Shown: in pieces, positions 1 through 36,948 of the stretch
Numbering within the stretch: the first letter of the stretch is position 1
Layout of the letters: each line of letters starts with the position of its first letter
Source: a virus
IMG/VR virus record: IMGVR_UViG_3300030419_003272
Location: 1 to 36,948 of that record
Strand: one strand, 5' to 3'
Length of the DNA: 36,948 bases
The notes under the pieces: generated by a model
The model's database searches: none
Told to the model about the DNA's origin: nothing
What the model saw: only the letters and a program-made list of their open reading frames with translations
Made by a program: the position numbers and the translations under genes

Positions 1-2
1 TT

Positions 3-1067
3 ACTCCTGATATTACTACAACATCTTTAGGAACTACACCATCTCCTACTACTACAACTGAGTATTGCCCTGAGCATCCGGTCCCACCGGCAGCTGAGAA
101 GCAAGGGGGCTCTAGGTATGGTCAAGGTAATAACGAATACGGATTACCTGTTGATGTAGATAACTTGAATTTAAGTTCTTATGGTACACGAATTCATATG
201 TGGAATATTTCGGATACGTCTAGACTTAAGGTTTCTAATGTATTACTGAATGGGTCTGATCCGTTTGTGTCTTGTACTAATAGTAATTGGCATGGACCTA
301 TTGGGAGATGGTGGAATGGAGCAGGTTGTGATTACTATGGCAAGTATGGGTTTGGCGCGTGGAGCCAATGGACAGTCAATCAGTTTAGAAATTTTGGTGT
401 GTTTAGGTTATTAGTTGGTGGCGACGGAGATTTGAAGACATTAGAAGAGGCTAGGTATATCCCTAACATAAGAGATCATGAAACTGGTATAGGTACAACT
501 GTATCCTCGATGCCTGGGTTAGATGGAGGGTCACCTTTTGATCAGGTCAATGCCCAAGGATATCAAATGCCCTTCGATGTCGCCTACACTGCTAGTGATA
601 TAACTTATGCTTCAGCTGTGGGAGAAAACGACATACTCGTTTCATTAAACAAATACGTAGATAACCAGGGTGTTTTTAATATGGCTGTGTCTGGGGTCGT
701 ACGTGCGTTTGGGCACGGTCTCGCTGGGTACTTTAAGTCCCCTGGTAAGATGAATGGTGTCTGGACTCATGCTTGGACAGAAGAAGGTAAAGACTTGAAA
801 TTTGCACTCAGTAGACTCCATCCAGGGTTTGCGGTACCTCCTCTTAGGATGAAGTGGGGGGCTTATTTAGATAACTATATGGATGAAGCCGCTGTATCGT
901 TGTTTGCTAATGCTAGGCATGCAGCTAATAAAAAAGTAGGGTTGCTTTCTATTATACGTTCTACAACGTCAATTGGTGGTGATGGACGGGATAGCATTTT
1001 TAATGACGCTTCCTTTGGTGTAGGCGTTAGATCACTAAATACTTTTGAACTTACTGAGTTAGTATAA
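3..1067 (+). CDS. Virion structural protein, C-terminal part (cut by window edge)
   Basis: The reading frame is open from the first full codon at position 3, so this is the 3' part of a longer gene and no start lies in the window. The first visible residues are rich in Thr and Pro, like a linker. The rest (about 300 residues) is rich in Gly, Trp, Tyr and Asn, as in beta-rich fibre or baseplate domains, with no transmembrane segment and no catalytic motif I recognise. The stop overlaps the next ATG (TAATG at 1065-1069), so the two genes are translationally coupled. Position next to another fibre-like gene and the capsid block suggests a tail fibre, baseplate or neck component. The exact role is unknown. 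Confidence 0.7.
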   Translation, partial: TPDITTTSLGTTPSPTTTTEYCPEHPVPPAAEKQGGSRYGQGNNEYGLPVDVDNLNLSSYGTRIHMWNISDTSRLKVSNVLLNGSDPFVSCTNSNWHGPIGRWWNGAGCDYYGKYGFGAWSQWTVNQFRNFGVFRLLVGGDGDLKTLEEARYIPNIRDHETGIGTTVSSMPGLDGGSPFDQVNAQGYQMPFDVAYTASDITYASAVGENDILVSLNKYVDNQGVFNMAVSGVVRAFGHGLAGYFKSPGKMNGVWTHAWTEEGKDLKFALSRLHPGFAVPPLRMKWGAYLDNYMDEAAVSLFANARHAANKKVGLLSIIRSTTSIGGDGRDSIFNDASFGVGVRSLNTFELTELV

Positions 1068-2818
1068 TGGCAGATATTAATAAAAATTTAAGATTTTATC
1101 AACCCAATGACCCCTACCAATGGCAAGTGGATAATTTGCCGTTAACTGATTTGTTGTCTAATGATATTATTCTAGAAGATCGTTTAAAGTCTTTAGAAGA
1201 TACTTTTTCTGGGTTAGGGGATAATCCGAAGGGTTCTTTCGGGTTAGGGGCTATTGCTGATTTAAAAGCATACACCGAACCTGAAACAGGAGCTACTTCA
1301 AAGTTTGGGAAGGTATTCGTCCGACCAGGGAAGTTTAACGCTCGTATGCCGGTTGCAGCTACTCGTGAGAGTGGTTGGAGAATGATGAGGGATCGAAGTG
1401 ATGTGTTCACTAACGAAAGTTTTGCTGGTACGGGTGACGACGTACTGTCTACTACGGAGACGAGCGAAGATTTTGTTAGGAGTAGCGCTGGCGCTTCTAG
1501 AACTGCTGTTGTTGAGTTCTACCCAGACCCCGATGGGAAAGACCAATCAGCTGTAATTGAGTCTTTTGATCCTGAGGAGTTTATTGATGCTAGCCCACCT
1601 TCGGAAAGATTGGACCTAGTTTATATAAAAGCAAGTCAATCCTTAGATACTGATCTTAATAAAAATGGAATGCCTGAGGCTTCTATAGGCATAGTTAAAG
1701 GTGCTTACTTTAGAACTGATCCCGCTGGGGGTCTCCAGACTACGGGTCGTAGATTTACTGATAAAAATGCTAGGTCTCGTGGTCTGACGACTGGAATGGC
1801 GGATTGTGAAGTGCCTGCGGATGCAAGGTTAGCTGGTTTTGGTACTGTGCCTATGCCAGACGACTTGGTTAATTTTTCTTGGCACCCAGCGTCTACTCCA
1901 CTTCTTGGTGGTCCTTTTGGGGAAGAGCAAGTATCTACTCAAGCTGTTTTTTGTCTCCCTGTTGCGTATGTGAGGGTTCCTTCCTGGTATGTTCAAGGAC
2001 AGCCAATCCCTCAGTCTAATGTGTATGATATAAGACCATTTTTACGTACTGCGGAACTAACATATAGTGAAAGAGCAGGGATTGCCAATTCCGTTGATCC
2101 TCATGGGAATAACCCGTTTATCACAAGAAAACACTTAGAGCGTGGTTACTTAGATGCAATTAATAATCAGCTGTCTACTAATACCAATAATATTGCTTCT
2201 AACACGGGCAGGATTGATTTAAATACAGCCAGTATTGATAGGATTGAAACTGATTTGTATGGGTTGGAGTCTCAAGAAACTACAGACTCTAAGAATTTTG
2301 AAGGGCGTATCATTGCGTTGGAAAATGCCCAATCGACTGGTGGTTCATCTGGCGGATCAACTTTTGGATTTTTGGCAGCACCCTACCCTTTTATTGAGGA
2401 TGCTCTTGCTTCTGAAATGGGGACGTATCAGAACCCTAAGAGATGGAACATAACGCTCGCGATCCCTCCTGGCGTAGCCTCTACTTTGGTGGCTGTGCAG
2501 TTTAGAGTTTTAGCAAGACATACGGGGGGCGACAGTGGTGAAGGTGGCTTATTTTTCTTCGTACCAACAGGCATCTCACCGAACCCCTTCACTACTTCAC
2601 CTAGCAACACGGCCAAGGAAGTTGTTAGGACTGGTATAAATATTGATGGAGGGCAAGCTACCTGGGGCTGTTTTGACTCTAATACTTTTTATCATGATGT
2701 GTATAAATGGCGCTCTTCAACGGGTGGCGCGTGGCAGCTAGAGTTTGCTACTTATACAGATAATCCTACTGATCCTAAGTTGCGGTTTAGTATTTATATT
2801 GATGGATACATTGCATAG
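1067..2818 (+). CDS. Fibre- or baseplate-like virion structural protein
   Basis: This 583-residue protein has no recognised enzyme motif. Its N-terminus contains the string NDPYQWQVDNLPLTDLL (residues 15-31), a type of N-terminus I associate with phage virion attachment domains; this is recollection, not a search. Around residues 365-425 there is a short coiled-coil-like stretch with Asn/Ile/Leu repeats, then a Gly/Ser linker (GGSSGGS) and a beta-rich C-terminal domain of about 150 residues. N-terminal attachment domain, helical shaft and globular tip is a common layout for trimeric fibres and whiskers. The start overlaps the stop of the previous gene. Virion role is likely; which structure is unclear. 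Confidence 0.7.
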   Translation: MADINKNLRFYQPNDPYQWQVDNLPLTDLLSNDIILEDRLKSLEDTFSGLGDNPKGSFGLGAIADLKAYTEPETGATSKFGKVFVRPGKFNARMPVAATRESGWRMMRDRSDVFTNESFAGTGDDVLSTTETSEDFVRSSAGASRTAVVEFYPDPDGKDQSAVIESFDPEEFIDASPPSERLDLVYIKASQSLDTDLNKNGMPEASIGIVKGAYFRTDPAGGLQTTGRRFTDKNARSRGLTTGMADCEVPADARLAGFGTVPMPDDLVNFSWHPASTPLLGGPFGEEQVSTQAVFCLPVAYVRVPSWYVQGQPIPQSNVYDIRPFLRTAELTYSERAGIANSVDPHGNNPFITRKHLERGYLDAINNQLSTNTNNIASNTGRIDLNTASIDRIETDLYGLESQETTDSKNFEGRIIALENAQSTGGSSGGSTFGFLAAPYPFIEDALASEMGTYQNPKRWNITLAIPPGVASTLVAVQFRVLARHTGGDSGEGGLFFFVPTGISPNPFTTSPSNTAKEVVRTGINIDGGQATWGCFDSNTFYHDVYKWRSSTGGAWQLEFATYTDNPTDPKLRFSIYIDGYIA

Positions 2819-2828
2819 TAGTAGTTGA

Positions 2829-3269
2829 ATGAAAATAGTTTTCTTAACATTAATGACTATCTTTCTTGTCGGGTGTAGCACTCTAAGCAGGGCGAGTTTT
2901 GCGGCGGGAGGTGCTGCTGCCGGATCTCTTCTAGGTCCAGGGGGAGCCGCCGCAGGGGCTGCTGGTGGAGTTATTGCTGCGGATTTGATGGGAGCAGGGG
3001 GTGGATCGTCAGGTCCACACGGACCTCACCCACAAGGTCCTACTGCATCAGCTTTCGATGAGGCTGCACAATTTTTAAGCACTCTTGGTTGGTGGTACTT
3101 AATTATTTTTATTTTAGTTCCACTTTTTACTAAAAAGGGACGTAGTTGGATTGCTAAATTAGCAACGTTACATAATACAGCAACTAAAAAAGACGTTGAC
3201 CTAACTACAGACCAACTAAATAAACTAGAGGGAATGATTTCCTCGATAACTGAAAAAGGAAAACAATGA
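2829..3269 (+). CDS. Small lipoprotein with second membrane segment (possible lysis or envelope protein)
   Basis: The 146-residue product starts with a positively charged residue and a hydrophobic stretch ending in the lipobox LVGC (Cys16), so it is predicted to be a lipoprotein processed by signal peptidase II. A Gly/Ala-rich weakly hydrophobic section follows (about 25-60), then a Gly/Pro/His linker, then a clear membrane segment around residues 90-108 and a charged C-terminal tail. Small phage lipoproteins are often outer-membrane spanins, but spanins normally lack a second membrane helix, so a holin or superinfection-exclusion role is also possible. The stop overlaps the next start (ATGA at 3266-3269). 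Confidence 0.6.
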   Translation: MKIVFLTLMTIFLVGCSTLSRASFAAGGAAAGSLLGPGGAAAGAAGGVIAADLMGAGGGSSGPHGPHPQGPTASAFDEAAQFLSTLGWWYLIIFILVPLFTKKGRSWIAKLATLHNTATKKDVDLTTDQLNKLEGMISSITEKGKQ

Positions 3270-3694
3270 AGTATCTCAATGAAGAAAGCCAGTTCACTCG
3301 CATCTCCGATAAGCATGCTAGGGCTATGATGGAAAGTGCTGGGTATGAAGTTCCTCAATTAGAGGAAGCCTCAGTTGAACCAGCCGTAGCTTCAGACTTT
3401 AGTGTGTATCGTTACGAAGATAAGCTTTTTGCTTTAACTGAAGAAGTTATTACAGCTGACGATGATCGCGATTATGTTCGGGTTGAGCCGTTGGATGAAA
3501 CCTTTATTATGGAGGTTGATGAAAATGGTGTAGAGCAGGTAGTTGAGTCTGTTGAATATGAAGGTGAAGGCTTTCTGCTTGAAGGGCTGTACAGGGATGA
3601 CGATGAAAACTTTTATGTTTGTTTAGAACGTAAAGGTGGTGACGACGAAGAGTCCGAAGAAGACGAAGAAGAAGAAGCTGAATCAGAGGAGTGA
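3266..3694 (+). CDS. Acidic head-associated protein of unknown function
   Basis: This 142-residue protein has no recognised domain. The middle (about 45-115) looks folded and beta-rich, and the last 20 residues are almost all Glu and Asp. It sits two genes upstream of the prohead protease and one gene upstream of a very basic protein. In T4 the small acidic core protein gp67 occupies a similar place before gene 21, so a prohead-core role is a reasonable inference from position and charge only. It overlaps the lipoprotein gene by four bases. Confidence 0.55.
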   Translation: MKYLNEESQFTRISDKHARAMMESAGYEVPQLEEASVEPAVASDFSVYRYEDKLFALTEEVITADDDRDYVRVEPLDETFIMEVDENGVEQVVESVEYEGEGFLLEGLYRDDDENFYVCLERKGGDDEESEEDEEEEAESEE

Positions 3695-3699
3695 TAATA

Positions 3700-5136
3700 A
3701 TGGAAAAGAGCATCATGAGCATGGCAGATGAAATTCTGGGGGGTGCTCTTTCTAACCCCTCAAAGGTTTCTCCTGACGTTTTAAATCAGCATAAAGAGGC
3801 TGAGTTGCCTGAGCTTTCGGACGCTCAAAGAGATAGTATGATTTCTGAGTCCGTTAATGAAAAGCTAGGTCCTGAGCTAAAAAAGCATGCTAAACACGGT
3901 TCAACTGAATTTGGCCCGGGTGGGGGCGTAAAGGATACTGCTGTTAATATGGGGAGTGCCGATAAGGATAAACTCTCTCCCCAGGGTAAGCGAAAGTTGG
4001 CAAGTCATCGTGCTCGTAGGGCTGCTAGAGGTGATTATCGCTCTCGGGGACAGGTTGATCGCCCTTCTATGTCCCAAGAAAAGGATTGGTCGGACGAAAA
4101 GAATCGTCAGCTTCGCCATAAGTTCAGGCGCGGTCGTAAGACTACTGGACAGCAGGGCGAAGAAGATAGAGACCGCATTAATCGCCCCCTCGACAAAGCT
4201 ACTCGCAAGTACAAGGTGCTGGGACAACAGCAGCAACGGGAAAAGTGGAGGAAAGAGTCAGAGGAAAGGCGACGTAAAGCTGGGGTACAGAAACGTGTAG
4301 AAGGTCGTAGCACGGAAATTAAAAATAAGATTATCGAAAAGCTTCGATCAGGGTCCGAAAATTTCCGGGGGATTGGGGGTACGAAACCTTATGGTACAAA
4401 TACTAGAACCGATGCCCCACCTCACGACGCACCAGATGCTGAGAAGAAAGCTTGGAAGAAGAAGAACTATCCCAACGCTGATGGGGGTCTTGCTTCCCAC
4501 CGCAGGGCGAAGGCTATTGTTGCTGCTAACAAGAAGAAAAGGGAGGCTGCTGCCCAACAGAAGGATAGTAACTCTGCTGCTAAACCGCGTGTAGAAGGTC
4601 TTAGTGCGGAAGAAGCGTTATTAAGGGCTCGTGATATCTTAAAAGAGATAGAAGTTCGGGTTAGTAAGTCAGGATTTAAGAACGCGGGTACTAAGCAAAG
4701 AACCTATACAGGGGATAAAGCAAAGAAACTAGTTAAAGCGGCTAAAAAAGGTACTGAAAAAACTCGCTACCCGGGAAGTCGGGGAGAGGGCAGCTACGGA
4801 CCATCGAATTCCATTGAAACTGATAAAAGGACAGGTCGAGTTGGACCTGATGTTACGGTTACTAAGGGTATCGGTAAAAAGAGTAAAGTAGCTGCTGAAG
4901 CTACTACGTGTGGCGCGATTGGGGTTAAGCAAGGACAGATGGCTGGTTCCGCTAACAAAGCGTATGATACCGATGCCCAACCCATGGGTAAGGACACTCC
5001 CAAAATCGCATCGGTTGACAAGAGCCTGCGTAAGGTAGGTAAGAAGACTCCTAAGAAGACCGCCAAGAAGAAGTCGGTTAAGAAAGAATCTATTGATTTG
5101 TTTTTAGACCGGATCCTTAACGAGTGCCAAAAGTAA
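3700..5136 (+). CDS. Highly basic protein, candidate internal head protein
   Basis: I place the start at the ATG at 3700, nine bases after the Shine-Dalgarno-like AGAGGAG at 3685-3691; a GTG at 3691 would fall inside that site. The 478-residue product is very rich in Lys, Arg and Ala, mostly low complexity, and ends in a histone-H1-like stretch (KKTPKKTAKKKSVKK) before a short amphipathic tail. Two modules are repeated: LASHR followed by basic residues, and RVEG-x-S-x-E. Several sites fit the T4 gp21 cleavage rule (Leu/Ile-x-Glu), including ELPE, MISE and ILKE. It is directly upstream of the protease. A DNA-binding protein packaged in the head and trimmed by gp21 is the best guess; no homologue is recognised. 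Confidence 0.6.
   Translation: MEKSIMSMADEILGGALSNPSKVSPDVLNQHKEAELPELSDAQRDSMISESVNEKLGPELKKHAKHGSTEFGPGGGVKDTAVNMGSADKDKLSPQGKRKLASHRARRAARGDYRSRGQVDRPSMSQEKDWSDEKNRQLRHKFRRGRKTTGQQGEEDRDRINRPLDKATRKYKVLGQQQQREKWRKESEERRRKAGVQKRVEGRSTEIKNKIIEKLRSGSENFRGIGGTKPYGTNTRTDAPPHDAPDAEKKAWKKKNYPNADGGLASHRRAKAIVAANKKKREAAAQQKDSNSAAKPRVEGLSAEEALLRARDILKEIEVRVSKSGFKNAGTKQRTYTGDKAKKLVKAAKKGTEKTRYPGSRGEGSYGPSNSIETDKRTGRVGPDVTVTKGIGKKSKVAAEATTCGAIGVKQGQMAGSANKAYDTDAQPMGKDTPKIASVDKSLRKVGKKTPKKTAKKKSVKKESIDLFLDRILNECQK
4294..4600 (+). repeat. Internal direct repeat in the basic head protein gene
   Basis: The 13-mer CGTGTAGAAGGTC occurs at 4294-4306 and again at 4588-4600, encoding RVEG in both cases and followed by similar codons. 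The upstream LASHR motif also occurs twice (near 4000 and 4492), which suggests duplication of a basic module within the gene. Confidence 0.55.
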
Positions 5137-5137
5137 C

Positions 5138-5749
5138 ATGTTAATAAGAGATATTTTTTCGTTCGGGGAAGTTTCTTTAATTTCAGAAGGTAGGAAAGGC
5201 TCTGGACCGTTAAAGTTCAAAGGCATATTTTCTGAGGCTGATCGCCCGAACGGAAATAAGCGTATCTACCATCGTGGACTTTTAGAGCGCGAAGTTAAGA
5301 AGCTTCAGGGCCAGATTGGTGATCGCCGCTTGCTCGGAGAGCTTGATCACCCTACTGATGAGATCGTGCATCTTAACAACGTTTCTCATGTTATTACTAG
5401 GTTAAGCATGCAAGGTTCCCATGTAATGGGCGAGGGGGAAGTTTTAAATACTCCTTCCGGTAAAGTTCTTGCTGAGCTTCTTCGCGCTGGTGTTAAACTT
5501 GGTATTTCTTCTAGAGGTACTGGATCTGTTGATTTAGATGAGTCTGGCTCTACTTATGTTGTGGGGGAAAACTACAATATGATTACATTTGATATGGTGT
5601 CTGAGCCCTCTAGTCAGGATGCATTTCCTTCTATTGCTGAAGGTAAACAATTGAATGAAGTTCGTGAGCCTATTGTTGAGGAACTAAAACATTTCCACAA
5701 TGATCGAATTTATATCACTGCTTTAAAGCGACGGTTGGGCAAACTTTAA
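5138..5749 (+). CDS. 21: Prohead core protease, T4 gp21 family
   Basis: This 203-residue protein matches the T4 gp21 prohead protease family (MEROPS S77) in length and motifs. The N-terminal block NGNKRIY (38-44) is typical. GELDHP (67-72) carries the candidate catalytic His71, GISSRG (122-127) carries the candidate nucleophile Ser124/125, and a conserved FDMVSEPS (151-158) follows. In T4 the enzyme degrades the scaffold and trims capsid and core proteins after Leu/Ile-x-Glu before DNA packaging. The gene is followed by the scaffold and major capsid genes in the T4 order 21-22-23. It starts one base after the stop of the basic protein gene. Confidence 0.93.
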   Translation: MLIRDIFSFGEVSLISEGRKGSGPLKFKGIFSEADRPNGNKRIYHRGLLEREVKKLQGQIGDRRLLGELDHPTDEIVHLNNVSHVITRLSMQGSHVMGEGEVLNTPSGKVLAELLRAGVKLGISSRGTGSVDLDESGSTYVVGENYNMITFDMVSEPSSQDAFPSIAEGKQLNEVREPIVEELKHFHNDRIYITALKRRLGKL

Positions 5750-5807
5750 AAAAATATAGCATTTGTTTTAACCGTATAGTACATAATCTTAGATTACGAG
5801 AATCAAC
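5750..5807 (+). promoter_or_regulatory. Leader before the scaffold gene with small inverted repeat
   Basis: This 58-base gap is AT-rich and holds the inverted repeat TAATC-TTA-GATTA (5784-5796), 12 bases before the scaffold ATG. No T-run follows, so it is not a terminator. It may be a weak promoter or operator region giving scaffold and capsid genes their own transcript. There is no exact late-promoter octamer. Confidence 0.25.
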
Positions 5808-6416
5808 ATGAGTAATAATCTTGAAAAACTAGTTGAAGCTCTCCCCAAGGGTCTTACTGAGACCGGCATTGAGGAAGTTGCTTCTTTATTAGATGAAGTT
5901 GTTGAGGAGCGTGTCGCTGATGAGATTAAGCTCATTGAATCAAAGGTCAAAGCTTTTTTACGGACCAAGATTGATGAGTTGAAGGAATCGGCTCGCCGCG
6001 AACTTGAACTGGATGACGAATTAGTGCGCTCGAACAAGGTGCTTAATGCTATTAAGACCATTGTTGCGGGGGAACTCGAAAGCACTGATTTCAACAATGC
6101 TGCTAAGCAGTATGAGTTAGAAAACAAAGATCTCCAGGAACAGCTTGAGGCTGCTACTGCTCAGCTCAACGAAACACTGAACACAGTCAGTTTATTGGAG
6201 TCTAAGTTGGACCACCAAGAAACTGAGCTTAGTCAACTCACTGAAGCACTTGTTACAGAACAGGAAAAGGCTGAAGTTCCTTTCAAGTCTTCTGAGTCGG
6301 CGGTCATGATTACAAATGAAAGTCATGACACAAACCAAGGTCTTCCCGATTCGGCCCGGGGGAATTTCTTCCTGAATGAGGACGTAATTCGTTTGTCCCA
6401 ACTTCAAAGGAACTAA
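5808..6416 (+). CDS. 22: Prohead scaffolding core protein, T4 gp22-like
   Basis: The 202-residue product is strongly helical and charged, with little aromatic content. A long coiled coil spans about residues 100-160 (Leu/Glu/Gln heptads). It lies exactly between the gp21-type protease and the major capsid gene, where T4 has gene 22. T4 gp22 (269 residues) forms the inner core of the prohead and is digested by gp21. Several Leu/Ile-x-Glu sites fit that fate. Sequence similarity to T4 gp22 is low, so the call rests on composition, size and gene order. Confidence 0.8.
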   Translation: MSNNLEKLVEALPKGLTETGIEEVASLLDEVVEERVADEIKLIESKVKAFLRTKIDELKESARRELELDDELVRSNKVLNAIKTIVAGELESTDFNNAAKQYELENKDLQEQLEAATAQLNETLNTVSLLESKLDHQETELSQLTEALVTEQEKAEVPFKSSESAVMITNESHDTNQGLPDSARGNFFLNEDVIRLSQLQRN

Positions 6417-6419
6417 AAT

Positions 6420-8015
6420 ATGTTAAACAAAGAAATCTCAAATACTTTAGTCGAGAAGTGGAGTCCGATTCTTGAAGGTGTGAACGATGAATACACTCGC
6501 GAGACTACTGCCGTCCTTCTTGAGAACCAAGCTCGTCATATTCTGAACGAGGCTCAAAAGGATGGAATCCTCTCGGAGGCCACCCCAGGGAACGCTCCCA
6601 CTACGGTTGGCACCATCGGCACTTTCCAGAAATTCGCTTTTCCTCTCGTGCGTCGGGTTTTCCCCGAATTGATTGCTAACAAGGTTTGCGGTGTCCAGCC
6701 TATGCAGGGTCCTGTCTCCCAGATTTTCTATCTGGGTTTTGATCGTGCTACTGATACGCGCCGACAGACTGTTTATAGCAAGTACAACCTTACCTATGCT
6801 CAGGGTGGTTTAGAGGCCATTGGTGATGCGACTACTCAATGGAATGGACCGGAGTTAAGTGGTGCCTTGGATGATCTTGCCCCGTCGGCTTTTGATCTTT
6901 CGAACGTTAAGGCAGAAATGACTAACGCATCGGCAACGGTGGGTGGTCAAATCGCTGCGTTCCCTGTTTCGGGGCGTACTGTTGGTTATGATGTTTCGAG
7001 TGGTGAAGTTCTTGGTACGGTGGTTAGCCCTGAAGGTCAACTTTCTACTCTTGATTTTGATCCGACTCCGAACGGTGTTATCCCTGAGATTAACTTCCAT
7101 ATCGAGCAGCAGGCTGTGACTGCTCGTACGCGTAAGTTCCGCGCTCTGTGGACCTTAGAAGCTGCGCAAGACCTTCGTGCTTATCACAACCTTGACCTTG
7201 AGCGTGAACTTACTGACCTTCTTGGTAAGGAAGTTGCTCTTGAAATCGACCGTGAGCTTATTGAAGATATGCGCGGTATTGCATACGATGTCACTGGCGC
7301 TGGATTCAACCGGGAGATGTTGGACATGCCTAACAGCAACAACATTACCGGTGCGGGTACATCCCAGCCTGCGCAGACGTTTGACCCAGGCGACTTCTTA
7401 TACGAGACTACTGGCCTTGGGACCGCCCCTGGTGGTGGGTTATACCAGAGCAATGCAAACGTGTTTTTCGTAGATTTTGCATCAACGTCAATGAACCTTA
7501 GCCCTCGTCATTTGGGTCAGGCTTATGCCAACTTGCTTGCTACCCTGAACTTTGCTGCTCAGGACATCTACAAGAGCACGTATCGTGGTGCTGGTAACTG
7601 GATTATCACATCGCCTCTGATGGCTGCTGTTCTTAATTCTGCCTCCAAGCTTGAGGGCGGTGTTAAGTCTGGTAACTGGGAGGGCCAACTCGGTGCTAAC
7701 ATCAACTACGCTGGCAAGCTGCAAGGCATGTTCGACGTATACGTTGATCCCCTTTATCCTGATGATGAACTTCTGATGGGCTACAAGGGCTCTTCGCCGA
7801 TGGATTCGGGTTTTGTATACTCACCTTACATCCCACTCCAGATGTTGCCTACCATCACGGATCCAGAGACGTTCCAACCCCGTAAGGGCTTGCTCACTCG
7901 CTACGGCAAAGCCGCAGTGACTCCTGAGTCTCGCTTCTTCCGAGTCATCCGCGTTGTGGGTGCTGGTTCGAACTTCTTGTTCCGACCAGGCAAGCTTAGC
8001 AATCCTACTGCCTAA
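6420..8015 (+). CDS. 23: Major capsid protein, T4 gp23-like
   Basis: The 531-residue product is close to T4 gp23 in length (521) and follows protease and scaffold genes. A Shine-Dalgarno AAAGGA (6405-6410) precedes the ATG. The N-terminal 50-odd residues are helical and charged, like the gp23 delta domain, and are followed by two sites fitting the gp21 rule: LNE/A (after Glu44) and LSE/A (after Glu53). Gly- and Ala-rich sequence after that resembles the start of mature gp23*. Motifs typical of the family, such as FPLVRRVFPEL (74-84) and RKGLLTRYGKA near the C-terminus, are present. Codons look richer in C than in flanking genes, as expected for a highly expressed gene. A strong terminator follows. 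Confidence 0.93.
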   Translation: MLNKEISNTLVEKWSPILEGVNDEYTRETTAVLLENQARHILNEAQKDGILSEATPGNAPTTVGTIGTFQKFAFPLVRRVFPELIANKVCGVQPMQGPVSQIFYLGFDRATDTRRQTVYSKYNLTYAQGGLEAIGDATTQWNGPELSGALDDLAPSAFDLSNVKAEMTNASATVGGQIAAFPVSGRTVGYDVSSGEVLGTVVSPEGQLSTLDFDPTPNGVIPEINFHIEQQAVTARTRKFRALWTLEAAQDLRAYHNLDLERELTDLLGKEVALEIDRELIEDMRGIAYDVTGAGFNREMLDMPNSNNITGAGTSQPAQTFDPGDFLYETTGLGTAPGGGLYQSNANVFFVDFASTSMNLSPRHLGQAYANLLATLNFAAQDIYKSTYRGAGNWIITSPLMAAVLNSASKLEGGVKSGNWEGQLGANINYAGKLQGMFDVYVDPLYPDDELLMGYKGSSPMDSGFVYSPYIPLQMLPTITDPETFQPRKGLLTRYGKAAVTPESRFFRVIRVVGAGSNFLFRPGKLSNPTA

Positions 8016-8033
8016 CGCTTAGCTCTTAATTAG

Positions 8034-8077
8034 AAAAGAAGAGTCGTGCTTTTTGTAAGTGCGGCTCTTCTTTTTGT
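8034..8077 (+). terminator. Rho-independent terminator after major capsid gene
   Basis: A 15-bp stem with three G-T wobbles (8036-8050 pairing with 8058-8072), a seven-base loop and a T-run (8071-8075) lie just after the capsid stop codon. It probably separates the abundant capsid transcript from the neck genes. Confidence 0.85.
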
Positions 8078-8103
8078 CTATATACAAGTAGAGGTTTATA
8101 ATT

Positions 8104-8397
8104 ATGAAATATAAGAATACTCGAGGATACGCTGTTAGGGTTATTAATAGTGCCGGTAACGTTGTTATGCTTGGTGGGCACGCAGAACTAGATGATCCCG
8201 GTCTTTCAAGTCGCCCTTATTGGGTGGTAGAAGTTTCAGATGCAGTGCCTGAGGAGCAAGTGGTAGAAGAAACGACATTGACGGCTACTTCCGAGGAGAT
8301 AGTAGTGGAAGAGACTGTCGCAAAGACTGTCGCAAAGACTGTCGCAAAGAAAGCAAAAAAGAAAGCTTCTTCTAAGAAGACTTCATCCGATAAGTGA
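8104..8397 (+). CDS. Small protein with Lys-rich repeated tail
   Basis: This 97-residue protein has a compact N-terminal part (about 1-45, beta-rich, with a GYAVRV start) and an acidic Val/Glu linker. It ends in a Lys/Ala/Ser tail built on the repeat TVAK. Shine-Dalgarno GAGG lies at 8091-8094. It sits between the capsid terminator and the gp13-like gene. A small capsid- or neck-associated protein with a nucleic-acid-binding tail fits the position, but I recognise no family. Confidence 0.6.
   Translation: MKYKNTRGYAVRVINSAGNVVMLGGHAELDDPGLSSRPYWVVEVSDAVPEEQVVEETTLTATSEEIVVEETVAKTVAKTVAKKAKKKASSKKTSSDK
8314..8349 (+). repeat. Three tandem copies of a 12-base coding repeat
   Basis: The unit ACTGTCGCAAAG is repeated three times without change at 8314-8325, 8326-8337 and 8338-8349. 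It encodes TVAK three times and could expand or shrink by slippage without breaking the frame. Confidence 0.85.
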
Positions 8398-8405
8398 GTT
8401 AATCT

Positions 8406-9281
8406 ATGGGCTTTAGAGCTAAAAAACCTCAAACACGTTACGGTAATACTTTTGGAAATGTAGGCGGAAGTTTCGCTGAGTTAGAAGATTGGGATTATCC
8501 TGGCGATATTGATTATGGGGCTTTAAGCCGTAGAAGATTCAAAAATCAAACAGATTTTACTGAGTTCTATAAGTCGGTAAAAGACTTTGTTTTAGCTCGG
8601 TTAGGGTTCCCTGTTGTTCGAGTTGAGTTAACTGAGTTTCAAATTCAGACCGCAATTGATGAGGCTGTCTCTAAGCTAGATTACCATGCACCGGATTGGT
8701 GTGTTCAGTTTTGTACATTTGCAACGTCTGCGGGGGTTTCTTTGTATGAGCTTCCTCAAGTCGTAATGAATAATTTTAGAAATGCAGTTTACAGAAAGAA
8801 CCTTCTAAGTGTAGCTCAATCTAATGGAACCCTGGAATTTGACTTTTTTATTAAGTATTTTCAAGACAACTTTTTGTTTAGGGATTTTTCTGTAGGGGAC
8901 TACTATGTTACAATTTCTCATCTGGAGATGATGCGTAAGATTCTAGGTAACGATGGAACTTTTAATGTAGTAAATGGGCGTTACTTAAATATCGCGCCCA
9001 CTCCAACGGGAGTCTTCGGTGAAGTTATTGTTGAGTTTAAGGCGCTAGATACTGGCACTTTGCACCCGTATTTTATAAATTGGTTGCAGCGTTACTCATT
9101 GTCAGTCGCTAAAGGCATCCTTGGCCAGATTCGCGGTAAGTATCAAACTCTTCCTTCTCCTGCTGGGGGCGCTCAGTTGAATGGTGAGGCTTTGATACAG
9201 CAGTCTTCAGAAGAGCAGCAAAAGCTCGTTGAGGAACTACTAACCGAGATTGAAGAGCCGCCCACCTTTACTACTTTCTAA
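8406..9281 (+). CDS. 13: Neck protein, T4 gp13-like
   Basis: The 291-residue product is close to T4 gp13 (309). It is the first of three consecutive genes that match T4 genes 13-14-15 in order and approximate size. The N-terminal half has a conserved helical segment (FYKSVKDFVLARLGFPVVRVELT, about 55-77, followed by a helix) and the C-terminal half has a segment including YSLSVAKGILGQIRGKY. In T4, gp13 and gp14 form the neck that closes the filled head and joins the tail. The stop overlaps the next start (TAATG). No membrane or enzyme motif is seen. Confidence 0.72.
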   Translation: MGFRAKKPQTRYGNTFGNVGGSFAELEDWDYPGDIDYGALSRRRFKNQTDFTEFYKSVKDFVLARLGFPVVRVELTEFQIQTAIDEAVSKLDYHAPDWCVQFCTFATSAGVSLYELPQVVMNNFRNAVYRKNLLSVAQSNGTLEFDFFIKYFQDNFLFRDFSVGDYYVTISHLEMMRKILGNDGTFNVVNGRYLNIAPTPTGVFGEVIVEFKALDTGTLHPYFINWLQRYSLSVAKGILGQIRGKYQTLPSPAGGAQLNGEALIQQSSEEQQKLVEELLTEIEEPPTFTTF

Positions 9282-9835
9282 TGGCTGACAGGAAACAATT
9301 CAGAACTAGTACAAAGATTGTTGGGGACACAGCTACTGAGTTTAACGACTTGTTAAACTTGTATGACTTGGAAAATCCTGATATTGAACTATTTAATCTT
9401 GTTGATGATGAGTTGATCCGTTTAGGTGGTTCTAAGATCTTACTGTATAAGTTCTATAGGAGGGAGGGTCTTTCGGATGATCTTTATGGAGAGGCGTCCC
9501 AGAAGGCTATCTCTAACACTCCTATCGTTTTACAAGGCCACTACGAGCCCCAAGCTTTAGAGGAAAATCTTACTGAGTTTGGAATTGAGGTGACTAGTGA
9601 GCAGTTGTTTACATTCAATAAGAGTTATTTGGAAAAGGTTGTAGGGCGTCCTTTGATTGCTGGTGATATTTTACAGCCGGATTTTCAAAACCTTAAGTAT
9701 GAGATTTTTGAAGTACAAGAAGATCAGTTTGATGTGTATGGTGTTTATCATTTAGTTTGTGCTGGCAGAGTCCTGCGCGATGACTCCGATATTACTAGAA
9801 CTGATGAGTCTTTCCCCCAGGATGAGGTATATTAA
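9281..9835 (+). CDS. 14: Neck protein, T4 gp14-like
   Basis: The 184-residue protein is shorter than T4 gp14 (256) but keeps blocks I associate with this family: a KFYRREGLSDDLYGE stretch (about 57-71), a FGIEVTSEQLFTFNK block, and GRPLIAGDIL followed by YEIFEVQEDQF. These resemble head-tail connector proteins with a small beta-barrel core. It is coupled to its neighbours by TAATG junctions on both sides, within a 13-14-15 unit. The role is head closure and tail attachment. Confidence 0.7.
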   Translation: MADRKQFRTSTKIVGDTATEFNDLLNLYDLENPDIELFNLVDDELIRLGGSKILLYKFYRREGLSDDLYGEASQKAISNTPIVLQGHYEPQALEENLTEFGIEVTSEQLFTFNKSYLEKVVGRPLIAGDILQPDFQNLKYEIFEVQEDQFDVYGVYHLVCAGRVLRDDSDITRTDESFPQDEVY

Positions 9836-10617
9836 TGGTTGGTGCTTTTTGGACAATTGATGATATACGGCGAGAGATTGAAGCATTAGAATCTACTAGT
9901 ACGTATCAAAAAGCAGATTTTTATCGGGACTTCACTAGGCGGTTAAAAGAACTTTTTGGTAAACTCCAAGTATTAAAAGGCGATGACACTCTTCGTGTAG
10001 TTGATATAATTTATGCTAATCCTGAGCGGGCAATAGCTAAAATAACTGAAGATAAAAACATACAACTGCCAATTCTTTCTTTGCAGTTCGCTGGAGTGGA
10101 GATAGACACTAGTCGTCGTAAACCAATGGAAGCCTTGGTGGAGAAGAAGTTTTGGTTGTCGGATGAGCAACGAGCTATTCGTTACATGGCTCCTGCGCCT
10201 GTTGCAGCTAATTTATCTTTTGCGGTGAACGTATGGGGTAAGTATGTTGAGGAGGTTAACCAACTAACTGAGCAGATTATATTAATGTTTAGGCCAAATC
10301 TGCCTGTGGACATCAGGCCAGGGGAGATTTACCAAGCTTACATTAAAGATGTGTCTGAGTCTTCTATGTTTGATGCCAGTGATAGGCAGGATAGGGTTGT
10401 AAAACGTGCTGTTAACATAGAAGTACAGTCTTATGTGCCTAGTAAAGTTTACAAGTTTACAAGTACTGGGGAGATTAAGGTAATTAATTACGAAGTTTAT
10501 ATTAAAGAAACTTCTGGTTTACAGACCCTAGAAAGCTTCCAAGCCGGTGGTGGTAGAGAATTTGCTCTTAATCAGCTTCCTAATAGAGGTGTGGGCATCA
10601 CTACTGTAACAATTTAA
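9835..10617 (+). CDS. 15: Tail terminator / sheath stabiliser, T4 gp15-like
   Basis: The 260-residue product is near the length of T4 gp15 (272) and follows the gp14-like gene with a TAATG overlap. The N-terminus GAFWTIDDIRREIEALES and an internal block around 120-160 (FAVNVWGKYVEEVNQLTEQI) fit this family, whose hexamer caps the tube and sheath and binds the neck. In T4 genes 16 and 17 (terminase) come next; here a 57-base gap and a 62-codon gene lead straight to the sheath gene, so terminase lies elsewhere. Confidence 0.72.
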   Translation: MVGAFWTIDDIRREIEALESTSTYQKADFYRDFTRRLKELFGKLQVLKGDDTLRVVDIIYANPERAIAKITEDKNIQLPILSLQFAGVEIDTSRRKPMEALVEKKFWLSDEQRAIRYMAPAPVAANLSFAVNVWGKYVEEVNQLTEQIILMFRPNLPVDIRPGEIYQAYIKDVSESSMFDASDRQDRVVKRAVNIEVQSYVPSKVYKFTSTGEIKVINYEVYIKETSGLQTLESFQAGGGREFALNQLPNRGVGITTVTI

Positions 10618-10648
10618 AAAAAAGTGGAGTGCTTGGAACGTAACCAGT

Positions 10649-10655
10649 CTAAATA
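10649..10655 (+). promoter_or_regulatory. Candidate late promoter CTAAATA before sheath unit
   Basis: CTAAATA lies in the 57-base gap before the 62-codon gene, 20 bases upstream of its start. It resembles the T4 late promoter core TATAAATA, and the window encodes a gp55-like sigma factor. Other copies occur before other genes. The assignment is inferred. Confidence 0.4.
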
Positions 10656-10674
10656 TACTTAGAGGAAAAATACA

Positions 10675-10863
10675 TTGTCTGATTTTAAAAAGATTAAAAA
10701 TACTACTCATCAGAGTTTAGAAGTTATTGCAAAGTTACCCTCTGGACAGTATAACCATATCTGGTTGGGGTCTAAGCAATCTGTGGTTATTGCTGCGGAC
10801 GCTCTTACAGACATGATTCGTGTTGCCGCTGACAGGCAAATGCTTAAAATCACAAACGCTTAA
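10675..10863 (+). CDS. Small conserved-looking protein before the sheath gene
   Basis: A 62-residue protein starting at a TTG, with Shine-Dalgarno AGAGGA at 10661-10666, eight bases upstream. The sequence looks like a small beta-rich domain with one helix, and has no membrane segment or catalytic motif. It lies 15 bases before the sheath gene and is probably co-transcribed with it. It may be a minor tail component. The family is not recognised. Confidence 0.6.
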   Translation: MSDFKKIKNTTHQSLEVIAKLPSGQYNHIWLGSKQSVVIAADALTDMIRVAADRQMLKITNA

Positions 10864-10878
10864 TAGGAGAACACAAAA

Positions 10879-13077
10879 ATGGCTGCATATGTAAGCCCCG
10901 GAGTTTATGTTATTGAGAAAGATTGGTCGGACTATACACCGTCTCTCAATTCAACAAATGTTGGCGTTATGGGTTTTGCCTCGCAGGGTCCTGTTGGAAA
11001 GGCTACACTCGTAACAAATGCTGATCAGTTAGTACAAACCTTTGGCCGTCCCGACGACGCAGAGGGTGGTTTTGGTCTAATTGGTGCATACCATATATTA
11101 GACAGGACAAACACTGTCTACTTTACACGCACAGCTACTACAGATGCTGCGGTTGCTGATGTAGCAGTACCTCTAGGAACTTGCCCTTATGTCGAGTTGT
11201 CAGGCTTAAGTCCCAATGACTATCACCTGTTTCTTGTTGATGTAAGTGGGTCAAGTTCTTCTGCTAAAAATGGAAGTCCTTTGATTTTTTCTATCCCCCC
11301 TGCCTCTGCTAACGCTACGTATGCTGCTAGTGCAGCAAAGGCTATTGAAGTAGAGGTCAATAGGATGACGACTAACTCAGCTGCTATTTCTTGGGATACA
11401 CAGAGTGCTAGTGCAGGGAATTTTGTTGGTTCTTACGCAGGTAGTGGCGCTAATGTCCAAGTTTGGGGGTGGGCTTCTGCATCAGCGTTCCCGACTATTC
11501 CGCCGGGAACTGAAGCTGCAAATATTAATTCTTTAAGCGGCTCGAATGCAGATCTCTCAGCAGTCGATGGCAACTTGACTATGGGCGCTTCCAACGGTGC
11601 AGGAGAAGCGGCTTATGCTTTAAAACCTATTGCTTCAGGGGTCACGGTTGATCCTACTAGTTTATCTGGAGGAGCTTACGTTACTAGAACTCTGTACCCA
11701 GGCGCAGGATATAACTACTCTTCTACTGTTGAGACGTATGGTCAAAAGATAACTGGACTACAAGATGTTGTGGCTGCAAATAGAGCCGCTGGATCAGTGT
11801 TTAATGTTAATAAGGGTTCTGGGGCTGAAGAATCTCATCTAGTTGAGTGTGTAGTTAACTCTACAGGAGTTGACTTGGCTCCTTCTGCTGTTATTAACAA
11901 CACGACAGATAGCACAAACAAAACCTCTGACTTTATTGTCGGGGAGTTTGCTGTGGATAACACTGCTAGGGATGATGTTTTGTGGGCGCTACCAACCTCA
12001 TGGGGCGGTGCCATGGATGATGACGGAACTGCCAACCTCGCTGTGGTCCAGGCTGATACAACTCCTTCCAGCGTTACTGTGACTGATGTCAGGTACTTGA
12101 AGTTGGTTGACGGCAAGTATAACTATGCTGGGGGAAACAATGGTGATCTTAGTGGCTCCTTGAGTTTTGATGATGCCATAGTTAGAGCGGCTGTTATTGG
12201 GAATGCAGCAGAAGGTACTGGAGTTTATTCATACCTTAAAGAAGATGTTGATATCTCTATCTTGGCAATACCAGGATGTACTGAACAAAACATCGTTAAT
12301 AATGCGATCTCTATTGCGGAAAGCTCACAAGAGTTCTTAGTTGTTACTAATCCTCCTCTTGGAATTAACTCCCCTCAAAATGCAATCGCATGGTCTAACG
12401 GAGTTGCTGAAGGTCGCACTGCTGCCTTGAATAGCTCTTATGCTTGTATTTATTGGCCATGGGTTAAGTTGTTTAACCCGTTTACTCAGGTTGATGAATA
12501 CATCTCCCCAGACATATTCGCGATACGCCAAATGGCTTTTACGGATGCTACCTTTGATGCGTGGTTCGCTCCTGCGGGTCTTGTTCGGGGTCGCCTGACC
12601 AAGCCTGTTGACGTTGAGATGGTCCTAACTCAGGGAGATAGGGATGCCTTATACGGTCCTGGTAATGTTGTTAACCCGGTCCAGAAGTTCTTAACTGAGG
12701 GCATTGTTCTTTGGGGGCAGCGCACCACGCAGAGAGTTGCGACTGCATTGGATCGAATTAATGTTCGTCGTCTTATGATTATAATTCGTAAGATGCTGTT
12801 AGCCTCTACACGCCAGTTCGTGTTTGAGCCTAATGACGCTGCAACTTGGAAGCGGGTTGAGAACGCTGTTGAGCCTCTTATGGCTGATATTAAGAGCCGA
12901 CGAGGAGTTGTAGATTTTAAGGTTATATGTGATTCGACCACTAATACACCAATTAGAATTGATAGGAATGAACTTTGGTGTAAGGTCATTCTACAGCCTA
13001 CGAAGGCTGCTGAAGTTATTGTGTTCGAACTCAACCTAACTAGTGCAACATTGGGACTTGGACTCCCAGGTAACTAA
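10879..13077 (+). CDS. 18: Contractile tail sheath protein, T4 gp18-like
   Basis: The 732-residue protein (T4 gp18 has 659) has the classic sheath N-terminus YVSPGVYVIEKD (4-15) and the conserved C-terminal domain. That domain includes DIKSRRGVVDFKV near residue 670 and a final strand-forming segment EVIVFELNLTSATLGLG. A strong Shine-Dalgarno AGGAGA (10864-10869) precedes the ATG. The central region (about 90-430) is Ala/Gly/Ser/Thr-rich and probably forms the variable outer domain, which accounts for the extra length. The protein contracts around the tube during infection. The tube gene follows 30 bases later. Confidence 0.93.
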   Translation: MAAYVSPGVYVIEKDWSDYTPSLNSTNVGVMGFASQGPVGKATLVTNADQLVQTFGRPDDAEGGFGLIGAYHILDRTNTVYFTRTATTDAAVADVAVPLGTCPYVELSGLSPNDYHLFLVDVSGSSSSAKNGSPLIFSIPPASANATYAASAAKAIEVEVNRMTTNSAAISWDTQSASAGNFVGSYAGSGANVQVWGWASASAFPTIPPGTEAANINSLSGSNADLSAVDGNLTMGASNGAGEAAYALKPIASGVTVDPTSLSGGAYVTRTLYPGAGYNYSSTVETYGQKITGLQDVVAANRAAGSVFNVNKGSGAEESHLVECVVNSTGVDLAPSAVINNTTDSTNKTSDFIVGEFAVDNTARDDVLWALPTSWGGAMDDDGTANLAVVQADTTPSSVTVTDVRYLKLVDGKYNYAGGNNGDLSGSLSFDDAIVRAAVIGNAAEGTGVYSYLKEDVDISILAIPGCTEQNIVNNAISIAESSQEFLVVTNPPLGINSPQNAIAWSNGVAEGRTAALNSSYACIYWPWVKLFNPFTQVDEYISPDIFAIRQMAFTDATFDAWFAPAGLVRGRLTKPVDVEMVLTQGDRDALYGPGNVVNPVQKFLTEGIVLWGQRTTQRVATALDRINVRRLMIIIRKMLLASTRQFVFEPNDAATWKRVENAVEPLMADIKSRRGVVDFKVICDSTTNTPIRIDRNELWCKVILQPTKAAEVIVFELNLTSATLGLGLPGN

Positions 13078-13107
13078 TGCTATATAAAATAGGAGAAAAC
13101 ATTTATT

Positions 13108-13785
13108 ATGGTTGACGTAGACTTAGCAGATTTTTTTGGTGAAACAGGGCGTGTCGTTGATGTGGCCGGGTTCACAGCAGGTACAGAATTGTTCCACCGT
13201 TATGATTCTTACCGTAGCTATAGCTGGCTAGTGAGGATTAACGGGGTAGGTGGTGTCGTGGGTAGTATCCTTGCGAACACTGGCCTTACTGATCCTGATA
13301 ATGTTCTTACTCTCGCAGCTAAGCAAGTTGGTCAGATCGGCTACAACGTTGAAGACATCATGGTTGACCGTGTTAATGACAAGTTCTACTATCCTGGTCG
13401 TCCTTCAACAGAGGAAACTGTTATCACGTTTGATAACCTTCTTAAGGGGGATGCCGCTAAAGCTCTCTTCAATTGGATGCGCACTACTTATGATCCTATT
13501 ACAGGCACTCATTCAACTTCAGTTGCGTCTAACATTGCAGGGCAAGTAATCCAAGGTGGTGGCGGTTTCAAACGTACGGTAGATGTTGTTCTCCTGGATA
13601 ATACTAGAAAACCCCAATGGGTTGCTAGGTTGTATGGTGCCTACTGTAAGAACTGGCGGTTAGCTGAATTTAATTATTCGGCCAATGAGTTCCATTCGAT
13701 TGAATGCACTCTTCGATATGACATGGTTGGTTACTTTAAGAATGGTGACACTGTCTTCGAAGACATTCTCGCACCTCTCACCTAA
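13108..13785 (+). CDS. 19: Tail tube protein, T4 gp19-like
   Basis: The 225-residue product follows the sheath gene, as T4 gene 19 follows gene 18. It is longer than T4 gp19 (163). The pattern RYDSYRSYSWLVRINGVGG near residue 32 and a C-terminal beta-rich part with NWRLAEFNYSANEFHSIECTLRYD fit the tube fold, which stacks as hexamer rings. The gap before it holds a good Shine-Dalgarno (AGGAGA, 13090-13095) and an AT-rich TATATAAAATA. A terminator and two CTAAATA motifs lie just after it. Confidence 0.88.
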   Translation: MVDVDLADFFGETGRVVDVAGFTAGTELFHRYDSYRSYSWLVRINGVGGVVGSILANTGLTDPDNVLTLAAKQVGQIGYNVEDIMVDRVNDKFYYPGRPSTEETVITFDNLLKGDAAKALFNWMRTTYDPITGTHSTSVASNIAGQVIQGGGGFKRTVDVVLLDNTRKPQWVARLYGAYCKNWRLAEFNYSANEFHSIECTLRYDMVGYFKNGDTVFEDILAPLT

Positions 13786-13788
13786 ATA
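13782..13788 (+). promoter_or_regulatory. CTAAATA motif at the end of the tube gene
   Basis: CTAAATA followed by TAAC overlaps the tube stop codon. It is the same seven-base string as other candidate late promoters, but it includes the stop TAA, so chance is a real alternative. Confidence 0.25.
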
Positions 13789-13804
13789 TAACGCACCTCA
13801 AATT

Positions 13805-13842
13805 AAGATAGCTCCTAAATATAATAGGAGCTATCTTTTTTT
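13805..13842 (+). terminator. Rho-independent terminator directly before a start codon
   Basis: A perfect 13-bp stem (AAGATAGCTCCTA at 13805-13817 with TAGGAGCTATCTT at 13825-13837), a seven-base loop and a T-run to 13842 end the sheath-tube unit. The next start codon begins only four bases later at 13846. Confidence 0.9.
13815..13821 (+). promoter_or_regulatory. Candidate late promoter inside terminator stem-loop
   Basis: CTAAATA followed by TAAT spans the stem end and loop of the terminator. A transcript starting 6-10 bases downstream would carry the AGGAG of the 3' arm (13826-13830) unpaired, as a distant Shine-Dalgarno for the 785-codon gene. This is inferred from the sequence alone. Confidence 0.35.
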
Positions 13843-13845
13843 GTA

Positions 13846-16203
13846 ATGTCTGAAACCATATTTGAAAGGCTGCTTGAATCTTATTCGGGCATGCGTAAAA
13901 GGACTTGGAACCCAAGTTTAGTCGGAGAAGCAGCCAACCCGCTTCTTCATTGGAAAAGACGATTTGGGGTGCCCAAAGGAGTAGACCCTTTAACTCACAA
14001 GAGTAATCTTGAAACCGCTAGGTCTAATATTAAGGCTTTAGCTAGTGGTGGCGAAGCTAAAGTTGATCATGCTACAGCAGCAGAAAATGTACGGCAAGCG
14101 GCCTACGGAACTGCTGTGCTTAGCACTAAGCATCCCCCTGGACCTGCCACTACTATTTATGTTCAGGCGAATAACAAAGATGTTGACCAGTTCAGAATAG
14201 ATAAGGCGCAGATAGTATTGGCAGCTATTGATGAGTTGCTTAGAGGCATTGGGGAGTCGGAAGCAGAGAAATCCCCAGTGGAAAAGGCTGGGGACAAGGC
14301 TGTTCGGGGTTCTGAAGAAGGGGTGCCTGAGGTTCAAGAAGAGCGGGTAGCTTTATCTGACACGGAACGAGAAACTGCTATTGGGGTCATAGAAAAACTT
14401 TTAGGGATCTTACCTAATGTGGCTTCCAAAATTATAGCAAAGCTTGAAAACACTATAAATACCCCTGCAAAAAATACTAAGCTTGGAAAGTTTTTCGAGT
14501 TCATGGAGTTGGAAAACCCGACTCTAACATCCGAGTCGAAAAAACAGTTAAAGTCTTTAATGTCTCATTTGTTTAATATAGCAAATAAGGCAAACACCCC
14601 GGAAGCGCTATCCCCTGCTGAAAAGGCAGCTCTTAAAGTTATAACGATTAGGCGTAACGGGGATGTTTATTTTGGCAGGCCAGGAGAGGCTGTGCCGGGG
14701 TATGAAGATTTACAAGAACAGGCGGCTTTTGGGGATTCAAATTATGGTTTCCATTTAGGCAAGGCTATGAACCAGTTCGGCCCTCTTCTTGGAGAAGCGC
14801 GAATCGTCACCGATTCCGATGGCAACGAATCCATACGAGTAGAGAATCCTGGGACTATGAGTGATTCTGAGTTTGATAAGTTGCCTAAAGCTTTTCCATC
14901 TTCAAAAGCGGGGGGTTCCGGCAATAACGATGCTGTTGGCAAAGTGACAGAGTATTTTTGGGAACTAGGTATGGCTATCAGTACAGGGGACAAAGGTGCT
15001 ATAGCTGAAGCTCGTGAGAAAGTCAAGAAAGGATTAAAGAAGCTTGGCGGTCTCCCTGAAGATCTTGAAGTTCTGGAAACCCCTATAACGGATGAGAACT
15101 ATGACATTTTGAACGATGTGGTCTCCCAGATGCAAGAAGCGGGCGGTGTTACCCAGTTTGTTAAAAACTTAGTAAGAAACATTGGGCGGTCTGTTGAGTC
15201 ATATCAAAAAGCATTGAATATACAGCCTGGGGATGTTGTTAAAGTAGCTGCTCCTTCACAGTCAAGTAAGATGGGGGAGAGACCTGATGTTATTGCTTTT
15301 ATTAGACCGGAAGCAAAAATTAATAAGAAGGCTTTAACGCTGGAGGGTCGCAAGGTTACTTTGCATGTCGTGACCCCCAAAGATTTGGATATTATTAAAA
15401 AGTACGGAGAGGATGTTGTGGGGACTACCATGCTTAACACTAGTATTAAACAAAAGAAAGAAGAAGGTGGTACAACTCGCATGGGGTCTGGTGCTTATAG
15501 AAATATGGTTGAGCCTCCCACGGGAGAGTATGATAAGCTTCAGAAATCGGCGCTGGATAGAGCGGAGAAAGAAGGATTGATGACGCCGGAACAAAGAGAG
15601 GATTGTATGCAAGCGCTGGAAGCTGATAGGAAGCATCATGAGGTTATTTCAAAAAAGATACGTGCTTTAAGCCCTAAAAATAAAAAGGATGTTGTTGATT
15701 TCTTAAATAAGACAGTGCTAGCGGGGGGTACATCTATTGAAGGCATGGAAAAGTATAAAGAAGAAGCAGATTCCATCGCTAAGGGGTTACAGTCGGATGA
15801 CAAGGAAGTTCGTCGTCTAGCGGAGATTAGGCTGGTGCAAATGGCAAGAATGCGTAGAACTCGTGGGGGTACTACTGGTCGGGGTGCTCGTATGGCAAGA
15901 GCACATGCTTTTAATGATGCCGTATTGAGCTTTGCTTCGAGGGAGGAAGAGCCAATCTATATTGATTCCCCTCAATCCCTGAAAACTACCACTAACCATC
16001 AGGTTATGAGTGTTTTAGCCAATGCGCTGTTTAAAGAAGAGGGGGACGTAGATGTAAACCCGGCAAGAACTACAGTTAAAAATAAGGATGGCTCCCCCGT
16101 GTTTGGGTTACGGAGAGTTGCTCGTACCGATAAAAACCCTGGCTATGAGTTCGAGATGTTCAAGAAGGGGGAAGATGCTGCTACCAAGACTATTCCTCGT
16201 TAA
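13846..16203 (+). CDS. Large protein of unknown function, probably virion-associated
   Basis: The 785-residue product has no recognised domain. It is charged and largely helical, with Lys/Glu-rich linkers around residues 140-175 and no membrane segment. A strongly basic stretch (MARMRRTRGGTTGRGARMARAH) lies near residue 670. It sits where T4 has the portal gene 20 after gene 19, but it is much longer than gp20 and I see no portal-like pattern, so I do not call it a portal. No ordinary Shine-Dalgarno lies close to the ATG: the terminator T-run ends four bases before it. The 3' end overlaps the convergent resolvase gene by 14 bases. A virion-packaged or core protein is possible. Confidence 0.65.
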   Translation: MSETIFERLLESYSGMRKRTWNPSLVGEAANPLLHWKRRFGVPKGVDPLTHKSNLETARSNIKALASGGEAKVDHATAAENVRQAAYGTAVLSTKHPPGPATTIYVQANNKDVDQFRIDKAQIVLAAIDELLRGIGESEAEKSPVEKAGDKAVRGSEEGVPEVQEERVALSDTERETAIGVIEKLLGILPNVASKIIAKLENTINTPAKNTKLGKFFEFMELENPTLTSESKKQLKSLMSHLFNIANKANTPEALSPAEKAALKVITIRRNGDVYFGRPGEAVPGYEDLQEQAAFGDSNYGFHLGKAMNQFGPLLGEARIVTDSDGNESIRVENPGTMSDSEFDKLPKAFPSSKAGGSGNNDAVGKVTEYFWELGMAISTGDKGAIAEAREKVKKGLKKLGGLPEDLEVLETPITDENYDILNDVVSQMQEAGGVTQFVKNLVRNIGRSVESYQKALNIQPGDVVKVAAPSQSSKMGERPDVIAFIRPEAKINKKALTLEGRKVTLHVVTPKDLDIIKKYGEDVVGTTMLNTSIKQKKEEGGTTRMGSGAYRNMVEPPTGEYDKLQKSALDRAEKEGLMTPEQREDCMQALEADRKHHEVISKKIRALSPKNKKDVVDFLNKTVLAGGTSIEGMEKYKEEADSIAKGLQSDDKEVRRLAEIRLVQMARMRRTRGGTTGRGARMARAHAFNDAVLSFASREEEPIYIDSPQSLKTTTNHQVMSVLANALFKEEGDVDVNPARTTVKNKDGSPVFGLRRVARTDKNPGYEFEMFKKGEDAATKTIPR

Positions 16204-16705
16204 ACCAGAAGCCCTCAGGAAGCGCTAGAACGTCTTTTAATAAGTAACAGTAGTATTTATCATGGATACAGATAAAGTTGTGTAGCGCCCCCACACGGGC
16301 TCCTACGACAACAATTTCTTTTCTACGGTTCTTTTTATATATAACCATCCACTCCCTGCCCCCTGCTTTCCTGGCGTCAGTTTTTGCTTGTTCTATGAAT
16401 TTGTAGAAATCTGAACGTTCTTTAAATATATCATCAATTTCTAAGTCATACCCGTTCTTGCATTCTATGGTATATTTAAAGTTTTGTGGCGTAATTAAGT
16501 CACCATGTACTATAAGATGTTGTGGGAGTTGGTGGGTTGACCCAAAAGCTCCTGAACCGGGTGTTCTGCTAAACTCGTTGGTTTTGAACCGTTCATTCAA
16601 CATATGAGCAATTTTTCTTTCGAAAGTAGCACCTTTTCTTTTACTGTTAACTTTGGGCTTACGCCCAAATTCACCATCGTTTAGAATTTTTTTAAGATTC
16701 GACAT
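16190..16705 (-). CDS. Hjc-like PD-(D/E)XK endonuclease, probable Holliday junction resolvase
   Basis: The 171-residue product on the minus strand has the core of the archaeal Hjc-type and phage resolvase fold. It has KRKGATFERKIA with Glu29, then SRTPGSGAFG (46-55), HGDL with Asp69, and the IECK motif with Glu81 and Lys83. These fit the metal-binding PD-(D/E)XK triad. A resolvase would debranch recombination intermediates before packaging, the job of gp49 (a different fold) in T4. The gene opposes its surroundings: its end overlaps the 785-codon gene and its start codon is five bases from the divergent start at 16711. No Shine-Dalgarno is visible. Confidence 0.78.
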   Translation of the reverse strand: MSNLKKILNDGEFGRKPKVNSKRKGATFERKIAHMLNERFKTNEFSRTPGSGAFGSTHQLPQHLIVHGDLITPQNFKYTIECKNGYDLEIDDIFKERSDFYKFIEQAKTDARKAGGREWMVIYKKNRRKEIVVVGARVGALHNFICIHDKYYCYLLKDVLALPEGFWFNEE

Positions 16706-16710
16706 GTTTT

Positions 16711-17070
16711 ATGAAAGTCCAAAAAAAGCAATTTAAGTTGAAAACTGATGATTGGGTTTTCAAAATTAGATCTGAAGGAAGACGGATGAAAATTTACATC
16801 AAGCTAAATAAGCAAGAATCAGGACAATGGAACTCTATTAAATCAGCTGTGGTAGGGGACGGTACCCTGTCAGACGGCGAGTTTGCTAAGGTTATGTTGT
16901 TTAGGGGTATAAATGCATTTATGGATGATCTTAATCAGGCTATGGACGAGATGTCTGACGCAGAGAAAGATGAAGTCCTTAAAGAAGCAGGCGTGGCACC
17001 GGAGATTGAGGTCGAAGTCCCAGTAGCGGAGGAAGAAGACGATGAGAACTCTACAGATTCTGACAAGTGA
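16711..17070 (+). CDS. Small protein with acidic tail, unknown function
   Basis: This 119-residue protein begins with a basic segment (KVQKKQFKLKTDDW), continues with a folded-looking middle and a helix around 60-95, and ends in about 20 mostly acidic residues. It is read divergently from the resolvase, with only five bases between start codons, and overlaps the thioredoxin-like gene by 29 bases. The acidic tail and proximity to a sigma factor gene might suggest a transcription or DNA-mimic role, but nothing in the sequence proves it. Confidence 0.55.
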   Translation: MKVQKKQFKLKTDDWVFKIRSEGRRMKIYIKLNKQESGQWNSIKSAVVGDGTLSDGEFAKVMLFRGINAFMDDLNQAMDEMSDAEKDEVLKEAGVAPEIEVEVPVAEEEDDENSTDSDK

Positions 17071-17398
17071 TGATGAGAAGTTTGTTAATAGGATTATAAG
17101 AGAGAAGAAAACTTCTTCTTATACTATTCTTTATACTTCTGAATGGGACCCGTGGTCTCATAAGGTGCTTGACGCTGCCGAAGAGTGGGTCCTTCAGGAA
17201 GGGGACGAGACTTGTTACGTAATTTCTAGCTGGGAGTTACCGCATGTTTTTTCAGCATTTGGGATTGCCACTACTCCTGCTGTTGTGAAAGTTAATAACG
17301 GCACTGTTAAGGTATTTGTTGAATACCCTAAAGTTTACGATTACTTTTCTCCTTCTAAGAAGAAACGGCGGAAGGGTCGTGCGTTTCATGCGAACTAG
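17042..17398 (+). CDS. Thioredoxin-fold protein lacking the redox cysteines
   Basis: The 118-residue protein follows the thioredoxin pattern. A strand (YTILYTSEW, 27-35) leads into the active-site position and then a helix. A second strand (CYVISS) follows, then the cis-proline motif TTPAVV (Pro79) and a last strand pair. Where thioredoxin has WCGPC this protein has W-D-P-W-S (35-39), so both catalytic Cys are replaced and it cannot do thiol exchange in the usual way. The tail is basic (KKKRRKGR). It starts inside the end of the previous gene, and its 3' end overlaps the convergent sigma factor gene by 44 bases. The split PolI genes begin 360 bases downstream. A structural or protein-binding role is inferred. 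Confidence 0.65.
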   Translation: MRTLQILTSDDEKFVNRIIREKKTSSYTILYTSEWDPWSHKVLDAAEEWVLQEGDETCYVISSWELPHVFSAFGIATTPAVVKVNNGTVKVFVEYPKVYDYFSPSKKKRRKGRAFHAN

Positions 17399-17744
17399 GA
17401 GCTTCTCCGGTTACTAGTTCTCTGTAGTCTTGAAGCTTCTTAGCATACTTTTTGTTTTTTGTGTATAGGAGCTTTAGGTTGTTTACTATGACGGTGGTAA
17501 AATAATTGAAAGCTGACCCACTTCTAGGTTTGAAGTTTTTTAAAGTCTTGAAGGCGAGCATAAAACATTCTTGTTTTGCGTCATCATGATCTACTTTAAA
17601 CTTAAAGGACATTAGGATATTCATTATCAATACGTCTAGTAGCTCAACTAATTCATTTTCATATTCTTTTTCGTTTTCTAAGTATCCAAGTATTACTTCC
17701 TCAAATCTTTTGTTGTCAATGTAGTGCCCTTTTCCTTTTTTCAT
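17355..17744 (-). CDS. 55: Late-transcription sigma factor, T4 gp55-like
   Basis: The 129-residue minus-strand product contains a sigma region-2-like segment (about 50-105): DDAKQECFMLAFKTLKNF, then SAFNYFTTVIVNNLKLL and a basic KNKKYAKKL. This lines up with T4 gp55 (QE..., NF, AY/F..., KK). T4 gp55 directs host RNA polymerase to late promoters with TATAAATA at -10. The protein is shorter than T4 gp55 (185), and its C-terminus (ending SSHETHDPSAVSS) has no hydrophobic clamp-binding tail that I can see. It is transcribed against its neighbours and overlaps the thioredoxin-like gene at the 3' end. No clear Shine-Dalgarno. Confidence 0.82.
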   Translation of the reverse strand: MKKGKGHYIDNKRFEEVILGYLENEKEYENELVELLDVLIMNILMSFKFKVDHDDAKQECFMLAFKTLKNFKPRSGSAFNYFTTVIVNNLKLLYTKNKKYAKKLQDYRELVTGEAPSSHETHDPSAVSS

Positions 17745-17759
17745 AATGTGTTATAGAGA

Positions 17760-18734
17760 ATGAATCTAGACGAAATTGTAAAAAGTTTTGAAAAAGCTGA
17801 AAATATTCATGTGGAAGAGGTAGGCTCTGAGCCTATTTTGTTCATTCATGATTCTTGCGTAAAGCAAAGAGGGGATATTTACGCATTTAAAGATGATGAG
17901 TATGGCGTTTTGATGCGTTTGCTTGGTAAGACTAAGTTACCGGAAGAAGAGTATCAGTTTGTTGCCGCAATCCAGCAGTTGGGGGTCAGTGAAAAAGATG
18001 TTACCACGGAGATTATTCAACAGAACCGGGAACCCCTTGAGAAAAAAGTAAAGCAGGCTGAGCCTAAGTTGATCTATGTGTTGGGCAACCTAGCTATGAA
18101 AACTTTACTTAGGAAGTCAGGAATCTCTAACAAAAGGGGTAAGGAATTTTGGATTGACATAGATGGCATGGAAATCCCGGTAGTTCCTGTATATCACCCT
18201 TTTTCTTTATACTCTGAGCCTAAACTTCGCGGCTTATTCATCCAGGATATTAATAATGCTTATGATAAGTTTATTTTGAAGCGAAATAAGTTAGCTGAGT
18301 CTGATTATGAGCTTTGCAATGAGGTTGATTCAGCTTTAGAGAAACTACGTCATGCTGCAACTAAGCCTTTTGTTTCGGTAGATATTGAAACCACTGGTCT
18401 TGATTTTAAGAAAGATAAAATTACAAGTATTGGGTTTGCTACGGGCGAATTAGAAGCCTTTGTAATTCCTCTTTATCATAGAGAATCTAACTTATCTCCT
18501 GGTGATATTGATAAGGTTTGTGACGCAGTCAGTGCTATCATGGGGAACGAATCAATAGGAAAAGTTTTTCATAACTGTAAGTTTGATTTAAAGTTTTTAA
18601 GGAATTGGGGTGTTCCTGTTTTTAGAAATATTCATGATACCCAAATTATGCATGCTTTGGTGGATGAAAATAAACCACACGGTCTTATGGATATCGTAAA
18701 AGAGTATTGGCCTCATGAGCTAGAGGAGTTTTAA
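17760..18734 (+). CDS. PolI N-terminal half: UDG-like domain plus 3'-5' exonuclease motifs I and II
   Basis: The 324-residue protein has two parts. Residues about 20-170 resemble the family 4 uracil-DNA glycosylase fold (LGNLAMKTLL at 108-117, RGKEF, VPVYHPFSLY at 142-151) but lack the GExPG catalytic block and iron-sulphur cysteines, so probably no glycosylase activity. Such domains are known at the N-terminus of some phage PolI enzymes. Residues about 200-324 are a DEDD exonuclease: Exo I DIETTGL (Asp208, Glu210) and Exo II FHNCKFDLKF (Asp276). The protein then stops at HELEEF. The Exo III motif and the whole polymerase domain are in the gene at 22467, 3.7 kb downstream. The two products are expected to associate; this is not shown by the sequence. 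Confidence 0.85.
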   Translation: MNLDEIVKSFEKAENIHVEEVGSEPILFIHDSCVKQRGDIYAFKDDEYGVLMRLLGKTKLPEEEYQFVAAIQQLGVSEKDVTTEIIQQNREPLEKKVKQAEPKLIYVLGNLAMKTLLRKSGISNKRGKEFWIDIDGMEIPVVPVYHPFSLYSEPKLRGLFIQDINNAYDKFILKRNKLAESDYELCNEVDSALEKLRHAATKPFVSVDIETTGLDFKKDKITSIGFATGELEAFVIPLYHRESNLSPGDIDKVCDAVSAIMGNESIGKVFHNCKFDLKFLRNWGVPVFRNIHDTQIMHALVDENKPHGLMDIVKEYWPHELEEF

Positions 18735-18735
18735 A

Positions 18736-19740
18736 ATGATTGCAGCAGAGTATATTTGGTTAGATGGCGCAGCGGAAGAGAATGCTCACCACATGCCGTG
18801 CGTCAGAAGTAAAACTAGGATGGTGAGTTTCTCAGGGGATATTTCCTCTTTACCTCAATGGAGTTATGACGGGGGGAGCACTTATCAAGCGGGGGTAGTT
18901 GATTCCGATTTAATCTTGAATCCTGTCAGAATTTATAAGGATCCCTTTAGAGAGGAGGGTATTTTAGTATTATGTGAGGTATTAAATCAGGACGGAACTC
19001 CACACCCGACTAATCACAGACATAAACTTTGCGTGGATGAAGACGATACTGTGTGGTTTGGGTTTGAGCAAGAGTATACCTTGTTTAAGAAGGATACCCC
19101 AGCCGCCTTCATGTATGATATACACCATAAAGAGCAAGGCTCGTTTTACTGTGGTGCGGGGGCACATAAGGTATACCATAGAAATCTAGTAGAAAAACAT
19201 TTCCAGTATTGTTTACAAGCCGGGGTGGATTTATATGGGTATAACGCAGAGGTTATGCCGGGCCAGTGGGAGTTTCAAACTGCTCCTAATAGTGCGTTAA
19301 AGTCTTCAGATGACTTGTGGATAGCTCGTTATATTTTGGAACGTGTTTTTGAGCCCGTGTTTATAACGGTATCTTACTATCCGAAGCCTATGTCTGAATG
19401 GAACGGAGCGGGTTGTCATACTAATTTCTCTACATTGGAAATGCGGGAAACCTGGAAAGGCATTGAGACTGCGATTGAAAGGTTGCGTGGCTCTAGGCAT
19501 TATTCCCACATGTCTGTTTATGGAGTGGATAATGATAAAAGGATGACTGGTACGTGTGAAACTTCATTTGCTAACCAGTTTACGGTAGGTGTGACGGACA
19601 GGTCTTGTAGCATTCGTATTCCTATTAAGGTTCATAAGGATAGAAAAGGCTATCTGGAAGATCGCCGCCCGGCGGCGAATGTTGACCCTTACCGTGTGTG
19701 CGATAGGTTAATTAAGAGTGTTGTTTTGGATGAGGACTAA
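18736..19740 (+). CDS. Type II glutamine synthetase (GSII)
   Basis: This 334-residue enzyme would join glutamate and ammonia using ATP. It matches GSII (eukaryotic or Rhizobium GlnII type) from end to end: AEYIWLDG (4-11), RSKTR (24-28), WSYDGGSTYQA (42-52), FGFEQEYTLF with metal ligands Glu111 and Glu113, YGYNAEVMPGQWEFQ with Glu172 and Glu179, GAGCHTNFST with His228, and GVTDRSCSIRIP. YLEDRRPAANVDPY ends the core. The flap position often written GxHET reads GTCET here (His replaced by Cys274; Glu275 kept). Length is normal. The start follows the exonuclease gene stop by one base, with Shine-Dalgarno GAGGAG at 18724-18729. No leader exists for a glutamine riboswitch. Confidence 0.9.
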   Translation: MIAAEYIWLDGAAEENAHHMPCVRSKTRMVSFSGDISSLPQWSYDGGSTYQAGVVDSDLILNPVRIYKDPFREEGILVLCEVLNQDGTPHPTNHRHKLCVDEDDTVWFGFEQEYTLFKKDTPAAFMYDIHHKEQGSFYCGAGAHKVYHRNLVEKHFQYCLQAGVDLYGYNAEVMPGQWEFQTAPNSALKSSDDLWIARYILERVFEPVFITVSYYPKPMSEWNGAGCHTNFSTLEMRETWKGIETAIERLRGSRHYSHMSVYGVDNDKRMTGTCETSFANQFTVGVTDRSCSIRIPIKVHKDRKGYLEDRRPAANVDPYRVCDRLIKSVVLDED

Positions 19741-19744
19741 ACAA

Positions 19745-20455
19745 ATGCAGAGTTATGTGACAAAAAATGTTTTAGGTGACGGTATTGGGGAGGTAGCATT
19801 ATGCGACTCTATGGGAAGTGATTTAACTGTAGTTAATTCTGCTAGAATTTCATTTCAAAATGAATCGGATGAGATAACCACCAAGGACGAAAAGCTTATT
19901 TCCTATTTGGCAAAACATAACCACTCATCACCTTTTAGACATTGCTTTGTATCTTTACGCATTAAGGCTCCTGAAGTTGTTATGCGGCAGTGGTATAAGC
20001 ATGTTATAGGGTGCTCTTGGACCGACCCGGAGTTCCATAACCATGGATGGAATGAAATTTCTGGAAGGTACGTTGAGATGAAACCAGAGTTTTATAAGCC
20101 AGAATCTTGGAGAAAACAGTCTAAAGATAATAAGCAAGCGAGTGAAGGTGTTCACACCTCTGATATTGCGGATGAATGTGATTTCCTCTACGAAAAAAGC
20201 TTGTCTACTGCTTATAAAGCTTACAAACGTATGGTGGCTGTGGGAACGTCTAAGGAGGAAGCTAGGTTGGTGCTACCTCTATCTCTTTACACTGAGGTTA
20301 TTTGGACTGCATCTCTTCAGGCGCTGCATAATTTTGTTACATTACGTGACCATGAACATGCGCAATACGAAATACGCGCTTATGCAAAAGCGATTGATGG
20401 TATCTGTTCTGGTCTTTTTCCTTTAGCATGGCAGGCTTTAAGTAACCATAGATAA
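19745..20455 (+). CDS. thyX: Flavin-dependent thymidylate synthase ThyX
   Basis: ThyX methylates dUMP to dTMP using FAD, NADPH and methylene-tetrahydrofolate. I choose the ATG at 19745 (236 residues), nine bases after GAGG (19732-19735), over an upstream TTG inside the synthetase gene. Family blocks are clear: HSSPFRH (60-66), RQWYKH (81-86), NEISGRYVE (103-111), EARLVLPLSLYTEVIW, and a final LRDHEHAQYEIRAYA block. In the signature that normally reads RHRxxSxNExSxR, the middle Arg is Val87 and about 11 residues are inserted before Asn103. The enzyme pairs with the dUTPase gene at 27099, which supplies dUMP. Confidence 0.92.
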   Translation: MQSYVTKNVLGDGIGEVALCDSMGSDLTVVNSARISFQNESDEITTKDEKLISYLAKHNHSSPFRHCFVSLRIKAPEVVMRQWYKHVIGCSWTDPEFHNHGWNEISGRYVEMKPEFYKPESWRKQSKDNKQASEGVHTSDIADECDFLYEKSLSTAYKAYKRMVAVGTSKEEARLVLPLSLYTEVIWTASLQALHNFVTLRDHEHAQYEIRAYAKAIDGICSGLFPLAWQALSNHR

Positions 20456-20467
20456 TACTCTCCGTAA

Positions 20468-20474
20468 CTAAATA
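20468..20474 (+). promoter_or_regulatory. Candidate late promoter just before the 659-codon gene
   Basis: CTAAATA sits in a 27-base gap and is flanked by the inverted repeat GTAAC (20464-20468) / GTTAC (20477-20481). The ATG follows nine bases after the motif, so a transcript from a -10 element here would start at or next to the start codon. No Shine-Dalgarno is visible. Confidence 0.4.
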
Positions 20475-20482
20475 CTGTTACT

Positions 20483-22462
20483 ATGAGTTTATTACAAGCA
20501 AAGGTGCAAAACCTGTCTCCCATGGATCGGGAGCACTGGGCAGTTATTACTTTTCCGAGGGAACTTGTTAAAGATTTTAACTCGGAATGTTCATTTGTGA
20601 CTGAAAATGGTCAAACTTGGCGTGCTGTTAAAGGGCGGTCGGACGGTGCCAAGACGGTTTTCCGCGTCCGTGCAGACATACAAGGAGATGAAGAAGTCGT
20701 GGGGGTTCTTGAAAATTCCCCCATAGATGATCGTAGGAAAAGTCTTACTCTTCACCCGTGGGTGACAGATGATATTTGGGCTTTAATCCCGTCACTGTCT
20801 GGTTTAAGCGCAGAGTGGATTATTCAACCCACGTTGGTTGAATCAACTAACGCCCACCAAAGATGGCATGCCCGTCAGCGCATCCCTTCAGAAGGTCTTA
20901 TTTTTGAGTGGTGGGCTGATGTTTATGATTTAGACCCGGTTATTCGTGTACGGGGTAAAGTTGTCTGGAGTGATAGGAACGACCCTGAGGGGAATAAAAG
21001 TTTCGCGCCAGGGAAACTAATACTTTCTGTTGGAGAGATCTTCTCCATGGAGTTTAAAGAACGTCGTGGAATCACAGATAATTTCTTAGTTGACGGCAAG
21101 TGGTGTGCTGCACTTAATACTGAGCCCATAACTCTCCGAGACGGCGCAGGTATTCCTGTATGTTTTAACCTGCTATGCACAGGGTCTATGGAATCATTAG
21201 GTAATGATGATTACGCAGAGAAGTCTGCGAACAATTTGATCGCTGCTGGGCAAGGTGATGTTGTTGGTGTTTTTATGGGGTGGGATGGCCACTGGACCTC
21301 GAACAATAACACTCCGTCTGAGTATGAAAATGGCGGTGCGGCTCTCGCGGCTCAAAGGTTTGCTGAAGACATGGCCCAGCCGCTTGGGTATTTTGAACCT
21401 ATTAACTATGGTATAGGTAAGACCCCCGGTCAGACGGGCGATCAGGAAGATTTTGCTGCGGCTAAAGGCACTTATGTGGTGACATACCATGAGCTTAAAA
21501 TGCTTGATGCTTTGAAGTTTGTATCTGAGTATGAACTATATCGTGGGATTAACCATTATGAGCTTGATGGCTCCATCTTAACTGCTGAAAACCATCCGCG
21601 CTGGGTTACTTGGAGTGGGAAAACTCACTGGCATACGGGAGTATCCCCTGATAGGTTAGGGAAAGAGAGCAACACCGGTGCTGGAAATGGGTGGCAAGGT
21701 TATGACGATCAGCATAGAAGCCAAAATAATTTAGGGGCGTATATGATGCTTAGTGATGACCCTCTGATTATGAATCAGCTTGAACATCAGAAGGAAATTG
21801 ACAGGGCTTCATATCGTATTCGGTTTGACAGCTTTGGAGCCCCTCGCGCCCAGGGTAGATTGATGGGGGCTTGGGCTAACTTCGCTGTTTTTGATGAGTC
21901 CTGGAAAGAGATAATGGATATTCACGCGACTACTATTATTAACAATAGGAAGATGAATGTTTCAGGTCCAATGAAGGTTCTTAATTCAGCTGGTCCCGAC
22001 GGGCGCAAACGTGTGTATCAGAACGGGGAACTGGCGAAGTTTGTATGTTTATGGGAGCACGGGTTGGCTGCTGTTGGGCTGTACAATGCCTGGAAGGCAA
22101 CGGGTAACCCTAAGATTTTAGAGGCAGTACAAAAGGTTGGTAGACTATTACTAAACTATGGGTGGTTTACTGAAAATGGCAACTCGTACATGGTTGGTGA
22201 TATTGTGTGGAAGGGAGGGGAAGATGTCGATCTCACTCTTAGCAATGGATGGGACGAAAGAGGTTCAAATCCTAAGACACAAGAATTCTTATACGGAGAA
22301 GGCGGCGGTGTTTTGTCGTGGGTCTTTAATGGAATTTTAGTTGCACGAGAAGTCCTTGAAGTTAACGATCCTGAACTGGATGAGTTTATTAATTCTAGAG
22401 GTTTTAGAGAAGGACCTAGCTCTCGCCGCGAATCAGAGTGGTGGTGCGCAGTTAAAAGATAA
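20483..22462 (+). CDS. Large beta-sandwich plus helical-toroid-like protein, possible virion glycan-binding or degrading protein
   Basis: The 659-residue product has no clear family assignment. The N-terminal half is beta-rich. The C-terminal part (about 470-640) has helices with small-residue patterns (GLAAVGLYNAWKATGNPKI, then KVGRLLLNYGW) of the kind seen in alpha/alpha-toroid polysaccharide lyases and glycosidases. Many Trp, Asp and His residues (WVTWSGKTHWHTG, GYDDQHRSQNN) would fit a carbohydrate site. No membrane segment or signal peptide. It lies between thyX and the polymerase half of PolI, an odd place for a virion gene, and carries its own candidate late promoter. A tail-associated depolymerase is a guess. 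Confidence 0.6.
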   Translation: MSLLQAKVQNLSPMDREHWAVITFPRELVKDFNSECSFVTENGQTWRAVKGRSDGAKTVFRVRADIQGDEEVVGVLENSPIDDRRKSLTLHPWVTDDIWALIPSLSGLSAEWIIQPTLVESTNAHQRWHARQRIPSEGLIFEWWADVYDLDPVIRVRGKVVWSDRNDPEGNKSFAPGKLILSVGEIFSMEFKERRGITDNFLVDGKWCAALNTEPITLRDGAGIPVCFNLLCTGSMESLGNDDYAEKSANNLIAAGQGDVVGVFMGWDGHWTSNNNTPSEYENGGAALAAQRFAEDMAQPLGYFEPINYGIGKTPGQTGDQEDFAAAKGTYVVTYHELKMLDALKFVSEYELYRGINHYELDGSILTAENHPRWVTWSGKTHWHTGVSPDRLGKESNTGAGNGWQGYDDQHRSQNNLGAYMMLSDDPLIMNQLEHQKEIDRASYRIRFDSFGAPRAQGRLMGAWANFAVFDESWKEIMDIHATTIINNRKMNVSGPMKVLNSAGPDGRKRVYQNGELAKFVCLWEHGLAAVGLYNAWKATGNPKILEAVQKVGRLLLNYGWFTENGNSYMVGDIVWKGGEDVDLTLSNGWDERGSNPKTQEFLYGEGGGVLSWVFNGILVAREVLEVNDPELDEFINSRGFREGPSSRRESEWWCAVKR

Positions 22463-22466
22463 ATAA

Positions 22467-23996
22467 ATGCTGACTGTAAATAAAAGTAAATCTAAGGGTG
22501 CGGATTTTTGGGCCACGCTACCCTTAGATGATCTTGCGTTTGGTAACGCAATGGATTGCGATTTTACCCTACGCGCTTTTTCTGTTCTTCAAGACGAAAT
22601 GCAACGTAAAAGTGTTAATCACGTTTACGATAATCTATTGAAGGATATTCTAGTTATTCTTGGGATGGTTGAGAACCAGGGTATTCTGGTTGATTCCGAT
22701 TACCTGGAGGTGCTGGATAAACAACTGCGTGATGAGCTAGACTCCTTGAGTGAGAAGTTACAGGAGTTGGCACCTACTGATGAGACAGTGAACCCAAATT
22801 CTACTGCTGAGATGGGTTCATTGCTGTTTACTTCGGATGGGTTTGATCTGACTCCAACAATGTTTTCAGATAAGACCAAGATGCCACAGATTAGTGACGA
22901 CCACTTGTCTGAGGTCTTAAAAACTACAAAAGATAAGAAGGCCATAGAGTTTATTCAAACTCTATTAAAGTACAAGTATAGAACTAAACAGCACAAGACT
23001 TATGTTAAGGGGGTCAAGGCCGCGCTTTCATATAATGAAGACGGCAGGATTTATTCCCAGTATAACTTCGCGACGGTAGTTACTGGACGATTATCTTGTT
23101 CCACATACTCTGTGGGTAAAGAAAAGAAGGGAGTTTCTTTTCATACATTACCTAGAGAGTCTGATGATGATCCTGTAAATATTAGGAAGTTAATGAGTGC
23201 AGATGAAGATAGAGCGTTTCTTGCTGCGGACTTCTCTCAAGCTGAACTAAGAGTTCTTGCACAGTGCTGCAAGGATAAAAATTTGATCAAGGCGTTCAAC
23301 TCAGGGCAGGATCTCCATAGATTCACAGCATCTCTCGTCTTTGGTAAAAAAGCAGAAGATGTAACGAAAGAGGAACGTCAAATTGCTAAGTCTGTTAGCT
23401 TCCTTATTGTTTATGGGGGCGGGGCGAACAAGCTCGCCCAGCAGATAGGGAAAAGTATAAACTACTGCAAAAATATATTTAAGGCATACGAGAATTCGTT
23501 TCCTAAAGTTTTTGGTTGGATTAAGAGAGTCCATAAAATGATTAAGGAAAATGGGTATGCAGTTAGTTTATTTGGTCGGAGGAGGCACCTACCTAATATA
23601 AAGAGCCCTGTTAAGAAGTATCAGTTCCGAGCACTGCGGCAAGGCATGAACTTCGTTATCCAAAGCTCTGCTTCTGACTTGATGCTGCACTCTATAAAGA
23701 GACTTCATCGTTACCGTGATTTAACCGGATTGGATTTTGATATCCTTGCAACGGTGCATGATTCTGTTGAGGTTCAGTGCGCTAAGAAAGATGTTGAAAA
23801 AGTAGCAACTCTTTTAAAATTAGTGCTGCCTATGACGGATGATTTCGAGAAAATGTATGGCATTAAATTTGTTGTTCCTTTTGAAGTAGATGTAGAAGTT
23901 GGCACTTCGTTTGGTCATTTAATTGGGGCTGATTTCTCCGATAAAGGAAGTTTAATTAATGGCGATGAAGTTCAATCATTCTTCGAAAATGCATAG
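22467..23996 (+). CDS. Family A DNA polymerase, C-terminal half (Exo III plus polymerase domain)
   Basis: The 509-residue protein starts inside the exonuclease domain. AFGNAMDCDFTLRAF (24-38) matches the Exo III block, with Asp30 conserved, but the catalytic Tyr four residues before it is Gly26. The polymerase domain is complete: motif A AADFSQAELR with Asp255, motif B RQIAKSVSFLIVYGGG with Lys308, Phe312 and Tyr316, and motif C VHDSVEV with His431 and Asp432, where Ser433 replaces the usual Glu. Phe312 matches E. coli Phe762, so strong discrimination against dideoxynucleotides is expected. The upstream half is at 17760-18734. This gene's end overlaps gp47 by 38 bases. Shine-Dalgarno is weak. 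Confidence 0.92.
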   Translation: MLTVNKSKSKGADFWATLPLDDLAFGNAMDCDFTLRAFSVLQDEMQRKSVNHVYDNLLKDILVILGMVENQGILVDSDYLEVLDKQLRDELDSLSEKLQELAPTDETVNPNSTAEMGSLLFTSDGFDLTPTMFSDKTKMPQISDDHLSEVLKTTKDKKAIEFIQTLLKYKYRTKQHKTYVKGVKAALSYNEDGRIYSQYNFATVVTGRLSCSTYSVGKEKKGVSFHTLPRESDDDPVNIRKLMSADEDRAFLAADFSQAELRVLAQCCKDKNLIKAFNSGQDLHRFTASLVFGKKAEDVTKEERQIAKSVSFLIVYGGGANKLAQQIGKSINYCKNIFKAYENSFPKVFGWIKRVHKMIKENGYAVSLFGRRRHLPNIKSPVKKYQFRALRQGMNFVIQSSASDLMLHSIKRLHRYRDLTGLDFDILATVHDSVEVQCAKKDVEKVATLLKLVLPMTDDFEKMYGIKFVVPFEVDVEVGTSFGHLIGADFSDKGSLINGDEVQSFFENA

Positions 23997-25032
23997 GATT
24001 GTAGTTTTAACTGATCTTCATTTACGGGCGGATTATTTGCCCGGGTATTTGAATGAGCAGGTAAAAACACTTACTAGGCTTGTAAACAAAAAGCCCCCTG
24101 ATTCTGTTGTAATCAACGGAGATATTTTTCATAGAAGAAATCCTAAAGGGGCGGAACTTCTAGCTTTTAGAAGATTGTTGGAAGGGCTTCATACTAAAAA
24201 TATTTACGTTAATCGTGGTAACCATGATACTGTAGCCAAAGATGGGAGTACAGAGACGACGCTTTCTTTATTTTCTGATATTGCTACTATTATAACTGAA
24301 ACTACTACAATTAGAATTCATGATTTAGATTTTGATTTTATCCCTCATTACGAAGATGAAAGTATTATTATTGATCATCTGAAGAGAAGTAATAATCATG
24401 TTTTTGGTCATTTTGGATTTGATGGTTGTGTTGCAAATGGGTCTTACTTGTATGAGTCCTATGTTAAAAAGCATCATTTTAAGAAAACTAAATATAGCCC
24501 CAATTTAAGGGTAGGGGATAGGTTAGTTTTTTTAGGACACATCCATAAACCGAAGGTGTATAATGATTCCATATTTGTTCTAGGTACTCAGTATTCTACT
24601 ACCTTTGGGGAAGCAAACGCTAAGAAATATATCCATGAGCTTATTATTAGGGATAGTAAAGTTGAGGTTGTTAGAAAGCCTATAAATTTTGGTATACGGC
24701 ATATTGTTACTACTTTAGATCGGTTGGAATCTGATGCTAAGAAATATAGGTTCGACTCCTTTTATACAATACTTCGTATTAAAATGGATACACTAGATGA
24801 GGGCACTGAAAAAGATCTTACAGAAACACTTTTGAATAAGTATAATGTAAAACATATAGAGTTTGTGTTTGATGATGTTCTGCCTAAGTATGAAGCGTCT
24901 CATGTGGATTATGATTCTCTTTTAACCGTAGACGAAAGTATCATACATGAGTATATTGATAATGCTAATACTATATTTTCAAAACCTGATTTATTGAAAG
25001 CGCTAGAGGAAATTAAACTGTATGAAACTTAA
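23959..25032 (+). CDS. 47: Recombination nuclease subunit, T4 gp47 / SbcD / Mre11 family
   Basis: The 357-residue protein is a calcineurin-like phosphoesterase with all Mre11 motifs: TDLHL (Asp19, His21), NGDIFHRR (Asp55), RGNHD (Asn88, His89), GHFGFDG (His151) and LGHIHKP (His194, His196). T4 gp47 has 339 residues. It forms the nuclease with gp46 that trims DNA ends for recombination-dependent replication and degrades host DNA. The start at 23959 has a GGAAG upstream and overlaps the polymerase gene; a later ATG at 23989 also precedes all motifs but has no ribosome site. The end overlaps gp46 by 11 bases. Confidence 0.93.
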   Translation: MAMKFNHSSKMHRIVVLTDLHLRADYLPGYLNEQVKTLTRLVNKKPPDSVVINGDIFHRRNPKGAELLAFRRLLEGLHTKNIYVNRGNHDTVAKDGSTETTLSLFSDIATIITETTTIRIHDLDFDFIPHYEDESIIIDHLKRSNNHVFGHFGFDGCVANGSYLYESYVKKHHFKKTKYSPNLRVGDRLVFLGHIHKPKVYNDSIFVLGTQYSTTFGEANAKKYIHELIIRDSKVEVVRKPINFGIRHIVTTLDRLESDAKKYRFDSFYTILRIKMDTLDEGTEKDLTETLLNKYNVKHIEFVFDDVLPKYEASHVDYDSLLTVDESIIHEYIDNANTIFSKPDLLKALEEIKLYET

Positions 25033-26635
25033 TAGAATTCATATTGAAAACTTTTTATCAATCAAAAACGCTGAGATTGATTTTGAAGATTTTTCAGATT
25101 TAGTTCGTGTGGTTGGTGTCAATACGGATACTAGCCCAACCTCTTCCAATGGCGCGGGTAAGAGTTCTGTTATTGAAGCTATTGCGTTTGCGTTGTTTGG
25201 TAAGACTATAAGAAAAACTACTGAGAAGAGTATAAGAAATCTTCATAGCACTGGTAAGTGCAAAGTGACGCTTGTAGTAAACGATAATGTAGTTATTGAA
25301 CGTACAAAAAAACCCCCTATGTTAAAAGTAACAGTTGATGGGGAAAAATGTACAAAGGAAGGTATATCTCAAACACAGAAGTATTTAGAATCTATCTTGA
25401 ATACTAATTCTTCTGTGTTTTTAGCATCTATAATCTTTGGGCAAGGCAACGCAACAAATTTTCTTACAGCGTCCCCTGATGAAAAGAGGACAATTATACA
25501 AAACTTTTTGTCTGTGTCTGAGTTGTTTGAAAATAGAAATAAAATTAAAGCTTTAAAGTCCCATCATAATAATGCAAAAAAAGTGAGTAGTACTTTATTA
25601 GATGAATCAAATTCTAAATTATCAGATTTAGTTAAGCGGCAGAAAGAACTTATAAAGTTATGTAAAGAAGCCGATTCTTTTTTAAGTTCTGAAAAAGCTG
25701 CGTTCATACGTAATCATACAGTTTCTGAGATTCAAGAACTGGAAAGAAAGCACCATAAACTGGAGATTGAGAGGACTGAGGAAGACCTTAAAGTTTATGA
25801 ACAATCTGGAATACTAAGGAGAGCTTCAGAAAGAGTCAAAAAACTTAAAGGAGCCGAGTGTGAGCACTGCGGTAAAGTTTCCCAAAAATCTTATGAGCTT
25901 ATACAGGAAGATAAAAAAGTCATAGAGTTATGCAAAGAGAATATCGAGGATGCTAAAGATCGAGTGAAGAGATTAGATAAGGATTTAGAAGCAACTGATA
26001 TTCCAATAACACTACAAGATTTTGAATTAGTTGAAAAAGTCAAAACTTTTGAAGCTGAACTAGCTGTAGTTAATAAGCATATTGAAGAACAAAAATCAAT
26101 TTGTGAGAGTAGATTAAGTGAGATGGGCTTGGCTACAAAGGGATATGACCTAATGAGGTTTTGGGAGACTGCGTTCTCAGAACAGGGTTTAGTCAAATAC
26201 GTTATTCGTAATATTTTATCTTTCTTTAACGAACGGTCTAATTACTATTTGGGGTTTCTGACTAAGGGTATTTTTTCAATCGAATTTGATGACAGTTTAC
26301 ATGACACTATTTTAAATAGAGGGAAGCCCGCGTTTTTTGATACCTTGTCAGGAGGGGAAAAGAAGAAACTTTCTTTATCGGTAATGCTAGCTCTTAACGA
26401 CTTGTTATTGCTTACTGGGAAAGATCGTTCCAATGTCGTCTTTTTTGATGAGATCGCAGATTCTTTAGACGAAGAGGGGATACGTGGTCTTTATGAGTTA
26501 ATCGTACAGATCACCGAAAATAAAAGGTTATTTATTATTACCCATAACGACTATTTAACGTCTTTGATAGAGGACTGGGCTGACGTTCTGGAGGTCAGGA
26601 AAAAAGATCATATTACCACGGTTAAAAAGTTATAA
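25022..26635 (+). CDS. 46: Recombination ATPase subunit, T4 gp46 / SbcC / Rad50 family
   Basis: The 537-residue protein (T4 gp46: 560) has the split ABC ATPase of Rad50. Walker A SSNGAGKSS lies at 41-49. A long coiled coil follows (about 170-370) with the zinc hook CEHC (Cys280, Cys283) at its turn. The ABC signature LSGGEKK starts at 442, and Walker B FFDEIAD has Asp476 and Glu477, followed by a D-loop DSLDEEG. It partners gp47, and the overlap of the two genes points to coupled translation in a fixed ratio. The stop overlaps the next start (TAATG). Confidence 0.94.
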   Translation: MKLNRIHIENFLSIKNAEIDFEDFSDLVRVVGVNTDTSPTSSNGAGKSSVIEAIAFALFGKTIRKTTEKSIRNLHSTGKCKVTLVVNDNVVIERTKKPPMLKVTVDGEKCTKEGISQTQKYLESILNTNSSVFLASIIFGQGNATNFLTASPDEKRTIIQNFLSVSELFENRNKIKALKSHHNNAKKVSSTLLDESNSKLSDLVKRQKELIKLCKEADSFLSSEKAAFIRNHTVSEIQELERKHHKLEIERTEEDLKVYEQSGILRRASERVKKLKGAECEHCGKVSQKSYELIQEDKKVIELCKENIEDAKDRVKRLDKDLEATDIPITLQDFELVEKVKTFEAELAVVNKHIEEQKSICESRLSEMGLATKGYDLMRFWETAFSEQGLVKYVIRNILSFFNERSNYYLGFLTKGIFSIEFDDSLHDTILNRGKPAFFDTLSGGEKKKLSLSVMLALNDLLLLTGKDRSNVVFFDEIADSLDEEGIRGLYELIVQITENKRLFIITHNDYLTSLIEDWADVLEVRKKDHITTVKKL

Positions 26636-27099
26636 TGCCTACTTATGTTCATGTATGTGAGAACTGCGGACCTTTCGAGGTCACAACCGGCACCATCGGC
26701 CAGTATATGGAATTGATAGAAGAGCATCCCAAATCAGAAGATGGGGGTAGTGGCCAGCTTCCTTGTGAAGGCTGTGGTGATCTATCTCCGCGAGTGTATA
26801 CATCTACCAGCTTCATTGTGAAAGGAGGGTTTAACCATCAATACAATCCAAGTTACCGCGCGGGAGCAGAGGAAGAATGGATTAGAAATGAAATTCACAA
26901 TACCAAGAAAGTGCATAACGCTGAAGTAGGTAGAAAACATAGACCTTATTCAGGGTATACTTTAAAGGACCCTGAAAAGGCGGGGTTTAAGAAAGTAAGT
27001 AAAGATGTTGCAGTTCAACGAGCAGAGGCTGCTAAAAAAAGTTTGGGTGACGCTACCCAAAAAGTGGAACAAGCTAGAAAAAGGAAAGGAAACCTATAA
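26635..27099 (+). CDS. FmdB-type zinc-ribbon protein
   Basis: The 154-residue protein opens with MPTYVHVCENCGPFE and has a second CxxC (CEGCG, about 44-48), followed by a Ser/Thr-rich VYTSTSF stretch. This is the CxxC-CxxC-SSSS layout of FmdB-family putative regulators. The rest is helical and strongly charged (many Lys, Arg and Ala). It is joined by TAATG junctions to gp46 on one side and dUTPase on the other, so it is made with the recombination and nucleotide genes. A nucleic-acid-binding or regulatory role is likely but unproved. Confidence 0.72.
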   Translation: MPTYVHVCENCGPFEVTTGTIGQYMELIEEHPKSEDGGSGQLPCEGCGDLSPRVYTSTSFIVKGGFNHQYNPSYRAGAEEEWIRNEIHNTKKVHNAEVGRKHRPYSGYTLKDPEKAGFKKVSKDVAVQRAEAAKKSLGDATQKVEQARKRKGNL

Positions 27100-27563
27100 T
27101 GCCCGAAGTTAAGATTTTAAATTTATCTCCGAACCCAGACCCTGCGTATGAAACTACAGGATCTGCTGGGTTTGATCTGGCTGTCTCTAGGAGAGTTGTT
27201 CTAGGTCCACAAACCTCTGCTCTTCTGCCTACTGGGCTCCGAATGGTAATCCCAGAGGGGTTTGAAGGGCAAATACGTTTAAGAAGCTCGATGTATAAAA
27301 GGGGCATTGTGATGCCTAATGCCCCAGGTACTATTGATTCTGACTACAGGGGCGAGATTTTTATCGCTGTACGTAATATGTATCAGAACAATGATGTTTT
27401 GTTTAATGCGGGGGATAGAATAGCTCAAATGGTAATCAATGAGGTGCCAAAAACGGTTATTACCTCTGTCAGTCCCGACGAGTTCGCTGCTTATGAAGCG
27501 ACCGATAGGGGGGCTGGAGGTTTCGGAAGTACTGGGTCAGGAATGAAGTCAGAAGGTCTATAA
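27099..27563 (+). CDS. dut: dUTPase (dUTP diphosphatase)
   Basis: The 154-residue enzyme removes dUTP and gives dUMP for ThyX. All five trimeric dUTPase motifs are visible: GSAGFDLAV (21-29), RLRSSMYKRG (motif 2), APGTIDSDYRGEI (motif 3 with the substrate-positioning Asp), GDRIAQMV (motif 4) and a C-terminal RGAGGFGSTG (motif 5). Motif 1 has Ser in place of the first Asp of DAGxDL. Length is typical. The gene is embedded between the zinc-ribbon and helicase genes in the replication cluster. Confidence 0.95.
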   Translation: MPEVKILNLSPNPDPAYETTGSAGFDLAVSRRVVLGPQTSALLPTGLRMVIPEGFEGQIRLRSSMYKRGIVMPNAPGTIDSDYRGEIFIAVRNMYQNNDVLFNAGDRIAQMVINEVPKTVITSVSPDEFAAYEATDRGAGGFGSTGSGMKSEGL

Positions 27564-27569
27564 TAAGCC

Positions 27570-28868
27570 GTGGCATACAAATTCCAAGACTCCATACAGC
27601 GGGGTATAGTTTATCTGGCTAAGTCTGATGAGGCGTTTCTCCTCCAGATTATGCCCATGGTAAAAGATGAATACTTCGAGTTCCCGTCCCATCAGAAGAT
27701 GTATTCTGTCATTGTGCAGTTTTTTCTTACCTATAAGAAACTGCCGACAGATGACCAGCTTCTTGAAGAAACCAAAAAGATCATGGCTTCTAACGAGCTT
27801 TTTGGGGATTACAGGGATGAATTAGACGTTATAAACTGTTTAGATGAGAAGTCTATAGATAACCAAGAATATTACTTGGATTTGGTAGAGGAGTTTGCGA
27901 AAGAGCAGGCTGTAAAGGATGCTATTCTTAAGTCTGTCGATCATTTAAAGAAAAAGAATTTTGGAGCCATCGAGGATGAAGTCCGTAATGCTTTTTCTGT
28001 TAATCGTAATGTTGATCTAGGTACTGATTACTTCTCTGGTATCAGAGAACGGTGGGACAGGCTTAATAGTGCTTCTTTGGAGCCGAAGTTTAGAACACCT
28101 TTTGAAACTTTGAATGACGCCCTGGAGGGGGGTTTGGCCCACAAAGAAATGGCTATGGTAGTAGCTCCACCGGGAGTGGGTAAGTCCTTGTTTCTTGCCA
28201 ATCAAGCTGCTAGGTCGGTCTTAGACGGTCACAATGTTCTTTATATCTCTTTGGAAATGGCGGAAGACAGAGTAGCCCAAAGAATGGATAGTATTTTTAC
28301 TAGAATCCAGCAAAAGGAACTTTCTAATCGCGTTGATGATATTGAAGAGAGGTTAGATATAATTTCTAAACAATGGGAAAAGCGCGGCAAGTTAATGGTG
28401 AAAGAGTTTCCTACTAAGAGGCTTTCCGTTACTGGTCTTAGAGCGTTCCTTAATCAGTTAAAAAATTATGAAGACTTTACTCCAGACGTTTTAATTATTG
28501 ATTACCTTGAGTTGATGAAGACTGAGCGTGATATGGCTGAATATCAAGGTCAGGAGCGCTTAGCCCAAGAACTCAGGGGGGTGGCTAGTGAGTATGAGTG
28601 TTTGGTGTGGACGGCAACGCAAACTAACCGTGAAGGTAAGAAGGTAAATATTATTACAGATGCGGAGCTTGCAGATTCATACGGCAAGATTCGTGTTTGT
28701 GACCTGGTATTTTCCATTAATCAAAGTGAGCAAGAGTTTGATAGTGGTAACGCTAGGTTATATTTAATGAAATCACGTAATGGTCGTGCTAGGTTCATTG
28801 TCCCAGTGGGGATTGACTATACACGATTGGTGGTTAGCCAATCTAAATCTAATGACTCCGAAGACTAA
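27570..28868 (+). CDS. Replicative DNA helicase, DnaB / T4 gp41 type
   Basis: The 432-residue protein starts at a GTG six bases after the dUTPase stop. The N-terminal about 150 residues are helical, like the DnaB N-domain that binds primase. The RecA-like domain has Walker A APPGVGKS (199-206), a DnaB-type ISLEMAEDRVAQRM, Walker B LIIDYLELM with Asp311, a QTNREGK segment and a C-terminal KSRNGRARF, all typical of DnaB family hexamers. T4 gp41 has 475 residues. No primase gene is recognised in the window. The end overlaps the next gene by 17 bases. Confidence 0.92.
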   Translation: MAYKFQDSIQRGIVYLAKSDEAFLLQIMPMVKDEYFEFPSHQKMYSVIVQFFLTYKKLPTDDQLLEETKKIMASNELFGDYRDELDVINCLDEKSIDNQEYYLDLVEEFAKEQAVKDAILKSVDHLKKKNFGAIEDEVRNAFSVNRNVDLGTDYFSGIRERWDRLNSASLEPKFRTPFETLNDALEGGLAHKEMAMVVAPPGVGKSLFLANQAARSVLDGHNVLYISLEMAEDRVAQRMDSIFTRIQQKELSNRVDDIEERLDIISKQWEKRGKLMVKEFPTKRLSVTGLRAFLNQLKNYEDFTPDVLIIDYLELMKTERDMAEYQGQERLAQELRGVASEYECLVWTATQTNREGKKVNIITDAELADSYGKIRVCDLVFSINQSEQEFDSGNARLYLMKSRNGRARFIVPVGIDYTRLVVSQSKSNDSED

Positions 28869-29196
28869 GTTGCCTAAACACCCGCTAACATTAAATGTGG
28901 GCCATAAAACGTATTCTATTATACAGAAATCGTTATCCAAAGATAATCTTTATGGGTGTGTAGAGTTTACTAAGAACTCTATAACGATTGATCCAAATCA
29001 ATCTTTGGAGGATTATAAATCTACTTTATTACATGAAATTACTCATGTGGGTTTTGATTTATTTGGGCTGGGTGATGATGATGAGATGCCAAATCAGATG
29101 GGCAATGAGTTCCTTACCTCGGTAACTTCTAATATGTTTATTTTACTAGCAGCATTAAATCCAGAACTCTTTTCTTTTATTTTAAGCAATGAATGA
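28852..29196 (+). CDS. Small HEITH metallopeptidase-like protein
   Basis: I choose the ATG at 28852 (114 residues), inside the end of the helicase gene. The protein has a clear zincin motif LLHEITHVGFDLFG (His61, Glu62, His65) in a helix, with Glu86 in a following helix as a possible third ligand. That makes a compact zinc-peptidase-like fold, similar to short HExxH proteins of other phages. No signal peptide. The substrate is unknown; it sits between helicase and UvsY-like genes, so a role during replication or host takeover is possible. Confidence 0.68.
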   Translation: MTPKTKLPKHPLTLNVGHKTYSIIQKSLSKDNLYGCVEFTKNSITIDPNQSLEDYKSTLLHEITHVGFDLFGLGDDDEMPNQMGNEFLTSVTSNMFILLAALNPELFSFILSNE

Positions 29197-29641
29197 CATA
29201 GAAAAAACATACTTTAATTTGGAAGACACCTACCTTGATATTACCAAAAATTATTTAAAGGTAGACGAAAGCAATGTTGATACTGCTTTGTTTCAACATA
29301 CAGGAGTGTACTCGTTTTTTGGGGCTGTATTAGCTTATGCAAAACGGGAGTTAGATAGAGCTTCAAACAATAAAGACAGGGAGGAAGCGGTTGTACGCGA
29401 GGCCAGAAGGTCTGAGTTAGTAGCGTCGGGTAAGAAGGCTACTGATCGTGCTTTGGATGCATATGTTAAAACTGTTTCGTCAGTACAGGAACAAGAAAAT
29501 AGACTTGAAGTATGCACACACAGGTATAACCTTGCTAAGAATATTGTTAATTCTCTAGATCATCAAAAGGATATGCTGGTACAAATTTCTGCTAATAAGA
29601 GGGCGGAATCAAAGCTAATTAGCGATAATTTCGGTAGCTAG
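29189..29641 (+). CDS. UvsY-like recombination mediator (tentative)
   Basis: The 150-residue product is almost entirely helical and charged. Its layout (helix with VYSFFGAVLAYAKREL, then a long charged helix, then ALDAYVKTVSS, then a final helix with LDHQKDMLVQISANKRAE) resembles phage proteins I have seen described as UvsY-like mediators, which load UvsX recombinase on SSB-covered DNA. T4 UvsY has 137 residues. The next gene is the SSB and UvsX is encoded 4 kb downstream, so the partner set is present. No sequence motif is decisive. It overlaps the preceding gene by eight bases. Confidence 0.5.
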   Translation: MNDIEKTYFNLEDTYLDITKNYLKVDESNVDTALFQHTGVYSFFGAVLAYAKRELDRASNNKDREEAVVREARRSELVASGKKATDRALDAYVKTVSSVQEQENRLEVCTHRYNLAKNIVNSLDHQKDMLVQISANKRAESKLISDNFGS

Positions 29642-29652
29642 ATGACTATTAT

Positions 29653-29697
29653 AACTGGTAAGTAAGAGGCTTACATCAACAGATTAACAGGTAATAA
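29653..29697 (+). promoter_or_regulatory. SSB leader with repeats and small hairpin
   Basis: The 58-base gap before the SSB gene holds AACTGGTAAGTAA (29653-29665) and AACAGGTAATAA (29686-29697), an imperfect direct repeat, and the short hairpin GTAAG-AGG-CTTAC (29662-29674). In T4, gp32 represses its own mRNA through its leader; an analogous site is possible but unproved. The second repeat contains the Shine-Dalgarno AGG. Confidence 0.3.
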
Positions 29698-29699
29698 CT

Positions 29700-30461
29700 A
29701 TGGTAAACTTAGAAGAACTGCGGAAGAAGTATGACGCTATTCAAAAAGCGCAAAGTGGCGGTGGGGGGGATAATGATTTCCTCAAAAAGTTTTTTATGAT
29801 GGAAGAGGGCACTTCCGTTGTTCGTGTACTACCTTCAGTAGAAGGGTCTGAGAATGAGTTTTATTCTGAGACTGCTATTCACCGAATCAACGATAAGAAC
29901 TATCATTGTCCTCGCGTAAAGGGACATGATTGTCCTGTATGTGATCTTTATTATCGTTTGTGGAAGGTCGAAGGTCCTATGAGGGAAGAAGCTCAGGATC
30001 TAGCTCGTCAGATTAAGCCTCGCAAGCGCTACTATATGAATGTTGTTGATAGGCGTGATGACAGCGTAAAGATTCTTTCTATGGGTATGAAGCTATTTGG
30101 AAAGATCTTGGACTGTTTCTTTGATGAGGACTATGGGGATATCACTAACCTTAAAGAGGGTTGGGATTTTAAGATTGTAAAGGATACTCAAGGGCAATGG
30201 CCTAGCTACGACAAGTCTTCCCCAAAGCCAAAGCAAAGCGCTGCGGGTTCTGAGAAGCAGGTTGCTGAGTGGATGGATGAACTCCACGATATTCATGGTC
30301 TTGTTAAGTTCCCTACTTATGATGAACTAAAGGGGCTGGCCATGGAGATGGAAAGTCTTGTTATGGGCACTCCCAGTAGAAGTGCGCCTAAGGAGACACC
30401 TGAATCAAATGAAAGTGATGATGATTATATCGCTCACTTAAAAAGCTTGAAAGCTGATTAA
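29700..30461 (+). CDS. 32: Single-stranded DNA-binding protein, T4 gp32-like
   Basis: The 253-residue protein (T4 gp32: 301) has a basic N-terminal segment. A zinc-binding core follows, with His61 or His69, Cys70, Cys78 and Cys81 (HCPRVKGHDCPVCDLYYRLW), matching the His-Cys-Cys-Cys ligand order of gp32. The rest is an OB-like domain, and the C-terminus is acidic (ESNESDDDY), which in gp32 recruits replication partners. It would coat single-stranded DNA and work with the UvsY-like protein, UvsX and the helicase. The gene has its own leader and is followed by a terminator, so it may be strongly and separately expressed. Confidence 0.88.
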   Translation: MVNLEELRKKYDAIQKAQSGGGGDNDFLKKFFMMEEGTSVVRVLPSVEGSENEFYSETAIHRINDKNYHCPRVKGHDCPVCDLYYRLWKVEGPMREEAQDLARQIKPRKRYYMNVVDRRDDSVKILSMGMKLFGKILDCFFDEDYGDITNLKEGWDFKIVKDTQGQWPSYDKSSPKPKQSAAGSEKQVAEWMDELHDIHGLVKFPTYDELKGLAMEMESLVMGTPSRSAPKETPESNESDDDYIAHLKSLKAD

Positions 30462-30491
30462 TTTTTTTCGTAGAAAATATATAATTTTATA

Positions 30492-30527
30492 GGGTGTTAT
30501 GTCTTTTATGACATAGCACCCTTTTTT
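30492..30527 (+). terminator. Rho-independent terminator after SSB gene, abutting next start
   Basis: A 12-bp stem with one G-T pair (GGGTGTTATGTC at 30492-30503 with GACATAGCACCC at 30510-30521), loop TTTTAT and six Ts (30522-30527). The next ATG is at 30531, three bases after the T-run, with no Shine-Dalgarno between. AT-rich TATATAATTTTATA lies just upstream. Confidence 0.9.
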
Positions 30528-30530
30528 AAT

Positions 30531-31160
30531 ATGGCATCCCCCAGATTTAGTGTAATAGTACCTCATTATCAAGGGTCTGTAACTCATAAAGATTTTCTTC
30601 GAGGTATTGATAGCCTTAAGGCTCAGACATTTCAAGATTTTGAAATTTTATGTTATCATGATGGACCTTTGTTGGAAGATAAGAAGTTACCTATTGATGT
30701 GGTTTGTACCAATAAAAGGTATAATGATTGGGGGCATTCTTTGAGGGATATAGGGATTCGGCGGGCTAAAGGGGAGTACATTATTCACTTTAATCCTGAT
30801 AACATATTATACGAAAACGCTTTAGAAGTTTTGAGCAACCATACTGACCCTATTATTATTTTTCAACTGAAGATGAAGGGTTTTATTGAATTTCATATGA
30901 ATGGGAAGCACTTTAGAGGTTATGATTATCTGGATGAGGAAAAAACTAAAAGAAATTATAGTACTTCAGTTGTTTTGACGGGGGAGCCCCCCGTTTGGGG
31001 AAATATAGATGCTATGCAACTTGTAATGAAGCGTAAGAAATGGTTAAAGTATGGGGGGTGGTATGACAAAAGGAAGACTAGCGACGGGTATATGTATCAG
31101 CGTTTTTGCAAAGATACTCCTCCGCGATATGTACGTGTTGTTCTAGGAGAGCATTACTAA
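30531..31160 (+). CDS. Family 2 glycosyltransferase
   Basis: The 209-residue protein has a GT-A fold of family GT2. It opens FSVIVPHYQGS (6-16), continues SLKAQTFQDFEILCYHDG (28-45), then RAKGEYIIHFNPDN with the DxD-like metal site around Asn88-Asp90. It lacks a membrane anchor and is shorter than many GT2 enzymes. It is the first of three consecutive sugar-transfer genes. Possible substrates are phage DNA bases, virion proteins or host surface glycans; the sequence does not tell. The stop overlaps the next start. Translation start is odd because the terminator ends three bases before it. Confidence 0.82.
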   Translation: MASPRFSVIVPHYQGSVTHKDFLRGIDSLKAQTFQDFEILCYHDGPLLEDKKLPIDVVCTNKRYNDWGHSLRDIGIRRAKGEYIIHFNPDNILYENALEVLSNHTDPIIIFQLKMKGFIEFHMNGKHFRGYDYLDEEKTKRNYSTSVVLTGEPPVWGNIDAMQLVMKRKKWLKYGGWYDKRKTSDGYMYQRFCKDTPPRYVRVVLGEHY

Positions 31161-32374
31161 TGAAGAAGAAACTAAAAATCTTAGCCTGTCCGGCCAATGA
31201 GGGTGGTTGTGCCTACTATAGAGTTATATTGCCTGCTAACAAACTACAGCAACTCCACCCGGATGAAGTAGAGGTGCGGTTGGACCTAAACCCTCTCGGG
31301 TGGGATAAGGAAGAGATGGAACGCCAACAAAAGAAACCCTTAATTCTTCCAGAGTATACAGGGGAAAACTTAGAGTGGGCGGATGTTGTATTTCATCAAA
31401 ATATTCATAACTTTGGAGGAGAGTATACTTTTGAGCTTATGAGACGGGCTGCGGAGATGAATAAGCTAACGCATTATGATAATGATGACTTGGTCACTGA
31501 CTTGTACCAAGGGCACAGGTTACATGGTACGTATGAGCACCATAAGCTAGGAGACTTAGTAAAACAAATTTATTCGTTTGTTGATATTGTATCTGTGACT
31601 CAACGTAAGTTTGCAGAACGTATTGCTCCTTATGTTGGTCGTGCGTTAGTGATAATAAAAAATGCCATTGATTATGACTTAGATTGCTGGAATCAACCTA
31701 AGCTGCCTGCCCCAAGAAAAGGAAAAACTTGTCGTGTTGGATGGGTAGGAGGGATTCATCATGAGGAAGATGTAAAGGAGTTTCCTGGGGTTGCAATGGT
31801 TGTGAATTCTCGTGTGGGTCCTGAGAATATTCATTGGGGTTGGTACGGCAGACCTCCTATGCCGATGAAAGATGGGAAACCTGACCCGGATTGGCAGCAA
31901 GATGTGTGGGATAATTACCAAAAGTACTTATCTAAAGGGATAAGGCATAAGAATTTCCAAGTATACCCCGCCTTACCTGCTGAACATTACGGTAAGATGT
32001 ACACTAATATTGATCTTGCGATAGCTCCCCTTCAGTTTAATAACTTCAACGATTCTAAGTCTGAGATCAAGGTTGCGGAGTGTGGTAGGTATGGAGTACC
32101 TCTTATCGCCACAAACTGTGGGTGTTATGATGAAACCATTGTTAACGGCGAGACTGGCTATCTGATCGACCCAGAAAATTCTGTTAGTGAGTGGGTATCG
32201 CGTATTTCAAAAGTAGTTAAGGATCGTAAGCATCGTGAGGAGATGGGTCGTAACCTTAAAGCAATCACGGATAAACACTTTGATATTAACAAGAATGTTT
32301 ATGGGCGCGTAGAATTGTATAATGAAGTTCTAAATGCGAAAAGCCAGGCGCTTATATCTAAAAACCCTAACTAA
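31160..32374 (+). CDS. GT-B glycosyltransferase (GT4/GT1-like)
   Basis: I choose the ATG at 31160 (404 residues), ten bases after AGGAG (31145-31149) and overlapping the previous stop. The N-terminus ILACPANEGGCAYYRVILPANKL has the Gly-rich acceptor-domain loop. The C-terminal domain has SEIKVAECGRYGVPLIATN and then NGETGYLIDP, the usual nucleotide-sugar-binding block of GT-B retaining enzymes, although the classic E-x7-E reads E...E with a small change. The central segment DVVFHQNIHN and the NNFNDSK before the block are consistent. Part of the three-gene sugar cluster. Confidence 0.82.
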   Translation: MKKKLKILACPANEGGCAYYRVILPANKLQQLHPDEVEVRLDLNPLGWDKEEMERQQKKPLILPEYTGENLEWADVVFHQNIHNFGGEYTFELMRRAAEMNKLTHYDNDDLVTDLYQGHRLHGTYEHHKLGDLVKQIYSFVDIVSVTQRKFAERIAPYVGRALVIIKNAIDYDLDCWNQPKLPAPRKGKTCRVGWVGGIHHEEDVKEFPGVAMVVNSRVGPENIHWGWYGRPPMPMKDGKPDPDWQQDVWDNYQKYLSKGIRHKNFQVYPALPAEHYGKMYTNIDLAIAPLQFNNFNDSKSEIKVAECGRYGVPLIATNCGCYDETIVNGETGYLIDPENSVSEWVSRISKVVKDRKHREEMGRNLKAITDKHFDINKNVYGRVELYNEVLNAKSQALISKNPN

Positions 32375-32378
32375 TCAT

Positions 32379-33446
32379 ATGAATAACAAACAAGAAGAAA
32401 TTGCTAAAAGAGAGCTTGCTAAATTTAGGGGAGGTGGTGACCCTCCCCAGATAAAACAAGCTGTATACGGCACCAAGGAACAGTTTGTTGATGTTAGTGA
32501 TATTCTTAGACTTCAGCTAGTATCTAATGGAAAGGTACATGTTCGTTCCGGTAATAAGTTAAGAGGAGACCCTGATCCCGGTAAGATAAAAAGTTTAAGG
32601 GTTGTCATGCAAGATGAAGAGTTTGAAATTAGAGAAGGTAAATGGTTTGTATGGCCTAAAGATGAAGGTATAAACCACCTAGTTATTTTTTATTCTCATG
32701 TGGATCCACAGGCAGATAGGCGACAAGGTGAGCTTGTTTCGTATTGTTTGAATCATTTATTAGATACTATACCGGACAATGCTGTTGTTCGAGGAGGCTT
32801 AATTCACCCATATCCAATACATAACCCTAAATTTTATAACTATGAGCCTATGTATCGGGAAGGTAATGGTCATGCGATGATTATGCAGCAAATCTATAGG
32901 ACGTTACTTGCTGCTCGAAACGAAGGGCTTACATCGCTTAAATATGTTTCATTTGCAGAGCATGATACCTTATACCCTGCTAGTCATTTTCAGTTCAAGG
33001 ATTTTGAAGAGGACCTTCTCGTAAATGCTAATCACATTGGTTTTACGCAAGATGGGTTTCAGAAACCACAGGAGAACGAAACGTGGCCTACGTTTTCAAT
33101 GACGATGAAGTATGATTTTGCGATTGAATACTTTAGAAACAGGATTGAGTGCTATTTTGAAGACCCGACGTCGTTCGGTCTTATTGAGCCTACGACAGAA
33201 TCTTGGTTCAAAACCATCAGCAGGTGGACTGAGATGACGCGAAAAGGGTTGACCTGTACGCATAAAGTTAGAAAAACAGAAGAGCCAATTCTACATCTGT
33301 GGAATGGATTTCATAGCACAAGCCATTACCGAACATACCCGAAAGACGAATATCTAAAGCATAATGCTTACTGGGGTGATGCTCAACAACTTGCTAAAGC
33401 CTATTATGGAGATTGGCTACCTTCAATTCCAAAAATCCCAGACTAA
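32379..33446 (+). CDS. GT-A-like glycosyltransferase with N-terminal beta domain
   Basis: I choose the ATG at 32379 (355 residues) over one inside the previous gene. Neither has a clear Shine-Dalgarno. Residues about 25-95 (AVYGTKEQFVDVSDILRL, then GDPDPGKIKSLRVVM) resemble a small beta domain, reminiscent of DnaJ C-terminal-like DUF3395, that often accompanies bacterial glycosyltransferases. The rest (about 110-355) has HLVIFYSHVDPQ, then AARNEGLTSLKYVSFAEHDTLYP with a DxD-like site (EHD), followed by aromatic-rich segments. A sugar transferase is likely from this pattern and from its two neighbours, but the family is not certain. Confidence 0.6.
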   Translation: MNNKQEEIAKRELAKFRGGGDPPQIKQAVYGTKEQFVDVSDILRLQLVSNGKVHVRSGNKLRGDPDPGKIKSLRVVMQDEEFEIREGKWFVWPKDEGINHLVIFYSHVDPQADRRQGELVSYCLNHLLDTIPDNAVVRGGLIHPYPIHNPKFYNYEPMYREGNGHAMIMQQIYRTLLAARNEGLTSLKYVSFAEHDTLYPASHFQFKDFEEDLLVNANHIGFTQDGFQKPQENETWPTFSMTMKYDFAIEYFRNRIECYFEDPTSFGLIEPTTESWFKTISRWTEMTRKGLTCTHKVRKTEEPILHLWNGFHSTSHYRTYPKDEYLKHNAYWGDAQQLAKAYYGDWLPSIPKIPD

Positions 33447-33564
33447 AATTCTATTACTGAAAAAAAAATGGGACCTAACTCCTTTTGGTCACCACAGCGG
33501 TACAGGCATTGTGGACTTTGGAGATAATATCACCATTACCGGACTATAATTACTATTATAGTTC
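33447..33564 (+). other. Gap before uvsX with a short unassigned reading frame
   Basis: This 118-base gap starts with a run of nine As (33460-33468). After the run one frame reads WDLTPFGHHSGTGIVDFGDN and ends at a TAA at 33547-33549; it looks protein-like but has no ATG after the run. An ATG at 33468 is in a different frame and stops after 19 codons. It may be a remnant or a frameshift product. The gap ends in an inverted repeat before uvsX. Confidence 0.3.
33543..33562 (+). repeat. Perfect inverted repeat just before uvsX
   Basis: ACTATAAT (33543-33550), spacer TACT and ATTATAGT (33555-33562) form a perfect 8-base inverted repeat that ends two bases before the uvsX ATG. No Shine-Dalgarno lies in the usual place, so this may be an operator or a translation-control hairpin. 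AT-only stems are weak. Confidence 0.45.
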
Positions 33565-34533
33565 ATGAGCTTCCTTGATGATATTTGCAAGCGTCTAGAT
33601 GGCGCTGCCCTTCTGTCCGAAGAGGACCAGATACATGGGTTTGTGGACTCTGGTTCCTATGCTCTTAACAAAGTACTTTCTGGTAAGTATACAGGTGGGT
33701 ATCCCATCGGGGCTATTACAGAAATCTATGGGGAGAGTAGTACTGCAAAAACTGTGTTTTTAACCCATGCCTTTGTGGGGGCTCAGGCTAGGGGTTACTA
33801 CACGGTAATGATTGATAATGAACATGCATACTCCCCTAGCTTTGCTAAGACTCTGGGAGTGGACCCGGATAAGCTAATTTACCTCATGCCAGAAACCATG
33901 GAGGAGTGTTTTTTGGCCATTGAGAATGTTATTAGAGTTATTAGGGAAAAAGATAAGGACACCCCTATCCTTATAGGATATGATTCTATTGGAGTGTCCC
34001 CTACTAAGAAAGAAATGGATGATGATTTCGGAAAGAACTCCGAGATGGCGGGAGCTTTGCGTGCGAAAGTTGCAGGGCAATGTTTGCGCAGGATCAACCC
34101 ACTTCTTCGAAGGCATAAAGCAGCGTTGCTGATTATAAATCAGGTCCGTAGTAAAGTAGGGGTTATGTTCGGCGACCCCAGGACCAAGGCTGGAGGAGGG
34201 AAGGCTCTTTTGTATTATTGCGGGGTTTCCATTGAAACTTCTTCAAACAAGAGTGATGTTATTTATGATGACATAAAAAACCCTATAGGTATAAAAGGTT
34301 CCATTAAGTGTGTAAAGAACAAGGTGACAGTCCCTTACCAAGATTGTGAGTTTAAGTTATTGTATGATAAAGGTCTTGAAAATCACTACGGGCTTACTAC
34401 ATACGCTTACAAAAAGGGTCAGGTTACCTCCCCCGCAAAAGGGTGGTATTCCTTAGACGGGGAGTCTAAGATACGTGCAGCTGGGATGAACACTGTTTTA
34501 GCCGAGAAAATAATGTCTGGTGAGTTAGAGTAA
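33565..34533 (+). CDS. uvsX: RecA-family recombinase, T4 UvsX-like
   Basis: The 322-residue protein (T4 UvsX: 391) is a RecA-fold strand-exchange ATPase. Its Walker A reads GESSTAKT (56-63), with Ala in place of the usual Gly before Lys62; T4 UvsX also departs from consensus here. It has YTVMIDNEHAYSPSFA (about 77-92), Walker B-like PILIGYDSIGVSP, a RRHKAALLIINQVRSK block with the DNA-binding L2 region (VMFGDPRTKAGGGKALLYY) and a typical C-terminal segment. It works with SSB, the UvsY-like protein and gp46/47 in repair and recombination-driven replication. The stop overlaps the next start (TAATG). Confidence 0.92.
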   Translation: MSFLDDICKRLDGAALLSEEDQIHGFVDSGSYALNKVLSGKYTGGYPIGAITEIYGESSTAKTVFLTHAFVGAQARGYYTVMIDNEHAYSPSFAKTLGVDPDKLIYLMPETMEECFLAIENVIRVIREKDKDTPILIGYDSIGVSPTKKEMDDDFGKNSEMAGALRAKVAGQCLRRINPLLRRHKAALLIINQVRSKVGVMFGDPRTKAGGGKALLYYCGVSIETSSNKSDVIYDDIKNPIGIKGSIKCVKNKVTVPYQDCEFKLLYDKGLENHYGLTTYAYKKGQVTSPAKGWYSLDGESKIRAAGMNTVLAEKIMSGELE

Positions 34534-34862
34534 TGGCACATGAACTTGGCGAGCTACTGGGGAATGTTGTAGGGTGTCTTATCCTAGCTGCTCCTTGGGT
34601 TATTTTGGGTGGTATCATCCTGATTCCAATTTTAAGTTTTTTCTCTGCATTATCATGGTTTAAACTTCTTTGGCTTTTATTTAATCGTTCCACGGTGGCT
34701 CAATCGGTAGAGCATTCGGCTGTTAACCGAACGGTTGTAGGTTCAAGTCCTACTCGTGGAGCCACTTTAAAGAAAACCCCTAAAAAGAAAGTTTCTGAGA
34801 CTCCGATTGTTTCAGATTATAGGGACGAATTTAATTTGCCGGAAAGTCCTTTTACTGACTAA
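34533..34862 (+). CDS. Small membrane protein ORF that reads through a tRNA gene
   Basis: The start is joined to the uvsX stop by TAATG. Residues about 9-50 are hydrophobic and give one or two membrane helices (VVGCLILAAPWVILGGIILI, then ALSWFKLLWLLF). Residues about 52-78 (RSTVAQSVEHSAVNRTVVG...) are the translation of tRNA-Asn in this frame, a pattern well known from false proteins over tRNA genes. The tail (about 79-109) is Lys- then Asp/Glu-containing and looks like ordinary protein. Either a short membrane protein continues through the tRNA gene, or the frame is open by chance and the real product is not made. No homologue recognised. Confidence 0.45.
   Translation: MAHELGELLGNVVGCLILAAPWVILGGIILIPILSFFSALSWFKLLWLLFNRSTVAQSVEHSAVNRTVVGSSPTRGATLKKTPKKKVSETPIVSDYRDEFNLPESPFTD
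34689..34764 (+). tRNA. tRNA-Asn (anticodon GUU), CCA encoded
   Basis: A 76-base cloverleaf is visible. The acceptor stem TCCACGG (34689-34695) pairs with TCGTGGA (34754-34760). The anticodon stem TTCGG/CCGAA carries loop CTGTTAA with anticodon GTT at 34722-34724. The T-stem GTAGG/CCTAC carries loop TTCAAGT, and the D-arm has GGCTCAATCGGTAGAGC. The discriminator is G and the 3' CCA (34762-34764) is encoded. It is the only tRNA I find. The phage uses many Asn codons. Confidence 0.95.
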
Positions 34863-34865
34863 ATA
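34859..34865 (+). promoter_or_regulatory. Candidate late promoter before 139-codon gene
   Basis: CTAAATA lies 17 bases upstream of the ATG at 34882 and is followed by CTATAGAGG, which holds the Shine-Dalgarno (AGAGG). It includes the stop TAA of the previous frame, so chance is possible. Confidence 0.3.
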
Positions 34866-34881
34866 CTATAGAGGTAGAATA

Positions 34882-35301
34882 ATGGTAAACATATTTCATG
34901 GATGGGGTTTGAATTTAGATGAGAAGAAGCATGCTGGGTTCAAGGAGGAAGATGCAGAAGGTAAAAAAGCTGAGTTTGACCCTCGTAAAACTCGTATCCC
35001 TTCTTTTGATACTATTGCGGATGCTTTGAGTAAAACTTCTTATGGTCAGATTTTTACTACTCCAAAGTCTTCAAATATTTATGTTATTACTAGAGGTACT
35101 TGGGGAGAGAAATCAAAGGATAAGGTTGTTAAAAGTTTCCCGGCAGGCACCCCTTACACTGAAATTAAGTCTTACTCTGACCGTACTAAATCAAAACATG
35201 GCGGCAAGGCCATAAAGAAGGGCGAAAAGGGTCGAGAGGAAGCTGGGTTTGCTACTAAGGATAAAAAGGATAAGGCTAAGAACTTTAAGCCTGTAGATTA
35301 A
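34882..35301 (+). CDS. Small basic protein of unknown function
   Basis: I choose the ATG at 34882 (139 residues), after AGAGG at 34870-34874; a longer frame starts upstream over the tRNA-linked ORF without a ribosome site. The N-terminal half has a folded look (NIFHGWGLNLDE, PSFDTIADALSKTSYGQIF, NIYVITRG), and the C-terminal 50 residues are Lys-, Gly- and Glu-rich. No recognised domain or membrane segment. Its stop overlaps the next start (TAATG), so it is expressed with the 111-codon gene and probably the unfoldase gene. Confidence 0.6.
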   Translation: MVNIFHGWGLNLDEKKHAGFKEEDAEGKKAEFDPRKTRIPSFDTIADALSKTSYGQIFTTPKSSNIYVITRGTWGEKSKDKVVKSFPAGTPYTEIKSYSDRTKSKHGGKAIKKGEKGREEAGFATKDKKDKAKNFKPVD

Positions 35302-35636
35302 TGGTTAGGAATTACATACCAAAGAAACGTTTTTTTGAAGCCCCTAGAATCCACAAGATTGCTAAGGATATTCTTACTGATTGCAAGGAGGATAGGGGTC
35401 GTGCATTAGAAACATTTGAGTATTTTAAAAATCTTGTAACTGCTAATCCTGAGGATGATAAAGCTAAAGCTGAAATGATACATGCGTTGGGACTTTCACA
35501 AGACGCGAACGATAAGATTGTGAAAGTTTTAGACATGATGATAAAGATGACTCAAAATGAACAGAGGCTGGAACAAGCCAGTACCCCTGTAAAAGCAGAA
35601 TCTCTTTCCTTTGAAGACTTAAGAAAAAATGGTTAA
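35301..35636 (+). CDS. Small helical protein of unknown function
   Basis: The 111-residue product starts with a basic segment (VRNYIPKKRFF) and then is mainly helical, with ETFEYFKNLV and KVLDMMIKMTQ as likely amphipathic helices. No recognised domain. It is coupled to both neighbours: TAATG upstream, and an eight-base overlap with the AAA+ gene downstream. A partner or adaptor of the unfoldase, or a small terminase-like protein, would fit size and location, but the sequence supports neither directly. Confidence 0.55.
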   Translation: MVRNYIPKKRFFEAPRIHKIAKDILTDCKEDRGRALETFEYFKNLVTANPEDDKAKAEMIHALGLSQDANDKIVKVLDMMIKMTQNEQRLEQASTPVKAESLSFEDLRKNG

Positions 35637-36849
35637 ACACGATGCTTATGTTGTTTATAGCCCTGCTCTCGATGAATTTGTTCGTATAAAAAAATTCTCT
35701 GAGCTTGAGCTAGGTACTTTAATCAATGATTTAGGCACCCTTATAAATAAGCCCGGTGCTAAAATAAGTGAATATGTTAAAGAGGTCATTCGTAAGTGCA
35801 TTGAAGATTATGCACGTTATGATCTTGCTGCGAACATAGAATGTTTGTATGAATGTGTTACGGAAGTATTCCCTCTTCTTCAAATAGAGTTTGTTTGTAA
35901 GACAGTTAATGAATTGTCTGATGAGCCCTCTGAACAGAAAAAAACCGCTGCCGACAGCCGCTCAACTTTAGCTGAGATTGTAAGCCTTACCAATAAGATT
36001 AAAAAGAATCTTATTGGGCAAGATGAGGCTGTTGATGAATGTACGAAATCCATTAAGTTGATTAGTTCGGGACTTGATAAGTTCATCTCGTTGTTCTTTA
36101 TTGGACCTACAGGCGTAGGTAAAACAGAACTAGCCCGTCTACTTGCTAGAGAATACCTTGGAAGTTCGAAAAGCCTATTAAAGATTAACTGTGGGGAATA
36201 TGCCACAGGGCATGAGTATGCCAAACTGATCGGGAGCCCCCCAGGGTATGTTGGGCATAATGAAAAGGGCATTCTATCTGAAAAAGCGGAACAATCATCT
36301 AAATGGATTATTCTTTTTGATGAGATAGAAAAAGCTCATCCCAAGCTTATGAACCTATTGTTAGGGTTCCTTGACGATGGAAAGCTTGTTGATAGCCGTG
36401 GGGTAGAACTTGATTTTTCAGATTCTATTATTTGCTTTACGAGTAACATCGGAATTAAGAACAATGTGGGTAAAAAGTTAGTTGGGTTTGGGAATGAAGT
36501 TCGGTCTTATGACGCCTCTAGGGATGATATAACCGAAGAGTTTAGGAATCATTTTAATCCTGAGTTCATCAATAGACTTGATTCTGTTATCTATTTTAAT
36601 CAGCTAACTGAAGACGATGCGGCAAAAATTACGAGGCTGTATTTGAAGAAGTTACCTATAAAAACAACAAAAAAACTTGTAGATTTTGTAGTGGCCGGGT
36701 CATTCTCTCCTGAGTATGGAGCTAGAAATATTAATAGGTTCATCCGCAACAATATTACTATAAAAATTGCCGATAGAATCTTGCAGGATGGGGATGGAAA
36801 GACCTATAAAGCCGTGTTTAAAAACAATGAGTTAAGTTCTGTAGTATAA
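35629..36849 (+). CDS. Single-ring AAA+ unfoldase, ClpC/ClpA D2-like, with VGF loop
   Basis: The 406-residue protein has a novel-looking N-terminal domain (about 1-110, helical) and one AAA+ module of the Clp/Hsp100 D2 type. The module has GQDEAVDE, Walker A GPTGVGKT (159-166), the pore loop PPGYVG with Tyr207, Walker B LFDEIEKAHP (Asp231, Glu232), sensor TSNIG, PEFINRLD with the Arg finger, and sensor 2 YGARNINR. Between TSNIG and PEFINR it has LVGFGNEV. Val285-Gly286-Phe287 sits where ClpC and ClpA carry the ClpP-docking tripeptide; ClpB lacks this loop. The protein could thus unfold substrates and feed host ClpP. Hsp100 proteins usually have a second ATPase domain, absent here. Confidence 0.85.
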   Translation: MVKHDAYVVYSPALDEFVRIKKFSELELGTLINDLGTLINKPGAKISEYVKEVIRKCIEDYARYDLAANIECLYECVTEVFPLLQIEFVCKTVNELSDEPSEQKKTAADSRSTLAEIVSLTNKIKKNLIGQDEAVDECTKSIKLISSGLDKFISLFFIGPTGVGKTELARLLAREYLGSSKSLLKINCGEYATGHEYAKLIGSPPGYVGHNEKGILSEKAEQSSKWIILFDEIEKAHPKLMNLLLGFLDDGKLVDSRGVELDFSDSIICFTSNIGIKNNVGKKLVGFGNEVRSYDASRDDITEEFRNHFNPEFINRLDSVIYFNQLTEDDAAKITRLYLKKLPIKTTKKLVDFVVAGSFSPEYGARNINRFIRNNITIKIADRILQDGDGKTYKAVFKNNELSSVV

Positions 36850-36864
36850 ACTATATATAATTTT

Positions 36865-36948
36865 ATGAGCACTTCTGGGACAACACCGACGACTAATAAC
36901 CCCAAAACGTTATCAGGATGGGTCGGTCATTTATTAACTTTATTATTA
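36865..36948 (+). CDS. Start of a gene cut by the right edge
   Basis: An ATG at 36865, 15 bases after the unfoldase stop, opens 28 codons that run off the window. The visible residues are Ser/Thr/Pro-rich (MSTSGTTPTTNNPKTLSGWV), then a hydrophobic GHLLTLLLL. No clear Shine-Dalgarno; the gap is AT-rich (CTATATATAATTTTATG). A virion protein or a membrane protein is possible; too short to say. Confidence 0.5.
   Translation, partial: MSTSGTTPTTNNPKTLSGWVGHLLTLLL

Follow-up and report, generated by a model that had tools for sequence, protein, structure and literature searches.

The IMG/VR record IMGVR_UViG_3300030419_003272 was analyzed over its entire length (36,948 bases, referred to here as the window). 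The source phage is T4-like, and the window encodes T4-like structural proteins (i.e., a gp21-type head maturation protease, gp23, and neck, tail sheath, and tube proteins) together with proteins for replication and recombination (i.e., DNA polymerase, a DnaB-like helicase, a gp32-type SSB, and UvsX). Among the matches listed, its major capsid protein shares at most about 33% identity with cyanophage gp23, and a megablast search for the nearest isolated phages returned no matches for the right part of the window. The final gene on the contig encodes a Clp-like ATPase and is preceded by UvsX, a stretch with a tRNA gene, and two small genes (Table 1).

Several other features of the window are recorded here. 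DNA polymerase is apparently encoded in two genes (17760-18734 and 22467-23996, + strand), which match positions 482-785 and then 802-1241 of phrog_17 and are separated by a 334-aa ORF, a thymidylate synthase gene, and a 659-aa ORF without a match. Gene order gp15-gp16-gp17 is usual in T4-like phages; here (9835-10879, + strand) it is broken, with a gp15-type sheath stabilizer gene followed by the tail sheath gene and neither a small nor a large terminase gene recognized between the two. Just 5' of UvsX lie two glycosyltransferase-like genes and a 370-aa gene without a match (30531-33446, + strand). Immediately 3' of UvsX, a tRNA-Asn (GTT) gene (34689-34764) sits within a 109-aa ORF (34533-34862, + strand), the C-terminal half of which is tRNA read-through and the N-terminal half of which resembles membrane segments; of the tRNA gene and the ORF, perhaps just one is genuine.

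Table 1. Features at the right end of the window; residue conservation was counted across 39 aligned ATPase relatives
Feature	Position	Strand	Remarks
UvsX-like recombinase	33565..34533	+	Usual upstream neighbor of the ATPase family
139-aa protein	34882..35301	+	Restricted to the window's subclade (6 loci)
111-aa obligate partner, predicted helical hairpin with short C-terminal motif	35301..35636	+	
Predicted single-ring Hsp100/Clp D2-type AAA+ unfoldase	35629..36849	+	406 aa, ATG start
N-domain, predicted beta hairpin and four helices	35629..35922	+	Residues 1-98; conserved in 39 relatives
AAA+ large subdomain	35965..36603	+	About residues 113-325
Walker A, GPTGVGKT	36103..36126	+	Residues 159-166; K165 and T166 invariant
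Pore loop, GYVG	36244..36255	+	Residues 206-209; Tyr207 in 37/39, Phe in 2/39
Walker B, LFDE	36313..36324	+	Residues 229-232; D231 and E232 invariant
Sensor 1, TSN	36439..36447	+	Residues 271-273; invariant
Putative ClpP-docking tripeptide, V-G-F	36481..36489	+	Residues 285-287; Phe287 in 39/39, Gly286 in 36/39
Candidate Arg finger, Arg316 (NRLD from 315)	36574..36576	+	Invariant
D2-small subdomain with sensor 2 Arg366	36604..36846	+	Arg366 invariant

The ATPase consists of an N-terminal domain without a family match (about residues 1-98), a low-confidence linker, one AAA_2 domain (Pfam, residues 151-319; 137.8 bits against a cutoff of 27), and one ClpB_D2-small domain (PF10431, residues 336-388; 39.1 bits against a cutoff of 21.9). 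The Pfam scan detected neither Clp_N nor a second AAA domain, in agreement with the original prediction of a phage single-ring Hsp100. The Hsp100/Clp AAA+ signature residues are present (i.e., Walker A and B, sensor 1, Arg finger, sensor 2, and the pore aromatic), and the pore Tyr207 and both Walker motifs are intact, as had been proposed. The best match among PDB sequences was the D2 domain of Staphylococcus aureus ClpC (2e-59). Among NCBIfam models, ClpA ranked first (1.5e-66, 225 bits) and ClpB was a close second (8.7e-66); ClpX scored 22.8 bits against a cutoff of 359, and the AAA+ core is thus not of the ClpX type. An AlphaFold2 model built from the 39-sequence alignment (pLDDT 88.4, pTM 0.69) found its top structural match in ClpC within a ClpC-ClpP model (Z 30.8 across 296 residues), with other ClpC, ClpA, ClpB, and Hsp104 D2 domains a few Z units below. 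Because these scores differ little, ClpC and ClpB are not separable by fold alone; the tripeptide described below separates them. ClpA and ClpC have two AAA+ rings, whereas the 406 aa here contain a single AAA domain, and ClpB combines two rings and a middle domain with the absence of a ClpP tripeptide, whereas this protein has one ring and carries the tripeptide. Judged by its sequence, the product of 35629-36849 is a Clp/Hsp100 D2-type AAA+ motor without a D1 ring.

The D1 ring and the usual Clp N-domain are both missing, as originally suggested, but residues 1-98 form a different, conserved domain in their place. Its structure was predicted confidently (pLDDT mostly 88-96), and no match was found in Pfam, PHROGs, or PDB sequences. 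When the N-domains of 39 family members were scanned on their own, none matched Clp_N, which sets them apart from ClpA and ClpC. Identity with T4 gp26/gp51 (the baseplate chaperone, PF12322) was considered and is a lead at most: no consistent answer came from sequence searches of Pfam, PHROGs, and PDB, the hhalign comparison with PF12322 was weak (P 0.03-0.07), and a profile search of T4 for the N-domain found nothing. PF12322 is present in two ATPase-family records, 36-41 kb distant.

Among the 80 loci returned by a scan of viral contigs, L001-L049 encode single-ring relatives; those of full length measure 405-473 aa. A maximum likelihood tree built from 61 D2 domains placed the phage proteins with a single ring in one group (support 100/100, stem 1.01); bacterial proteins and the longer large-phage Clp proteins fell outside it. 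When bacterial and archaeal genomes were scanned, the matches in the best 80 loci were essentially confined to the AAA part. The searched collection of isolated phages contained no credible full-length relatives: the full-coverage tblastn matches were two unannotated Staphylococcus-labeled records (30% identity), both probably bacterial contamination, and two other family members used as queries gave no match covering 80%. A 488-aa metagenomic protein in BFVD, labeled "AAA domain containing," matches the ATPase lengthwise at 26% identity. As far as these sequences tell, the ATPase family, which is carried by a group of uncultured T4-like phages, is a single phage-only clade.

The V-G-F tripeptide reported at residues 285-287 is present and lines up with the docking tripeptide of S. 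aureus ClpC D2. Across the 39 aligned ATPases (20 clusters at 70% identity), position 286 is Gly in 36 and Ser in 3, and position 285 is exclusively Val, Leu, or Met. The remaining positions of the loop (276-296) have a median entropy of 2.55 bits, i.e., the loop drifts around a conserved Gly and Phe. A wider set, which includes ATPases reached through searches with the partner gene, yielded 79 distinct loops: VGF (44), LGF (23), MGF (8), LSF (3), and VGY (1). The conservation in relatives on which the original prediction was staked is therefore seen, with 75 of the 79 loops reading [VLM]GF. LSF occurs in L034, L038, and L047 and VGY in L184 as natural variants. The ClpP-docking motif of Clp ATPases has been published as (L/I/V)-G-(F/L) (PMC8745299); the Val and Leu variants agree with it, whereas Met in the first position (8/79 loops) falls outside. 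Controls of the ClpC, ClpE, and ClpA types carry the tripeptide (IGL in E. coli ClpA) and E. coli ClpB and other ClpB-type controls lack it, although a few rows of this comparison were misread by crude patterns (e.g., cyanobacterial ClpC loops cut short and chance ASF or VGL hits in ClpB-type rows). The claim that the loop resembles that of ClpC/ClpA rather than a shorter ClpB loop holds for the aligned tripeptide; as for length, the span from sensor 1 to the Arg-finger region is 47 aa here, 41 in both E. coli ClpB and E. coli ClpA, and 43-56 in most ClpC-type proteins. It is thus the tripeptide, and not length alone, that distinguishes the ClpP-binding types. Model confidence falls over residues 281-290 (mean pLDDT 69), which fits a mobile loop. 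Conservation of the loop in the alignment is far above chance expectation and supports the view that a ClpP-docking tripeptide is under selection throughout a diverse, phage-only family.

Two small genes upstream had been put forward as possible adaptors, and they fared differently: the 111-aa gene is a strict partner of the ATPase, whereas the 139-aa gene is limited to one subclade. The 3' end of the partner gene overlaps the ATPase start by 8 nt, suggesting translational coupling. In each of the 46 loci for which upstream DNA is present, the partner lies immediately 5' of the ATPase; conversely, all 80 partner loci recovered in a reverse search (single-sequence queries with three different partner sequences, with some contigs common to the first locus set) have the ATPase directly downstream, at an offset of -6 to +8 nt. 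The predicted structure is a helical hairpin followed by a short C-terminal helix (pLDDT 82), and an F..L..L-type C-terminal motif is retained in the family. Family libraries contained no credible match, and UvsY, considered as a possible identity, was not among the 25 most frequent families listed in a Pfam scan of 41 members. A structure search did not identify the fold, returning generic helical hairpins whose best Z scores of about 10 are too low to be meaningful for helical proteins. The partner may be an adaptor or a substrate of the ATPase.

A weak profile match hints at another identity, namely a displaced small terminase (T4 gp16-like), in which case the pair would act in packaging the DNA or in regulating that step, whether or not ClpP is involved. 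Comparison with a T4-like gp16 profile gave P values of 0.0043-0.0059 and a colinear alignment of 79-90 columns that includes the C-terminal F..EL motif; the score (23.0) exceeded the maximum from 100 column shuffles (17.1), and among 49 families of these phages the partner had the lowest P value. Neither PF11053 nor the gp16 profile detected a gp16 in the searched records, two of which measure about 130 kb, and none was apparent immediately upstream of the large terminase gene in four records inspected. Against this, the hhalign probability is just 6-8%, two families outrank the partner by raw score, Pfam found no credible PF11053 match in it, the large terminase gene is 31-71 kb away from the pair in each of the four compared records, and the partner profile found no match in T4-like genomes. 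We treat this identity as a lead that is rather unlikely to hold. Because it concerns the partner only and fits either of the main readings of the ATPase discussed below, the likelihoods that we assign overlap and need not sum to one.

These features are most economically read as a phage-specific, single-ring Clp unfoldase that feeds substrates to borrowed host ClpP, which we consider probable. Such a motor would have its origin in the D2 ring of an Hsp100 of the ClpC/ClpA type and would most likely assemble as a hexamer; its [VLM]GF loops would seat in the hydrophobic pockets of ClpP, and substrates, chosen by its own N-domain and probably by the upstream-encoded partner as well, would be drawn through the Tyr207 pore and passed into the protease. 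Several points count against ClpP as the destination: the ClpB models nearly equal ClpA on the AAA core, ClpC and ClpB chains differ little in structural Z score, LSF and VGY loops occur, and Met285 lies outside the published motif. The genomic distribution of ClpP itself is consistent with borrowing. PF00574 (ClpP) had no match in 42 records that encode this ATPase, the two longest of which (129,906 and 130,604 bases) come from closely related phages, whereas the same search detected it in 12 of the 14 genomes used as controls and in three of the five large-phage records that carry longer Clp proteins. Because the records may be fragments and ClpP could lie elsewhere in the genomes, this absence is supportive at most. 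Three records of large phages (L054, L059, and L076 from G027, G029, and G030, respectively) combine longer Clp ATPases (667-818 aa) with their own ClpP, so that motor and protease are both phage-borne there.

The main rival to use of host ClpP is a ClpP-independent remodeler, i.e., a single-ring unfoldase that dismantles a phage complex (the partner, a terminase, or a recombination complex) and uses the loop for another contact. The obligate partner could be its substrate, UvsX commonly adjoins the pair, the LSF and VGY loops would be accommodated, and there are single-ring D2-type Hsp100s that work without ClpP, such as human CLPB with its ankyrin repeats (PMC9934407). We nevertheless judge this improbable, given that strong conservation in a drifting loop is limited to the Gly and Phe of the ClpP tripeptide and that the motif is missing from ClpB-type proteins, which work without ClpP. 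A phage ring that merely caps host ClpP and thereby blocks ClpXP/ClpAP degradation of phage proteins would require docking alone, and the tripeptide is indeed the best-conserved part of the loop; such a decoy is very improbable, however, as Walker A/B, sensor 1, Arg316, and Arg366 are invariant and a pore aromatic is present in 39/39, all needless in a passive cap. That the gene is the degenerating remnant of a ClpC gene recently acquired from a host, as the missing D1 ring and Clp N-domain might suggest, can practically be dismissed in view of the monophyletic phage clade (100/100, stem 1.01) and of about 40 diverse full-length relatives with their own conserved N-domain.

Taken with its partner, the predicted ClpP-dependent unfoldase could form a two-gene module in which a phage-only single-ring motor and its obligate small partner (an adaptor or a relocated small terminase) steer host ClpP toward targets linked, for example, with packaging or recombination during the phage cycle; we offer this extension tentatively, as somewhat doubtful in its full form. 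If host ClpP is indeed the destination, the phage would supply specificity and motor, the host would supply the protease, and the phage could aim the protein-disposal machine of its host at chosen targets. Such an ATPase would, moreover, provide a naturally occurring minimal Clp motor, of about 400 aa and one ring, with which to probe the purpose of D1, and the LSF and VGY variants would be ready controls for that question.

Each component has a precedent: ClpX partners ClpP as a single ring, Skd3 is an Hsp100 with one D2-type ring, and Clp proteins occur in large phages. Phage-encoded ClpP, ClpS-type adaptors, and two-ring Clp ATPases are already known. In open-access papers, we found no description of a single-ring unfoldase that derives from D2, is confined to phages, and retains a ClpP hook. 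The phage ATPase resembles ClpC and ClpA in its D2 AAA+ core, small domain, pore GYVG, and ClpP tripeptide in the matching place, but lacks their D1 ring and Clp_N, has its own N-domain, and falls in a distinct clade of the D2 tree. With ClpX it shares a working plan of a single AAA+ ring with an (L/I/V)-G-F loop, but it lies outside the ClpX lineage (22.8 bits for the NCBIfam ClpX model versus 225 for ClpA), and Pfam reported no ClpX-type zinc-binding N-domain in it. The mitochondrial CLPB/Skd3 is not known to carry a ClpP tripeptide. Its single D2-type ring is likewise joined to an unrelated N-domain (PDB matches 7ttr and 7us2), which consists of ankyrin repeats there and is phage specific here; Skd3 is a disaggregase with ankyrin repeats (PMC9934407). 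Jumbo phages encode ClpA, ClpX, ClpP, and ClpS (PMC7824862), and a phage-encoded ClpP has been described (PMC5964084). The large-phage Clp homologs of phrog_4871, the best PHROG match of the window ATPase (4e-78), are also phage-encoded Clp ATPases with IGF-type loops, but they are longer (667-831 aa), match the ClpA/ClpB models over most of their length, and are accompanied by ClpP in three of the five records. What is new at this locus is the combination of a D2-derived single ring, a ClpP tripeptide, a phage-specific N-domain, and an obligate small partner in a phage-only clade.
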